From Anaeromyxobacter paludicola (GTDB taxonomy: Bacteria; Myxococcota; Myxococcia; Myxococcales; Anaeromyxobacteraceae), in contig NZ_AP025592.1 of assembly GCF_023169965.1 (NCBI RefSeq), positions 868,001 to 932,000 of the forward strand: DNA of 64,000 bases, given 5' to 3'. Below the pieces are notes generated by a model. That model was given only the letters and a program-made list of their open reading frames with translations, searched no databases and was not told the DNA's origin. The position numbers and the translations under genes are program-made. Position 1 is the first letter of the stretch. The number at the start of each line of letters is the position of its first letter. Shown one piece after another: positions 1-64,000 of the stretch.

Positions 1-537
1 GCCGCCCTCCCCGCCCATGGTGAAGCTGGGGCGGATGATGATGGGGAAGCCGATCCGCTCGGAGATCTCCTTCGCCTCCTCGAAGCTCGCCGCGTAGCCG
101 CTCTTCGGCATCTCCACGTCGACGCGGGCCATGGCGGCCTTGAACAGCTGCCGGTCCTCGGCCTTCTCGATGGCCTCGAGCGAGGCGCCGATGAGCTGCA
201 CCCCGTGCCGCTCGAGCGCGCCGTTCTTGGCGAGCGCCACCGCGAGGTTGAGCGCCGTCTGGCCGCCCAGGGTGGGCAGGAGCGCGTCGGGCTTCTCGCG
301 CGCCAGGATCTGCTCGGCGTACTCGGGCGTGATGGGCTCGACGTAGGTGCGGTCGGCGAAGCCCGGGTCGGTCATCACCGTGGCCGGGTTCGAGTTGAGG
401 AGCACGACCTCGTACCCCTCCTCCTGGAGCGCCTTGCAGGCCTGGGTGCCGGAGTAGTCGAACTCGCAGGCCTGTCCGATGACGATCGGACCCGAGCCCA
501 CGATCATGATCTTCTTGATGTCTGTGCGGCGAGGCAT
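1..537 (-). CDS. carB: Carbamoyl-phosphate synthase large subunit, N-terminal part (cut by window edge)
   Basis: Large subunit of carbamoyl-phosphate synthase, which makes carbamoyl phosphate from glutamine-derived ammonia, bicarbonate and two ATP for pyrimidine and arginine synthesis. Only the first 179 codons are present; the gene runs off the left edge. The start [16 protein letters not shown] and the GSGPIVIGQ motif (residues 14-22), followed by [17 protein letters not shown] and RPSFTMGG, are hallmark CarB sequence of the first synthetase half. The ATG at 537 matches the usual start of the family. The next gene upstream, an aminotransferase, lies 78 bases away on the same strand, so co-transcription is possible. 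Confidence 0.96.
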
Positions 538-615
538 GGCGGCGGAACCTAGCATGAAGCGGGGCCGTTCCGCAGCGCGGACGGCCCCGGGGGTTGAGCG
601 GGACGGCGGAGGGGT

Positions 616-1815
616 CTAGCCGAGGGACTTCACCATCTCGGCCAGGCGGTCGAGCCCCTTGTCGATCTGCTCCATCGAGGTGGCGAACGAGAGGCGCATG
701 AAGCCGGGGGCGCCGAAGGCGGAGCCGGGGACGGCCGCCACCTTGTGGGCCTCGAGGAGCTGCGCCACGAAGCGCTCGTCGTTGCCGAGCGGCTCCGCCT
801 GCCCCGGCGCCTTGCGCGCGAGGAGCGCCCGGACGTCCGGGAAGACGTAGAACGCGCCCGAGGGCTCGTTGCACTTCACGCCCGGGATGGCGTTGAGCCG
901 CTGGACGATGTGCTTGCGCCGGCCGTCGAAGGTCTGGCGCATCTTCTCGATCTCGGCCTCGAGCGGCAGGGTCAGGGCCGCGAGGGCGGCGTGCTGGGCG
1001 ATGGAGGAGGCGTTGGAGGTGGAGTTGTCCTGGAGCTTCTGCATCGCGCTGACGAGCGCCTGCGGGCCGGCCGTCCAGCCGATTCGCCAGCCGGTCATGG
1101 CGTAGGTCTTGGAGACCCCGTTCACGATGGCCACCTGCTCGCGCAGCGAGGGGTCGAGGTCGAGGACGTTCTCGAACTTCCCCTTGTAGACGAGCTTGTC
1201 GTAGATGTCGTCGGAGACGACGAGGATGTCCTTGCCCTTGACCGCGGCGATGACCGTCTCGAGCGTGCGGCGCGAGAACATGGCGCCGGTCGGGTTGGAG
1301 GGGCTGTTGACGATGACGGCCTTGGTGCGGGCGGTGATGGCGCCCTGGATCTGCGCCGGGGTCGGCTCGAAGTCGCTCTCCGGCCCGGTCTGGACCAGCA
1401 CCGGGGTGCCCTCGGCGAGGCGCACCATGTCGGCGTACGAGACCCAGTACGGGGTGAAGATCACCACCTCGTCGCCCGGGTTGAGGAGCGCCTGGAAGAG
1501 GTTGTAGAGGGCGTGCTTGCCGCCGCAGGAGACGAGCACCTCGGACGGCTTGTAGGCGACGCCGTGCTCGGCCTGGATGCGGGCCGCCACCGCCTCGCGG
1601 AGCTTGGGGATGCCGCCCGTGGGCGTGTACTTCGTGAACCCCGCCCCGATGGCCTTCACCGCCGCGTCCTTGATGGCCTGGGGCGTGTCGAAGTCGGGCT
1701 CGCCGGCGCCGAAGCCCACCACGTCCACGCCCTTGGCCTTGAGCTCGTTCGCCTTGGCGGTGATGGCGAGCGTGGGGGAAGGCTTCACACCGTCGAGACG
1801 CTGGGCAAGCTTCAT
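616..1815 (-). CDS. aspC: Class I pyridoxal-phosphate aminotransferase, aspartate aminotransferase type
   Basis: PLP enzyme of 399 residues that most likely exchanges amino groups between aspartate and 2-oxoglutarate in the cytoplasm. Fold-type I marks are visible: GAGEPDFDTP near residue 36, NSPSNPTGA at 170-178, SDDIY at 201-205 (Asp contacting the PLP nitrogen, Tyr stacking), and the Schiff-base lysine K236 in SKTYAMTGWR. A substrate-carboxylate arginine is expected in the C-terminal MRLSF. The length is typical for AspB/AspC of the I-gamma subgroup. The ATG at 1815 has a GAGGAG about ten bases upstream. Members of this subgroup can also act on prephenate or other amino acids, so the exact substrate is inferred. 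Confidence 0.9.
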   Translation of the reverse strand: MKLAQRLDGVKPSPTLAITAKANELKAKGVDVVGFGAGEPDFDTPQAIKDAAVKAIGAGFTKYTPTGGIPKLREAVAARIQAEHGVAYKPSEVLVSCGGKHALYNLFQALLNPGDEVVIFTPYWVSYADMVRLAEGTPVLVQTGPESDFEPTPAQIQGAITARTKAVIVNSPSNPTGAMFSRRTLETVIAAVKGKDILVVSDDIYDKLVYKGKFENVLDLDPSLREQVAIVNGVSKTYAMTGWRIGWTAGPQALVSAMQKLQDNSTSNASSIAQHAALAALTLPLEAEIEKMRQTFDGRRKHIVQRLNAIPGVKCNEPSGAFYVFPDVRALLARKAPGQAEPLGNDERFVAQLLEAHKVAAVPGSAFGAPGFMRLSFATSMEQIDKGLDRLAEMVKSLG

Positions 1816-1941
1816 GGCCGTGGGTTCTCCTCGGGGGGGGCGTGGGGGCCGGTCGCCCGGCCTATGTGGGGAAACGGCCGACCAGATTACCCGATTCCCG
1901 CGGGACCGGGAAGCGGCTCCGAGCGGCGAGGGGCCTGGCCC

Positions 1942-2445
1942 TCAGGGGCGCTTGCCGCCCCGCTCGGCGAAGCGGGCCTTCAGGCCGGCGAGGACGTTCG
2001 GGGGGACCATGCTCGAGACGTCGCCGCCGTAGCTCGCCACCTCGCGGACGAGCCGCGCCGAGACGTAGAAGTACCGCTCCCCGGTCATCACGAAGACGCT
2101 GTCGAACTCGGGGTCCAGCTTGCGGTTCATGTTGGCGAGCTGGAACTCGTACTCGAAGTCGGACACCGCGCGCAGCCCGCGGAGCACCGTGTGGATGCCC
2201 CGCCGCTTCGCGTAGTCGGTGAGCAGCCCGTCGAAGCTGTCCACCTCCACCCGCTGCTCGTCGCCGAGCGCGCCGCGGATGAGCGCCATCCGCTCCTCGA
2301 ACGTGAAGAGCGGGGACTTGTCCCGGTTGTTCGCCACCGCCACCACCAGACCGTCGAAGATCTTGAGGCCGCGGTGGATGAGCGAGAGGTGACCGTTGGT
2401 GAGCGGATCGAAGGAACCGGGGTAGATGGCGACGCGCGACGGCAT
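1942..2445 (-). CDS. coaD: Phosphopantetheine adenylyltransferase
   Basis: Penultimate step of coenzyme A synthesis: transfers AMP from ATP to 4'-phosphopantetheine to give dephospho-CoA. The 167-residue protein has the nucleotidyltransferase signature [10 protein letters not shown] at residues 10-19, whose His contacts the ATP phosphates. [16 protein letters not shown] follows in the middle, as is typical of bacterial CoaD, and a C-terminal [10 protein letters not shown] corresponds to the usual ISSTxVRE motif. The ATG at 2445 was chosen because it opens directly on [14 protein letters not shown]; the frame extends upstream but that part overlaps rsmD. Only 17 bases separate it from rsmD, and the rsmD-coaD pair is common in bacteria. 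Confidence 0.97.
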
Positions 2446-2462
2446 GGGACGGGGAGTATGGA

Positions 2463-2999
2463 TCAGGCGCGGCGGTAGATCGAGATTCCCGTGTCGCCCC
2501 AGGCCCGCCGGTCCTCGAGCGCGAGCCCGTCCACCGGGTCCGCCGGCGGCCGCCGCGCGTCGTGCTCGGCGACCACCGTCCCGCCCGGCGCCATGACGCG
2601 GGAGACGAGGCCCAGGGCCGCGTCCGGGCCGTCGGCGTAGGGCGGATCGATGAAGCAGAGGCTGAAGCGCCCCTCCCCCAGCGCGGCGAGGGCGCGCTCC
2701 ACCGCCGCCCGGCGCACCTCCACCCGGTCCTCGAACCCGCAGGCCCGCGCGTTGCGCAGGATGGCGTCGGCCGCCCCGCGGTCCGCGTCCACGCAGACGG
2801 CCGCCGCGCACCCCCGCGAGAGCGCCTCGAGCGCCAGCGCACCCGTCCCGGCGTACAGATCGAGGACCTCGCCCCCGTCGAAGAACTGCCCGAGCACGTT
2901 GAACACGGCGCCCCGGACCTTGTCGCTGGTGGGGCGGGTCCCCGCCCCGCGCGGCGCGACGAGCGCGCGCCCCCGGGCGCTGCCGGCGACGATCCTCAT
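2463..2999 (-). CDS. rsmD: 16S rRNA guanine-966 N2-methyltransferase
   Basis: SAM-dependent methyltransferase that modifies G966 (E. coli numbering) of 16S rRNA in the 30S head. The 178-residue protein has the family N-terminus [11 protein letters not shown], the DKVRGAVFN motif near residue 26, the SAM-binding [13 protein letters not shown] around 47-59, and the catalytic FIDPPY with DPPY at 118-121. The start at 2999 gives the standard length; the frame continues upstream only through a repeat-like noncoding element. It sits directly before coaD in a likely transcription unit. Confidence 0.95.
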
Positions 3000-3005
3000 G
3001 GGTCG

Positions 3006-3166
3006 GAGCCTGTGAGGGAATCCTCGGACCGAGCCAGGCGAGCGAGACGCGAGCAGCGCAAGGCGCGACGACCGAGCATGCCGGAAGGTACGTGAGGGAG
3101 GAGCAAGGCGGCGATGCGACGCGGATCGTTCGCCGCGGCGACGGAAGGGGGTGTCTTCACAGGCTC
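3006..3166. repeat. 161-bp structured intergenic element with 10-bp terminal inverted repeats
   Basis: The whole interval between the start of rsmD and the stop of the CDF gene is bounded by perfect 10-base inverted repeats, GAGCCTGTGA at 3006-3015 and TCACAGGCTC at 3157-3166. Smaller hairpins occur inside, such as CTCGGACCGAG just after the left end and CGCGGATCGTTCGCCGCG near the right end. No convincing coding frame is present. The shape is that of a miniature, non-autonomous intergenic repeat or a structured RNA. It may supply leader or terminator function to rsmD. Whether it occurs elsewhere in the genome cannot be seen here. Confidence 0.55.
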
Positions 3167-4213
3167 TCAGTGCTCGTGGACGTCGTCGACGTGGGCATAC
3201 TCGGCGCTCTCGATCTGGATGGTGGTGTGGTCGATGGCGAAGGCGCGGCGGAGGCGCGACTTCACGTCCTGGAGGATGGCGTCGTTGCGGCCGATCGACT
3301 CGGCGTGGACCACCACGTGCGCGGAGAGCGCGTAGAGGCCGCTGGAGATGGTCCAGATGTGGAGGTCGTGGACGGCGATGACCCCGTCGGCCTCCGCCAT
3401 CTCCCGCTCCACCCGGTCCACGTCGAGGTGGGCCGGCACCGCCTCCATGAGGATGTGGGTGATCTCGAGCACGAGCCGCCCGGCGCCCCAGAGGATGAGC
3501 AGGGCGATGGCGAGCGAGAGGACCGGGTCCACCCAGGCGAGGTCGGGCCGGAGCCACATCAGCCCCGCCCCGCAGAGCACCGCCACCGAGGCGACCGCGT
3601 CCCCGAGCACGTGCAGGAACGCCGAGCGGGCGTTGATGCCGTGGTCGTGCTGCAGCCAGAAGAGGATGACGCCGTTCCCGGCCACGCCCACCACCGCGAT
3701 GCCCGCCATGACCCCGAGGTCGATGTGCGGGTGCGGGGTGCGGAGCCGCTCCACGGCCTCCCAGGCGATCCACCCGGTGATGGCGAGGAGCGTGGCCACG
3801 TTCACCTGGGCCGCCAGCACCTCGAGCCGCCGGAAGCCGTAGGTCCGGCGGGGGTCGGCCGGGCGGGAGCCGAAGACGATGGCGAGGAGCGCCAGCGCCA
3901 GCGCGGCCACGTCGGTGAGCATGTGCCCCGCGTCGGAGAGGAGGGCCAGCGAGCCGGACAGCCAGCCGCCCACCGCCTCGGCGACCATGATGACGGCCGC
4001 CACGCCGAGCGAGACCGCCATGTTCCGGGCGCTCCCGTGCTCGGAGGGACCGTGGGCACCGGCGTGATGGGCGCTGGCGTGGTCGTGGTGCGCGTGACCC
4101 GCGTGGTGATGAGGGTGGTGTCCGTGCCCGGCCGTGATCGCCTCCGCCGCGTCGCTCTCCGTTGGCGCAGTGTACCCCCGTGTCCTAAGATCGCCCACGG
4201 TTCGCGTCAGCAC
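3167..4213 (-). CDS. Cation diffusion facilitator metal/proton antiporter (CzcD/ZitB-like)
   Basis: Inner-membrane exporter of zinc or related divalent metals. Up to 348 residues. A His-rich stretch (about residues 30-60, many HxH and HH pairs) precedes six transmembrane segments. Two HxxxD metal sites are seen: HMLTD within SDAGHMLTD in segment 2 and HVLGD in segment 5. The cytoplasmic C-terminal domain carries VHDLHIWT, typical of CDF proteins. The start is uncertain. The GTG at 4213 leaves only 20 bases to the divergent ATG at 4234; an in-frame GTG at 4198 and an ATG at 4021 (MAVSLG, after the His-rich part) are alternatives. I keep the long form because His-rich N-termini are normal in this family. 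The metal is not determined. Confidence 0.88.
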   Translation of the reverse strand: MLTRTVGDLRTRGYTAPTESDAAEAITAGHGHHPHHHAGHAHHDHASAHHAGAHGPSEHGSARNMAVSLGVAAVIMVAEAVGGWLSGSLALLSDAGHMLTDVAALALALLAIVFGSRPADPRRTYGFRRLEVLAAQVNVATLLAITGWIAWEAVERLRTPHPHIDLGVMAGIAVVGVAGNGVILFWLQHDHGINARSAFLHVLGDAVASVAVLCGAGLMWLRPDLAWVDPVLSLAIALLILWGAGRLVLEITHILMEAVPAHLDVDRVEREMAEADGVIAVHDLHIWTISSGLYALSAHVVVHAESIGRNDAILQDVKSRLRRAFAIDHTTIQIESAEYAHVDDVHEH

Positions 4214-4233
4214 GACCCGCGCCGCCCTCCCGA

Positions 4234-5130
4234 ATGACCCCCGAGCCCTCCGACAGCGTGCACTTCGCCTCCGCGCGGGACGGCACCCGCCTCTTCTGGC
4301 GCGACGCCGGGGCCGGGGATCCCCCGATCGTGCTCAGCGACGGGATCGGCTGCGCCGGCTTCATCTGGAAGCGGCTCTTCCCGGCGCTCGCGGGCGGCCG
4401 CCGGGTCCTGCACTGGAACTACCGCGGCCACGGCCGGAGCGAGCGCCCGCGCGACCCGGACCGGATCTCGCTCCTCGACTGCGTGGACGACCTCTTCCGC
4501 GTGCTCGACGACGCCGGGATCGACCGCGCGGTGCTCGCCGGCCACTCGATGGGCGTGCAGGTCTCGCTCGAGGCGCACCGGCGGGACCGCTCGCGGGTCG
4601 CGGCGCTCGCGCTGGTCTGCGGCAGCTACGGACGGCCGCTCGACACCTTCCACGGGAACGACCTCCTCGCCCGCGCCTTCCCCTACGCGCGGCGGCTCGT
4701 GGACCGGTTCCCGGGCGCGGCCCGCTTCACCTTCGAGAAGCTCGTCCCGACCGAGCTGCTCTTCCAGTACGGCCGCTACCTCGAGGTGAACCGGAGGCTG
4801 GTGCGGCGGCAGGACCTCCTCCCCTACCTCGCCGACCTCTCGCAGATCGACCCGGTCCTCTTCGTGAAGCTCCTCGCCACCGCCTCGGTCCACGACGCCT
4901 CCGACCACCTGCCGCAGGTGGACGTGCCGACCCTGGTGGTCGCCGGCGAGCACGACACCTTCACGCCCATGTGGCTCTCGCTGCACATGCACGCCTGCAT
5001 CCCGGGGAGCGAGCTGCTCGTCCTCCCCGGCGGCACCCACGTCGGGCCGCTGGAGCGGCCCGAGCTCCTGGCCGAGCGGATGGAGCGGTTCCTGCGCGAA
5101 CGGCTCGGTGGGGCCCGCGCCGCGTGCTAA
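4234..5130 (+). CDS. Alpha/beta-hydrolase fold protein
   Basis: Cytoplasmic hydrolase of 298 residues with the complete triad of the alpha/beta-hydrolase fold. The nucleophile is S105 in LAGHSMGVQ, the acid is D241 in VAGEHDTFTP, and the base is H269 in GGTHVG. NYRGHGRSERP near residue 62 is the usual strand-4 loop. No signal peptide is seen. The substrate cannot be read from sequence; esterase, lactonase or epoxide/haloalkane-like activities are all possible. The gene is transcribed away from the metal transporter, and 40 bases separate it from the downstream three-gene unit. Confidence 0.85.
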   Translation: MTPEPSDSVHFASARDGTRLFWRDAGAGDPPIVLSDGIGCAGFIWKRLFPALAGGRRVLHWNYRGHGRSERPRDPDRISLLDCVDDLFRVLDDAGIDRAVLAGHSMGVQVSLEAHRRDRSRVAALALVCGSYGRPLDTFHGNDLLARAFPYARRLVDRFPGAARFTFEKLVPTELLFQYGRYLEVNRRLVRRQDLLPYLADLSQIDPVLFVKLLATASVHDASDHLPQVDVPTLVVAGEHDTFTPMWLSLHMHACIPGSELLVLPGGTHVGPLERPELLAERMERFLRERLGGARAAC

Positions 5131-5170
5131 CGTTCGTCGGCCGCGCCGGGCGCGGCGCGGGAGGTGGCCG

Positions 5171-5587
5171 GTGACGCCGGTGGACAAGGGGCAGTGGCTC
5201 GGCAAGCTCGACCTGTTCGCCGGGGCGCCGGAGGACGACCTCCTCGCCCTGGCCGCGGCCGTCGCCGAGGTGGAGGCCGCGGCGGGCGAGGTGCTGGCCC
5301 GCGCCGGCGAGCCCGGGGACGCGCTCCACCTGCTCGTCGAGGGCCGGCTCCGGGTCCGCGCCGGCGGCGCCAGCGTGGAGGTCCCGCCGGGACGCGCCTT
5401 CGGGGCGCTCGAGCTCTTCGCGCCCGGACCCTGGACCGCCACCGTCGAGGCGGCCGCCGCGAGCCGGCTGCTCCGGCTCTCCCGCCCGGCGCTCGAGCGG
5501 CTGCTCGCGGGCCGCCCCGCCCTCTCGCTGCGCCTGCTCGCGGCGCTCGCCGCCCGCGTCCGCTCGGCGCGGACGGGGCCGCCGTGA
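5171..5587 (+). CDS. Cyclic-nucleotide-binding-like (cNMP beta-roll) protein
   Basis: Small 138-residue protein that consists of little more than one cNMP-binding-like beta-roll. LDLFAGAPEDDLLALA at about residues 10-25 is the helical lead-in seen in CRP-type domains. GEVLARAGEPGDALHLLVEG around 40-58 fits the first strands, and LERLLAGRPALSLRLLAAL resembles the C-terminal helix. There is no DNA-binding domain. The usual ligand-contact Arg is not obvious, so nucleotide binding is doubtful. The GTG at 5171 is preceded by GGGAGGTG and is preferred over a longer reading. The stop overlaps the next start by 4 bases (GTGA), implying translational coupling to the following membrane enzyme. Confidence 0.72.
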   Translation: MTPVDKGQWLGKLDLFAGAPEDDLLALAAAVAEVEAAAGEVLARAGEPGDALHLLVEGRLRVRAGGASVEVPPGRAFGALELFAPGPWTATVEAAAASRLLRLSRPALERLLAGRPALSLRLLAALAARVRSARTGPP

Positions 5588-7149
5588 GGCGCCGCGACGC
5601 CTGGCGGGCCGGCGCGCTCGCCGCCGCGCTCCTGGGCGCCCTCCCGGCCCGCGCCTACGACGAGTGGGTCCACCAGCTCATCGGGCAGCAGGCGCTCCCG
5701 GCCGACCTCCCCCGCGACCTCGCGCCCCCGTCCCGCGGCGACCTCGAGGCCCTGCGGCGCGCCACCTGGGCGGCGGGCGCCGGTCACCCCGACCCGGCCG
5801 TCCGGCGCCGCTTCCTGGCGCGCTGGCCGACGGAGGCCGCGTTCGACGCCTGGGCCTGGAAGGAGCTCCTCGGGCTCACGCCGGAGGCGCGCGTCAGCGG
5901 GATCGACGCCCTGCCCCCCGCGCAGCCCGACGCGCGCGCCCTCGCCGCCGAGGAGGCCCGCGAGCCGGACGAGGACCGGCGCAACCAGGAGCGGTTCGCG
6001 CACGACGCCGCCCGCGACGTGCGGCGCGACGCCTGGGGCCGGCCCCTGCCCGCCGATCCGACCCAGCTCGACATGGGGGCGCTCACGGGGCTCTCCAGCC
6101 AGGCCTGGGCCCACTACGGCCTGCCCCGGATCGCCTTCTCCGAGGACCCGGAGGTGCTGAAGCGCGACCCGCGCCGGTTCGCCTGGCCGCGAACGGCCCG
6201 CGCCCTCGCGCCCGAGGAGGCGCAGTTGCACACCGATCTCGCGCTCGCGGCGGCGGCGCTCGGCACGCCGGGGGCGCGGGCGCTCTCCTTCGCCTACCTC
6301 GGCCAGGCGGAGCACTACCTCGCCGACGTCGCCAACCAGATCCACACCATCCAGGTCATCTACCCGTTCTTCGTCTCGGCGAAGCTCGAGTCGCTGAAGG
6401 AGGAGGCGCTCTCGCTCGGCGGGCTGCTCCGGGCCCGCCCCGGGTTCCTCGCCCTCGGCCTCGGCATCGTCAAGAACCACCACCTGTTCCTCGAGTCGCT
6501 CTGGGCCAAGCGGATGGCCGAGGCGATCGCCGGGCGGCCGGCCTCGCCCGAGGTCGAGGACGGGCTGCGCGCCCTCGGCCGCGGCGACGCGCCGCTCGAG
6601 GCGGCGCTCGACGCGCGGGGGCTCTCGCCCGACGGGCCCTTCGCGCTCGAGATCGGGCGCGCGGTGGTGGACGCCTCGAGCTTCGAGGGCGGGCCGGTGT
6701 ACGAGGCCGCCCGGGCGATCGCCTCCCCGCGCCTCTCGCGCGCCGGCGTCGAGTTCGCCGGGGATCCGGACGCGTGGCTGCGCCGCCCGCCCGACCCCGC
6801 GGCCCTGGCGCGGTTCCACGCGCTCGAGGGACGCGGCTTCGCCCGCGCCGGCACCGCGCTGCGCCGGCACGCCGCCCTCTTCCGCGCCGCGGTGGCCGGG
6901 GCGGAGCGCTCGCCGGGAGGGCGCGAGCGGCTCCGCGACCTGGCGCTGGGGCGGCTCGTCTCGGGAGGGCTCGAGGCCCTCGAGGCGCGCGAGGCGCGGC
7001 TCGCCGCCTGGAAGCCCCGCCCGCCCGAGGCGCAGGGCATCGCCTGGGCCTGGCCCTGCGGCGCGGCCGGCCTCGCCGCGGCGCTGGCGCTCGTGGCCGT
7101 CGTCGTCGCACGGAGGCGCCGGGCCCGGCGCCGGAGGGAGCTCGCGTGA
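5584..7149 (+). CDS. Putative exported zinc-dependent phospholipase C / P1-nuclease-fold enzyme with C-terminal membrane anchor
   Basis: A 521-residue protein with a signal peptide (hydrophobic residues 9-20, likely cut after ARA at 24) and one C-terminal transmembrane helix followed by a strongly basic tail (about 494-521). In between, H244-x3-D248-x5-H254 (in AEHYLADVANQIHT) and H300-x3-E304 (NHHLFLE) reproduce the order and short spacings of the zinc ligands of bacterial phospholipase C and S1/P1 nuclease (H118, D122, H128, H142, E146 in B. cereus PLC). A mature N-terminus starting YDEWVHQ with Trp and His fits the same fold. I infer a membrane-anchored phosphodiesterase facing the periplasm or outside. 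Substrate unknown. It overlaps both neighbours by 4 bases. Confidence 0.65.
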   Translation: MRRRDAWRAGALAAALLGALPARAYDEWVHQLIGQQALPADLPRDLAPPSRGDLEALRRATWAAGAGHPDPAVRRRFLARWPTEAAFDAWAWKELLGLTPEARVSGIDALPPAQPDARALAAEEAREPDEDRRNQERFAHDAARDVRRDAWGRPLPADPTQLDMGALTGLSSQAWAHYGLPRIAFSEDPEVLKRDPRRFAWPRTARALAPEEAQLHTDLALAAAALGTPGARALSFAYLGQAEHYLADVANQIHTIQVIYPFFVSAKLESLKEEALSLGGLLRARPGFLALGLGIVKNHHLFLESLWAKRMAEAIAGRPASPEVEDGLRALGRGDAPLEAALDARGLSPDGPFALEIGRAVVDASSFEGGPVYEAARAIASPRLSRAGVEFAGDPDAWLRRPPDPAALARFHALEGRGFARAGTALRRHAALFRAAVAGAERSPGGRERLRDLALGRLVSGGLEALEAREARLAAWKPRPPEAQGIAWAWPCGAAGLAAALALVAVVVARRRRARRRRELA

Positions 7150-7802
7150 GCACGCCGTTCCGCACCATCGTCCTCGCCGCGCTCGCCGCGGCCCTCGCCG
7201 CCTGCGGCTCGACCGCGGCCACCCCCTCGACGCTCGCCCGGGTCCCGGTGGACGGCGCGCCCCAGCGCGGCCCCGCCGACGCCTGGGTCACGGTGGTCGA
7301 GTTCGCCGACTTCCAGTGCCCCTACTGCCGCGCCGAGGAGCCGGTGCTGGACGACATCCTCACGAGCTACGGCCCCTACATCCGGCTCGCCTTCAAGCAC
7401 TACCCGCTCCCGCAGCACGCCAACGCGCGCCCCGCCGCCATCGCGGCGCAGTGCGCCTTCGAGCAGGGCCACTTCTGGGAGCTGCACGACCTGCTCCTCC
7501 AGACGGCCCTCGACGACTACGCGCTCCTCGCCGACGCGCGGCAGGTGGCCGGGCTCGACGTCCCGACCTGGCAGGCCTGCCTCGCCTCGGCCGAGGCGGC
7601 GGCGCAGGTGGACGCGGACGCGGCGCTCGGCGCGAGCGTCGGCGTGCCCGGGACGCCCACCTTCGTCGTGAACGGCGAGCTGGTCGTCGGGGCGGTGCCG
7701 GACGCGGTGCTGCGCGCGGCGGTGGACCGGGCGCTGGCCGCGGCGCAGGCGAGCGGGATCCCCGCGGCCGACTACTACCGGCGGGCCATCTTGGGTGAGT
7801 GA
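7146..7802 (+). CDS. DsbA-family thioredoxin-fold lipoprotein
   Basis: A 218-residue periplasmic thiol-disulfide protein. The signal peptide ends in a lipobox LAAC with lipidated C20, so it is membrane-anchored. The redox site is C58-P-Y-C61 in FADFQCPYC, followed by the alpha-helical insertion and GVPGTPTFVVNG carrying the cis-proline. This layout matches DsbA/BdbD-like thioredoxins (DSBA oxidoreductase family). The GTG start at 7146 overlaps the previous stop (GTGA). Context suggests it may help fold or protect the exported enzyme encoded just upstream, which is inference. It ends 9 bases from the convergent GH16 gene. Confidence 0.88.
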   Translation: MSTPFRTIVLAALAAALAACGSTAATPSTLARVPVDGAPQRGPADAWVTVVEFADFQCPYCRAEEPVLDDILTSYGPYIRLAFKHYPLPQHANARPAAIAAQCAFEQGHFWELHDLLLQTALDDYALLADARQVAGLDVPTWQACLASAEAAAQVDADAALGASVGVPGTPTFVVNGELVVGAVPDAVLRAAVDRALAAAQASGIPAADYYRRAILGE

Positions 7803-7811
7803 GGCAGCGCC

Positions 7812-8828
7812 TCATCGCTGCCAGACGCGCACCCAGTCCACCTCCATCCCGGGGCTCGAGTCGCCCTTCGGCCCGTAGCCGCCGTCGGGCACGTTGCCCG
7901 CCCAGTCGTGGTTCAGGATCTCGCAGGTGAGCAGCAGGTACTCGCTCCGCTGCGACACCGCGGTGCTGGTCCGCCAGAGCTCGTTCGCGTCCACGTAGAA
8001 GACGTACTGCGACTCGTCCCAGAGGACGCCGAAGGTGTGCCAGACGCCGTTCACGGGGCCGCCGTCGGGGAGCGGCGACCCGTGGTGCACGTCGGAGCGG
8101 TGGGCGCCGTAGCCGTCCCAGATGACGTTCTGCGAGACCCAGTCCCCGAGCTTCCAGCCGCTCTCGTCGATGAGCCGGTGCTCGACGACGTCGATCTCGG
8201 TCCCGGCACGCCCCGGGTCCCCGAGCGGATCGCCGATGGTGGGCGAGGTGAGCCAGAAGGCGCACCACTGCCCCGAGACGCCGTGGAACTTGATGCGGGC
8301 CTCGAAGTAACCGCGCGTCGCGTCGTACTTGCCGTACTCGGTCGAGAGGAACCCGGTCTTCTGGACGCCGTTCTCGGAGTAGGTGGAGATGCGCAGCACC
8401 CCGTCCTTCACGGTGACCGCGTCCGGCGTGTCCCGGGCCTCGCCGCGCCGCCAGTCGAAGACGTTCCAGCGCGTGCCGTCCACCTCGGCGCCGTCGAACT
8501 CGTCCGCCCAGACGAGCCGGTAGCCCGCCGGCAGCGCGACCGCCGGCTGGACCGCGGTGGGCCGCGCGGTCGGCGAGGGCGCGGGGGTGGGCGCCGGCGT
8601 GGCGCTCGCCGCAGGGGCCGGGGGTGGCGTCGGGCTCGGCGTGGGGGTTGGCGTAGCGGTTGGCGTGGGGGTCGCGGGAGCGGCGGGCGCGGGTGGGGGG
8701 CCGGGCTGCGGCGGCGAGGAGGCCGCCTCCGTCCCGGTCGAGCCCGCGCCCCCGCACGCCAGGAGCGAGGCCAGCCCCAGGGCGAGCGCCCGGTCCCTCC
8801 ACGCCAGTCCGTCCGGCCCGCTCCGCAT
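7812..8828 (-). CDS. Secreted glycoside hydrolase family 16 lipoprotein (beta-glucanase type)
   Basis: Endo-acting beta-glycanase that cleaves beta-1,3 or mixed-linkage glucans, or a related polysaccharide. The 338-residue form begins at the ATG at 8828, which has GGGAGG nine bases upstream; longer starts lack such a site. A lipobox LLAC places the lipidated Cys at about residue 25. A Pro/Thr/Ala-rich linker (about 37-95) follows, partly encoded by three near-identical 12-base repeats at 8638-8673. The catalytic GH16 domain follows, with GYRLVWADEFDG at its start. The active-site ExDxxE is E211-I-D213-V-V-E216, comprising nucleophile, assisting Asp and acid/base. A surface-anchored enzyme for degrading external glucan fits a predatory or saprophytic lifestyle. 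Confidence 0.92.
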   Translation of the reverse strand: MRSGPDGLAWRDRALALGLASLLACGGAGSTGTEAASSPPQPGPPPAPAAPATPTPTATPTPTPSPTPPPAPAASATPAPTPAPSPTARPTAVQPAVALPAGYRLVWADEFDGAEVDGTRWNVFDWRRGEARDTPDAVTVKDGVLRISTYSENGVQKTGFLSTEYGKYDATRGYFEARIKFHGVSGQWCAFWLTSPTIGDPLGDPGRAGTEIDVVEHRLIDESGWKLGDWVSQNVIWDGYGAHRSDVHHGSPLPDGGPVNGVWHTFGVLWDESQYVFYVDANELWRTSTAVSQRSEYLLLTCEILNHDWAGNVPDGGYGPKGDSSPGMEVDWVRVWQR

Positions 8829-8959
8829 CCGCGCCTCCCTGCCCGGCACGGTACGCATCCGACGCTCGACCGGCCCCACCCGGAGGCGCGAGCGTCTCCC
8901 CTCGGCTCCCGATCGCGGGCGCCCCAGCCGCGGGGAGCCCGTTGCGCTACGCTCTCGAC

Positions 8960-9766
8960 ATGAAGCTCGTCGCGGTGGTCCGGACGCCTGAGCACCCCGA
9001 GGACGCGGCCAGGGCGGTCGCCGCGGCCACCGGCGTGACGCTGGCCGAGGGGAGGATGCGGCTGGCCCCCGAGCCCCCTGCCCTCGTGACCCGGGCCGAG
9101 GAAGGGCCGGCCGAGTCGCTCGTGGCCGCGCTCACCCGGTGCGGCGTGGCCGCGCTGGCCGTGGACGCCGCCGTCCCGACCGACGCGGACCGGGTCGTGG
9201 CGGACCGGTTCAGCCTCGAGAGCGCCGGGCTGTCCGTCCGGCCGGCGTTCGGTGAGGACGCGTTCCTCCCGTGGCCCGAGGTGCTGGCGATCCTGCGCGG
9301 CCTGCGCGCCTCGCGCACCCAGGTCGAGCGGGACCAGGCGACCCGCAGCTTCTCGGTCGGGCTGGCGGTGGCCACCGGCGGTCTGCGGATGACGCGCCAG
9401 ACCGAGAAGACCGTCCGCTCGTCCGAGGAGACGGCCGAGCAGGTCATCCTGGTCTACGCGCGGGACGGCAGGTGCTTCCTCGTGTCCGAGCACCGGCTCG
9501 ACGTCTCGTGCCTGGGGCCGGGGCTCCACCCGTCGAGCGCCGCGAACATGGCCGAGGTGGCGCGGCTGCTCCGGGCGAGGGCCCCGGCGGCCTTCCACGA
9601 CGACCGGCTCCTGCGGCTCGGGCGCCGCCCGCTGCCCTTCGTCGCCGGCGGGGAGTCCCGGAGCACGCTCGGGACCACGACGGTGACGCGCACCGACAGC
9701 CGGGGCTCCCTGGACGTGCTCGCCGAGGTGATGCGGCGGGCCGTGGCGCTCGGGCTGCTGCCGTAG
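8960..9766 (+). CDS. Conserved-looking hypothetical protein
   Basis: A 268-residue protein I do not recognise. It has no signal peptide or transmembrane segment. The N-terminal part (about 1-75, LVAVVRTPEHPEDAARAV onward) has the look of a small alpha/beta domain, possibly a degenerate proteolytic-adaptor-like or ACT-like fold. The rest is mixed, with RQTEKTVRSSEETAEQVILV in the centre and VARLLRARAPAAFHDDRLLR near the end. GC-rich third positions match the neighbours, supporting real coding. The ATG at 8960 lacks a Shine-Dalgarno but has TACGCT about nine bases upstream, so the message may be nearly leaderless. It is divergent from the GH16 gene. Confidence 0.7.
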   Translation: MKLVAVVRTPEHPEDAARAVAAATGVTLAEGRMRLAPEPPALVTRAEEGPAESLVAALTRCGVAALAVDAAVPTDADRVVADRFSLESAGLSVRPAFGEDAFLPWPEVLAILRGLRASRTQVERDQATRSFSVGLAVATGGLRMTRQTEKTVRSSEETAEQVILVYARDGRCFLVSEHRLDVSCLGPGLHPSSAANMAEVARLLRARAPAAFHDDRLLRLGRRPLPFVAGGESRSTLGTTTVTRTDSRGSLDVLAEVMRRAVALGLLP

Positions 9767-9811
9767 CGGCCTGCCGGGAGCCGGGGGGGGCGCGGGCGCC
9801 CCGGAGACGGA

Positions 9812-9855
9812 GAAGGCGGCCACAGGTGGCCCGAATGGGACCCGTGACCGCCTTC
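9812..9855 (-). terminator. Possible terminator of tRNA-Thr
   Basis: Inverted repeat GAAGGCGG (9812-9819) and CCGCCTTC (9848-9855) just 3' of tRNA-Thr on its strand. The long loop holds smaller self-complementary pieces. No clear T run follows, so function as a terminator is only a suggestion. Confidence 0.3.
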
Positions 9856-9870
9856 GGAGTGCTCGAAACC

Positions 9871-9946
<76 letters not shown>

Positions 9947-10045
9947 GAAGCGCCGCGTTGTTTAGCATCGCCCGCGCGGGGCCGCAAGGGTCCGTCGCAC
10001 GCCTCCTCACCCTTTGCCGCGGCGCGGCGGGACCTACCTTGTGGC

Positions 10046-10366
10046 ATGGCCAGGATGCGAAGGAACGACTCGAAGGCGGCCCTCTCCCAGCAGCGCGCGG
10101 AGGTGAGGCGGGGCGCCTACGGCAAGCAGCACGTCGGCGACGACGCGGGGAGCTCGGCGGCCCGGGAGGCGATGCGCGATCGGGTTCACCGGATGCGCGA
10201 GGTCGCGGAGGCGACCGAGCGGGCGGAGCGGCTGTCGCAGGAGCCGATCGTCCGGCTGGTGGGGCACCTCGCGAGCGACAGCGTGCGCCTCGCGATGGCC
10301 TGGCTGCGGCTGCCGCTGCGGGTGCTCGAGGCGGTGGCGCGGCGCGGCCAGCGGGCGCCGGCCTGA
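10046..10366 (+). CDS. Small hypothetical basic/helical protein
   Basis: A 106-residue protein without recognised family. The first half is strongly basic and charged (MARMRRNDSKAALSQQRAEV), and the centre (AREAMRDRVHRMREVAEATE) is probably a long helix. The C-terminal LASDSVRLAMAWLRLPLRVL is amphipathic. No signal peptide. The ATG at 10046 lacks a clear Shine-Dalgarno but has TACCTT seven bases upstream, with TTTGCC sixteen bases before that. This suggests a nearly leaderless transcript starting just after tRNA-Thr, which is divergent. Codon bias is like the neighbours. Function unknown. Confidence 0.55.
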   Translation: MARMRRNDSKAALSQQRAEVRRGAYGKQHVGDDAGSSAAREAMRDRVHRMREVAEATERAERLSQEPIVRLVGHLASDSVRLAMAWLRLPLRVLEAVARRGQRAPA

Positions 10367-10591
10367 GGGGGGCCGCCCCGGAGCTCAGGCGGTGCGCGCC
10401 CGGCCCGATCGGGTGGGCCGACCGCTCGCTGGACCGGGTGGAGGACGACCCCTCCCCCCGAGGCACACGGCTCGAACTGCCGGACTGCGCCGGCTGGCCT
10501 TAGAACTAGGGCAGCGCCCGGTTCGACGGGCTTTCTGGCGCAGGGTGCAAATACCGCCGCCAGCCCGTTCCGCGCGCCCGAGGGAGCGTCC
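10367..10591 (+). other. 225-bp noncoding leader of the glutamate dehydrogenase gene
   Basis: No gene seen. The interval contains several short hairpins, for example CTGGCCTTAGAACTAGGGCAG with one mismatch and GCCCGGTTCGACGGGC. I considered a tRNA remnant but the arms do not assemble into a cloverleaf. It most likely holds the promoter and leader of the dehydrogenase at 10592; no convincing -35/-10 pair stands out. Confidence 0.4.
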
Positions 10592-12112
10592 ATGCGCAAG
10601 GAACGGAAGTCCTTCTACGACGAGGCGATGGAGGCGTTCCACCGCGCCGCCGATCTCATCCGCCTCAACCCCCGCGTGAGGCTCGAGCTCGAGGAGCCCG
10701 ACTTCGAGCACATCTTCTACGTCACCATCGAGCTGCGGGACCGGCTCGTGCCGCTCGGCCCCGAGGACGAGGCGAGCTACCGCGACCTCCCCGCCTCGTC
10801 CATGCAGGCGGCCGACGCGCTCGAGCCGCTCGCGAACGGCAGCTTCGTCTTGCACCGCCGCGCCCTGCTCGACGCCGACATCACCATGCGCCGCGGCGTC
10901 ATCCGCATCCCGGGCAAGGGGCTCTTCCGGTTCGAGAAGGGCGGCCCGCGCAGCTTCAAGGCCTACCGCATCCAGCACAACCAGGCCCGGGGGCCGTACA
11001 AGGGCGGCGTGCGCTACCACAAGGAGGTCTCGCTCGACCTCTTCAAGGCGCTCGCGGCCGACATGACCTGGAAGACCGCCATCGCCGAGGTGCCCTTCGG
11101 CGGCGCCAAGGGCGGCATCCGGGTCGATCCGCTCCAGCACTCCAAGGAGGAGCTCGAGCACCTCACGCTCCGCTACATGTACAAGCTCAAGAACCTCGTC
11201 GGCCCGTACCTCGACATCCCCGCGCCGGACGTGAACACCAACGGCCAGATCATGGCCATCATGATGCGCCAGTACACCGACGGCGAGCGCGAGCGCCACT
11301 CGATGCGCGGCGTCGTCACCGGCAAGGACGTGCGCATCGGCGGCTCCGAGGGGCGCGTCAAGGCGACCGGCCAGGGCGTGGTCTACTGCATCGAGGAGTG
11401 GGCGCGCGAGCGCCAGTTCCCGCTCGCCTCGGCGCGCGTGATCATCCAGGGCTTCGGCAACGTCGGCTCCTGGGCGGCGGAGATCCTCGCAGAGAAGGGC
11501 TGCAAGATCGTGGCGGTGAACGACGCCTTCGGCTCCGTCGCCAACGAGGCCGGGCTCGACGTGCCGGCGCTGGTGCGCTGGGTGTACGACAACCCCGAGA
11601 ACCTGCGGCGCACCGTCCTCGGGTTCCCGGGGGCCACCGCGATCTCGCGGGAGGACTTCTGGGCCGCCCCGGCCGACATCGCCATCCCGGCGGCCCTGGG
11701 GCAGCAGATCGACGGCCGGGTCGCGGAGGTCCTGAAGGTTCGGCTCGTGGCGGAGGCGGCCAACGGCCCCACCACCGCGGACGGGGAGCGCGTCCTCGCC
11801 TCCCGCAAGATCGACCTCATCCCCGACGTCATCTGCAACGCCGGCGGCGTGACCGTCTCCTACTACGAGTGGCTCCAGAACCAGCGGCTCGAGCACTGGA
11901 GCGAGGCGGAGGTGGACGCGCGCCTGGAGCGGGCCATCAAGGCCAACTACGGGCTCATCCGCGACATCGCCCGGGACACGCCGCAGAAGACGGCGCTCCA
12001 CGACTCGCGGTCGTACTGCGTGGGGCGGAAGCTCGACATGCGGACGGCGTCGATGGTGCTCGCGCTGAAGCGCATCGCGGCGCACTACGAGCTGGAGGGG
12101 TTCAGCCAATAG
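10592..12112 (+). CDS. gdhA: Glu/Leu/Phe/Val-type amino acid dehydrogenase, probably glutamate dehydrogenase
   Basis: NAD(P)-dependent oxidative deaminase, most likely interconverting glutamate with 2-oxoglutarate and ammonia. The 506-residue protein has the substrate-domain motif PFGGAKGGI with K173 (catalytic-lysine position), a second lysine at K161 in TWKTA, PAPDVNTN with the catalytic Asp, and a Rossmann GFGNVG near residue 289. It is longer than the usual 420-450 residues because about 85 extra residues precede the conserved core. The ATG at 10592 has GAGGGAG six bases upstream, so the extension is real in this reading. A likely hairpin terminator follows, and the convergent htrA gene ends nearby. 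Confidence 0.9.
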   Translation: MRKERKSFYDEAMEAFHRAADLIRLNPRVRLELEEPDFEHIFYVTIELRDRLVPLGPEDEASYRDLPASSMQAADALEPLANGSFVLHRRALLDADITMRRGVIRIPGKGLFRFEKGGPRSFKAYRIQHNQARGPYKGGVRYHKEVSLDLFKALAADMTWKTAIAEVPFGGAKGGIRVDPLQHSKEELEHLTLRYMYKLKNLVGPYLDIPAPDVNTNGQIMAIMMRQYTDGERERHSMRGVVTGKDVRIGGSEGRVKATGQGVVYCIEEWARERQFPLASARVIIQGFGNVGSWAAEILAEKGCKIVAVNDAFGSVANEAGLDVPALVRWVYDNPENLRRTVLGFPGATAISREDFWAAPADIAIPAALGQQIDGRVAEVLKVRLVAEAANGPTTADGERVLASRKIDLIPDVICNAGGVTVSYYEWLQNQRLEHWSEAEVDARLERAIKANYGLIRDIARDTPQKTALHDSRSYCVGRKLDMRTASMVLALKRIAAHYELEGFSQ

Positions 12113-12117
12113 GAAGA

Positions 12118-12135
12118 GGGCGGCCAGGGCCGCCC
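12118..12135 (+). terminator. Hairpin between convergent gdhA and htrA
   Basis: GGGCGGCC (12118-12125) pairs with GGCCGCCC (12128-12135), six bases after the gdhA stop. There is no T run on the plus strand. As a palindrome it could act for both convergent genes. Confidence 0.5.
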
Positions 12136-12163
12136 CCCTCCTCACCCCGGGCTCGGGCCTGGG

Positions 12164-13744
<1,581 letters not shown>

Positions 13745-13859
13745 GGTCCTGCTCCTGTGGGTGTTCAGGTGGTCGTCCGACCGTGGGAGACAGCCGGTAG
13801 ACAGTCGAGCCGAGATTCTATTCCCGGACCTCTCCGGGTGCAGGGCTCGTGACAATCCG

Positions 13860-14432
13860 TCACGCGCGGGCGAGCCGTCCGACGCGGACCCGGGCCGGGC
13901 GGAGCACCCGCTCGCCGATGCGCCAGCCGCTCCGGACCTCCTGCACGACCTGGTCGTCCTGGGACTCGTCGGCGACCGGCACCACGTCGACGGCCTCGGC
14001 GACCGCCGGGTCGAAGCGCTGGCCGACCAGCGCGAGCCGGGTGGCGCCGAGCTCGGCGACGCGCTTCGAGAGCGCCTGGTGCGTCAGGCGGACCCCCTCC
14101 GCCAGCGGCCCCTGGCTGCCGTGCGCGGCCGCGAGCGCCCGGTCGAGCTCGTCGAGCCCCTCCAGCAGGGCCTCGACGATCTTGAGCCGCTCGGCCTCGA
14201 GGACGCGGGTGCGCTCCCGCTCCATCCGGGCCCGGTAGGCCTTGGTCTCCTCCACCAGCGCCGCGTAGGCGCGGGTGAGCTCGTCGATGCGGGCGGCCTG
14301 GGCCGACAGCCGCGCGTCGCGGTCGTCGGGCGGGGCGCCGCCCTGCTCCGGCCGGGGCGGCGCGCCGGCGCCGGGCTCGGGGTCCTGTCGGGGGTCGTTC
14401 TGGAACGCTCCGGGCTGCTGCTCTTCGGGCAT
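13860..14432 (-). CDS. grpE: GrpE nucleotide exchange factor
   Basis: Cochaperone that exchanges ADP for ATP on DnaK. The 190-residue protein has a disordered Pro/Gln-rich N-terminus (1-45), then the long coiled-coil helix (ARLSAQAARIDELTRAYAA), a four-helix-like region (LEGLDELDRALAAA), and the beta wing ending GWRIGERVLRPARVRVG, the most conserved GrpE segment. The start at 14432 has GGAGGA seven bases upstream. It is 66 bases after the sigma 1.1-like gene on the same strand. No dnaK or dnaJ lies beside it; a short Hsp70 is encoded about 6 kb away at 19973-21589. Confidence 0.93.
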   Translation of the reverse strand: MPEEQQPGAFQNDPRQDPEPGAGAPPRPEQGGAPPDDRDARLSAQAARIDELTRAYAALVEETKAYRARMERERTRVLEAERLKIVEALLEGLDELDRALAAAHGSQGPLAEGVRLTHQALSKRVAELGATRLALVGQRFDPAVAEAVDVVPVADESQDDQVVQEVRSGWRIGERVLRPARVRVGRLARA

Positions 14433-14498
14433 GAAGCTCCTCCGGCGGCGTAACCTAACCAGCCCTCCGGGGCTGTCAAACGCCGCCCCGCCAGCGGT

Positions 14499-14720
14499 TC
14501 AGCCGGTCGGGGGGCGATCGTCCACCGGCACCTCGACGCCGTTCTCGTCCCGGATCTCCACCCCCGCGGCGCGCAGGCTGTAGAAGAGCAGCCAGCGCTC
14601 CGCGGGGGAGAGCGCGTCGTCCGGGAGCGCGGCGTCGATCTCGCGGAGCGTGAGCGCGCCCCGCTGGATGCCCCGCTGGAACAGCGCCTTGCGCGCCCGG
14701 TGGGTGTCGCTCGACTTCAC
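14499..14720 (-). CDS. Free-standing sigma-70 region 1.1-like domain protein
   Basis: A 73-residue protein that is almost nothing but a sigma-70 region 1.1 module. [20 protein letters not shown] followed by PDDALSP and [11 protein letters not shown] matches the pattern of housekeeping sigma N-termini (L-xx-RG-xxx-G-x-LT-xx-E-xxxx-LP-x-D ... G-[IV]-x-[IV]-x-[DE]-E). No promoter-recognition regions 2-4 follow. In full-length RpoD this acidic domain occupies the DNA channel of RNA polymerase. Alone it might bind polymerase or act as a small regulator, which is inference. Its GTG start at 14720 overlaps the ftsH stop (GTGA), so its translation is coupled to ftsH. Confidence 0.75.
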
Positions 14721-16768
14721 TGCCCCTCGGTGTCCGGCGGCCGGTCCACCGCGGGCGCGGCCACCGCCGGCGCCGCGGCCAGCGGCCGGCCCACCGAGAC
14801 CGGCCGGCTCGGGTTCTCCGGCGGCGCCTCGGTGTGCCCGTGCCCCTCGATGCCCCCCGGCCGCTCGGCCTTGGGGCCCCAGATGCGCTGGATCTGCTCC
14901 TCCTCGATCACCTCCGCCGTGAGGAGCCGGGCCGCCATGGCGTCGAGCTTGTCCCGGTGCTCGCGGATGATCTCCCGGGCCCGCTCCTGCGCCTCGAGCA
15001 CGAGCCGCTGCACCTCGCGGTCCACGTCGAGCGCGGTCTGGTCGGAGTAGGTCCGGTTCTCCGGCACCTTCATCCCGAGGAAGGTCGGCCCCGAGGAGTC
15101 GGACAGCGCCACCGGCCCGAGGCTCTCGCTCATGCCGTAGTCCCGCACCATCAGGCGGGCCAGGCTCGTCGCCTGCTGGAGGTCGTTCGAGGCGCCGGTG
15201 GACGGCTCGCCGAAGACCTCCTCCTCCGCCACCCGGCCGCCCATGAGGCCCGACATGCGGTCGCGCAGCTCGCTGCGGGTGAGCAGGTAGCGGTCCTCGA
15301 TGGGGAGCTGGAGCGTGTAGCCGAGGGCGCCGAGGCCGCGCGGGATGATCGAGACCTTCGAGACCCGGTCGGCGTTCGGCAGCAGCCAGTTGACGAGCGC
15401 GTGCCCGGACTCGTGGAAGGCCACGATCTCCTTCTCCCGCTCGTTGATGCGCCGGCTCTTCTTCTCGAGCCCGGCGACCACCCGCTCGATGGCCTCCTCG
15501 AACTCGGAGCGGCCCACCGCGTTCTTGTTCCGCCTCGCCGCCAGCAGCGCCGCCTCGTTCACCACGTTGGCGAGGTCCGCGCCGGCGAAGCCGGGCGTGC
15601 GGGCCGCGATGGAGCGCAGGTCCACGTCGGGCGAGAGCTTCACGTTCCGGGCGTGGATCTGCAGGATCTTCTCCCGGCCGCGCTTGTCGGGCCGGTCCAC
15701 CAGCACCTGGCGGTCGAAGCGGCCCGGGCGCAGGAGCGCCGGGTCGAGGATCTCCGGCCGGTTGGTCGCCCCCATGACGATGAGGCTGGCCCGGTTGTCG
15801 AAGCCGTCCATCTCGGCGAGGAGCTGGTTCAGGGTCTGCTCGCGCTCGTCGTGGCCGCCCATGATCCCGGCGTTGCGGCTCTTGCCGAGGGCGTCGAGCT
15901 CGTCGATGAAGACGATGCAGGGCGCCTTCGAGGTGGCCTGCTGGAACAGGTCGCGGACGCGGGCCGCGCCCACGCCCACGAACATCTCCACGAACTCCGA
16001 GCCGGAGAGCGAGAAGAAGGGCACGCCCGCCTCTCCGGCGGTGGCGCGCGCGAGGAGCGTCTTGCCGGTGCCGGGCGGCCCCACGAGCAGCACGCCCTTG
16101 GGGATCCGGCCGCCGAGGCGGCGGTACTTCTCGGGCGTCTTCAGGAACTCGACGATCTCCTGCAGCTCCTCGACCGCCTCGTCGATGCCGGCGACGTCCT
16201 TGAAGGTGATCCCGGTGTCGGGCTCCATGTGCACGCGGGCGCGCGTCTTGCCGAACGCCATCACGCCCGGCGGGCCCTGGCCCATCTGCCCCGACATGCG
16301 CCGCATCACCCAGCTCCAGAAGAGGAGGCCGATGGCGATGGGCGCGATCCAGACCCAGAAGAAGTCGCCCACCCCGCCGCCGGCCACCGCGTCGTACTCG
16401 ACCTTGGAGCTCTCGATCTGCTTCAGCAGGTCCTCGTCGCCGGCGATGCGGGTCGCGACGTACGGGAGCGACTGCGGCGGCGCCGTGAGCTTCTGGCCCT
16501 TGTCCTGGCCCGCCTCACCCGCCTTCGGATAGCCGCGCACCCAGTCCGGGCCGACCACCACCTTCTCGAAGGTGTTCTGGCGGAGCATCTCCTTGAACTG
16601 GGAGTAGCCGATGCGCCGCACCCCCACGTCCTGGAAGGCGCGGAACAGGAAGACGGCGAGCGCGATCAGGACGAGCCAGGCGGCCGGCGAGGAGAACGGA
16701 GACCGGCCGGGCTGACCGAGCTTGGGTTTGTCGGACTTGGAGCCAGGCACCTTCTCGGTCTTCTTCAC
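14717..16768 (-). CDS. ftsH: ATP-dependent zinc metalloprotease FtsH
   Basis: Membrane-bound AAA+ protease that degrades unassembled membrane proteins and short-lived regulators. The 683-residue protein has two transmembrane helices (about 30-45 and 136-154) flanking a periplasmic domain. The AAA module has Walker A GPPGTGKT at 230-237, Walker [12 protein letters not shown] near 285-295, and the second region of homology [20 protein letters not shown]. The protease has the zinc motif H452-E453-S-G-H456 and a third ligand Asp in STGASND. The C-terminal 50 residues are Pro/Ala-rich and disordered. The pore loop [10 protein letters not shown] is intact. The ATG at 16768 gives normal length. The sigma 1.1-like gene is coupled to its end. 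Confidence 0.97.
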
Positions 16769-16916
16769 GCAACCCTCCGGCCCACCTTTTCAGGGAATGT
16801 GTGCACGCCCGCCCCCTTGGCAAATGCCTGGGGGCCGGCATGGCGGGCACGACGCGGATGGGGCGTCGAGGGGGCTGCGCGGGCTCAGCGCCCGAGGAGG
16901 AATCTGCTCACGAAGC

Positions 16917-17306
16917 CTACAGGCCGAGCAGCTTCGCGATGGTCTTCTCGTCGGCGGCCGGGAACTCGTACTGGTCGAGCTCGTCGGGGCGGACCCAGCG
17001 GTGCGAGTGGACGCGGACGTGCTGGATGCGCCCCTCCATCACCTTGCAGCGGTAGACGCAGAAGTCGACGTCGTAGTTCTCGTAGCCGTGCTCGACGTGG
17101 ATGACGCGGGGACCGACCGCCACGCCGATGGCCATCTCCTCGCGGAGCTCGCGGGCGAGCGCCTCCTCGTCGGTCTCGCCCGGCTCGACGCGGCCTCCGG
17201 GGAACTCCCAGAGCAGCGGCAGGGAGGCGGTCGGAGGCCGCTGCGTGATGAGGTAGCGGCCCTCCTCCTCGATCATGGCCCCCACCACCCGGATCTTACG
17301 GCGCAT
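16917..17306 (-). CDS. MutT-like Nudix hydrolase
   Basis: A 129-residue Nudix enzyme, probably an 8-oxo-dGTP or related nucleotide pyrophosphatase. The Nudix box begins GGRVEPGETDEEA and ends ARELREEM, fitting G-x5-E-x7-R-E-U-x-E-E with Met/Ala/Ile at the end instead of the usual Gly. WEFPGG before the box and PADE near the C-terminus are typical of MutT/NudG-type proteins. The ATG at 17306 is divergent from the methyltransferase-like gene at 17385. It stands alone; 148 bases separate it from ftsH. Confidence 0.88.
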   Translation of the reverse strand: MRRKIRVVGAMIEEEGRYLITQRPPTASLPLLWEFPGGRVEPGETDEEALARELREEMAIGVAVGPRVIHVEHGYENYDVDFCVYRCKVMEGRIQHVRVHSHRWVRPDELDQYEFPAADEKTIAKLLGL

Positions 17307-17345
17307 CTCCGCCTCGCTCTCTTCGGTCGCCGCGCTGTCCTAAAC

Positions 17346-17375
17346 TTTCCAGGGCGTGAAGGGTCATTCTAGAAT
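17346..17375 (+). promoter_or_regulatory. Candidate promoter for the homocysteine methyltransferase-like gene
   Basis: TTTCCA at 17346-17351 and near-consensus TAGAAT at 17370-17375 with an 18-base spacer. The start codon lies nine bases after the -10, so the transcript would be leaderless or nearly so. Predicted from sequence only. Confidence 0.45.
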
Positions 17376-17384
17376 TTGGACCCG

Positions 17385-18185
17385 ATGGCGTCCATCCACT
17401 CGACCGGCCCGATCCTCCTCGACGCCGCCATGGGGACCACCCTCCAGGCCCGGGGCCTCCCCGACGGGGTCCTGCCGGAGGAGTGGCTGCTCACGCGGCC
17501 GGAGGAGATCGCTGCGGTGCACGCCGCCCACGCCGCGGCGGGCGCCCGGATCCTGCTCTCGTGCACCTTCAACTGCGCCTCCGAGCGGCTGGCGCGCCGG
17601 GGCGTCCAGTCCTCCCTCTTCGAGATCTGCACCCGCGCCCTCGCGCTCGCCCGGCGCACCGTGCCGGTGACCGAGGTGGCCGGGGCGGTCGGTCCGGGGG
17701 ACGCCGGCCAGGCGGGGCGGTACCGGGAGGCGTTCCGCGCCCTGGCGGGCGCCGGCGCCGATCTGCTCTGGGCCGAGAGCCAGTGGGAGCCGGGGGAGGC
17801 CCGGGCCGCGCTCCTGGCCGGCCTCGCCACCGGCCTGCGCACGGTGGTCACCCTGACCCCGGTCGCCCGCGCGGGCAGGCTGCTCCTGCCCGGCGGCGGC
17901 GACCTCGCCGGCGCGCTCCGGTCGCTCGCCGCGGAGGGGGCCGCGGCGGTCGGCCTGAACTGCGGCTTCGTGGGGCCGGCGCTGGAGCGGTTCGTCTCGG
18001 ACGTCGCCGGGACCCTGCCGGTGCCGCTCGTCGTGAAGCCGAGCGCCGGGCTCCCGGGGCAGGTGCTGCCGCCGGAGGAGTGGGCGGAGCGGGTCGCCCG
18101 CCTGGCGGCGCTCGGCGCGGACTGGCTCGGCGGGTGCTGCGGCGCGAGCCCCGAGCACCTCGCCGCGCTGAGCCTGCGGCTCTAG
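17385..18185 (+). CDS. Homocysteine S-methyltransferase-family protein
   Basis: Zinc-dependent methyltransferase domain of the MetH N-terminal/MmuM/BHMT family, which moves a methyl group to a thiol such as homocysteine. The 266-residue protein starts LLDAAMGTTLQARG near residue 11, typical of the family. The three zinc cysteines are seen as C193 in GLNCGF and C251-C252 in LGGCCGAS. There is no cobalamin or folate domain. A methyl donor such as S-methylmethionine or S-adenosylmethionine is therefore likely, but the substrate is not certain. The ATG at 17385 is chosen over an in-frame TTG three codons earlier because a good -10 hexamer sits immediately before. It converges with pheA, 9 bases away. 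Confidence 0.82.
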   Translation: MASIHSTGPILLDAAMGTTLQARGLPDGVLPEEWLLTRPEEIAAVHAAHAAAGARILLSCTFNCASERLARRGVQSSLFEICTRALALARRTVPVTEVAGAVGPGDAGQAGRYREAFRALAGAGADLLWAESQWEPGEARAALLAGLATGLRTVVTLTPVARAGRLLLPGGGDLAGALRSLAAEGAAAVGLNCGFVGPALERFVSDVAGTLPVPLVVKPSAGLPGQVLPPEEWAERVARLAALGADWLGGCCGASPEHLAALSLRL

Positions 18186-18194
18186 GCGCGCCGG

Positions 18195-19028
18195 TCAGCC
18201 CTGCGCGCGCGGGTAGGAGCCGAGCAGGTGCAGGGCGTGGACGCGCTGCAGCGCGCCCATGAGCGCCTCGGCGCAGGCCGGGTCGGCCCGGTGCCCCTCG
18301 AAGTCGAGGTAGAAGACGTAGTGCCCGAGGGCCTGCTTCATCGGGCGGCTCTCGATGCGCGAGAGGTTGATCTGGCGGCGCGCGAGCTCGCCCATCACCT
18401 CGTACAGGCCGCCCGGGCGGTCGCGGTCGAGCGTGAAGGCGATGCTGGTCTTGTCCCGGCCGGTGGGGGCCTCGTCCTCGCGCGCCACGAGCACGAAGCG
18501 GGTGGTGTTGGCCTCGGCGTCCTGCACGTCCTCCGCCAGGATCTCGAGGCCGTAGCGGAGGGCGGCGGCGCGCGGGCCGAGGGCGGCGAGGGCGGCCCCC
18601 TCCCCCTGCGCCGCGACGAGCCGGGCCGCCTCGGCGGTGGAGGCGGTGGCCTCGAGCGGCACCCCGCGCAGCCGCTCCCGGAGGAACCCGGCGCACTGGC
18701 CGAGCGGCTGCGGGTGCGACAGGACCTTCTTCACGTCCTCGAGCCGGGTCCCCCGGGCGGCCATGAGCTGCTGCTCGATGGGCAGGAGCACCTCGCGGCG
18801 GATCCGCAGCCCGGGCCGGTGGACGAGGAGGTCGAGCGTGGCGTTCACGCTCCCCTCGATCGAGTTCTCGATGGGCAGGAGCGCCGCGTCCACCTCGCCC
18901 TTCGCCACCGCCTCGTAGGCGTCGGGGATCGAGGGGTACGGGACGTGCTCGCCCCCGCGGGCCAGATCGCAGCGGCCCACCGCCTCCTCGCTGAAGGTGC
19001 CGGGCGGCCCGAGGTATGCGACGCGCAT
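18195..19028 (-). CDS. pheA: Prephenate dehydratase
   Basis: Converts prephenate to phenylpyruvate in phenylalanine synthesis. The 277-residue protein is a monofunctional dehydratase: the periplasmic-binding-like catalytic domain begins AYLGPPGTFSEEA, has LPIENSIEGSV near 51-61, and the catalytic TRF motif at T176-R177-F178. A C-terminal ACT domain (about 195-277) contains ESRP at 226-229, the phenylalanine-binding motif, so feedback inhibition by phenylalanine is expected. There is no chorismate mutase domain, so that activity must come from another gene. The ATG at 19026-19028 gives the normal start. Confidence 0.96.
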   Translation of the reverse strand: MRVAYLGPPGTFSEEAVGRCDLARGGEHVPYPSIPDAYEAVAKGEVDAALLPIENSIEGSVNATLDLLVHRPGLRIRREVLLPIEQQLMAARGTRLEDVKKVLSHPQPLGQCAGFLRERLRGVPLEATASTAEAARLVAAQGEGAALAALGPRAAALRYGLEILAEDVQDAEANTTRFVLVAREDEAPTGRDKTSIAFTLDRDRPGGLYEVMGELARRQINLSRIESRPMKQALGHYVFYLDFEGHRADPACAEALMGALQRVHALHLLGSYPRAQG

Positions 19029-19072
19029 GCGTCTGCTTGTAGCAGGCGCGCCGCGCCGGCGCGAGGACGGCG

Positions 19073-19114
19073 AAAAAGTGAAGGGCCGGAACCCCTCGCA
19101 GGATTCCGGCCCTT
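19073..19114 (-). terminator. Rho-independent terminator of tRNA-Val
   Basis: Perfect 11-bp stem AAGGGCCGGAA (19081-19091) and TTCCGGCCCTT (19104-19114) with a 12-base loop. On the minus strand it is followed within a few bases by CACTTTTT. It lies between tRNA-Val and pheA. Confidence 0.85.
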
Positions 19115-19119
19115 CGTTG

Positions 19120-19191
19120 TGGGCGCCGCAGGTTTCGAACCTGCGACCCCCGCCGTGTGAAGGCGGTGCTCTACCGCTGAGCTAGGCGCCC
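19120..19191 (-). tRNA. tRNA-Val (anticodon CAC)
   Basis: A 72-base cloverleaf on the minus strand without encoded CCA. The acceptor stem pairs GGGCGCC with GGCGCCC, with discriminator A. The D arm is GCTCAGCGGTAGAGC. The anticodon stem CCGCC/GGCGG encloses loop TTCACAC with anticodon CAC, and the T arm contains GGTTCGAAACC. It reads the GUG valine codon. The lack of an encoded CCA contrasts with tRNA-Thr in this window and implies a CCA-adding enzyme. Confidence 0.95.
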
Positions 19192-19263
19192 TTTCGCCAT
19201 TTCAGAGCCGCGTCGCCGCGACGTCGAAACGGCGGCGGAGTATGCCTACGGAGGGGGCGGCTG

Positions 19264-19545
19264 TCAACGCGAACTCTTGCCGAGCTTCTCGGAGAGCTCG
19301 CGCGCCTTCCGCTTGAGGCGCGCCGCCTGCTTCTGCAGGTCCTGGTAGTCCGGACGGGCCGCGAAGCCGAAGGCGTGGAGCACCGTCTCCTGCGCCGACT
19401 CGAGCCGCTTCACGCCGCGCTGGGCGGCCCCGACCGCCCGGGCCACGGCCTCCTGTCCGCGGGGATCCTCGAGCACCGCGCGGGCCGCGCGCGCCACCGC
19501 CCGCGCGCCCAGGCCGAGGAGGTCCGCTCCGGGTGGCTTCCTCAT
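19264..19545 (-). CDS. Small helical hypothetical protein
   Basis: A 93-residue, Ala/Arg-rich, probably fully helical protein; its C-terminal half (DLQKQAARLKRKARELSEKL) looks like a coiled coil. No family recognised; a phasin-like or chaperone-accessory role is possible but unproven. The ATG at 19545 has GAGGAGGG a few bases upstream and overlaps the SCP2-like gene's stop (ATGA). It is thus the last gene of a tightly coupled operon with a UvrD-type helicase, a short Hsp70 and an SCP2-like protein. Confidence 0.7.
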   Translation of the reverse strand: MRKPPGADLLGLGARAVARAARAVLEDPRGQEAVARAVGAAQRGVKRLESAQETVLHAFGFAARPDYQDLQKQAARLKRKARELSEKLGKSSR

Positions 19546-19972
19546 CCGTCCCTCCTCGCCTCGTCGGCGAACTCGGTGTCGAGCCGGGCCAGGGCCCGCT
19601 CCGCCACGTAACGGTAGCCGCTGCGCCGGACCAGCGCCTCCAGATCGCCCTCGACCCGGAGCCGCCCGGAGAGCGCGGTCTTCACCGGGTCGAGCCGGCC
19701 CAGCAGGAGCTCCTTCCAGAGCCGGTACGGTGCGCGGAGCACGTACTCGGGCTCGAGCTCCAGGAGGTCGTCCGGATCGGCGAGGACGCGGGCCTCCGCG
19801 ATCCGGCCCGACTCCTGCCGCCCCCAGACGGCGAAGGCGCCGCGGAAGTGCGGCGGGTCGGGCTCCACCACCGCGCCGAGGTCGCGCCCCAGCCCGGCGA
19901 GCGCCTTTGCGAGGTCGGGCTCGGCGTTCACCTGCGCGACCGCGGCGGCGAGCCACTCGGCGGACGGGAAGA

Positions 19973-19976
<4 letters not shown>
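19542..19976 (-). CDS. SCP2 sterol-transfer-like domain protein
   Basis: A 144-residue protein that resembles the SCP2 lipid-binding fold. LKEL-like LWKELLLGRLDPVKTALSGR near residue 92, then LRVEGDLEAL, is the family's C-terminal signature, in which a G-x-hydrophobic-EGD-L segment closes the hydrophobic tunnel. The N-terminal half is less typical. The GTG at 19976 overlaps the stop of the Hsp70 gene (GTGA), and its own stop overlaps the next gene. What a lipid-binding domain does next to a chaperone and a helicase is unclear. Assignment is by motif only. Confidence 0.65.
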
Positions 19977-21585
<1,609 letters not shown>

Positions 21586-21589
<4 letters not shown>

Positions 21590-23715
21590 GGGGAGCCCTT
21601 TTTTACCACAGCCGGGCCGAAGAGCGCGGGCACGGTCAGGGCGGCGGCGAGGGCGCGCGGGGCCTCGCCCGCCAGGGCGGCGGTCGCCGGCGCCGCCGGG
21701 AGCGCCAGCCCCATCCCCTCGTCGAGCTGCCAGCGCTCGTAGACGCCCGGCTCGCCGGGCAGCTCCTCGAGGAACCGCGACGCCTTCAGCACCACCCGCT
21801 CCCGGTCCTTGGGCGAGGCCATCACCGGGAAGGCGAGGTAGAGCTCGTCCTTGGCGCGCGTGCAGGCGACGTAGAAGAGCCGGCGCTCCTCCTCCTCGCC
21901 GTCCCGGTCGCGCAGCGCCTGGGCGCTCGGGAACCGCCCGTCGGCGAGCCACACCACGAACACGGCCCGCCACTCGAGCCCCTTCGCCTGGTGGATCGAC
22001 GAGAGGACCATCTTCTCGTCGGGCTCGCTCCCCTCCGAGACCGTCTCGGCGGTGAGCTCGGTGAGGAGCGCGATCTCGGCCAGGAACTGCTCGGTGTCCT
22101 CGTAGCTCCGGGCGTACTCGGCGAGCTGGCGGAGGTCCTCCACCCGCGAGTCGGCGTCGAGGTGCTCGGCGCGGAGGTGGTCCTCGTAGCCGCCCTCGAG
22201 CACCTTCTCGATCGCCTCGCCGGGGAGGTCGCGGGTGGGCGGCCGGGCCAGCGCCCGCACCAGGTCCACGAAGCGGCGGTAGCCGGGCCGCCCCTTGGGC
22301 GCGACCTGCCCGGCCACGTCGGGCGCGAGCAGGTCGTCGAGGGTGCCCGCCCCGCCGCGCCGCCGCGCGTCGAGCGCGTTCCAGACCGCCTCGGCGGTGG
22401 CGCCGCCGATCCCGGGCTGGAGCTTCAGGGCCCGGCGCAGGGCCAGCTCGTCGCCGGGGTTCTGCGCGAAGCGGAGGTGGGCGAGGACGTCCTTGATGTG
22501 GGCCGCCTCGAAGAAGCGCACCCCGCTGCGGACCACGAAGGGGATGCCGCGCCGGGCCAGCTCGAACTGGATCTCCATGGCGTGGCCGTGGGCCCGGTAG
22601 AGGACGGCGACCTCCTTCAGCGGGATCCCCTCGTCGCGCAGCTCGAGCACCCGCTGGGCCACGAACCCGGCCTGCTGCTGCACGTCGCGGCAGGGCACGA
22701 GCGCCGGGAGCGGCCCGTCGGCGCGCACGCTCGAGAGCTCCTTCTCGAACTGGCGCACGTTCATGGCGATGGAGGCGTTGGCGAGCGACAGGATCTGCGG
22801 GGTGGAGCGGTAGTTGACGGTGAGGTCGAACCGCCGCGCGTCGGGGTAGCGCTTCTCGAAGTGCAGGATGTTGGCGAAGTGGGCGCCGCGGAAGGCGTAG
22901 ATGCTCTGGGCGTCGTCGCCCACCACGCAGAGGTTCCGGTGGGCCGAGGCGAGCAGGTCCACGATGTCGCCCTGGAGCCGGTTGGTGTCCTGGTACTCGT
23001 CCACGAGCACGTGCCGGAACCGCTCCGCGAGGGCGCGGCGCACCGGCTCGTGCTCGGCGAGCAGGATCTTCCAGTTCAGGAGGAGGTCGTCGAAGTCCAT
23101 GGCGTTGAGCGCGTGCTTGCGCTCCGCGTAGGCCCGCGCGACCTTGAGCACGTCCTCCTCGAGCGGCGCGAACTGCGGCGTGCGGGTGGCGAGCAGGTCC
23201 GCGAGCGGCGTCTGCGTGTTGATCGCCATCGACACGAGGTCGAGGAGCAGGTCGGCCTTGGGGAAGCGGCGCGGGCCCACCGAGAGGCCGGCCGAGGCGA
23301 TGGCGGCCCCCATCACCTCCTTCGCGTCCTCGCGGTCGAGGATGCTGTAGCCCTTGGCGTAGCCGAGGACGGGGGCGTGCTCGCGCAGCACCCGGTGGGC
23401 GACGTGGTGGAAGGTGCCGCCCCAGATCTGCCGCGTGTCGAGCCGCGCCACCTCCTCCACCCGCCGGAGCATCTCTCCCGCCGCCCGGTTGGTGAAGGTG
23501 AGGAGCAGCAGCGCGTCGGGAGACAGACCCTCGCGCAGCAGGCGCGCCACCCGGAAGGTGAGCGTGCGGGTCTTGCCCGAGCCGGCGCCGGCGATGACGA
23601 GGAGCGGCCCGCCACCCGCCTGCACCACCGCCGCCTGCTGCTCGTTGAGCTGCCCCGCGAGGTCGAGAGCGGCCTCGGCTCGCGCCGCCGGCTTCAGCTG
23701 GTACACCCGTGACAT
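21586..23715 (-). CDS. UvrD/Rep/PcrA-type superfamily 1 DNA helicase
   Basis: A 709-residue 3'-5' SF1A helicase for DNA repair or replication restart. Seen are the Q-motif LNEQQAAVV near 23-31, Walker A AGAGSGKT at 42-49, LLLTFTNRAAGEM (Ia), VDEYQDTN (II), GDDAQSIYAFRGA (III), TVNYRST (IV), SSIHQAKGLEW (V) and LFYVACTRAKDELY (VI). There is no C-terminal nuclease. It could be the UvrD, PcrA or Rep orthologue; I cannot decide without a tree. The ATG at 23715 has a weak ribosome site. It heads the four-gene overlapping operon down to 19264. Confidence 0.93.
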
Positions 23716-23780
23716 GCGTTCAGGGACCGTAGCAGCGCGGGCCGACGCGGGTCAACGCGCGGCCGATGGCGGTCGATTTC

Positions 23781-23808
23781 TTTACGCGCGGCCGGAGCCC
23801 GCTAGAGT
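23781..23808 (+). promoter_or_regulatory. Candidate promoter for the NlpC/P60-like lipoprotein gene
   Basis: TTTACG (23781-23786) and TAGAGT (23803-23808), spacer 16. The ATG follows six bases after the -10, implying a leaderless message. Prediction only. Confidence 0.4.
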
Positions 23809-23814
23809 TCTCGC

Positions 23815-24474
23815 ATGCTGGCCGTCCGGCAGTGCCTCGCCGCCGCGCTCGCCCTGGTCGTCACGGGCTGCGCCTCGGAGGGGATGGCACGCCGGGCCCG
23901 CCACTCCAACCTGCCCCCGCCCGCCGGCGTGAGCCGGGCCGGTGTCCGCGACGTCCGCGGCGCCGGCCCGGCCCGCGCTTTCCCCGGCTCGACCGAGGCG
24001 GAGCGGGCCGTGGACGCGGCCGCGAGCCTCCTCGGGCGTCGTCGGGTCCCCGCGGACGGGCTCGAGGACGAGCCCGGCTGCGCGGCGCTGGTCCGGCTCG
24101 CCTACGCGCGGGCCGGCCGCCCCCTCCCCCCCGAGGCGTCCGACGCCGCCGCGATCCACGCCCTCGCCGAGCGGCGCGGCCAGCTCCACGGGCCGGCCCA
24201 CGCGCCCGAGCCGGGCGACGTGCTCTTCCTGGCCGACCGGCCGGGCGGCCCTCCGATGCACGCGGCCATCGTGGCCCGGCGCGAGGCGGATGGCACGCTC
24301 CTCGTCATCCACCGCACGCGGCGCGGCGTGGTCCGACTCCGGGCCAACCCCGCCTGGCCCACCCGCATGGCCGACGCCAGCGGACGCAAGGTGAACGACG
24401 CGCTCGTGGTGGACCGGCGCGCGCTGCCGGCGGGCGGCCTGGTGATCGACTCGGCCTCGCTGCTGGCGCCCTGA
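23815..24474 (+). CDS. NlpC/P60-like (CHAP-type) lipoprotein
   Basis: A 219-residue lipoprotein with lipobox VTGC (lipidated C19). The second half resembles a cysteine peptidase of the NlpC/P60-CHAP group. C89 lies in DEPGCAALVRLAY at the start of a helix, PEPGDVLFLAD (131-141) is the usual strand preceding the catalytic His, H149 lies in MHAAIVA, and H166 in LVIHRT could be the third polar residue. Such enzymes cut cell-wall peptides. The active-site match is partial, so it may be a diverged or inactive member. The gene is divergent from the helicase operon and converges with the amidohydrolase. Confidence 0.72.
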   Translation: MLAVRQCLAAALALVVTGCASEGMARRARHSNLPPPAGVSRAGVRDVRGAGPARAFPGSTEAERAVDAAASLLGRRRVPADGLEDEPGCAALVRLAYARAGRPLPPEASDAAAIHALAERRGQLHGPAHAPEPGDVLFLADRPGGPPMHAAIVARREADGTLLVIHRTRRGVVRLRANPAWPTRMADASGRKVNDALVVDRRALPAGGLVIDSASLLAP

Positions 24475-24489
24475 CGGTCCGAAGGTCAA

Positions 24490-24510
24490 GGGAGGGGCTG
24501 CGCCCCTCCC
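24490..24510. terminator. Bidirectional hairpin between convergent genes
   Basis: GGGAGGGGC (24490-24498), loop TGC, GCCCCTCCC (24502-24510): a perfect 9-bp stem located 15 bases after the lipoprotein stop and 23 bases after the amidohydrolase stop on the other strand. No T run. Confidence 0.6.
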
Positions 24511-24533
24511 CCCGCGGATCACGGGCCGACGGT

Positions 24534-26252
24534 TCAGGGCTGGGTTCCCGGCCCGGGCGCGGGGCCGGCCGCGGTGCCGCCGAGCTCGGTGCGCCCGCCG
24601 ACCACCACCCGGAGCACCCGGAGCCGGGAGAGCTCCCGCGGGGTGACCGTGAGCGGGTCGGCCGCGAACACCGTCAGATCGGCGTCCTGGCCGGCCCGGA
24701 TCTCGCCGCGCCGCCCGCTGGCCAGCGCGGCCACGGCGGCGCCGCGGGTGTAGGCCCGCAGCGCCTCCAGGCGCGTGATGCGCTGCTCCGGCTGCCAGGG
24801 GGCGCCGGTCTCCGGGGTCCGCAGCTCCGCCGCCAGCAGGCCGAGCCGGGGGTCGGGGGACTCGATGGGGAAGTCCGACCCGAACGCGAGCGGCACGCCG
24901 TAGCGGAGCACCGTCTTCCAGGCGTAGGCGCCCGCCAGGATGGGCGAGTCCTTCCCCAGCCGCTTCTCCACCCAGGGGGCGTCCCGCACCGCGTGGAGGG
25001 GCTGCATGGAGGCGACGCACCAGTGGTCCTTCAGGAGGTGGACGTCCTCCGGCGGGAGGAACTGGGCGTGCTCCAGGCGGGGGCGGAGCGGCTCGAGCGC
25101 GATCCCGGCCTCGGCGAGCGCGGCGAAGTCCTTCAGCACCTCGGCGTTGGCCCGGTCCCCGATGGCGTGCACCGCCGGCTGGAACCCGGCCCGCGCCACC
25201 GCCTCGATGCGCGCGCGCAGCTCGGCCGGCGGGGTCATCCAGAGGCCGCGGTTGCCGGGGAGGTCGTCGGCGTATTCGGACGAGATCGCCGCGCCGCGGC
25301 TCCCGAGCGCGCCGTCGGCGTAGAGCTTCACGGCGCGCACGGTGAGCCGGCCGACCTCCGGGGTCGCCTTCCAGAGCGCCATGAGCCGCTCGACCTCCGG
25401 CATCGGCTGCTGCCCGTCGATCATGGCGTAGACGCGGATCGGCAGGCGCCCCGCCTCGGCGAGCCGGCGGTAGGCCTCGAGGGTGTCGCCGTCGCAGCCG
25501 GCGTCGTGCACCTCGGTGAGCCCGAGCGCGAGCAGCTCCCGCAGCGCGCGGAGGATCCCCTCCTCCAGCTCGGCCGGCGCGGGCTTCGCGAGCCGCTGCG
25601 CCACGAGATCCACGGCGTTGTCCACGAGCACGCCGCTGGGGCGGCCGTCGGGGTAGTGGAGGATGCGGCCGCCGTCCGGGTCGGGCGTCGCGGCGTCGAT
25701 CCCGGCGGCGGCCAGGGCGGCCTCGTTGACCCAGGCGGCGTGGCCGTCGTTCCGCATGAGGAGCACCGGGTGCTCCGGCACCGCCACGGTGAGGGAGCGC
25801 TCGGACGGGAACCGCGAGGCCGGCCACTCCTCCTGGTTCCACCCGCGGCCGCGGATCCAGGTCCCGGGCGGCGCCCGGCGGGCCCGCTCGGCGACCCGCG
25901 CCGCGCACTCCTCCTCGCCCCGGGTCCCCTCGCAGTGCACCTCGAGGAGCGAGCGGCCGAAGCCGTAGACGTGCCCGTGCGCGTCCACCAGGCCGGGAAC
26001 GGCGACTCCCCTGCCGAGGTCGAGCACCGGCACGTTGGGGCGCGTCTGGGCGAGGCAGTCGGGGAGCGTCCCCACGCAGGCGAACTTGCCGTCGCGGACG
26101 AGGGCGGCGGCGGCCCAGCCGTCCGGCGCGAGCAGCCGGCCGGCGACGACGTAGTCGTCCTTCATCTGCTCCTCCGTGAGGGCGCGCTTCACCGGCGCGG
26201 CGGCGCAGGCCGCGAGGGCCATGACGAGGGCGGCGAGGAAGAGGCGGCGCAT
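24534..26252 (-). CDS. Exported amidohydrolase-family lipoprotein (YtcJ/AEPP-like)
   Basis: A 572-residue metal-dependent hydrolase of the amidohydrolase superfamily, group 3. Lipobox LAAC puts a lipidated Cys at residue 16, so it is an exported, membrane-anchored enzyme. The metal motif is DAHGH with H92 and H94. Further ligands are expected in LEHAQF and in the C-terminal FGSDFPIESPDPRLGL containing the catalytic Asp. The composite beta-sandwich closes with IRAGQDADLTVFAADPLTV, as in N-acyl and exoenzyme-type family members. Substrate unknown; many relatives act on N-substituted formamides or amides. The ATG at 26252 gives a clean signal peptide. Confidence 0.88.
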   Translation of the reverse strand: MRRLFLAALVMALAACAAAPVKRALTEEQMKDDYVVAGRLLAPDGWAAAALVRDGKFACVGTLPDCLAQTRPNVPVLDLGRGVAVPGLVDAHGHVYGFGRSLLEVHCEGTRGEEECAARVAERARRAPPGTWIRGRGWNQEEWPASRFPSERSLTVAVPEHPVLLMRNDGHAAWVNEAALAAAGIDAATPDPDGGRILHYPDGRPSGVLVDNAVDLVAQRLAKPAPAELEEGILRALRELLALGLTEVHDAGCDGDTLEAYRRLAEAGRLPIRVYAMIDGQQPMPEVERLMALWKATPEVGRLTVRAVKLYADGALGSRGAAISSEYADDLPGNRGLWMTPPAELRARIEAVARAGFQPAVHAIGDRANAEVLKDFAALAEAGIALEPLRPRLEHAQFLPPEDVHLLKDHWCVASMQPLHAVRDAPWVEKRLGKDSPILAGAYAWKTVLRYGVPLAFGSDFPIESPDPRLGLLAAELRTPETGAPWQPEQRITRLEALRAYTRGAAVAALASGRRGEIRAGQDADLTVFAADPLTVTPRELSRLRVLRVVVGGRTELGGTAAGPAPGPGTQP

Positions 26253-26283
26253 GCCGCCGTCGTATCAGGCCCCCGGCGCGCCG

Positions 26284-27465
26284 TCACGCGTTCCGGGCGG
26301 TCCGGGCCCAGGCGGCCGCCTGGGTGCCGCGCAGGAAGCGCCAGAGCCCCACCGCCAGCGCCGCGTTCATGGCCACGAAGTAGTGCGCGCTCGACATGAG
26401 CCGGCGGGCCGGGCCGCCGGCCCCGAGCCGCCCGCCGAGCGCCAGCAGGTAGAAGGCCACCTGCGCGGCGAGCAGCGCCTGGTACCCGAGCAGCCCGCGC
26501 GCGGCGAGGGCCGCCGAGGCGACCAGGGCGCCAGCCAGCAGGAAGGGCGTCAGCCAGCGCAGGAGCTTGTGGGCGACGAACGCGAAGCAGAGGAACCCCT
26601 GCCGCGGATCGAGGAGCTGCGGCACGAGCGTGAGCGCCTGCCAGTTCCCGGCGCCGATGCGGGCCTTGCGCCCGAACTCGCGCCCGTAGTCCTCGGTGGT
26701 CTCCTCGAACGCCACCGCCTCCGGCTCGAAGGGCACGCGCCACCCTCGCGCCGCCACCTGCACGCAGGCGACGAAGTCGTCGGTGATCGTGGCGGGGTCG
26801 AGCGGCCGGAACAGGAGCCGGCGCATGGCGTAGATCCCGCCGTTGGCGCCGAGCACCAGCCCCTGCTTCCCCTCGTAGTACTTGAGGAGGGTCTCGTAGC
26901 TCCAGTAGAGGCTCTCCTCGTAGTCGCGCCGGACGCGGTTGTAGAGCCGCAGCCGCCCCACCACGGCGCCCACCTCCGGATCCTGGAAGTGGCGCACCAG
27001 CGCGCGCAGCGCCCCCTTCTCCACCATCACGTTGGCGTCGGTGAAGACCACCAGCTCGCCGCGGGCCTCCGGCACGAGCCGCGACAGCACCGCGGACTTC
27101 CCGGCGCGCACCGGGAGCTCCCGCACCTGGATGCGGGGGTCGCCGACCTCGCGGGCCAGGGCGGCGGTCCGATCGGTGCAGCCGTCGCACCCGACGAGCA
27201 CCTCGATCCGGTCCGGCGGGTAGTCGAGCGCGAGGCAGTTCTCGAGCTTCTGCCGGATGCAGCCCTCCTCGTCGAAGGCGGAGAAGACGATCGAGATCGA
27301 CGGCCAGCGGTCCTCGCGCAGCCGACGCCGCCGGTCGCCGCCGCCCGTCAGGTACCGCAGGCCGGACAGCGCCTCGCGGAGCCCGGTCAGGGCGGCGAGC
27401 AGCAGCGGGTAGCCGACGTAGCTGAACCCGACCAGGGCCAGCGAGGCCCAGAAGACGAATTCCAT
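26284..27465 (-). CDS. Membrane glycosyltransferase, family 2 type
   Basis: A processive-looking GT2 enzyme of 393 residues, probably polymerising or adding sugars to an exported polysaccharide or lipid carrier. An N-terminal membrane segment (MEFVFWASLALVGFSYVGY) precedes the cytosolic GT-A domain. ISIVFSAFDEEG, GCDGCTDRT, VFTDANVM (the DxD-like metal site) and ITDDF (the acid) appear in order. ARIGAGNWQAL occupies the place of QxxRW. Three or four membrane helices follow. The ATG at 27465 is preferred because the membrane segment starts there; an in-frame GTG at 27504 would add 13 residues. It follows the zinc-ribbon protein gene at 27607-29067 by 141 bases. Confidence 0.86.
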   Translation of the reverse strand: MEFVFWASLALVGFSYVGYPLLLAALTGLREALSGLRYLTGGGDRRRRLREDRWPSISIVFSAFDEEGCIRQKLENCLALDYPPDRIEVLVGCDGCTDRTAALAREVGDPRIQVRELPVRAGKSAVLSRLVPEARGELVVFTDANVMVEKGALRALVRHFQDPEVGAVVGRLRLYNRVRRDYEESLYWSYETLLKYYEGKQGLVLGANGGIYAMRRLLFRPLDPATITDDFVACVQVAARGWRVPFEPEAVAFEETTEDYGREFGRKARIGAGNWQALTLVPQLLDPRQGFLCFAFVAHKLLRWLTPFLLAGALVASAALAARGLLGYQALLAAQVAFYLLALGGRLGAGGPARRLMSSAHYFVAMNAALAVGLWRFLRGTQAAAWARTARNA

Positions 27466-27606
27466 GCCCCGCGCTGACAGCAAGAGGCGCGCCACCGCGG
27501 CCACGGCAGGAGCGAAGAGCGCTCTGGGGCCGGCCGGCAGGCGCGGCGGCGCGGCGACGCTCCGGACGGGCGAGCGGCCAGGCGGTCCGGGGGGCTGGGA
27601 AAAAGA

Positions 27607-29067
27607 CTACCGCGCCGGAGACGCGGGGTTCCGCGCGGCGGTCGCGAGCGGCGGCTCGACCGGGCCCGGGCGGGCGGCCGACGCGGCGGGCGCCGCCGGC
27701 GCTGGCGGAGAAGGCGGGGGCACGAGCGCCTGCGCCAGCGCCGCGGCGGTCGCGTGCTGCGGGTTGGAGCGGACCAGCTCGGACAGGATCCGCAGCGCGT
27801 CGTCGCGCCGCTCCGCCTCGACGAGCGCGCGCGCGGCGAGGAGCCGGGCCCGGAGGAGCTCGGGGTGGGCGCGGGAGAGGTCCAGGAGGCCGGTCAGCCC
27901 CCGCTCGCGCCGGGCGGCGTCCTTCGCGCCGGCGTTGGCGCTGGCGCGCGCCAGCTCGAGCCAGGGATCGGAGAGCTTCTGCGCGTCGGCGCGGGCCAGG
28001 GCCTGCGCCGCGCCCTCGCGGTTGCCGCCGAGGGCGTCGTAGAGGGCGAGCGCGCGCAAGACGGCGGGATCGCCGGGGTGGTCGCGCACCAGCGAGGAGA
28101 GGATCCCCTTGGCCGAGGCCTCGCGCCGGTTCCCCTGCTCCCGCAGGTCGTCGTAGCGGGCCGTCAGCGCCTTCACGCGGGCCGAGAGCTCCGCCTCGCG
28201 CCGCTCCCAGCCGGCCGGCCGGTCGGACTTGAGCTGCGCCAGCTCGGCGCCGTCCCGGGCGTACTCCCGCTGCAGCCGGGCCGCCTCCCAGGAGAGATCC
28301 GACAGCTCGAGGACGCGCGCCAGCGCCACGTCGGCCTCGGCCTGGAAGAGGTTGCCGTCGAGCGCCGAGGCGGCGGCGAAGGCGTCGGCGGCGGCGGCGA
28401 GGCTGCCGGGGTCGTCGCGGAGGAGCAGCGTGTGCCCCTCCTTCCGCTTCGTCGCGGCGCCGGGGTCGGTCTGCCGGCCCAGGAAGGCGTGCACCGCCCA
28501 GGCGCCGAGCGCGAGCAGGGCGATGACGAGGAGCGCCACCCCGACCCAGCGGAGCGAGGCGCCGCCGCCGCGGCGGGTGGAGCGCATCCGCTGCACGGAA
28601 GAGCGGTAGGCGCTCGACATCGGCACGGAAGGGCCGGGCGCGGCGCCGGCCGAGGTCGGCCGGGCCCAGGGCGGCACCGGCGCGCCCTGCCCCTCCGCCT
28701 TCGGGGCGGGCCCGGCGCGACGGGGAGGGCCCGCGAGCTCGTCGTCGGAGCCCTCCAGCGTGGAGAGCCGGGGCGGCTCCGGGAGCGGCTCGGGCGCGGG
28801 CTCCGGAGCGGCCTCCGCGGAGCTGGGCGCCTCGCCGGACTCGTCGATCGCCCCATTCCTGGCTGGCGCTGCGGCGGACGGGGGCGGCTGCGGGCTCGGC
28901 TCGGGGCGGGAGGCGGGCGCCGGCGGAGCGGCGGGCTCGGCGCCGGCCGGACGCATCGCCGTGAACACGTGCTCGCAGCGCGTGCACTGCACCAGGGCCC
29001 CCTCCGCCGGGACGAGCTTTTCGTCGAGCTCGTAGACGGTGGAGCATCGTTCGCAGCGGATGTGCAA
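27607..29067 (-). CDS. MJ0042-type zinc-ribbon, single-pass membrane, TPR-like protein
   Basis: A 486-residue protein. The first 35 residues form an MJ0042-type zinc ribbon: CERC and CTRC with a short strand pair between (HIRCERCSTVYELDEKLV), an N-terminal module common in deltaproteobacteria and myxobacteria. A long Pro/Ala-rich disordered stretch follows (about 40-190). Next come one membrane helix (GVALLVIALLALGAWAVHAF), a coiled region and helical repeats like TPRs (LVRDHPGDPAVLRALALYDA). The C-terminus is Pro/Ala-rich. The start is TTG at 29067, with GGGAG about seven bases before, placing the zinc ribbon at the very N-terminus as in relatives. Likely a scaffold for envelope or motility assemblies; function unknown. 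Confidence 0.8.
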   Translation of the reverse strand: MHIRCERCSTVYELDEKLVPAEGALVQCTRCEHVFTAMRPAGAEPAAPPAPASRPEPSPQPPPSAAAPARNGAIDESGEAPSSAEAAPEPAPEPLPEPPRLSTLEGSDDELAGPPRRAGPAPKAEGQGAPVPPWARPTSAGAAPGPSVPMSSAYRSSVQRMRSTRRGGGASLRWVGVALLVIALLALGAWAVHAFLGRQTDPGAATKRKEGHTLLLRDDPGSLAAAADAFAAASALDGNLFQAEADVALARVLELSDLSWEAARLQREYARDGAELAQLKSDRPAGWERREAELSARVKALTARYDDLREQGNRREASAKGILSSLVRDHPGDPAVLRALALYDALGGNREGAAQALARADAQKLSDPWLELARASANAGAKDAARRERGLTGLLDLSRAHPELLRARLLAARALVEAERRDDALRILSELVRSNPQHATAAALAQALVPPPSPPAPAAPAASAARPGPVEPPLATAARNPASPAR

Positions 29068-29130
29068 AGGCGTCTCCCAGGAACCTCTCGGGAGGCGCAG
29101 CGTAGCGCAGGTCAACGGCTCGCGCCACGT

Positions 29131-29571
29131 TCACGAGCCCCCCGAAAGCGCCCGAGGATTCCCCGGCGAGCCCTCGGCTCCGGCGCGGAGCCAGGGCCTC
29201 GCCCGGGCCAGCCGCGCGGGCCCGATCCCGCGCACCCGGGCGAGGTCGTCCACCGAGCGGAAGGGCCCCCGCTCCTCCCGGTCGGCGACGACCGCCGCGG
29301 CGAGCCGGGCGCTCAGGCCGGGCACGCCGGCCAGGTCCTCGGCGGTGGCCCGGTCGAGGTCGATGGGGGCGCCGGCGAGGCGCGCCTCGCGCCCGGAGAG
29401 GCCGCGCCGCGGCCCGGGGTCCGTCGCGCAGCCGACCCAGCCGCGTGGCGGCGCTCCCCTCCCCTCCGGCGCGCACTCCCGCCCGCGGCCGGGGTGGAAG
29501 AGGACGCGCCGCGCCGCGGCGGGCGCGAGCGTCAGGAGCGCGAGCAGGAGGAGCGCGAGGCGGCGGGCCAC
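29131..29571 (-). CDS. ComEA-like helix-hairpin-helix DNA-binding protein
   Basis: A 146-residue exported protein. A signal peptide (residues 1-21) is followed by a short spacer. A pair of helix-hairpin-helix motifs follows: IDLDRATAEDLAGVPGLSAR and FRSVDDLARVRGIGPARL, the ComEA C-terminal domain that binds double-stranded DNA in the periplasm during natural transformation. The second cysteine-bearing segment between them is unusual. The start is GTG at 29571. The neighbours are unrelated to competence, so a role in DNA uptake is inferred from the domain only. Confidence 0.85.
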   Translation of the reverse strand: MARRLALLLLALLTLAPAAARRVLFHPGRGRECAPEGRGAPPRGWVGCATDPGPRRGLSGREARLAGAPIDLDRATAEDLAGVPGLSARLAAAVVADREERGPFRSVDDLARVRGIGPARLARARPWLRAGAEGSPGNPRALSGGS

Positions 29572-29643
29572 GCGACCGCGGGGAGCAAGTTCCGCGCCGA
29601 AGCCGTCGCGCGCGCCGCGGAGCGCGCGGCGTGCGCGGGCGGG

Positions 29644-29662
29644 CCTCCCGGCGTCCGGGAGG
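29644..29662 (-). terminator. Hairpin downstream of the aspartokinase gene
   Basis: CCTCCCGG (29644-29651), loop CGT, CCGGGAGG (29655-29662): perfect 8-bp stem 15 bases beyond the aspartokinase stop on its strand. No T run follows, so its strength as a terminator is uncertain. Confidence 0.5.
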
Positions 29663-29677
29663 GAGCCTCGGCCGGCG

Positions 29678-31066
29678 TCAGCCGGCGACGGGCCGGAGGC
29701 AGAGCGCCCGGTTGAGCGCGGTGACCGCCTTCTTGTAGTCGGCCCGGTCGATGACGAACTGCATGTTGACCTGCCGCAGCGACTGCGAGAACGCGTTCAC
29801 GTTGATCTGGTTCTCGGCCAGCACCTGGGTGGCGCGGGCGAGGACGCCGGGGATGGCCATGTTCGAGCCGATCACGCAGACCACCGCCGCCGGCACCACC
29901 GTGACGAGCTCGTAGCGGTTCTCGAGCTCCTCCACGAAGGCCGAGGTGACCGCCTTCTCCCAGACCACGTGGGTGATCGAGTTCGCGTTGGTGGTCTTGA
30001 CGATGTACGAGACCCCGTGGCGCCGGAAGATCTCCATGACGCCGAGGTCGAAGCCGACCGTGCCGACCATCGAGGGATCGTGGATCTCGAGCGCGCTCAC
30101 CTTGGTGGTGCCCGCGATCACCTCGATGCGGGCCTTCTCGCCCACGTAGTCCTTGGTGATGAGCGTGCCCGGGTGCTCGGGCTCGAAGGTGTTCTTGAGC
30201 CGGATGGCGATGCCGGCGAGCTCCATCGGCTTCGCCGCCTTGGGGTGGATCGCCTCCATGCCGACGTCGGCGAGCTGGTCGGCGACGTCGTAGTTGGTCG
30301 CGCCCACCACCACGGTGTTGGCCGGGCCGACGATCTCCGGGTCGGCGGAGGAGAGGTGGTACTCCTTGTGGATCACCGCCTCGTCGGCCTTGAGCTCCAC
30401 CGCGACCTTGCTGAAGGTCACCTCGGAGTAGCCCCGGTCGAACTCCCGCATGATGCCCTCGACGCCCTTGGTGTAGCCGGTGACGACGAGCACCTCCTCG
30501 CGCGGATCGACCCCCTGGAACGACTCGTGGATCCGCTCGTCGATGGTGAGCGGCTCGTCGTCGTCGAAGCCGGAGAGGTCGAGGAGGCGCGCCCGCACGC
30601 CCTTGGCCTTCAGGATCTCGACGCTGTTGAAGGCGCTGTGGACCTCGCCGATGGCCGCCAGCATCTCGCGGGCCGCGAGGAGCACGTTCTCGCGCCGGAC
30701 GTAGCCCGACCCGAGCACGTGGCGCATCGAGTCGAGGTAGCCCTCGAGCTCGCGCATCCGGGTCTCGATGAAGCCGTTGGCCCGGCCGAGGTCGAGCCCC
30801 AGCGGGGCGAGCCCGGCGTTCAGGTCCTCGAGCCTCTTCGTGAGCGCGCCGAGGGCCTCGGCGAAGTCGGCGCCGGAGGCGAACCGGGCGTAGACGCCCG
30901 GCTCCCCGGTCTTCTTGTGCTCGAGCAGCTGGTTCGTCACCCCGGCGTAGGCCGAGACGACGTACACCCGCCCGTAGATCCGCTCGGGCTCCCGCAGCAT
31001 GATGTTCGCGAGCACGTCCTCGAACTTCGACATCGAGGTGCCGCCGATCTTCTCGACGCTGATCAT
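29678..31066 (-). CDS. ask: Aspartate kinase of the Ask_Ect type
   Basis: Phosphorylates aspartate in the first step toward lysine, threonine, methionine or ectoine. The 462-residue protein opens VEKIGGTSMS (the ATP-site lysine K6) and has VSAYAGVTNQLLEHKKTGEP near 38, REMLAAIGEVHSA in the centre, TFSKVAVELKADEA, and NYDVADQLADVGMEAIHPKA. The C-terminus has two ACT repeats (TTKVSALEIHD; VPAAVVCVIG). From memory of the family, LLEHKKTGEPGVYA and NTFEPEHPGTLI are characteristic of the ectoine-associated Ask_Ect branch rather than LysC or ThrA. No ectABC genes are nearby. It may be the main aspartokinase here, feeding the homoserine dehydrogenase at 47360-48670. Confidence 0.9.
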   Translation of the reverse strand: MISVEKIGGTSMSKFEDVLANIMLREPERIYGRVYVVSAYAGVTNQLLEHKKTGEPGVYARFASGADFAEALGALTKRLEDLNAGLAPLGLDLGRANGFIETRMRELEGYLDSMRHVLGSGYVRRENVLLAAREMLAAIGEVHSAFNSVEILKAKGVRARLLDLSGFDDDEPLTIDERIHESFQGVDPREEVLVVTGYTKGVEGIMREFDRGYSEVTFSKVAVELKADEAVIHKEYHLSSADPEIVGPANTVVVGATNYDVADQLADVGMEAIHPKAAKPMELAGIAIRLKNTFEPEHPGTLITKDYVGEKARIEVIAGTTKVSALEIHDPSMVGTVGFDLGVMEIFRRHGVSYIVKTTNANSITHVVWEKAVTSAFVEELENRYELVTVVPAAVVCVIGSNMAIPGVLARATQVLAENQINVNAFSQSLRQVNMQFVIDRADYKKAVTALNRALCLRPVAG

Positions 31067-31148
31067 CTGGCCTCACGCGGGCGGTGGGGGTGGAGCGAAG
31101 CCCGTCGATGATACTTGAAGTGCGGTCGGCGGCAACTCCGCCACGCCG

Positions 31149-32234
31149 CTACCGGAGGGCCAGGCGGACCGCCTTGCGCAGCCCGGCCCAGGGGAGCAGC
31201 CGGAGCGCCTCGTCGAGCGGGAAGAGCCCCGCCTCCGCGTGCTCGGCCGAGAGCCGCCAGGCGAACCCGTCCGGCAGGCGGGCGGCGAAGGCGGTCTCCT
31301 CGACGAGCAGCAGGCCTTCCGGGGGCCGGGCCAGGAGCGCCGGATCGACCGAGAAGGCGTGCCGGTAGTCGAGCGGCGCGACCTCGCTCGCGGCGCCGGT
31401 CTCCTCCCGGAGCTCCCGCGCCGCGGCGGCGGCCGCCGACTCGCCGGGCTCGATCCGGCCGGTGACCGGCTGCCAGAACCCGCCGCGCTCGGCCGTCCGG
31501 CGGAGCAGGAGCACCCTGCCGTCGGGCGCGACGGGCACCACCGCCACCGTGCGGACGTCGGGCGGCGCCTCGCGCCGGGCCCGGCCGAAGAGCGCGCAGA
31601 GGTGGTGCGCCAGCCGCTCCTCCACCTCCGCGAGCGGCGGGGCGGCCCTTCCGCGGGCCTCCAGCTCGGCCGCCAGGCTCGTCACCCCGAGCCGCGGGTC
31701 GGCGATGCCGCAAGGGACGATGGTCTGGAAGTGGCCGAGGTCGGGCGCGGCGTTGAAGGCGAAGCCGTGGCTCGTGATCCAGCGCGACAGGTGCACGCCG
31801 ACGGCGCCGACCTTGCGGGTCCCTACCCAGCAGCCGCGGTGCTCCGGGTGACGGCCGGCCTCGACGCCCCAGTCGGCGCAGGTCCGGATCATCGCCTCCT
31901 CGAGGTCGCCCACGTAGCGGCGGACGTCGGGGCGATCCGAGAGGTCGAGGATCGGGTACCCCACCACCTGCCCGGGCCCGTGGTAGGTGACGTCGCCGCC
32001 GCGGTCGGTCTCGTGGATCTCGAAGCCGCGCGAGGCGAGCCAGTCGCGGGAGGCGACGATGTTCCGCTGGCTGGCGCTCCGGCCCATCGTCAGGACCGGC
32101 GGGTGCTCGAGGAGGAAGAGGTGGTCCTCCCCGGGCGGCGCGCCGGCCGCCACGGCGGCGCCGGCCCGGCGCATCAGCGCGAGCCCGTCCTCGTACTCGA
32201 CGCGGCCGAGCTTGTGGACGGCGAGGGTCCTCAC
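31149..32234 (-). CDS. lipB: Octanoyltransferase LipB fused to a C-terminal Nudix hydrolase
   Basis: Bifunctional-looking protein of 361 residues. Residues 1-220 are LipB, which moves octanoyl from acyl carrier protein to the lipoyl domains of 2-oxoacid dehydrogenases: [18 protein letters not shown] (78-95), K141 in GTRKVGAVG, and nucleophile C175 in IVPCGIAD. Residues 228-361 are a Nudix domain with a perfect box from G259: GRIEPGE, then [10 protein letters not shown] (E265, R273-E274, E277-E278, G280). Normal LipB ends around 220-240, so the Nudix part is an added domain. The GTG start at 32234 overlaps the lpdA stop (GTGA), making it the last gene of the 2-oxoacid dehydrogenase operon. What the Nudix half hydrolyses is unknown. 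Confidence 0.93.
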
Positions 32235-33679
32235 GCCTGCGCCGCCGCCCGCGCGTCGGCCTTGCGCGGCCGCTCCGGCCGGTTGAGCGCGTGGATGGCC
32301 TCGCCGAGCGCGGCCTTGCAGGCCTCCATGAGCGCCTCCGGCAGCGTCGGGTGCGCGTGGACGGTGAGCGCGACGTCCTCGAGGTAGGCGCCCATCTCGA
32401 GCGCCAGGGCCGCCTCGGCGATGAGGTCGGAGGCCTCGGGGCCGACGATGGTCGCGCCGAGGAGCAGCCCCGAGCCCTTGTCGCCCACCACCTTCACGAA
32501 GCCGTCGGTGTGGTCGATGGCGATGGCGCGGCCGAGCGCGCCGAAGCCGAACTTGCCGACCACCGGCTCGTAGCCCGCCTTGCGGGCCTCCTCCTCGGAG
32601 AGCCCGACGCTCGCGACCTCCGGCTCGGTGAAGATGGCGGCCGGCATGGCCACCCAGTCGCGCACCGACTTCTTGCCGGCGATCGCCTCGGCGGCGATCT
32701 CGCCCTCCTTCGACGCCTTGTGGGCGAGGAGCGGCGGGCCGGAGAGGTCGCCGACGCAGTAGATGGACGGCACGCTCGTCTGGTAGCGCTCGTTCACCTC
32801 CACGAAGCCCTTCGGCCCGATCTTCACGCCGACCGCGTCGAGCCCGAGCCCGGACGCGTCCGGCCGCATCCCGACCGCCACCAGCACCTTGTCGCAGGGG
32901 ATGGCCTGCTCCTTGCCGTCCACCTCGATGCGGACCGCGAGCCCGTCCTTGCCCCGGTCGAGCCCCTTGGCCTTGGCCGAGACGTGGACCGCGACCTCGC
33001 GCTGGCGGAGGTTCTTCTGCACCACCCGCACCGCCTCGGGATCGATCCCGGTGAGGAGCTGGGGGAGGGCCTCCACCACCGTGACCTTGGAGCCGAGCCG
33101 GGCGTAGGTGCTCCCGAGCTCGAGGCCGATGATGCCGCCGCCGATGACCACGAGGTGCTTCGGGATCTCCGGGAGGTCCACCGCCTCGCGGGCGCTCCAG
33201 ACGTCCTTGCCGTCGAACTCGAACCCGGGGATCTGGATGGTGCGGGCCCCGGTGGCGACGATGAAGGCCGGCGCCTCCACGCGCCACTCGCCCTTCTCGC
33301 CCTTCACCTCGATGGCGTTCGGCGCCACGAAGCGCCCCGCGCCGCGGAGGACCTCGACGCCGTTCCCCTTCTCGAGCGTGCCGACGCCGCCCACGAGCTT
33401 CTTCACCACCTCGTTCTTGAAGGCGCGCAGCTTCTCGACGTCGATCCGGGGCTGGTCCGCGATGATGCCGCGATCGGCGGCGCCGCGCATCTCGTCCACC
33501 AGGTTGGCGACCGCGATGAGCGCCTTGGACGGGATGCACCCCCAGTTCAGGCAGACGCCCCCCAGCGACTCCTTCTCCACGAGCGCCGTCTTCTTGCCGA
33601 GCTGGGCGAGCCGGATGGCGGCCACGTAGCCGCCCGGCCCTGCGCCGATCACCACCGCGTCGAAGGTCTTGGTGTCCAT
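32231..33679 (-). CDS. lpdA: Dihydrolipoyl dehydrogenase (E3)
   Basis: Flavoprotein that reoxidises dihydrolipoyl groups of the E2 core with NAD+. The 482-residue protein has the FAD-binding [18 protein letters not shown] (11-28), the redox disulfide C43/C48 in [15 protein letters not shown], an NAD-binding [11 protein letters not shown], and the C-terminal dimer interface [11 protein letters not shown] with the catalytic His-Glu pair. No lipoyl domain is fused. It lies 25 bases after the second E1-alpha gene and overlaps lipB-nudix, so E3 is made with its own complex. Confidence 0.97.
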
Positions 33680-33704
33680 GCGTGCCCCTCCCGAGGCGCC
33701 GCAG

Positions 33705-34841
33705 TCATAGCGCCTGACGGCCGCCCTCGCCAGCGCTCTCGCGCGCCCGGGCCGGGCCGGGGGGCTCGGGGTCGAGCCACCGCCGCTGGTCGGCGAGCTG
33801 CCAGGGCGGGCGCGCGTAGACGTCCTCGAGGAGGGTCTCGCGGGCGGGCGCCGGGAGCGCCTCCGCCTCGGCGACGGCGCGGTGCACCAGGGCCTCGAGC
33901 TCGACGCGGAGCGCCGCCGCGGCGGCGTCGTCGAGCAGGCCGCGCCCGCGCAGGTACGCGCCGAGCCGGGCCAGCGGGTCGCGCCGTCGCCAGACCTCCA
34001 CCTCGGCCTCGTCGCGGTAGACGCGCGGGTCGTCGGAGGTGGAGTGCGCCCCGATCCGGTAGGTCTCGAGCTCGAGGAAGCTCGGCCCGCCGCCGTCCCG
34101 CGCCCGCTCCACCGCGGTCCGGGTGGCGGCGTAGACCGCGAGCGCGTCGTTCCCGTCCACCCGCGCGCCCGGCAGCCCGTACGCCCGCGCCTTGACGGCG
34201 ATGGTCGCGGAGCCCGACTCGGCCGCGGTGGGGGTGGAGATGGCCCAGTGGTTGTTCTGGCAGAGGATGACGACCGGCGGCTCGAGCACCCCGGCGAAGT
34301 TCATGGCGGCGTGGAAGTCGGCGCTGGCGGTGCCGCCGTCGCCGATGTACGCGAGCGCCACCCGCCGGTCCCCCCGGAGCTTCATCGCCAGCGCGGCGCC
34401 GACGGCCTGGGGGAGCTGCGAGCCGATGCAGGAGGACCAGGAGACCTGGTTCACCTCCCGCCCGGACATATGGGAGGGCATCTGCCGGCCCTTGAGCGCG
34501 TCGCCCGCGTTCCCGAAGACCTGGCACAGCCAGGTGACGAGGTCGAAGCCGCGCAGGAGCATGGCCCCGGACTGCCGCAGCGCCGGGAAGATCCAGTCGT
34601 CCGGCTCGGCGGCGGCGGCGCTGGCGAGGCAGGCCGCCTCCTCCCCGGTGCAGGCGCCGTAGAAGCTCACCCGCCCCTCGCGCTGCAGCGTGAGCATCCG
34701 CTCGTCGAGGACCCGCTGCAGCACCATGGCGCGGTGGAGCCGCAGGAGCCGCTCCGGCGCGAGCTCCGGCGGCGGCCCGACCACCCGCCCCTCCTCGTCG
34801 AGGACGCGGAACAGGCCGAGCTCGGGCGAGGGGTCGCCCAT
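33705..34841 (-). CDS. 2-oxoacid dehydrogenase E1 component alpha subunit (distal copy)
   Basis: Thiamine-diphosphate subunit of a pyruvate or branched-chain 2-oxoacid dehydrogenase. The 378-residue protein has DERMLTLQREGRVSFYGACT near 46, then the ThDP-binding motif beginning GDGGTASADFH and ending with an Asn pair in CQNNHWAIS. YRIGAHSTSDDP is the phosphorylation-loop region of the family. It resembles branched-chain (BCKDH) E1-alpha at least as much as pyruvate E1-alpha. A second E1-alpha lies at 37190-38416 in the same operon, while only one E1-beta is present. It is 8 bases downstream of the E2 gene. Confidence 0.88.
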   Translation of the reverse strand: MGDPSPELGLFRVLDEEGRVVGPPPELAPERLLRLHRAMVLQRVLDERMLTLQREGRVSFYGACTGEEAACLASAAAAEPDDWIFPALRQSGAMLLRGFDLVTWLCQVFGNAGDALKGRQMPSHMSGREVNQVSWSSCIGSQLPQAVGAALAMKLRGDRRVALAYIGDGGTASADFHAAMNFAGVLEPPVVILCQNNHWAISTPTAAESGSATIAVKARAYGLPGARVDGNDALAVYAATRTAVERARDGGGPSFLELETYRIGAHSTSDDPRVYRDEAEVEVWRRRDPLARLGAYLRGRGLLDDAAAAALRVELEALVHRAVAEAEALPAPARETLLEDVYARPPWQLADQRRWLDPEPPGPARARESAGEGGRQAL

Positions 34842-34849
34842 GGGGACGC

Positions 34850-36178
34850 CTAGACCAGCTCCATGAAGAGCAGGTTCGGGTCCTCGAGGTAGCCGATGAG
34901 CGTGTAGGCGAAGGCGGCGCCGACGTGCCCGTCCACGATCCGGTGGTCGAAGGAGAGGGAGACGTGCATCACGTCCCGGATCACCACCTGGCCGTCGCGG
35001 GCCACCGGCGTGGGCCGGATGCGGTGGACGCCGAGGATCGCCACCTCCGGGTGGTTGATGATCGGGGTGGCGAACAGCCCGCCCAGCGCGCCCAGGCTGG
35101 TGATGGTGAAGGAGGAGCCGCCGAGGTCCTCGAGCCGGAGCTTCCCCCCGCGGGCGTCGGCGCCGAGCCGCTCGATCTCTCGCGCGAGGTCGAGGAGCGA
35201 TCGCCGGTCGGCGTCGCGCACCACCGGGACCACCAGCCCCTGCTCGGTCGCGGCGGCGACGCCGAGGTGGAAGGTCCGCTTGCGCCGGACCTCCTGGCGC
35301 CCCTCGTCCACGAGCGCGTTGAGCGCGGGGTGCTTCTTCAGCGCGGCCACCGCCGCCTTCACGATGAACGGGAGGAAGGTGACCTTCACCCCCTGCTCGC
35401 GCGCGGCGCCGGCGATCCGGTCCTTCACGCGGGTGAGCTCGGTGACGTCCACCTCCTCGACGAAGGTGAAGTGGGCGGCGGTGTGCTTCGAGACCGCCAT
35501 GTGCTCGGCGATCTTCCGGCGCAGCCCGCGCAGCGGCACCACCTCGTCGTCCGGCGCGGCGCCGCGGAGCGCGGCCGCCGGCGCGCCCTCCCCGGCGGGC
35601 GCGGCGGCCGGGCGGGCCGCGGCGGCAGGTCGCCCGTCCACGCCGTCGCGGGCGGCGCTCACGTCGTCCTTGGTGACGCGGCCGCCGGGTCCGGTGCCGG
35701 GGACGGACTGGAGGTCCACGCCGAGCTGGCGGGCCAGGGCGCGTACGGCCGGGGCGGCGAGGGCGCGGTGCGCGGCCCCTCCCCGACCCTCTGCCGCCGC
35801 GCGGGAGAGGGGGAGAACCGCCGGCGATTCAGGCGACGCGGGCGCTGCGGTGCTCCCTCCCCGCTCGGGCGGGGAGGGCTGGGGAGGGGCGGCCAGGGGC
35901 ACCGCGCTGCCGGCCTCCGGCGCCGACGCCCCCGCCGCCTCCTCGATCTCGATCTCCAGGAGCGGCTGGTGCACCTTGGCGAGGTCGCCCTCCTTCCAGA
36001 GGAGCCGGGTCACCCTCCCCCGCCGCGGCGACGGGATGGTGACGGTGGCCTTGTCGGTCATGACCTCGACGAGCGGCTGGTCCTCGCGGACCGGATCGCC
36101 GGGCTTCACGAACCACTGCTGGATCTCCGCCTCGACCACGCCCTCGCCGATGTCGGGGAGGATGAACTGGTAGGCCAT
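34850..36178 (-). CDS. 2-oxoacid dehydrogenase E2 acyltransferase (lipoyl protein)
   Basis: Core of the complex, 442 residues. One N-terminal lipoyl domain with the lipoylated K43 in EVMTDKATVTIP. A peripheral subunit-binding domain (about 142-175, APAVRALARQLGVDL and GPGGRVTKDDV) docks E1/E3. The catalytic acyltransferase domain (about 205-442) has SFDHRIVDGH with H412 and D416. The linker between lipoyl and binding domains (about 94-139) is not the usual Ala/Pro hinge. It is encoded by a palindromic REP-like element inserted in frame (35775-35890). A second Ala/Pro linker follows at 180-200. The ATG at 36178 is the family start. Whether the complex uses pyruvate or branched-chain oxoacids is unresolved. 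Confidence 0.93.
   Translation of the reverse strand: MAYQFILPDIGEGVVEAEIQQWFVKPGDPVREDQPLVEVMTDKATVTIPSPRRGRVTRLLWKEGDLAKVHQPLLEIEIEEAAGASAPEAGSAVPLAAPPQPSPPERGGSTAAPASPESPAVLPLSRAAAEGRGGAAHRALAAPAVRALARQLGVDLQSVPGTGPGGRVTKDDVSAARDGVDGRPAAAARPAAAPAGEGAPAAALRGAAPDDEVVPLRGLRRKIAEHMAVSKHTAAHFTFVEEVDVTELTRVKDRIAGAAREQGVKVTFLPFIVKAAVAALKKHPALNALVDEGRQEVRRKRTFHLGVAAATEQGLVVPVVRDADRRSLLDLAREIERLGADARGGKLRLEDLGGSSFTITSLGALGGLFATPIINHPEVAILGVHRIRPTPVARDGQVVIRDVMHVSLSFDHRIVDGHVGAAFAYTLIGYLEDPNLLFMELV
35775..35890. repeat. REP-like palindromic element inside the E2 linker
   Basis: 116-base unit bounded by perfect 10-base inverted repeats GCCCCTCCCC (35775-35784) and GGGGAGGGGC (35881-35890). It contains two hairpins: CCCTCTGCC/GGGAGAGGG (35787-35811, 8 of 9 pairs) and a perfect CCCTCCCCGC-TCGG-GCGGGGAGGG (35855-35878). 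Such double-hairpin elements are normally intergenic. Here the element is translated as part of the E2 inter-domain linker, with the reading frame kept open. Confidence 0.7.
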
Positions 36179-36210
36179 GCGTCCCTCGGTGCGGTGCTCG
36201 GGTGTGGAGC

Positions 36211-37185
36211 CTAGAAGGCGGCGACCTCGCGCAGGGCGCGCAGGATGCGGGGGGCTCGCGGCAGGTACTCCGCCTCGAGCGTGTACGGGAAGGGGGTGTC
36301 GAAGCCGGTGACCCGGGTGATGGGCGCCTCGAGCGAGAGGAAGCAGCGCTCCTGGATGAGCGCCGAGAGCTCGGCGCCGAAGCCGCAGGTCCGGGGCGCC
36401 TCGTGGACGATCACCGCGCGCCCGGTCTTCCTGACCGATCGCTCGATGGCGTCCACGTCGAGCGGCTGGAGCGAGCGGAGGTCGAGGAGCTCGCAGTCGA
36501 GGCCCGCCTCGGCCGCCTCGCGCACCGCCTGGTCGGCCTCGTGCCACATCGCGCCCCAGGCGATGACGGTGATCTGCGAGCCCTCGCGCGTCACCCGGGC
36601 CTGGCCGAGCGGGATCTCGTACTCGCCCTCGGGCACCTCCCCCTTGGCCGCGCGGTAGACCCGCTTCGGCTCGAAGAAGAGCACCGGGTCCGGATCGCGG
36701 ATGGCGGAGATGAGGAGCCCCTTGGCGTCGTACGGGTTCGAGGGCACCACCACCTTCAGCCCGGCGGTGTGGATGAAGTGGGCCTCGGGCGACTGCGAGT
36801 GGTAGTGGCCGCCGCGGATGCCGCCGCCGTAGGGGCTGCGGATCACCATGGGGCAGGCGTACTGGCCGCCGGAGCGGTACCGGTACTTCGCCACCTCGTT
36901 CACCAGCTGGTCCATCGCCGGGAAGATGAAGTCGGCGAACTGGATCTCGGGGACCGGGCGCAGGCCGTAGAGCGCCATCCCGACCGCGGTGCCGATGATG
37001 CCGCCCTCGGCGAGGGGGGTGTCGATCACCCGGTCCGCGCCGAACTCGTCGTGCAGCCCCTGGGTGGCGCGGAAGACGCCCCCGAACCGCCCCACGTCCT
37101 CGCCGAGCACGACCACGTTCGCGTCGCGCCGCATCTCGGTGCGCAGCGCGTCGTTCACCGCCTGGATCACGTTCATCGTGGGCAC
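36211..37185 (-). CDS. 2-oxoacid dehydrogenase E1 component beta subunit
   Basis: Beta subunit that completes the thiamine-diphosphate active site with E1-alpha. The 324-residue protein shows LGEDVGRFGGVFRATQGL near 27, DTPLAEGGIIGTAVGMALYG at 55-74 (with the glutamate that activates ThDP), FADFIFPAMDQLVNEVAKYR, and the C-terminal domain with VTGFDTPFPYTLE. It is the only E1-beta in the operon and lies between one E1-alpha gene (4 bases upstream) and E2 (32 bases downstream). It must therefore pair with either or both alpha subunits. Confidence 0.93.
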   Translation of the reverse strand: MPTMNVIQAVNDALRTEMRRDANVVVLGEDVGRFGGVFRATQGLHDEFGADRVIDTPLAEGGIIGTAVGMALYGLRPVPEIQFADFIFPAMDQLVNEVAKYRYRSGGQYACPMVIRSPYGGGIRGGHYHSQSPEAHFIHTAGLKVVVPSNPYDAKGLLISAIRDPDPVLFFEPKRVYRAAKGEVPEGEYEIPLGQARVTREGSQITVIAWGAMWHEADQAVREAAEAGLDCELLDLRSLQPLDVDAIERSVRKTGRAVIVHEAPRTCGFGAELSALIQERCFLSLEAPITRVTGFDTPFPYTLEAEYLPRAPRILRALREVAAF

Positions 37186-37189
37186 GGCG

Positions 37190-38416
37190 CTAGCCCTCCT
37201 CGCGCAGCCGGGCGGCCCGCGGGTCCGCGTCCACCGCCGCCCGCAGCTCCTCGAGCTGCTCGCGCTGCTGCCAGAGCGGCTCGGCGTAGACGCCCTGGAA
37301 GAGGCTCTCGAGCGGCGGCTTCGGCGGGAGCGCCTCGGCCTCCCGCATCGCGGCCAGGATCTCGGCCTGGGCCTGCTCCCGGAGCGCCGCGTCGTCGGCC
37401 TCGGAGAGGAGCCCGCGCCAGGCGAGGTGCGCCTTGAGGCGCAGGATGGGGTCCTTCTTCCGCCACGGCTCGACCAGCTCGGGCGCGCGGTAGGCCCGGG
37501 GGTCGTCGCTCGTGGAGTGACCCTCCATCCGGTAGGTGACGCACTCGATCAGGGTGGGGCCCTCGCCGGCGTGGGCGCGCGCCCGGGCGAGCCGGGTCGC
37601 CTCGTACACCGCGAGGAGGTCGTTCCCGTCCACCCGCTCGCCCCGCATGCCGTACCCGAGGGCCTTCTCGGCGAAGGTGACGGCGGCGGTCTGCCGCTCG
37701 CGCGGCACGCTGATGGCCCAGCCGTTGTTGCGGCAGACGAAGACCACCGGGACCTTCCGCACGCCGGCGAAGTTGAGCCCGGTGTGGAAGTCGTTGGCGC
37801 TCGTGGCCCCCTCGCCGAAGTAGACGAGCGGCACCATGTCGTCCCCCTTGATGCGGGCCGCCCAGCCGGCGCCGACCGCCTGCGGGATCTGGGTGGCGAT
37901 GGGAGAGCTGATGGAGGCGAAGCGCCCGGCGGCGAAGGCCTCGTGGCACGGCATCTGGTGGCCGAGCATGAGATCGCCCGAGTTGCCGAGCAGGTCGCAG
38001 AGGAACCTCTGGAGCGGCAGGCCGCGCAGCAGCGCCGCGCCGTGCTCGCGGTAGCAGGGGAAGATCCAGTCCTGGTCGGCCATCGCCGCCGCCGCGCCGA
38101 GGACCGTCGCCTCCTCGCCGATGGAGCCGATGTAGAAGCCGATCCGGCCCTGCCGCTGCAGCTGGATCATCCGCTCGTCGAGGAGCCGGTTCAGCACCAT
38201 GAGCCGGTAGAGCGATACGAGCCGCTCCGCCGGCAGGTGCAAGCGCGAGAGGTCGGCGCTCCCGTCGTCGGCGAGGACGGTCTCGAGCGGGAACTCCTTC
38301 TCCGGCCGATGGGGCGCGGGGCGCTGGGCGAACGGCGGGAGCTCCGGCATGGCGTGGCCGTTCTGGCCGCCGTGCCCGTTCCGCTTCACGAGGTTCTGGT
38401 GGATCTCTCGCCGCAT
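37190..38416 (-). CDS. 2-oxoacid dehydrogenase E1 component alpha subunit (proximal copy)
   Basis: Second E1-alpha paralogue, 408 residues. The first 60 residues are an extra Gly/Asn/Pro-rich tail (KRNGHGGQNGHAMPELPP), so an internal ATG might also serve as start. The ATG at 38416 has GGAG nearby and is retained. The core has DERMIQLQRQGRIGFYIGSI, a ThDP motif beginning FGEGATSANDFH and ending with the Asn pair of CRNNGWAIS, and YRMEGHSTSDDP. Compared with the distal copy the ThDP motif starts GEG instead of GDG, which may still bind Mg-ThDP as in some BCKDH subunits. It is 29 bases downstream of lipA. Confidence 0.88.
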   Translation of the reverse strand: MRREIHQNLVKRNGHGGQNGHAMPELPPFAQRPAPHRPEKEFPLETVLADDGSADLSRLHLPAERLVSLYRLMVLNRLLDERMIQLQRQGRIGFYIGSIGEEATVLGAAAAMADQDWIFPCYREHGAALLRGLPLQRFLCDLLGNSGDLMLGHQMPCHEAFAAGRFASISSPIATQIPQAVGAGWAARIKGDDMVPLVYFGEGATSANDFHTGLNFAGVRKVPVVFVCRNNGWAISVPRERQTAAVTFAEKALGYGMRGERVDGNDLLAVYEATRLARARAHAGEGPTLIECVTYRMEGHSTSDDPRAYRAPELVEPWRKKDPILRLKAHLAWRGLLSEADDAALREQAQAEILAAMREAEALPPKPPLESLFQGVYAEPLWQQREQLEELRAAVDADPRAARLREEG

Positions 38417-38445
38417 CGGTCGCTCCGAATCCAGGGTGAGGACGC

Positions 38446-39447
38446 TCAGGGACCGCCAGCCGGCCGTCGCGGGGCGCCGATCTCCCCGCGCAGGAAGAGC
38501 TCCGCCGCCCGGTAGCTCGAACGGACGAGGGGCCCGCTCGCCACGTACCTGAATCCGAGCCGCTCCCCAAGGCCCTTGAAGGTCTCGAACCGCTCGGGCG
38601 TCACGAACTCCATGACCGGCAGGTGCCAGGCGGACGGGCGCAGATACTGCCCGAGCGTGAGGATCTCGACGCCGACGGCCCGCAGGTCGCGCATCGCCTC
38701 CTCCACCTCCTCCGGGGTCTCGCCGAGCCCGAGCATGATGGAGGACTTGGTGAAGATGGACGGGAACTCGCGCTTCATCCGGTCGAGCACCCCGAGCGTC
38801 TGGTCGTACCCGGCCCGGGCGTCCCGCACCACCGGCGTGAGCCGCCGCACCGTCTCGAGGTTGTTCGCGAAGACGTCGGGGCGGGCGCGCCCGATGGTCC
38901 GCACCGCCTCGGCGTCGCCGCGGAAGTCGGGCGTGAGCACCTCCACGAGCAGGCCCGGGATGGCGCGCAGGTGACGGATCGCCTCGGCGAAGTGGCCGGC
39001 GCCGCCGTCCGGCAGGTCGTCGCGATCCACGCTCGTGACGACGAGGTACTCGAGCCCGAGGCGGCCGACCATCTCGGCGAGGTGGCGCGGCTCGTCGGGA
39101 TCGAGCGGCGGCGGCGCGGCCGCGGTCTTCACGTTGCAGAAGCGGCACCCGCGCGTGCAGGTGTCGCCCATGAGCATCACCGTCGCCGTGCCGCCGCCCC
39201 AGCACTCGGCGACGTTGGGGCAGTGGGCCTCCTGGCAGACCGTGTGGAGCTTCTCCCGGCCCAGGGTCTCGCTCACCGTCCGGTAGCGCTCCCCGCCCGG
39301 GACGCCCACCCGGAGCCACGGCGGCTTCTTCGCCCCCATCGGCACGCCCTCGGCGCGCATCCGGGCGACGATCTCCGCGCGATCCGAAGGCGGGACCTCG
39401 GCCGGGCCGCCGAGTACCGGGAGGCGCGTTCGGGAAGGGGTCGTCAT
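38446..39447 (-). CDS. lipA: Lipoyl synthase
   Basis: Radical SAM enzyme that inserts two sulfurs into protein-bound octanoyl groups. The 333-residue protein carries the auxiliary cluster cysteines C71, C76 and C82 ([12 protein letters not shown]), the radical-SAM cluster C97-x3-C101-x2-C104 (CTRGCRFC), and a C-terminal RSSY motif whose Ser ligates the auxiliary cluster. The ATG at 39447 with GAGGACC upstream is chosen; an in-frame ATG at 39468 is possible. It leads the operon with the E1, E2, E3 and lipB genes, so lipoylation capacity follows the supply of its target protein. Confidence 0.97.
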
Positions 39448-39550
39448 GGTCCTCGTACCCTTACTCATTCTTCCGAAAAAAAGCCGCATGATATGCTGCG
39501 CCAGCGCTCCCCCGCGGGGGTGAACCGGAGCCGCTCCAGAGGACGCCTGC

Positions 39551-40624
39551 TTGACGACTGCCCAGGCCGCGCCGGCCACCCGAATCCTGATCGTGGACGA
39601 CGACGCCTCCGTCCGGGACGTCATCGCGGTGCTGCTCACGGAGGAGGGCTACGCCTGCACGACCGCCTCCTCCGCCGACGAGGCGCTGGAGCGCGCGCGG
39701 GGCGGGGACTTCGAGCTCTGCATCAGCGACATGAAGATGCCCGGCAAGGGCGGCCTCTGGCTCCTGGAGCGGCTCCGGGCGGAGCACCCCTCCCTCGCGA
39801 TGGTGATGCTCACCGCCTACGGCGAGACCGAGGCGGCGGTCGAGTGCCTGCGCGAGGGCGCCTCCGACTACCTGCTCAAGCCGCCCAAGCTCACCGAGCT
39901 CGTCCGCTCCATCGAGCGCGCCCTGGCCCGGCGCCGGCTCGAGCTCGCGCGCCAGCGCTACCGCAAGAGCCTGGAGACGCGGGTCCTCGAGAAGACCGCC
40001 GAGCTCTCGCACGCGCTGCGCCAGGTGGAGCAGAGCTACCAGACCACGCTCGACGCGCTGGTCGCCGCCCTCGACGCCCGGGAGCACGAGACGAGCGACC
40101 ACTCCCAGCGCGTGGTCCGGTACACCCTCGCCATCGCCGACCGGCTCGGGCTGCCGCAGTCGCAGCTCCCGGACATCGCCCGGGGCGCCCTCCTGCACGA
40201 CATCGGCAAGATCGGCGTCCCCGACGCCATCCTCCTCAAGCCCGGCAAGCTCACGCCCGCGGAGTGGGAGGAGATGCGCCGCCACCCGCACGTCGGCTGG
40301 ACGATCCTGCGGTCGATCCCGTTCCTCGAGGCGCCGGCGGAGATCGTCCTCGCCCACCAGGAGCGGTACGACGGCCGCGGCTATCCCCGCGGCCTCTCCG
40401 GCGACGCCATCCCGCTCGGCGCGCGGATCTTCGCCATCGCCGACACGCTCGACGCGATGACGAGCGACCGCCCCTACCGGCAGCGGCAGAGCTTCGCCGC
40501 CGCCATCGCCGAGGTGGCGCGCTGCAGCGGGACGCAGTTCGACCCGCGCTGCGTCGAGGCCTTCCTCGCCATCGGCGAGGAGGAGCTGGTGGCTCTCCGC
40601 ACCGCGCAGCCGCGGGTGGCCTGA
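39551..40624 (+). CDS. Response regulator with HD-GYP cyclic-di-GMP phosphodiesterase-type domain
   Basis: Two-domain signalling protein of 357 residues. The N-terminal receiver has [10 protein letters not shown] with acidic pocket, phosphoacceptor D60 in CISDMKMPG, a Thr in MLTAYGE and K in LLKPPKL. A helical linker (130-175, probably coiled coil) follows. The HD-GYP domain has [10 protein letters not shown] (the HD pair) and [11 protein letters not shown] (the GYP motif), the features of enzymes that degrade cyclic-di-GMP. The start is TTG at 39551, preceded by AGAGGA at 12 bases. No partner kinase is adjacent. It is divergent from lipA across 103 bases that must hold both promoters. Confidence 0.93.
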
Positions 40625-40657
40625 CCGGCCGGGCAGGGCCGGCTCAGGCCGGGGCGG

Positions 40658-41056
40658 CTAGCCCTTCTCCACCGCCTTGCCGGCCTTCTTCCAGCCCTCG
40701 ATCCCGTCGCCGAGCACCAGCACCTTCGCGTACCCCATCTCGACCGCCCGCCGGGCGGCCTCGTGGCTCGCGCCTCAGAGCTTGTTGGCGCAGTAGAACA
40801 CGAGCACGGCCCCCTTGTCGGCGGGCAGCACCGAGGCGGGGTAGTCGCTGTAGTGGACGTGCTTCGCGCCGGGGACGTGCCCCTTCGCGAAGATCTCGGG
40901 CGGGTTCGCGTCGAAGACGTAGACGCCGGGCTTGCCGACGAGCGACGCCACGCGGGCGACGTCGGCCACCTCGAACCCCTCCCCTCCCGCCGCGCGGGCG
41001 GCGAGCGGGAGGGCGAGCGGACAGGCGAGGGCGAGCATGAGCAGGAGGTTGCGCAT
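40658..41056 (-). CDS. Periplasmic rhodanese-like protein, probable selenoprotein (UGA at codon 94)
   Basis: Reads as a 132-residue rhodanese-domain protein if the in-frame TGA at 40775-40777 is decoded. Residues 1-22 are a signal peptide (MRNLLLMLALACPLALPLAA). The rhodanese fold follows: VYVFDANPPEIFAKGHVPGA (45-64), then LVFYC89-ANKL-U94-GASHEAARRAVE and VLVLGDGIEGWKKAGKAVEK, the usual C-terminal end of the family, then TAG at 40658. Family members as I recall them have YCANxxCxASHxAA, so the UGA falls exactly where a cysteine is expected. The reading after the UGA keeps perfect rhodanese similarity, against a random stop. A hairpin matching bacterial SECIS rules follows. Translation stopping at the UGA would lose the active-site loop and last helices. 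A nonsense mutation is the alternative. selA/selB/selC are not in the window. Confidence 0.82.
40742..40760 (-). promoter_or_regulatory. Candidate bacterial SECIS hairpin
   Basis: Downstream of the UGA on the coding strand, positions +15 to +33 fold into an 8-bp stem GGCCGCCC pairing with GGGCGGUC reversed (one G-U pair), with apical loop GGC at +23 to +25. A loop beginning with G, about 16-37 bases after UGA, is the published bacterial SECIS rule bound by SelB; E. coli fdhF has GGUC. In a GC-rich gene a hairpin can arise by chance. Confidence 0.6.
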
Positions 41057-41143
41057 GGGGTCGTTCTTTAGCGGGTGGGCGGCTCGCACGCCAGCCCGGA
41101 GAGCCGGGTAGCGGCTCCGCGTGCGGGCGGCCAGGGCCAAGGG

Positions 41144-42596
<1,453 letters not shown>

Positions 42597-42647
42597 CGCG
42601 CGCCCGTCGATGTGTGGACCGCCGGTCGAGCCGGCCACCGCCCGCGG

Positions 42648-44016
<1,369 letters not shown>

Positions 44017-44100
44017 CGAGGAAGTGGGGCCCGGGCGAGGCTTGAAGCGCCCGTCCCCGGCGGCTAGACGGCAGGCTGCCCGCGCGCGAGGAGGTGCCGG

Positions 44101-44952
44101 ATGGCAGGGCTGCTCGAAGGCAAGGTGGCGGTGGTGACCGGCGCGGGCGGGGGCATCGGGCGGCAGCACGCGCTCGCCCTGGCCCGCGAGGGCGCCCGCG
44201 TGGTGGTCAACGACGTCGGCAGCGACCGGCACGGCGGCGGCCGGGGCGCCGAGATGGCCGACGCGGTGGTCGCGGAGATCCGGGCCGCGGGCGGCGAGGC
44301 GGCCGCGAGCTACGACTCGGTCGCCACGCGCGAGGGGGCGGACGGGATCGTCTGGACGGCGCAGTCGAAGTTCGGCGCCCTCGACGTGCTCGTGAACAAC
44401 GCCGGGATCCTGCGCGACCGCACCCTCCTCAACATGAGCGAGGAGGATTTCCGGCGGGTGCTCGCGGTCCACCTCGAGGGGACCTTCTTCTGCACGCAGG
44501 CGGCGGCCCGGGCGATGAAGGTCCAGGGGCGTGGCGGCCGGATCGTGAACACCACCAGCCTCTCGGGACTGGTCGGGAACTTCGGCCAGGCGAACTACGC
44601 CGCGGCCAAGGCCGGCATCTACGCGTTGACCCGGGTCTGCGCCATCGAGCTCGAGCGGATCGGCGTGACGGTGAACGCCGTCGCCCCGGTGGCGCTCACC
44701 CGCATGACGAGCGATCTCCCCATGATGAAGGGGGTGAGCGAGGCGGAGCTGGGGCCGCAGCACGTCTCGCCGGTGGTGGTCTTCCTGGCGAGCGAGCTGG
44801 CCCGGACCGTGACCGGCCAGGTCGTGGGAGTGCAGGGCGGGAAGGTGTTCGCCTGGCGGATGGAGGCCACCGCCGGGGTGGAGCGTCCCCCGGGCGCGGG
44901 GGTCTGGACGGCGGCGGAGCTGGCGGAGGCGTGGGTCCGGATCACCGGGTGA
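44101..44952 (+). CDS. Short-chain dehydrogenase/reductase, (3R)-hydroxyacyl-CoA dehydrogenase-like
   Basis: NAD(P)-dependent SDR of 283 residues. TGAGGGIGR at 13-21 binds the cofactor. VVVNDVGSDRHG follows strand 2, NNAG lies at 99-102, and catalytic residues are seen as Ser in TTSLSG (about 153-155), Y166 and K170 (GQANYAAAKAG). The NFGQANYAAAK segment and the long N-terminal insert are reminiscent of peroxisomal multifunctional enzyme type 2 dehydrogenase domains, which oxidise (3R)-hydroxyacyl-CoA. That substrate is inferred. The ATG at 44101 has GAGGAGG about six bases before. The gene stands alone, divergent from eno. Confidence 0.85.
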   Translation: MAGLLEGKVAVVTGAGGGIGRQHALALAREGARVVVNDVGSDRHGGGRGAEMADAVVAEIRAAGGEAAASYDSVATREGADGIVWTAQSKFGALDVLVNNAGILRDRTLLNMSEEDFRRVLAVHLEGTFFCTQAAARAMKVQGRGGRIVNTTSLSGLVGNFGQANYAAAKAGIYALTRVCAIELERIGVTVNAVAPVALTRMTSDLPMMKGVSEAELGPQHVSPVVVFLASELARTVTGQVVGVQGGKVFAWRMEATAGVERPPGAGVWTAAELAEAWVRITG

Positions 44953-44999
44953 GGCGCGCCTCGCCCCGGCGCGACCCGTGGAAGCCCGCCCCCGGCCGG

Positions 45000-45182
45000 T
45001 CAGGCCGAGTAGTCGATGATGACCACGCCGCGGTCGCCGCCGGGACCCTCCCGGTCGTCGTTGGAGCGGTTGGGCGAGCGGGCGGGTGGCTCCGGGACCG
45101 GCAGCTCGATCGAGGGACGCTCTTCCCGGTGCTGCTCCGGGTGGCGCCGCTTGATCTCCTCGATGATGAACGCGTCGAGCAT
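45000..45182 (-). CDS. 60-residue hypothetical protein
   Basis: Very small protein beginning MLDAFIIEEIKRRHPEQHRE, then Pro/Ser-rich with a C-terminal GGDRGVVIIDYSA. The helical N-terminus, disordered middle and short hydrophobic C-terminal strand look deliberate. The ATG at 45182 has GGAGAG six bases upstream, and a TTGACC/TTAGAG promoter-like pair lies about 100 bases further up. I recall similar short MLDAFIIE-type proteins in other myxobacteria but cannot verify this. Function unknown. Confidence 0.6.
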   Translation of the reverse strand: MLDAFIIEEIKRRHPEQHREERPSIELPVPEPPARSPNRSNDDREGPGGDRGVVIIDYSA

Positions 45183-45500
45183 CGCTCTCTCCGCCCCTCC
45201 GGACCCCTGGGACTGCAAACCGCGTTCCCTTCGTCTCCTCGCCCTCCGTGCGGGGCCGGCACCATGCCAGGAACCCACCTCGGCCTGCTCTAACACCCGC
45301 GGTATGGGGTGGTCAAGGCGACCAACGGCGCGGCGCGCCAGTGGTTCCATGTCACCCTCGCGTGTGAACTTATGCGACGGGCGGACGCGCGCCACCACAC
45401 CTTCGTCGTGGGTCGCCTCGGACCACCGAGCGGCACCCGGGGCCCCTTCCACCCGCTCCTTCCGGCGCCCCCCGAGCGTACGGGCGCCGAGCGGGCGAGC
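45183..45500. other. 318-bp interval without recognised gene
   Basis: Lies between the SRPBCC gene's stop and the start of the 60-residue protein, both on the minus strand. It holds a promoter-like pair (45288-45316). I see no conserved coding frame, tRNA or strong terminator in it. Confidence 0.5.
45288..45316 (-). promoter_or_regulatory. Candidate promoter for the 60-residue protein gene
   Basis: TTGACC (45311-45316 on the minus strand), 17-base spacer, TTAGAG (45288-45293). The transcript would carry a leader of roughly 100 bases before the ATG at 45182. Confidence 0.4.
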
Positions 45501-45944
45501 CTACGCCCCCTCGGCCCGGGCCTTGAAGGCCGCCAGCATCCTCGGCAGGGAGACCTTCGTGAGCTCGTCCGTCAGCTTGTCCACGACCAGCTGCGGCACC
45601 AGCGCGGGCTTCGCGATCTCGACCTCGACCGTGTAGCGGGCGCGGGTACGGCCGCCCTCGTCGGAGAGCTCCCAGGAGCCGTTGGAGACCTTCATCATCT
45701 CGCCCCCGACGAGCGACCAGCTCACGCGGGTGGGCCGCACCTCCACGTGGCGCAGGGTGTAGCGGATGCGCCGGATGCCGAGGTCGATCTGGTACTCGAC
45801 GTCGCGCGCCCCGGGCGCCGGCGTGACCCGGATGCCCTTCACCTGGGGCACGAACTCGGGGTAGCGCTCGTACTGCACGATGAGATCGAAGAACCGCTCG
45901 ACCGGGACCTCGACCACCACCTCGCGGGACGCCGAAGAGGACAT
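45501..45944 (-). CDS. SRPBCC (RatA/polyketide-cyclase-like) ligand-binding protein
   Basis: A 147-residue START-like helix-grip protein. EVPVERFFDLIVQYERYPEF near residue 13 is the opening helix pair, and VSWSLVGGEMMKVSNGSWEL resembles the RatA/COQ10 segment (W-x-L-x-x-G-x-F/M-xx-L-xGxW-x-F). A long C-terminal helix closes the pocket. Family members bind lipids or ubiquinone-like molecules, or affect ribosomes (RatA). It lies 6 bases after glpX and ends the hom-ybgC-glpX operon. Confidence 0.8.
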   Translation of the reverse strand: MSSSASREVVVEVPVERFFDLIVQYERYPEFVPQVKGIRVTPAPGARDVEYQIDLGIRRIRYTLRHVEVRPTRVSWSLVGGEMMKVSNGSWELSDEGGRTRARYTVEVEIAKPALVPQLVVDKLTDELTKVSLPRMLAAFKARAEGA

Positions 45945-45950
45945 GCGCTC

Positions 45951-46916
45951 CTACCAGCCGTAGTTGGGCTTGTGACGGAACCGGTGCTCGGTCTCGATGT
46001 AGCGGATGGTCCCGCTCTTCGACCGCATCACCACGGAGTGGGTGCGCGCGCCCTCGCCGGTGAAGCGCACGCCCTTGAGGAAGTCGCCGTTGGTCACGCC
46101 GGTCGCGGCGAACATCACGTTGCCGCCGGCCAGCTCCTCGATGGACAGGACCTTCTCCGGCTCCCGCACGCCCATCTGCGCGGCGCGCTCCCGCTCCCGG
46201 TCGTTCCGGAAGACGAGCCGCCCCTGCATGTCGCCGCCCACGCAGCGGAGCGCGGCCGCGGCGATGACGCCCTCGGGCGCGCCGCCGATCCCCATGAGCA
46301 CGTCCACGCCGGTGTCGGGGAAGCAGGTGTTGATGGCGCCCGAGACGTCGCCGTCGCCGATGAGCTTGATGCGGGCGCCGGCGGCGCGCACCTCGGCGAT
46401 GAGCTTCTCGTGCCGCGGCCGGTCGAGGATCACCACCGTGAGGTCCTCGACGTACTTGTCGAGGCAGTCGGCGACGCGGCGCAGGTTCTCGGTGGGGCTC
46501 TTCGTCAGGTCCACGCAGCCGCGCGCGCCGGGCCCCACCGCGATCTTCTCCATGTAGCAGTCGGGGGCGCGCAGCAGCTTCCCCTTCTCCCCCATGGCGA
46601 TGACGCTGATGGCGTTGGCGGCGCCGGTGGCGCAGAGGTTCGTCCCCTCGAGCGGATCCACCGCGATCTCGATCTCGAGGTCCCCCGGGTGGCAGCGCCC
46701 CACCCGCTCCCCGATGTAGAGCATGGGGGCCTCGTCCCGCTCCCCCTCGCCGATCACCACCTCGCCGTGGATGTGCAGGTCGTTGAACGCCTTGCGCATC
46801 GCCTCCACGGCGGCCAGGTCGGCGCCGTTGCGGTCGCCGCGGCCCATGAGCCGGGCCGAGGCCAGCGCGGCGGCCTCGGTGATTCGGGCGACTTCGAGCG
46901 CGAGGTTGCGGTCCAT
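45951..46916 (-). CDS. glpX: Class II fructose-1,6-bisphosphatase
   Basis: Gluconeogenic phosphatase of 321 residues. It shows GRGDRNGADLAAVEAMR near 25, GEVVIGEGERDEAPMLYIGE with metal-binding acidic residues, VDPLEGTNLCATG (the DPLEGT signature of lithium-sensitive phosphatases), and IGGAPEGVIAAAALRCVGG. There is no class I FBPase in the window. It is 24 bases downstream of ybgC. Together with enolase nearby and the TCA genes this supports growth on organic acids. Confidence 0.96.
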   Translation of the reverse strand: MDRNLALEVARITEAAALASARLMGRGDRNGADLAAVEAMRKAFNDLHIHGEVVIGEGERDEAPMLYIGERVGRCHPGDLEIEIAVDPLEGTNLCATGAANAISVIAMGEKGKLLRAPDCYMEKIAVGPGARGCVDLTKSPTENLRRVADCLDKYVEDLTVVILDRPRHEKLIAEVRAAGARIKLIGDGDVSGAINTCFPDTGVDVLMGIGGAPEGVIAAAALRCVGGDMQGRLVFRNDRERERAAQMGVREPEKVLSIEELAGGNVMFAATGVTNGDFLKGVRFTGEGARTHSVVMRSKSGTIRYIETEHRFRHKPNYGW

Positions 46917-46940
46917 GGTTCGTTCCCCCGTGTCCTGATC

Positions 46941-47348
46941 CTAGGTGGCGACGTCCTCGCCCGGCAGGAGCCGGTCGAGCAGCGCGCGCGGCATCCGCTG
47001 CACCCGCCCGTCGAGGTCCACGCAGGCGTGGACGGTGTGCCCGGTGGCGAGCAGCTCCTCGCCCCGGAGGACTCGATAGCCGAAGCGGGCCGAGGCGCGC
47101 CGCACCTCGGTGAGGCGGACCTCCACCCGGAGGAGATCGTCGTACCGCGCCGGCGACCGGTAGCTCACCTGGGCGTCCACGACCGGGAGGGCCAGCCGGT
47201 GCAGCTCCTCGAAGTCGCGGTAGCGCAGCCCCTTCGCCCGGATGAACTCGTTCCGCCCCGCCTCGAAAAATCTCAAATAATTCGCGTAATATACGATCCC
47301 CATTTTGTCCGTATCGCCGTAGATCACGCGGAGCTCGGTCGCGACCAT
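46941..47348 (-). CDS. ybgC: YbgC-type acyl-CoA thioesterase
   Basis: A 135-residue hotdog-fold thioesterase of the 4-hydroxybenzoyl-CoA/Tol-Pal-associated type. The signature IYGDTDKMGIVYYANYLRFF (9-28) contains the catalytic Asp at D14. The codons of exactly this conserved segment (47265-47318) are strikingly AT-rich for the genome (AAA, GTA, TAT, AAT, TTG, AGA, TTT), although the encoded protein is normal. The gene sits between hom and glpX, 11 and 24 bases away. No tol-pal genes are nearby. Confidence 0.9.
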   Translation of the reverse strand: MVATELRVIYGDTDKMGIVYYANYLRFFEAGRNEFIRAKGLRYRDFEELHRLALPVVDAQVSYRSPARYDDLLRVEVRLTEVRRASARFGYRVLRGEELLATGHTVHACVDLDGRVQRMPRALLDRLLPGEDVAT

Positions 47349-47359
47349 GGGGGCGGGGC

Positions 47360-48670
47360 CTAGATCGCCTCGATGCGGATGAGCCGCGTCGGCGCGACGG
47401 TGATCCCGAACCCGGCGATCTCGGCCATGGCGGCGGACATGTCCGCCTCGCGCGCGTCGTGCGTGACGATGACGAGCGGCACCGCCGCGCCCGCGGTCCC
47501 CTGCTCGCGCTGCTGGACGGCGGCGATGGAGATGTTCCGCTGCGCCAGCGTGCTCGCGACCCGCGCCAGCACGCCCGGCTCGTCCTTCACCGAGAAGCGC
47601 AGGTAGTAGCCGGCCCGCACCTCGCCGTGCGGCAGGAGCCCGACCCGGGCGTCGCCGTGCGGCAGCGGGACCCGCCCCGGGCTCGAGGCCACGACGTTGC
47701 GGGTGAGGTCGATGATGTCGGACACCACCGCGCTGCCGGTCGGCATGGCGCCCGCGCCCTGCCCGATGAGCATGGAGGGGCCGAGCGCCTCGGAGTGGAG
47801 CAGCACCGCGTTCATGGCGCCGCGCACCCCGGCGAGGAGCGAGCCGGCGGGGATGAAGGCCGGGTGCACCCGGGCCTCGACCGCGTCGGGCTGGCCGGGC
47901 GTGGAGACCCGCCGCGCGATCGCGAGGAGCTTGAGCGCGTAGCCGAACTCCTCGCCCCAGGCGAAGTCCTCCGGCGTGAGCGCCAGGATCCCCTCGGTGA
48001 GCACGTCGGCCGGCTTCACCCGCACCCCGAAGGCGAGCTGCGCCAGGACGCAGAGCTTCTGCGCGGCGTCGCCGCCGGAGACGTCGAGGGTCGGGTCGGC
48101 CTCCGCGTAGCCGAGCCGCTGCGCCTCGGCGAGCGCGGTCGAGAGCGGCTCGCCCTTCTCGGCCATGGCGGTGAGGATGTAGTTGGTGGTGCCGTTCACG
48201 ATGCCGTGGAGCGCCGTGATCCGGTCCGAGGCGAGCGCCTCGCGCAGGGTGCGGATGACCGGGACGCCGCCGCAGACCGCGCCCTCGAAGTAGACGTCCA
48301 CGCCCTTCTCGAGCGCGAGCTTGAAGATGTCGTCGCCGCGCGCGGCGAGCAGCGCCTTGTTGGCGGTGACGACGTGCTTGCCGCGCTCGAGCGCCCCCTG
48401 GACCAGCCGGAACGCCTGCTCCACGCCGCCCACCAGCTCCACCACCACCTCGATCGACGGATCCTCGAGCAGATCCTCGAAGCGGGTGGTCAGGAGGGCC
48501 GGGTCGAGCTCCACGGGCCGCGCCTTGTCCGGGTCGCGGATGGCGACGCGCCGCACCACGATCCGCGCGCCGAGCCGGGACTCGATGTCGCGCGCGTGGC
48601 GCTGCAGGATGGAGAGCACCCCGCCACCCACCGTGCCGAACCCGGCGATCCCGATTCCCACCTCGCGCAT
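47360..48670 (-). CDS. hom: Homoserine dehydrogenase
   Basis: Reduces aspartate semialdehyde to homoserine, the branch to threonine and methionine. The 436-residue protein has the NAD(P) motif GIAGFGTVGGGV (7-18), VTANKALLA with the catalytic-site lysine, EGAVCGGVPVIRTL, GIVNGTTNYIL, and EADPTLDVSGGDAAQKL. A C-terminal ACT domain (about 355-436, FSVKDEPGVLARVASTL) suggests threonine feedback. It works downstream of the aspartokinase at 29678. It is the first gene of the hom-ybgC-glpX-SRPBCC group. Confidence 0.97.
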   Translation of the reverse strand: MREVGIGIAGFGTVGGGVLSILQRHARDIESRLGARIVVRRVAIRDPDKARPVELDPALLTTRFEDLLEDPSIEVVVELVGGVEQAFRLVQGALERGKHVVTANKALLAARGDDIFKLALEKGVDVYFEGAVCGGVPVIRTLREALASDRITALHGIVNGTTNYILTAMAEKGEPLSTALAEAQRLGYAEADPTLDVSGGDAAQKLCVLAQLAFGVRVKPADVLTEGILALTPEDFAWGEEFGYALKLLAIARRVSTPGQPDAVEARVHPAFIPAGSLLAGVRGAMNAVLLHSEALGPSMLIGQGAGAMPTGSAVVSDIIDLTRNVVASSPGRVPLPHGDARVGLLPHGEVRAGYYLRFSVKDEPGVLARVASTLAQRNISIAAVQQREQGTAGAAVPLVIVTHDAREADMSAAMAEIAGFGITVAPTRLIRIEAI

Positions 48671-48755
48671 GGCGCTCCTCTCCTCCTTGCCGCCGGCGGC
48701 CGAAGGAGCCGCCGGGACCCATCTCTTTACCAGAACGGCGGGCGCGGCGGACCGG

Positions 48756-49664
48756 TCAACGACCGGCGGCCCCGCCGCGCGCCGCGGCCCGCGACCGCGC
48801 CTCGCCGAGCGCCTCGGCCGCAGCCACGCGGACGCCCTCGTCCGGATGCCCCGAGGCGACGGTGAGCAGGTACGCCTGGGCCTCCACCCCGCCGAGATCC
48901 CCGATCACCCGCGCCAGCCGCGCCGTCAGCTCGGGACCGCGCCGGAGCGAGAGCTCGATCAGCGGATCGACCGCCCGCTCGTCGCCCAGCTGCCCGAGCG
49001 CCCCGACGGCGCGCTCCACCAGCTCCGGGTCGTCGTCGCGCAGCCGCTCGATGAGCCCGGGGACGGCGGCGGCGTTCTTGCGATCGGCCAGCGCCCGGAC
49101 CGCGCTGTCGCGCACCCGACGCTCCGGCGAGCGCAGGTCCGCGAGGAGGTCGCGGTCCGACTTCCGCTCCTCGAGCAGGTCGAGGGCGATCGACTGGGCG
49201 GCCCCGCCGAGCGCGCTCGCGAGCGCGCGGCGGAACGCCGGCCCGAGCCCCGCCTCGCCCGGCTCGGGCGCGCTGGCGCCGCGGGCGCGGGCGCGCAGCG
49301 CCGGCTCGTCGCCGTCGGCCGGCGACGCCTCGAGCTCCACCACCACCGCCACGCTGCCGGCCGCGCCCGGCTCCGCCGCGCTCGCGAGCACCGCCGCGCG
49401 GCCGAAGAAGGGACGCCAGTCGCGCGCCGCCTCTCCCGACGCCGGGAGCGGCTCGAACCCCGCCCCGAGCAGCGCCTGGCGCGCCGCCTCGCGGACCGCC
49501 TCCGCGCCGACGCCCACGAGCAGCAGCCGATCGCCGGCCGCGCTCTGCGACACCACGACGCGCTCCAGCCCGAGGTGAGGCGCCCGGCGGCAGCCCCCGC
49601 ACAGGAGCAGCCCGAGCGCGACCACCAGGGCGGCGGGCCGAGCCACGCCCTTCAGTGCTCCCAC
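48756..49664 (-). CDS. HEAT-repeat lipoprotein
   Basis: A protein of up to 302 residues with signal peptide and lipobox CGGC (lipidated Cys about residue 25). The middle is unassigned. The C-terminal 130 residues hold three to four HEAT/PBS-type repeats (RVRDSAVRALADRKNAAAVP; DPELVERAVGALGQLGDERA; GVRVAAAEALGEA), a scaffold for protein contacts. The start is uncertain. The GTG at 49664 lies inside the left arm of a palindromic element (49654-49832), and a GTG at 49646 beginning just before ARPAALVV is equally good. Function unknown. Confidence 0.75.
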   Translation of the reverse strand: MGALKGVARPAALVVALGLLLCGGCRRAPHLGLERVVVSQSAAGDRLLLVGVGAEAVREAARQALLGAGFEPLPASGEAARDWRPFFGRAAVLASAAEPGAAGSVAVVVELEASPADGDEPALRARARGASAPEPGEAGLGPAFRRALASALGGAAQSIALDLLEERKSDRDLLADLRSPERRVRDSAVRALADRKNAAAVPGLIERLRDDDPELVERAVGALGQLGDERAVDPLIELSLRRGPELTARLARVIGDLGGVEAQAYLLTVASGHPDEGVRVAAAEALGEARSRAAARGGAAGR

Positions 49665-49832
49665 CCAGGCATGCTGCCTACTCCGAGCGACGATCCTCTC
49701 GCTGCGGCGGGCGGCCTCGTCGGTGCGCTGCTCGGCGTAGCGCTGCTACGCCTCCGCGGCTCCCTCCTCGGGCGCCCACCTCGCTTCGGTCTCGTCGCTC
49801 TCGTCACGTCATCGTGCCTGGGTAGAAGCACT
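49654..49832. repeat. 179-bp element with 20-bp imperfect terminal inverted repeats and a central hairpin
   Basis: Left end 49654-49673 (AGTGCTCCCACCCAGGCATG) and the reverse complement of the right end 49813-49832 agree at 17 of 20 positions. Exactly at the centre (49743) is a perfect 8-bp hairpin GGCGTAGC-GCT-GCTACGCC (49734-49752). The right arm includes part of the stop codon of the HARE-HTH gene and the left arm reaches the possible start of the HEAT lipoprotein. It resembles a miniature transposable or REP-type element rather than a simple terminator. Confidence 0.6.
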
Positions 49833-51612
49833 AGCCTTCTGCGCCGCCGCCCTCGCCGCCCGGGACGCCCTGCGGCGGCGCGGGGCTGGGGGCTTCTGGC
49901 GCGGGCGCGGGCTCGGGCTCGGGGCGGGAGGCGGGCTGCCCGCCCGGCTCCGGCGGCGCGCCGGGCGCCGCCGCGACGCCACCCTCTGCGACCGGCTGTC
50001 CGGCGCCGGCCGCGGCGCCCTCGCCGCGACCGCGACCCCGGCCGCCGCGCCGGCGGCGACGACGACGGCGCCGCCGTCCCTCGCCCTCGGGCCGCTCGCC
50101 ACCGGGCTGGCCCGGCTGGGCGCCCTCGGCCGGAGCGGCGGGCTCCTCCCCGTCGTCCTCGTCGCCCTCGACCTCGTCCTCCTCGAGGACCGGCTCGGAG
50201 GGCTTCTCGAGCGAGAGCTCGACGATGGGCGCCTCGGGGGCCTCCGGGGCGCCGGGCTCGGCGACCGGAGCGACGACCTCCGGCGCAGGGGCGGCCTCGC
50301 CCTGGGGGCGCTCGCGCCGCTCGGGGCGCGGCTCACGCGGCTCACGGGGCTCACGGGGCTCACGGGGCTCACGAGGCTCACGCCCTTCCCGCCGATCGCG
50401 CTCCTCGCGCCGGGCTCGCCGCGCGGTCTCCTCGGCGGCGGCGGTCTCGGCCGCCGCGGTGAAGAAGCCCTCGTCCACCTCGGGGATGACGATGGGCGTG
50501 CAGCCGAGGCCGATCTCGGCGAAGGCCTCGGCCAGCGCCTCGCCGCAGAGCAGCAGCACCGGCAGCTGGCCGGCCGCGCCGGCCTCGCCCCGCGCGTCGC
50601 GCGCCGCGTCGCCCGCCGACAGCACGAGGCCGATCTGGGCGCCGTAGTGTCCGAGGTCGCGCCGCGTGTCGGTGACGTCGCGGCGGGTCACGTCGGCGCC
50701 GGCGCGCACCACGCGGACGCAGTGACGCACGTCGGCGAGCCCCATCCGCAGCCGCGCGGTGTAGACGACGTGATCGCGGCCGCGCTTCGCCACCTTGAGC
50801 TCGCGGAGCCCCTTGCGCTCGAGCAGCAGGGCGCAGACGTGCTCCACGGTCGGGCCGTCGCTCTCCCGGAGCTTGCGGCGCAGGGCGGCGAGCCCGGTCC
50901 GGCGCAGCTCCGCGGCCGACGGCGCGGCGCGGGCGGCGGCGGCCGCGACGGGCGCCGCGGGGCGCTCGCCCGGCTCGGGCTGCGCCACGAGCGAGACCTG
51001 CTCGCCCTCGAGCGCGAAGAGCGCGGTGCGGCCGCTCGACTCGCGGCGGCGGTTGTCCTCGACGAGGGCCGCCCGGAGGGCGGCGACGTCGCGCACGAAG
51101 GCGTCGGGCAGCAGCGAGCGCTCGGCGCCCTGGACCGCGATCTCGGAGAGCGGCAGCGGGCGCCCGGCGCCGGCGAGCAGCTCGTACGCCACCTCGGCCG
51201 GCGGCGGGAAGCGCCGGCGGCGCTCCTCGCCCTCCTCGCGGCGGCGGCCGCGGCCGGCCTCGCCACGCCCCACGCTCCGCGCCATGTCCTTGGACGGGAC
51301 GGGGTGGCGCTCGCGCGGGCGGTACGGCAGCTCACTGTCGGGGGGCAGCTCGATCATCCCGTCGAGCCCGTGAGGGTCCTCGTCCAGGCCCCACTCGGCC
51401 AGCGCGAAGGTCCCCGGCTGCACGGCGAAGACGCGCCGGTCGGCCTTGGGGAGCTTGCAGTGCGCGATGAGCTGACCACCGAGGATCTCCTCGGGGATCT
51501 TGCCCACGTGATCGAGCAGGTTCTCTCGGATCGCGATCTCGGCGATCTTCTTGAAATGGAGCGGCTTTCCCTCGCGCCTCAGCACTTCGATGGCGGCTTC
51601 GGTAAAAGTCAT
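49831..51612 (-). CDS. HARE-HTH protein with nuclease-like middle domain and low-complexity basic tail
   Basis: A 593-residue protein. Residues 1-70 are a HARE-HTH winged-helix domain (MTFTEAAIEVLRREGKPLHF then KKIAEIAIRENLL), the module also found in ASXL proteins, restriction enzymes and the RNA polymerase delta subunit. A second, diverged copy may lie at 130-200 (AYELLAGAGRPLPLSEIAVQ). The region 235-380 (ALRRKLRESDGPTVEHVCAL, LADVRHCVRVVRAG) recalls an Mrr-like nuclease fold, but catalytic residues are not certain. The C-terminal third is disordered: a Glu-Pro-Arg tandem repeat, an acidic block, then ten arginines and an RG-rich run, likely to bind nucleic acid. The ATG at 51612 is chosen because HARE starts there. 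Function unknown. Confidence 0.75.
   Translation of the reverse strand: MTFTEAAIEVLRREGKPLHFKKIAEIAIRENLLDHVGKIPEEILGGQLIAHCKLPKADRRVFAVQPGTFALAEWGLDEDPHGLDGMIELPPDSELPYRPRERHPVPSKDMARSVGRGEAGRGRRREEGEERRRRFPPPAEVAYELLAGAGRPLPLSEIAVQGAERSLLPDAFVRDVAALRAALVEDNRRRESSGRTALFALEGEQVSLVAQPEPGERPAAPVAAAAARAAPSAAELRRTGLAALRRKLRESDGPTVEHVCALLLERKGLRELKVAKRGRDHVVYTARLRMGLADVRHCVRVVRAGADVTRRDVTDTRRDLGHYGAQIGLVLSAGDAARDARGEAGAAGQLPVLLLCGEALAEAFAEIGLGCTPIVIPEVDEGFFTAAAETAAAEETARRARREERDRREGREPREPREPREPREPREPRPERRERPQGEAAPAPEVVAPVAEPGAPEAPEAPIVELSLEKPSEPVLEEDEVEGDEDDGEEPAAPAEGAQPGQPGGERPEGEGRRRRRRRRRRGGRGRGRGEGAAAGAGQPVAEGGVAAAPGAPPEPGGQPASRPEPEPAPAPEAPSPAPPQGVPGGEGGGAEG
50331..50384. repeat. Six tandem 9-bp repeats inside the HARE-HTH gene
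   Basis: GCTCACGNN is repeated six times in a row (third to fifth bases nearly invariant). On the coding strand it encodes a run of Arg-Glu-Pro triplets. Whole-codon repeats of this kind can change copy number without breaking the frame. Confidence 0.85.
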
Positions 51613-51622
51613 CGGGCCGGCT

Positions 51623-51651
51623 ATCTTGGTGCCCGTGCCACTCGGTGTCAA
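51623..51651 (-). promoter_or_regulatory. Candidate promoter for the HARE-HTH gene
   Basis: Consensus TTGACA (51646-51651 on the minus strand), 17-base spacer, weak CAAGAT (51623-51628). Transcription would begin only a few bases before the ATG at 51612, which also lacks a Shine-Dalgarno. Confidence 0.35.
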
Positions 51652-51693
51652 CGTTGAAAGTGGGCTTTTTCACAGCAATTCTCGGTCTCGGGG

Positions 51694-53931
51694 ATGATCC
51701 GGATCCGCATCGGCCAGAGCTGGGCCCACGACCCCTTCCTGCGGGAGGTCGCCACCGCGCGCGAGACGTCGCTCGACGAGCCGGGGCGGCTCCTCGACGC
51801 GGTCGCGATCGAGGTGGACGGGGTGGACCTGGCCGCCGGGCGCGCCGAGCGGAACGCCTTCTCCGCCGCCCGGGACCTCGTGGACGCGGCCGCGCGGCTC
51901 ATGGCCGGCGAGGCGAGCGCGGAGGTCGCGTTCCCGGAGGGGGAGGCGCAGCTCCTGCTCCGGCGGCGCGGCGGGGCGGCGCTCCTGTCGGTGGTGGCCC
52001 TCTCCCCGCCGGCGCGGCTCCTGGCGCGGGACGTCGAGGTGGACCTGCGCGAGCTCGCCGCGGCGGCGGCCGAGGCGGCCGAGGCGCTGCTGGAGGCGCT
52101 CGCCGTCGCGGCGCCGGGGCTCGCCCGGGGGCCCGGGCCGGGCGCGCTGCGGCGCGCCGCGGCGCGGCTCGCCTCCGCCCGCCTCGCCCCGGGCGCCGCC
52201 CCCCCGGACGACCCCGGCGCGTCCGGCGGGCGCGAGCCCGCCCCCGCCGCGCGGCCGACCTGCGACTTCGAGCTCGAGGACCAGGAGGGGCTCGTCGGGA
52301 GCTATCGGGGCCCGGGCGCCGACCTGGGCTCCCTGCTCGCGCCGGGCCGGGTGCGGCTCGCGCTGGGAGGAGCGCCGATCGTCCTCGAGGCGCCGCCCTT
52401 CCTGGTGCTGCGCGAGCTGGCGCGGGTGGCCGCCGAGGTGCTCGACGCGGTGCGTCGGGGCGTGGGCGAGGTCCGCGCGGAGATCCCCCTCCCCGCCCGC
52501 GGCCGCTCGGTGCCGCTGGCCCTCGATCTCGCGCGGCGCACGCTCGCGGTCGGGGCCGCGCCGCCGCGGCCGGTGGACCCGCTCCGCCTCGCCGCGGCGG
52601 TCTGCGAGGGCGCCCTCGCGCTCGCCGGCGCGCTCGTGGCCCGCAACCCGCGCCAGGCGCGCAACCCGTGGCTCTACGACCTGCGCGACGCCGCGGCGGC
52701 CCAGCTCACCGTGGCCCGCGAGCTGTCGCAGGGAGACGTGGCCGGCGAGGTGCGCGGGCCCTTCGTGCCCCCCGCGCGCGCCGCCCTCGCCCCCGATCCG
52801 CTCGGGCCGGGGCGCATGAAGCGGCTCACCTTCCGGCGCGCCTGGGAGCTCGAGGTCGGCCCGCCCGCGGGCGTGGGGCTGGCGCGGCGAGGCGGGCTCG
52901 TGCTCGCCTCGGGCGAGAGCGCGACCGCGGCAGTGGAGGCCGCCTCGGGGCGCGTCGCCTGGCGCGCCCCGGGCGCCACCTGGGCCGCGCTGCTCGGGGA
53001 CCTCTGGCTGGCGGTCGAGGGCGAGGCGATCTGCGCCCGGGAGCCGGAGGACGGCGCGCTGCGCTGGCGGCTCACGCTCGGCGGCGGCGCCGAGCCGGTC
53101 GTCGCGGCGGCCCGGATGGAGGCCGGGCCGGTGCTCCTGCTCACCGGCGGCTCGCTCCTCGCGCTCGACCCCGCGCGCGGCGGCGTGAGCTGGCGGCTCG
53201 AGCGGCCGGCGGCGCCGCTCGCCTCGGTCGCCGCCTTCGGCGCGCTCGCCGTGGCGGCGGGCTCCTCCGGCACGCTCTACGGCGTCGAGCGCGGCGGCCG
53301 GGTGGCGTGGCGGGTCCACGCGCCGGCCCCGCTGGTGGAGCCGCCCGGCGCCTGGGAGGGGGCGCTCGTGGCGCTCTGCCGCGGCGACCGGGACGGCTAC
53401 GCGCTCGCGCTCGACCCCGCGACCGGACGGCGCCGCTTCGAGGCCCCGCTCCAGTTCTCGCCGCAGGGGGCGCCCCTGCCCGTCGCCCGGCTCCTCGCCG
53501 TCGCCGGCGCGGTGGCGGGCGACCCGGTGGTGGCGGCGGTCGATCCGGGCGGGGGCGTGGCCTGGACCACCGCGCCCGGGCTGGCCGGCGGCGCCCCCGC
53601 GCTCTCCCCCCTCGGCGACGGCCTCGTCGCGAAGGGGTCCGAGGGCGCGCTGGCGGCCCTCTCCCCCGACGGCGCCACCCGCTGGTCGGCCGGTGCCACC
53701 GCCCGCCACCCGCCCCCGGGCAACCTGCCGGCGCACGCGGCCCGCGGGCTCGTGGTCTCGGCGGCCGAGGAGGTCGCCGTCCACCGTGCGGCCGGCGGCG
53801 AGAAGGTGGGCGTCGCGCCGCTCGCGGCGCCGGTGCGGCTGCTGGTGGACGACGCCCTCGACCTCGTCGCCGCGGACGCCGCGGGAGTGGTCACCGCGGT
53901 GCGCGTGGCGACGCACCTCAGCGTCGTCTAG
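51694..53931 (+). CDS. Large protein with C-terminal PQQ-type beta-propeller
   Basis: A 745-residue protein without signal peptide. The N-terminal half (1-365) is an unrecognised alpha/beta region with paired segments (LLDAVAIEVDGVDLAAGR; EAEVAFPEGEAQ-like strands). The C-terminal half has at least six blades of the PQQ/quinoprotein-like type: GLVLASGESATAAVEAASGR, WLAVEGEAICAREPEDGALR, LLTGGSLLALDPARGGVSW, each with the G-x-x-x-A-L-D-x-x-x-G-x-x-x-W pattern. Such propellers usually are scaffolds (as in BamB) rather than PQQ enzymes. The cytoplasmic location is odd for this fold. The ATG at 51694 is used. It is divergent from the HARE-HTH gene. Confidence 0.75.
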   Translation: MIRIRIGQSWAHDPFLREVATARETSLDEPGRLLDAVAIEVDGVDLAAGRAERNAFSAARDLVDAAARLMAGEASAEVAFPEGEAQLLLRRRGGAALLSVVALSPPARLLARDVEVDLRELAAAAAEAAEALLEALAVAAPGLARGPGPGALRRAAARLASARLAPGAAPPDDPGASGGREPAPAARPTCDFELEDQEGLVGSYRGPGADLGSLLAPGRVRLALGGAPIVLEAPPFLVLRELARVAAEVLDAVRRGVGEVRAEIPLPARGRSVPLALDLARRTLAVGAAPPRPVDPLRLAAAVCEGALALAGALVARNPRQARNPWLYDLRDAAAAQLTVARELSQGDVAGEVRGPFVPPARAALAPDPLGPGRMKRLTFRRAWELEVGPPAGVGLARRGGLVLASGESATAAVEAASGRVAWRAPGATWAALLGDLWLAVEGEAICAREPEDGALRWRLTLGGGAEPVVAAARMEAGPVLLLTGGSLLALDPARGGVSWRLERPAAPLASVAAFGALAVAAGSSGTLYGVERGGRVAWRVHAPAPLVEPPGAWEGALVALCRGDRDGYALALDPATGRRRFEAPLQFSPQGAPLPVARLLAVAGAVAGDPVVAAVDPGGGVAWTTAPGLAGGAPALSPLGDGLVAKGSEGALAALSPDGATRWSAGATARHPPPGNLPAHAARGLVVSAAEEVAVHRAAGGEKVGVAPLAAPVRLLVDDALDLVAADAAGVVTAVRVATHLSVV

Positions 53932-53941
53932 CGGCTAGACG
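53925..53941. terminator. Hairpin containing both convergent stop codons
   Basis: CGTCTAG (53925-53931), loop CGG, CTAGACG (53935-53941). The stem carries the TAG of the propeller gene and the TAG of the phosphoesterase gene on opposite strands; the genes are separated by only 3 bases. It may serve both as a weak terminator. Confidence 0.4.
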
Positions 53942-54669
53942 CCGAGGAAGAGCCGCCGGCCGAAGTTCCGGGCCAGGCCGGCGTCGAAGATGCGCCGGGC
54001 CGCGGCGTCCACGTCGTAGGTGACCCGGTGGTAGCTGACGGTGCGCGCCTCGTCGTCCCAGACCGCGAAGCAGGCCCGGTTGTCGCCGTCGCGCGGCTGG
54101 CCCACCGAGCCGACCGAGACCAGGTACTTGCGGTCCTTGCGGAGCACGACGGGGGTCCCCGAGACGTCCTCGACCACGTCGGGCGCGCCGATCGCGAAGG
54201 ACTTGCAGAGGTGCGAGTGGCCGATGAAGGTCACCGCGGGCAGCCAGTCGAGGTGCGGCAGGAGCTCGCGGGCCTGCTCCAGCGCGAACAGGTAGGCGTA
54301 CTCCGGGGGGTCGATGGGGGAGCCGTGGCAGAACCCCGCCTCGCCGATCCGGTGCGCGTACGGCAGGCCGCGCAGCCAGTTCACGTCCTCCGGGTCGAGC
54401 TGCTCGAGGGTCCAGTCCAGGGCCCGCCGCGCCGCCTCGTAGTAGAAGCGGTAGTCCATCCGGCCGGACACGGCGGCGTCGTGGTTCCCGAGCAGGGTGA
54501 CCTCGGCCGTCTCGCGGACGATGCGGCAGCACTCGCGCGGGCTCGCCCCGTAGCCGATCACGTCGCCCAGGCAGACGACCCGATCCACGCGCACCAGCTT
54601 GAGGCGCGACACCACCCGCTCGAGCGCCTCGAGGTTGGCGTGGACGTCGCTCAGGATGGCGATGCGCAT
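53935..54669 (-). CDS. Metallophosphoesterase (calcineurin-like, YfcE/MJ0936 type)
   Basis: A 244-residue dinuclear metal phosphoesterase. It has all motifs: DVHANLEALE (8-17), GDVIGYGASP, GNHDAAVSG, HGSP and GHSHLCKSF. LVSVGSVGQPRDGDNRA is typical of the small single-domain branch, which acts on phosphodiesters or nucleotides such as cyclic or diadenosine forms. It lies 9 bases after a PfkB kinase gene and is likely co-transcribed. Substrate unknown. Confidence 0.9.
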   Translation of the reverse strand: MRIAILSDVHANLEALERVVSRLKLVRVDRVVCLGDVIGYGASPRECCRIVRETAEVTLLGNHDAAVSGRMDYRFYYEAARRALDWTLEQLDPEDVNWLRGLPYAHRIGEAGFCHGSPIDPPEYAYLFALEQARELLPHLDWLPAVTFIGHSHLCKSFAIGAPDVVEDVSGTPVVLRKDRKYLVSVGSVGQPRDGDNRACFAVWDDEARTVSYHRVTYDVDAAARRIFDAGLARNFGRRLFLGV

Positions 54670-54678
54670 CGCGCCCGG

Positions 54679-55614
<936 letters not shown>

Positions 55615-55691
55615 CCAGCCTCCCTGGCGGGCGGCGGCCCGCGCGACCGGCGCTTCTAGCCCACGCCGGGCGGTGGGTCAATTCGCCGGGA

Positions 55692-56798
55692 TCACGGACC
55701 GGCCGGCGCGCGGCGCCGGGGATCGCCCGGCCCGCCCTCGGCGGCGAGCTGGCCGCAGGCGGCGCCGATGTCCCGCCCGCGGTTCTTGCGGACCACCACC
55801 GTCACGCCCCGCCGGATGAGCAGGTGGCGGAAGGCCTCGACCCGCTCGGTGGCCGGCGCGCGGAAGCCCAGCCCGGGGTTCTCGTTGTAGGGGATGAGGT
55901 TCACCTTCGACGGGATGCCGCGCAGGAGCCTGGCGAGCCGCTCCGCGTCCTCGTCGGCGTCGTTCACCCCGGCGAGCAGCACGTACTCGAAGGTGATGAG
56001 CTTGCCGCGCGGGAGCGGCACCTCCCGGCAGGCCGCCAGCAGCTCGGCGATGGGCCAGCGCCGGTTGATGGGCATGAGGAGGTCGCGCTGCGCGTCGGTG
56101 GTGGCGTTGAGCGAGACCGCGAGCTTCACCTCGGTCTCCTGGGCGAGCTGGCGCAGCACGGGCACGAGCCCGGAGGTGGAGACCGTCACGTGCCGGTGCG
56201 AGAAGTCGGGGCCGTCGGGCGAGAGGAGCAGGTCGAGGGCCGCCTTGAGGGAGCGGTAGTTGGCGAGCGGCTCCCCCATGCCCATGAAGACGAGGTTGGT
56301 GAGCGGCCGCGGCGCCGGGGTCAACCCGAGCTCCACCAGGCGCCGGTTGGCCCGGTGCACCTGGTCGGTGATCTCCCCCGGGCCGAGGTTGCGGGCGAGC
56401 CCCATGGTGCCGGTGAGGCAGAAGGTGCAGCCGACGGCGCAGCCCACCTGCGAGCTGACGCAGAGGGTCTTGCGATCCTCCTCCGGCATGTAGACCGACT
56501 CGACGAACTGGCCGTCGTGGGTGCGCCACTTCCACTTGATGGTGCCGTCCTGCGAGCGGTGCTCCTCGGCGAGCGAGAGGGTGAGGAGCGCCGTCCGGCG
56601 CGCGAGCTCCTCGCGGAAGGCGCGGGGGAGGTCGGTCATCTCCTCGAGGGAGGCGGCGCCCCGGTAGTGCAGCCAGCGGAAGAGCTGCCGGGCGCGGAAC
56701 GGCTTCTCGCGCAGCGAAGCCACCAGCGCCTCGAGGGACGCGAGCGGCAGGGAGCGCAGGTCCACCGGCTCGCCGGCGATGGGGAGGGCCGCGCTCAC
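55692..56798 (-). CDS. rlmN: Dual-specificity 23S rRNA A2503 / tRNA A37 C2-methyltransferase
   Basis: Radical SAM methylase of 368 residues. The cluster cysteines are C120-x3-C124-x2-C127 (CAVGCTFC), preceded by ESVYMPEEDRKTLCVSSQVG. NLVFMGMGEPLANY is the glycine-rich SAM site, VSLNATTDAQRDLLMPINR follows, and the C-terminal mechanistic cysteine is C348 in RGRDIGAACGQL. Some RlmN-like proteins confer ribosomal antibiotic resistance (Cfr), but this one looks like the housekeeping type. The GTG start at 56798 overlaps the stop of the CorC-like gene (GTGA). Confidence 0.95.
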   Translation of the reverse strand: MSAALPIAGEPVDLRSLPLASLEALVASLREKPFRARQLFRWLHYRGAASLEEMTDLPRAFREELARRTALLTLSLAEEHRSQDGTIKWKWRTHDGQFVESVYMPEEDRKTLCVSSQVGCAVGCTFCLTGTMGLARNLGPGEITDQVHRANRRLVELGLTPAPRPLTNLVFMGMGEPLANYRSLKAALDLLLSPDGPDFSHRHVTVSTSGLVPVLRQLAQETEVKLAVSLNATTDAQRDLLMPINRRWPIAELLAACREVPLPRGKLITFEYVLLAGVNDADEDAERLARLLRGIPSKVNLIPYNENPGLGFRAPATERVEAFRHLLIRRGVTVVVRKNRGRDIGAACGQLAAEGGPGDPRRRAPAGP

Positions 56799-58153
56799 CG
56801 GGCCGCCTCCCGCCGCGGCTCCTGCGCCGCCCCGGGGCCTCGCGGCTCGACGCCCGGCCGGCGCGCGATCTCCACCCGCGCCACCCGCCGCTCGTCGCCG
56901 GCGCGGACGGTGAAGGTGAGGCCGTCCCAGGTGACGAGCGCGCCGACCGGCGGCACGCGGCCGGCGGTGGCGGTCACGAAGCCGCCGAGGGTCTCGTAGT
57001 CGCCCTCCTCCGGGAACCGGATCTCGCGGGGGTCGCCCTCCCCCTCCTGCGCGTTCAGGTACTCCTCGAGCTCGCGCAGCGGGATGCCTGCGTCGGCGAG
57101 GTAGACGCCCACGCCGAGCGCCTTCACCGGGGCCTGCTCCACGTCGCCCTCGTCCTGGATCTCGCCGACGATCTCCTCGATCACGTCTTCGAGGGTGGCG
57201 ATGCCGCTCGTGCCGCCGAACTCGTCCACCACCACCGCGAGGTGCATCTTGCGCTTCTGCATCTCCTTCAGGAGCCGGGAGATCTTCATCTGCTCGGGGA
57301 CGAAGAACGCCGGCTTGAGGTGGCGCGTCAGCGGCACCGCCCGCGGCCTCCCGGCCGGCGGCGGCTCGCGCAGCTCGCGCACGATGTCGCGAACCAGCAG
57401 GATGCCGATCACGTTGTCCACCGAGCCCTCGTAGACCGGCATGCGGCTGTACGGGTTCTCCGTCACGATCCGCAGGATCTCCTCGGGGGGCGCGTCCTTG
57501 TCGATGGCCACCATGCGCGTGCGCGGGACCATGACCTCCTTCACCACCCGGTCGGCGAACTCGAGCACGCTGTTGAGGAGCTCCTCCTTGACCTCGTCGA
57601 GCACGCCCTCCCGCGTGCCCATCTCGATGAGGTACTCGATCTCCTCGCTGGTGACGGCGGGGGTCGGGGTGTGCCCGCCGCCGAAGGCGCCGACGACGAG
57701 GCCGGTGAGCCGCACGAGCCCGGTCGAGAGCGGCCAGAGCGCCCAGTACATGGCCTGCACCAGCGGGATGGCCGCGAGCGCGATCTTGACCGGGTGGCGC
57801 TTGGCGAGCGTCTTCGGGATGATCTCGCCGAAGAAGAGGATCACGCTGGTGGTGACGCCGGTGGCGATGGCGAGCGCGGTCCCGGTGTCCCCGCCCCCCG
57901 CCGCCTGCGAGGCGATGCGGCCGGCCAGCGCGCCCGCGCCGATGTTGGCGAGGGTGTTCCCGATGAGCAGGGAGGAGAGCACGCGCTCGGGGTGCCGCAC
58001 CCAGATGGCGAGCAGCGCGGCGCGCCGCCCCCCCGAGTCGAGGAGCTGCCGGGCGCGCGCGTCGCCGAGGGCGGTGAGCGCGGTCTCCGCCCCCGAGCAG
58101 AGGGCGGAGGCGACCAGGAAGGCGGCCGCCATCACCCATTCCCATGTGTCCAC
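56795..58153 (-). CDS. CorC/HlyC-type CNNM transporter family protein (DUF21 and CBS domains)
   Basis: Integral membrane protein of about 452 residues in the CNNM/MpfA-CorC group, linked to magnesium and cobalt efflux. A DUF21 transmembrane domain with SALCSGAETALTALGDARAR and SSLLIGNTLANIGAGALAG runs to about residue 150, with FFGEIIPKTLA typical of the family. A CBS pair follows (EVMVPRTRMVAIDKDAPPEE; HLAVVVDEFGGTSGIATLED). A C-terminal CorC_HlyC domain closes it. The frame extends to a GTG at 58213, but that codon sits in the stem of a strong hairpin and just upstream of a TACAAT hexamer. I therefore prefer the GTG at 58153. Start uncertain. Confidence 0.88.
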   Translation of the reverse strand: MDTWEWVMAAAFLVASALCSGAETALTALGDARARQLLDSGGRRAALLAIWVRHPERVLSSLLIGNTLANIGAGALAGRIASQAAGGGDTGTALAIATGVTTSVILFFGEIIPKTLAKRHPVKIALAAIPLVQAMYWALWPLSTGLVRLTGLVVGAFGGGHTPTPAVTSEEIEYLIEMGTREGVLDEVKEELLNSVLEFADRVVKEVMVPRTRMVAIDKDAPPEEILRIVTENPYSRMPVYEGSVDNVIGILLVRDIVRELREPPPAGRPRAVPLTRHLKPAFFVPEQMKISRLLKEMQKRKMHLAVVVDEFGGTSGIATLEDVIEEIVGEIQDEGDVEQAPVKALGVGVYLADAGIPLRELEEYLNAQEGEGDPREIRFPEEGDYETLGGFVTATAGRVPPVGALVTWDGLTFTVRAGDERRVARVEIARRPGVEPRGPGAAQEPRREAAR

Positions 58154-58210
58154 GAACTGCAAGCCGTCCGGAGCCTTTCTCGCTCTCGCGAAATTGTAAC
58201 CGCGAAACGA

Positions 58211-58252
58211 CACGGCGGCCCTCCCGGGCAGGCGCCCGAGAGAACCGCCGTG
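58211..58252 (-). terminator. Long hairpin between ndk and the CorC-like gene
   Basis: CACGGCGG (58211-58218) pairs with CCGCCGTG (58245-58252), and inside it CTCCCGGGC (58221-58229) pairs with GCCCGAGAG (58234-58242) with one mismatch. It lies 21 bases past the ndk stop. Probably terminates ndk before the corC promoter region. Confidence 0.65.
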
Positions 58253-58272
58253 AGTTCAACAGGTTGCCTGCG

Positions 58273-58710
58273 CTACTTCTTCCAGGCGTACCCGTGCTGC
58301 TCGATGGTGCGGAAGAAGTAGGCCACCTCGACGGCGGCGTTCTCCAGGCTGTCCGAGCCGTGGACGGTGTTCTTCTCGATGTCGGTCGCGAAGTCGCGGC
58401 GGATGGTGCCCTCGGCCGCCTTCTTCGGATCGGTCGCGCCCATGATCTCGCGGTTGGCGAGGACGGCGTTCTCGCCCTCGAGGACCATGAGGACCACCGG
58501 GCCGCTGGTCATGAACTTCACGAGGTCGTTGAAGAACGGCCGCGCCTTGTGGACCGCGTAGAAGCCCTCGGCCTCGGCCTGGGAGAGCTGCGCCATCCGG
58601 ACGGCGACCGGCTTCAGCCCCTTCGACTCGAAGCGGGCGATGATCTGGCCGATGACGCCCTTCTCGACGCCGTCCGGCTTGATGATGGAAAGGGTGCGCT
58701 CGACTGCCAT
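58273..58710 (-). CDS. ndk: Nucleoside diphosphate kinase
   Basis: Balances nucleoside triphosphates by transferring the gamma-phosphate through a phosphohistidine. The 145-residue protein has [15 protein letters not shown] at the start and the active-site H117 in [22 protein letters not shown] and RRDFATD complete the family pattern. It lies 34 bases after sucD; sucCD-ndk linkage is widespread, and succinyl-CoA synthetase and NDK can form a complex channelling GTP/ATP. Confidence 0.98.
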
Positions 58711-58744
58711 GTGCTGTGTTCTCCCTCGTTAGCGTCTGCGTGGT

Positions 58745-59770
58745 TTACCGCTTGGCCGCCTTCTTGACGGCCTTTCCGCCCCGCTGCGTGGGCGGCGCGC
58801 CGCGAGGCGCCCCGCCCGACTTCCTCTGCGCCGGCGCCCGGCCCGGCGCCGGGCGGCGCTCCGCCGCCGGCTTGGCCTTCACCCGGCCCTTGCGGCGCGA
58901 CAGCGCGTCCTTCATGGCCTGCCCGAGCAGGTGCGGCCCCTCGCAGACCACGATCCCGGCCTCGCGCATGGCCTCCAGCTTCGCCTGCGCGGTGTCGGCC
59001 CCGCCCGAGATCACGGCGCCGGCGTGCCCCATCCGCTTGCCCGGGGGGGCGGTGCGCCCGGCGATGAAGCCGACCACCGGCTTCGTCATGTTCTTCTTCA
59101 CCCACTCGGCGCCGAGCGTCTCCTCCGAGCCGCCGATCTCGCCGATCATGATGACGGACTCGGTCTCCGGGTCGGCCTCGAAGCGGGACAGGCAGTCGAT
59201 GAAGTCGGTGCCGTGGATCGGATCGCCGCCGATGCCCACCGCGGTGGACTGCCCCATCCCGAGCCGGGAGATCTGATCGACCGCCTCGTAGGTCAGCGTG
59301 CCGGACCGGGAGACGATCCCGACCCGGCCCGGCCGGTGGATGTGGCCCGGCATGATGCCGATCTTGCACTGGCCCGGGGTGATCACGCCGGGGCAGTTCG
59401 GCCCGATGAGCCGCACGCCGGGGCGGTCGGCGAGGTACCGGCGCACCTTCACCATGTCGAGGATGGGGATCCCCTCGGTGATGGCGACCACCAGGGTCAC
59501 GCCCGCCTCGGCCGCCTCGATGATGGCGTCGGCGGCGAACGGCGGCGGGACGAAGATCACCGAGGCGTTGGCCCCGGTGTCGCGCACCGCCTGCTCCACG
59601 GTGTGGAAGATGGGGACCACGTTGGCGAAGCGGGTGCCGCCGCGCCCCGGGGTCACGCCGGCCACCACGCGCGTGCCGTACTCGAGCATCTGCTCGGCGT
59701 GGAAGCTGCCGGCGGAGCCGGTGATGCCCTGGACGACGACCCGGGTGTTCCTGTCTACGAAGATGCTCAT
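58745..59770 (-). CDS. sucD: Succinyl-CoA synthetase alpha subunit with basic C-terminal tail
   Basis: TCA-cycle enzyme subunit that binds CoA and carries the phosphohistidine. The first 290 residues are standard: [48 protein letters not shown], and the phosphorylated H249 in [18 protein letters not shown] 50-residue tail (292-341) rich in Lys, Arg, Pro, Ala and Gly follows, ending [11 protein letters not shown]. This tail is absent from normal SucD of about 290 residues. It resembles histone-H1-like or ribosome-binding tails and may bind nucleic acid or be a disordered linker. It lies 17 bases after sucC. Confidence 0.96.
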
Positions 59771-59787
59771 GGCGGGGTCCTCGCGGC

Positions 59788-60954
59788 TCAGGCGGCGCGG
59801 GCGGCGGCGACCGCCTTGCGCGCGGCGTCGCCGAGGTCGTCGGCCGGGGTGATCTCGAGGTCGCTGTGGGCCAGGATCTCCTTGCCGAGCTCCACGTTGG
59901 TCCCCTCGAGCCGGACCACGAGCGGGATGGAGAGGCCGACCTGCCGCGCGGCGGTGACGATCCCGTTCGCGATCACGTCGCACTTCATGATGCCGCCGAA
60001 GATGTTCACCAGCACCGCCTTCACGTGCGGATCCGAGAGCAGGATCTTGAAGGCCGCGGTGACCTTGTCCTCGTCGGCGCCGCCCCCCACGTCGAGGAAG
60101 TTGGCCGGCCGGCCGCCCGACAGCTGGATGATGTCCATCGTCGCCATCGCCAGCCCGGCGCCGTTCACCATGCAGCCGATGTCGCCGTCGAGGGCGATGT
60201 ACGAGAGGTCGTACTCCTTGGCCTGCGACTCCTTCGGATCCTCCTCGTCCGGATCGCGCATGGCGGCGATGTCCGGGTGCCGGAAGAGCGCGTTGTCGTC
60301 GAAGTTCATCTTGGCGTCGAGCGCCAGGACCTCGCCGCCCACGGTGACCACGAGCGGGTTGATCTCGGCGAGCGAGGCGTCGGTCGCCATGTAGGCGTTG
60401 TAGAGGCCGCTCGAGAAGCGGACGAAGGCGTTCACGGTGTCGCCCGTGAGGCCGAGGCCATAGGCGAGCTGGCGGGCCTGGAACGGCACGAGCCCGAGGA
60501 GCGGGTCCACCGCGACCTTGAGGATCTTCTCCGGGTGGTGCGCCGCCACCGCCTCGATGTCCTCGCCGCCCTCCGACGAGGCCATCACCGTCACCCGCCC
60601 GGACTCGCGGTCGAGCGTCATGCCGAGGTACAGCTCGCGGGCGATCCGGCAGCCCTCCTCGATGTAGACCTTCCGGACCAGCTGCCCGCCGGGCGCGGTC
60701 TGAGGGGTCTTGAGCTTCATGCCGAGCATGGCCTCGGCGTGCGAGCGGGCCTCCTCCGGGGAGCGGGCGAGCCGGACGCCGCCGCCCTTGCCGCGGCCGC
60801 CGGCGTGGATCTGGGCCTTCACGGCGACGATGCCGCCGCCGAGCTGGCGGGCCGCGCCCTCGGACTCGAACGGGGTGACGGCCACGTACCCGCGGGGCAC
60901 GGCCACTCCGTACTTCCGAAGGATCTCCTTGGCCTGGTATTCGTGGATCTTCAC
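59788..60954 (-). CDS. sucC: Succinyl-CoA synthetase beta subunit
   Basis: ATP-grasp subunit of succinyl-CoA synthetase, 388 residues. [12 protein letters not shown]-like start, [20 protein letters not shown] (nucleotide-binding), [29 protein letters not shown], and [11 protein letters not shown] followed by [18 protein letters not shown]. The start is GTG at 60954, giving the family N-terminus. Nucleotide preference (ATP or GTP) is not evident. It lies 83 bases after mdh. Confidence 0.97.
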
Positions 60955-61037
60955 TGTGCGCCGTCCTGGGCCCGATGAGAATAGACGTGGGGGCCGGCAC
61001 CATAGCAGGCGCCGGCCCCCGCACCCATAACGTTCTG

Positions 61038-62003
<966 letters not shown>

Positions 62004-63317
62004 CTACATGTGCTTGATGATCTCGTCCCCGAACTCGGAGCACTTCACCTCGACGGTGTCGGCGATCCCCTCCTGCTTCATCAGGCGGGCGAAGTCGTAG
62101 GTGACGCGGTGCGCCCCGATGGCGCCGTCCATGCCCTGGATGACGCGGTCCGCGGCCTCGTTCCAGCCGAGGTGGCGGAACATCATCTCGCCCGAGAGGA
62201 TCACCGAGCCCGGGTTCACCTTGTCGAGATCGGCGTACTTGGGGGCGGTGCCGTGCGTCGCCTCGAAGATGGCGTGCCCGGTGACGTAGTTGGCGTTGCC
62301 GCCGGGCGCGATGCCGATGCCGCCCACCTGCGCCGCCAGCGCGTCGGAGAGGTAGTCGCCGTTCAGGTTGAGCGTGGCGATGACGTCGAACTCGTCCGGC
62401 CGCGTGAGCACCTGCTGCAGCGTGATGTCGGCGATGGCGTCCTTCACGAGGAGCTTGCCGCCCTGGAGCGCCGCCTTCTGCTCGGCGTTGGCCGCCTCCT
62501 CGCCCCTGGCCGCCTTGGTCCGCTCCCACTGCTCCCAGGTGTAGACCCGGTCGCCGAACTCCTTCTCCGCGAGCGCGTAGCCCCAGTTCCGGAACGCGCC
62601 CTCGGTGAACTTCATGATGTTGCCCTTGTGCACGAAGGTGACGCTCTTGCGCCGGTTGGCGAGGGCGTACTCGAGGGCGGCGCGCACGAGCCGCTCGGTC
62701 CCCTCCCGCGACACCGGCTTCACGCCCAGCCCCGACGTCCCGGGAAACCTGATCTTCTTGAACTCCTTCGGGAACTCCTTCTCCAGGAAGGCGAGGAGCT
62801 TCTTCGCCTGCTCGCTGCCCGACTCCCACTCGATGCCGGCGTAGATGTCCTCGGTGTTCTCGCGGAAGATGACCATGTTCACCTTCTGCGGCGCCTTCAC
62901 CGGCGAGGGCACGCCCTTGAACCAGCGCACCGGCCGCAGGCAGACGTACAGGTCGAGCAGCTGCCGCAGCGCCACGTTGAGCGAGCGGATGCCGCCGCCG
63001 ATGGGCGTGGTGAGCGGGCCCTTGATGCCGATGAGGAACTCCCGGTAGGCCTCGATGGTCTCGTCGGGCAGCCAGTTGTTGAACTTGGTGAAGGCCTTCT
63101 CGCCGGCGTAGACCTCCATCCAGGCGATCTTCCGCTTGCCGCCGTACGCCTTCTCCACCGCCGCGTCGAGCACGCGCTGGCTCGCCCGCCAGATGTCGCG
63201 CCCGGTGCCGTCGCCCTCGATGAACGGGAGGATGGGGCGATCCGGGACGTTCAGCTTCCCGTTGACCAGCGTGATCTTCGCGCCGTCCTTCGGCACCACC
63301 GGCTTCGCGTCGGGCAT
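62004..63317 (-). CDS. icd: Isocitrate dehydrogenase (NADP-type, prokaryotic homodimer)
   Basis: Converts isocitrate to 2-oxoglutarate. The 437-residue protein shows [12 protein letters not shown] near 33, [18 protein letters not shown] with the substrate-loop serine and arginines, REN ([12 protein letters not shown]), KGNIMKF, and [20 protein letters not shown] with the metal aspartates. [10 protein letters not shown] marks the NADP site. The ATG at 63317 has GAGGAGG upstream. It is the first gene of icd-mdh-sucC-sucD-ndk, and a TTTACA/TACGAA promoter-like pair lies 48-77 bases upstream. Confidence 0.97.
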
Positions 63318-63364
63318 GCGGCCTCCTCAGCAGCGTGGGGGGTTCTGTGGGGGAGAGTCGGGTC

Positions 63365-63394
63365 TTCGTACCGCCGCGACCTGCCGCCTGTAAA
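63365..63394 (-). promoter_or_regulatory. Candidate promoter of the icd-mdh-sucCD operon
   Basis: TTTACA (63389-63394 on the minus strand), 18-base spacer, TACGAA (63365-63370), 48 bases before the icd start. Confidence 0.5.
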
Positions 63395-63479
63395 GACGCA
63401 CCCCCAAGTGGTCACCCGCACCCGGAGAGAAGCGGCCCATCGCCGATTTCGACTGCGGCGGCGGGGCGTTCCAGCGCGG

Positions 63480-64000
63480 TCACCAGTGCGCGAGCCCCAG
63501 GCCGAGGCGCGCGATCTCCGAAGGGAGCCGGGGGTCGAGCAGCGCCCTCAGCTCCTCCTCCCGCTCGGCACCGAAGGAGGTGCGGGCGACGGCCGGCCGG
63601 TAGCCGGGGTGGGCCATGAGCTCGGTGGTGCCCTCCCCCACCCGGGCCAGCGCGGCGAGCAGCCGGTCGGCGGTCCAGCACGGGCGGAGGGCGGCGTCGC
63701 CCAGGAAGGCGTCGGCGGTCCGGACGCCCAGGTCCCGCAGCCGGGCGCGGCTCGCGGCGTCGGTGGACCGGACCGGCAGCCCGTTCGCCTTCGCCGCGGC
63801 CGCCACCGCCTCGAGCGCGCCGGGCCGGAGGTGGGCGTGCTTGTGCCCGTCGAGGTGGGTGGGCGGCCGGCCGCGCAGCGCCTCGAACCGCGCGAGCTGC
63901 CGCGCCACCTCCCGCGCCAGCGCGTCGCCCTCGAGCCCCGGCGCGAGCACGAGGTGGAGCCCGACGCCGAGCGACGCCGGCGCCTCGGCGAGCGCCCGGG
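63480..64000 (-). CDS. YdjC/ChbG-family carbohydrate deacetylase, C-terminal part (cut by window edge)
   Basis: Partial protein running off the right edge; the C-terminal 173 codons are visible. LGVGLHLVLAPG and THLDGHKHAHLRPG carry the metal-binding histidines of the YdjC fold. TTELMAHPGYRP holds a later conserved His. ChbG removes an acetyl group from chito-oligosaccharides, and HpnK is a hopanoid-linked relative. Which branch this is cannot be told without the N-terminus and the next genes. 162 bases separate it from icd, which is on the same strand. Confidence 0.85.
   Translation of the reverse strand, partial: RALAEAPASLGVGLHLVLAPGLEGDALAREVARQLARFEALRGRPPTHLDGHKHAHLRPGALEAVAAAAKANGLPVRSTDAASRARLRDLGVRTADAFLGDAALRPCWTADRLLAALARVGEGTTELMAHPGYRPAVARTSFGAEREEELRALLDPRLPSEIARLGLGLAHW

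Follow-up and report, generated by a model that had tools for sequence, protein, structure and literature searches.

A 2026 review (PMC13188914) catalogued five forms of rhodanese-like selenoproteins, including form 1 with a UxxS motif, form 3 with a CxU motif (NF041203), and form 5, TsoB, with a UxxxxU motif (NF045694). In the review, form 1 is represented by WP_010941598.1 from Geobacter with reference to Zhang and Gladyshev 2005, and rhodanese-like selenoproteins, one of them listed with UxxS, have been catalogued since 2005 (PMC13188914). The window analyzed here, the whole 64,000-nucleotide stretch of Anaeromyxobacter paludicola DNA, contains on its minus strand a rhodanese-like gene (40658..41056) that is interrupted by a single in-frame UGA. 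Judging from the sequence of this gene and its homologues, the product is very probably a functional, selenocysteine (Sec)-containing exported rhodanese, and the locus is almost certainly a functional selenoprotein gene and not a decayed one.

As read from the sequence, the frame begins with ATG at 41056, ends with TAG at 40660-40658, and comprises 132 codons and the stop codon, with the UGA at codon 94 (40775..40777, minus strand). A sequence-only reading of this DNA had already given the correct coordinates, codon count, and loop motif, and the strand, which it did not give, is minus. It had also described one TGA interruption without a frameshift and a rhodanese match that continues beyond it, and both descriptions hold on the frame: 38 in-frame codons follow the TGA up to the TAG, and the read-through product forms one PF00581 Rhodanese domain from end to end (residues 35-125, E=2.9e-14, 53.8 bits versus a Pfam cut-off of 22.2), of which the conserved helix and the GIxGW part are encoded 3' of the TGA. 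A standard gene finder stops the frame at the TGA, which is the truncation that had been predicted. Codons 1-23 (40988..41056, minus strand) encode a probable signal peptide, MRNLLLMLALACPLALPLAARAA, which was judged by eye from the translation to be hydrophobic and to end in LAARA; AxA-like or lipobox-like N-termini were also found in the homologues (pattern match only).

The AlphaFold2 model, built with 46 family members and without a ligand, shows a confident rhodanese fold with a mean pLDDT of 91 and approximately 98 over the domain, the confidence being low over residues 1-25. In this model, Cys89 (codon 89, 40790..40792, minus strand), the rhodanese loop cysteine that is invariant in the 46 aligned sequences, lies just past strand 84-88, and Sec94 lies just ahead of helix 96-106, both residues being part of the loop between strand and helix. 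The loop motif of the window protein is Y-C-x4-U-x-A-S-H, in which Sec94 is located five residues past Cys89 (C-x4-U) and is followed by Ser97-His98 (codons 97-98, 40763..40768, minus strand; U94-G-A-S97), corresponding to a U-x2-[SC]-H motif. The nearest solved structures, based on structure and sequence matches, are BH2092 (3nhv), YgaP (5hbl), and GlpE (1gmx). BH2092 has the same fold (Foldseek E=1.8e-8) but lacks Sec; the rhodanese domain of YgaP and GlpE also share the fold and match the window protein in sequence, yet neither possesses Sec, and YgaP has no Cys opposite Sec94 in its printed alignment.

The window protein belongs among the rhodaneses by its PF00581 score above the gathering threshold and by the Cys that never varies in the loop behind the central strand. 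Of the catalogued selenoproteins, form 1 agrees with it in PF00581, a single Sec, and the U-x2-S arrangement (U94-x2-S97 here), as compared by listed motif alone, whereas relatives of the window gene often possess U-x2-C. The TsoB model NF045694 is matched by all 46 aligned members, in the window protein over the rhodanese part, and the five-residue spacing of its UxxxxU motif is equal to that of Cys89 and Sec94. In contrast to TsoB, the window protein has Cys at the first position (CxxxxU), consists of a single domain without the DsbD-like part, and scores 36.7 against the NF045694 cut-off of 805. The LYCAU family (NF041203) is a small rhodanese domain that matches the window protein weakly over its full length (32.9 bits versus a cut-off of 115), but its Sec is situated two residues past Cys (CxU) instead of five. 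Scores were likewise below the cut-offs of the NCBIfam model for the thiosulfate sulfurtransferase GlpE (27.5 versus 102) and of TIGR03865, the PQQ-dependent catabolism-associated CXXCW motif protein, which matches residues 60-131 weakly (40.6 bits versus 128) without a CXXCW motif in the window protein. No dedicated model for the window family was present among the families most often matched by the aligned members. Because the window protein shares UxxS with form 1 and scores far below the cut-offs of NF041203 and NF045694, it was placed among the known rhodanese-like selenoproteins, where it perhaps belongs to form 1 or perhaps represents a sixth form.

The sequence-only reading had assumed that the TGA takes the place of a Cys in related proteins and had suggested aligning codon 94 across homologues. 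In the pooled, non-redundant set, at least 78 distinct sequences carry TGA at this codon and 15 encode Cys there, and no residue other than Sec or Cys was found at this position in the alignments made. The best matches in 60 relatives nearly all contain exactly one internal stop, which is TGA at the same codon. A scan of public genomes with a DNA pattern that contains TGA at codon 94, and that by design finds no Cys forms, yielded more than fifty genuine members, a lower bound, once chance matches had been discarded by inspection of the frames; these came partly from genomes already in the set of relatives. An in-frame TGA that recurs at one codon in dozens of genomes cannot be due to chance. 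Most of the contigs carrying the family belong to Myxococcota, with a few assigned to Acidobacteriota, Planctomycetota, Nitrospirota, Desulfobacterota, or Pseudomonadota, although many are metagenome bins whose taxon labels may be wrong. On the tree, approximately five switches between Sec and Cys were counted, at least three of which are forced by well-supported branches, with an arbitrary root and few alignment columns. Cys89 and Sec/Cys94 are the sole chalcogen residues common to all 46 aligned sequences.

A possible catalytic mechanism is proposed for the window protein; the sequence-only reading had put forward either a selenenylsulfide or a selenium persulfide carrier, and each of these may apply. 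The exported product would contain a single rhodanese domain with Cys89 and Sec94 in its active-site loop (C-x4-U). Cys89 may accept a sulfane sulfur or attack an oxidized thiol substrate, and Sec94 could then act as a fast resolving partner, so that sulfide or the reduced product would be freed and a Cys89-Sec94 selenenylsulfide left behind. Next, a periplasmic thiol reductant may reduce this selenenylsulfide. Provided that Sec is present, we tentatively regard the protein as a putative periplasmic sulfane-sulfur/thiol reductase on a rhodanese scaffold with Cys89 attacking first, an assignment for which the odds are somewhat below even; it draws on the two universal chalcogens, their placement in the loop of the model, fusions to glutathione peroxidase, and what is generally known about rhodaneses and selenoenzymes. 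The roles of the two residues could also be exchanged, with Sec94 as the attacking nucleophile, on which the sulfane sulfur would be held in a selenosulfide (Sec-Se-S), and Cys89 or Cys/Ser97 as the resolving residue; the protein would then be a sulfur carrier whose selenium serves as a fast handle. Sec is usually the attacking residue of redox selenoproteins, and position 97 is Cys in 35 of the 78 homologues with Sec94 (and in 1 of the 15 with Cys94), which places U-x2-C at the start of the helix in the manner of thioredoxin-type redox motifs. This exchange of roles nevertheless appears rather doubtful, as the residue that normally acts as nucleophile in rhodaneses, Cys89, never varies in the aligned sequences and position 97 is Ser in the window protein. 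Given how often U-x2-C occurs among the Sec homologues, the resolving residue may not be the same in every member.

In two Planctomycetota proteins (L081:7004-7975, minus strand; L135:4914-6017, plus strand), a Sec-rhodanese domain precedes a glutathione peroxidase domain, the usual peroxidatic position of which is occupied by Cys (NVASKCG). These fusions support a redox role without pointing to a given substrate. They are also consistent with a periplasmic peroxide or disulfide oxidoreductase in which the rhodanese fold would serve as a scaffold only and no sulfur would be transferred, and predicted selenoproteins are mostly believed to be redox enzymes (PMC13188914). However, the fusion occurs in only two proteins and the invariant rhodanese loop cysteine points to rhodanese-like chemistry, which makes a pure oxidoreductase unlikely. 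The natural Sec/Cys pairs and the two-chalcogen loop of fixed spacing make the contribution of selenium to rhodanese chemistry directly testable. It is conceivable, if on balance improbable, that the family as a whole represents widespread exported C-x4-U rhodaneses, found mainly in Myxococcota and lying outside the five catalogued forms and current annotation models, which carry out selenium-dependent periplasmic reduction of sulfane sulfur or peroxide and are fused to glutathione peroxidase in Planctomycetota.

The machinery necessary for Sec insertion is encoded in the host genome (4.59 Mb, one contig, 99.97% complete). A search for selA, selB, selC, and selD had been advised from the sequence, and all four were found: selA with E=2.7e-154, a SelB of 648 aa above its cut-off, a tRNA-Sec with a UCA anticodon (RF01852), and a SelD whose own frame also includes a TGA. 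SelB and tRNA-Sec very probably read the UGA of codon 94 as selenocysteine under the direction of a hairpin located 22 nt downstream, and without selenium, translation would stop after 93 residues, so that the final third of the fold would be missing.

This hairpin (40742..40760, minus strand) extends over nt 18-36 counted from the U of the UGA and has an 8-bp stem, a GGC loop, a 22-nt spacing, and a folding energy of -14.3 kcal/mol. The quoted rules for bacterial SECIS (bSECIS) elements comprise a loop of 3-9 nt, a stem of 4-16 bp, a G within loop positions 1-2, a distance of 16-37 nt from the UGA, and an energy of -7.5 kcal/mol or lower (PMC13188914); the window hairpin satisfies every one of them, in agreement with the earlier statement that it fits the bacterial SECIS rules. 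Across the family, the rules are satisfied by 63 of 67 Sec genes versus 2 of 15 Cys genes. A synonymous-codon control was needed because conserved Ala-Ala-Arg codons in a GC-rich genome would be expected to form a hairpin in any case. Under this control, the window hairpin is more stable than approximately 98% of the synonymous-codon versions, and the mean z is -1.42 in the 67 Sec genes and -0.06 in the 15 Cys homologues (p=2.6e-6 for the difference, the sequences being related). Dinucleotide shuffling of the window hairpin gave a z of just -1.75; comparisons with synonymous-codon versions and with the Cys homologues therefore served as the real controls. When the analysis window was slid along the gene, the hairpin excess was confined to +12 to +45. 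Counts of stem pairs revealed changes on both sides at some positions and two invariant pairs, and 14 C-C combinations at pair 21-33 indicate that one group must use a shifted register. The hairpin after the UGA is real and selected at the RNA level.

For co-occurrence, the protein, SelB, and tRNA-Sec were sought in the same manner in each of 156 Myxococcota genomes. SelB was found above its cut-off in all 27 genomes with the TGA form, and among the 21 genomes with stop-free family members only, it was present in 10 and absent from 11 (Fisher p=1.6e-5, which is no strict probability, as the genomes are related and kinship was uncorrected). In one genome, G029, the loss of SelB is accompanied by that of tRNA-Sec; its two copies of the gene are stop-free, and the one read has Cys, while its kin in the same family retain TGA forms and SelB. 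In fourteen pairs of close homologues, dN/dS was 0.24 before the UGA (40 codons) and 0.20 after it, and dS was 0.51 before and 0.33 after, a drop that would be expected if the RNA were constrained as well.

These data bear on the remaining ways of reading the codon. The only observation in favor of a pseudogene or a true stop, with translation ending at codon 93 and the remainder a relic, is that a standard gene finder ends the frame there; such a reading is extremely improbable for the window gene and is refuted for the family by the same TGA without other stops in dozens of genomes, the Cys in homologues, equal purifying selection after the UGA, the conserved hairpin, and the co-occurrence with SelB. 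The suggested check for pseudogene decay thus turned out in favor of the gene, as no additional disruption was seen in the relatives and purifying selection persists past the UGA, and the assignment of codon 94 as selenocysteine gains support from the Sec machinery, the TGA/Cys homologues, the SECIS element, and selection. Decoding of the UGA as another amino acid, by recoding to Trp or near-cognate readthrough, has a negligible probability, since only the open frame would agree with it, the homologous residue is Cys and not Trp, the Sec machinery and SECIS are present, and the TGA form is confined to SelB-bearing genomes in the Myxococcota set. Reading the gene as a selenoprotein would correct the annotation of a gene that is otherwise taken to be truncated, or overlooked, in dozens of species and would extend the Myxococcota selenoproteome by an exported sulfur/redox selenoprotein.

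The upstream neighbour on the same strand is thiC (41144..42532, minus strand; Pfam ThiC), separated by an 87 bp gap. In other Anaeromyxobacteraceae, thiC is located on the opposite strand and converges tail to tail with the rhodanese gene, which therefore appears to be inverted relative to thiC in the window (40658-42532), where it lies downstream of thiC. Because thiC converges on the gene in these relatives, co-transcription is not conserved; thiC was dropped as an operon partner and is unlikely to be functionally linked to the gene. No operon partner was conserved across the family loci examined, nor did the analysis reveal a substrate or a reductant. The clearest recurrent neighbour across more than one branch is an OPT transporter gene, which adjoins the rhodanese gene in two other branches, on the upstream side in one branch and on the downstream side in the second (L099:5273-7588, minus strand; L131:5133-6938, minus strand; and ten similar loci), with a GNAT-like gene in between in one branch.

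Further Sec-containing rhodaneses were observed beside the main branch. A second, more distant branch with the motif FYCRGxGU[TS]LS occurs in Anaeromyxobacteraceae and Nitrospirota (L042, L043, L044, and L109) and groups on the tree with tandem Sec-rhodanese proteins. Two Desulfobacterota proteins (L124:1078-2385 and L062:1-934, both plus strand) consist of three rhodanese domains in a row, of which the first two each contain an in-frame TGA at the same position of the loop and the third contains none. Four weak rhodanese matches (G053:C132, G039:C29, G049:C407, and G020:C73), each interrupted by a single internal TGA, are possibly additional Sec rhodaneses. At residues 49-51, after the second strand, D-x-N is invariant in the main branch of the alignment, and the distant branch has D-x-R, which is usual for typical rhodaneses.
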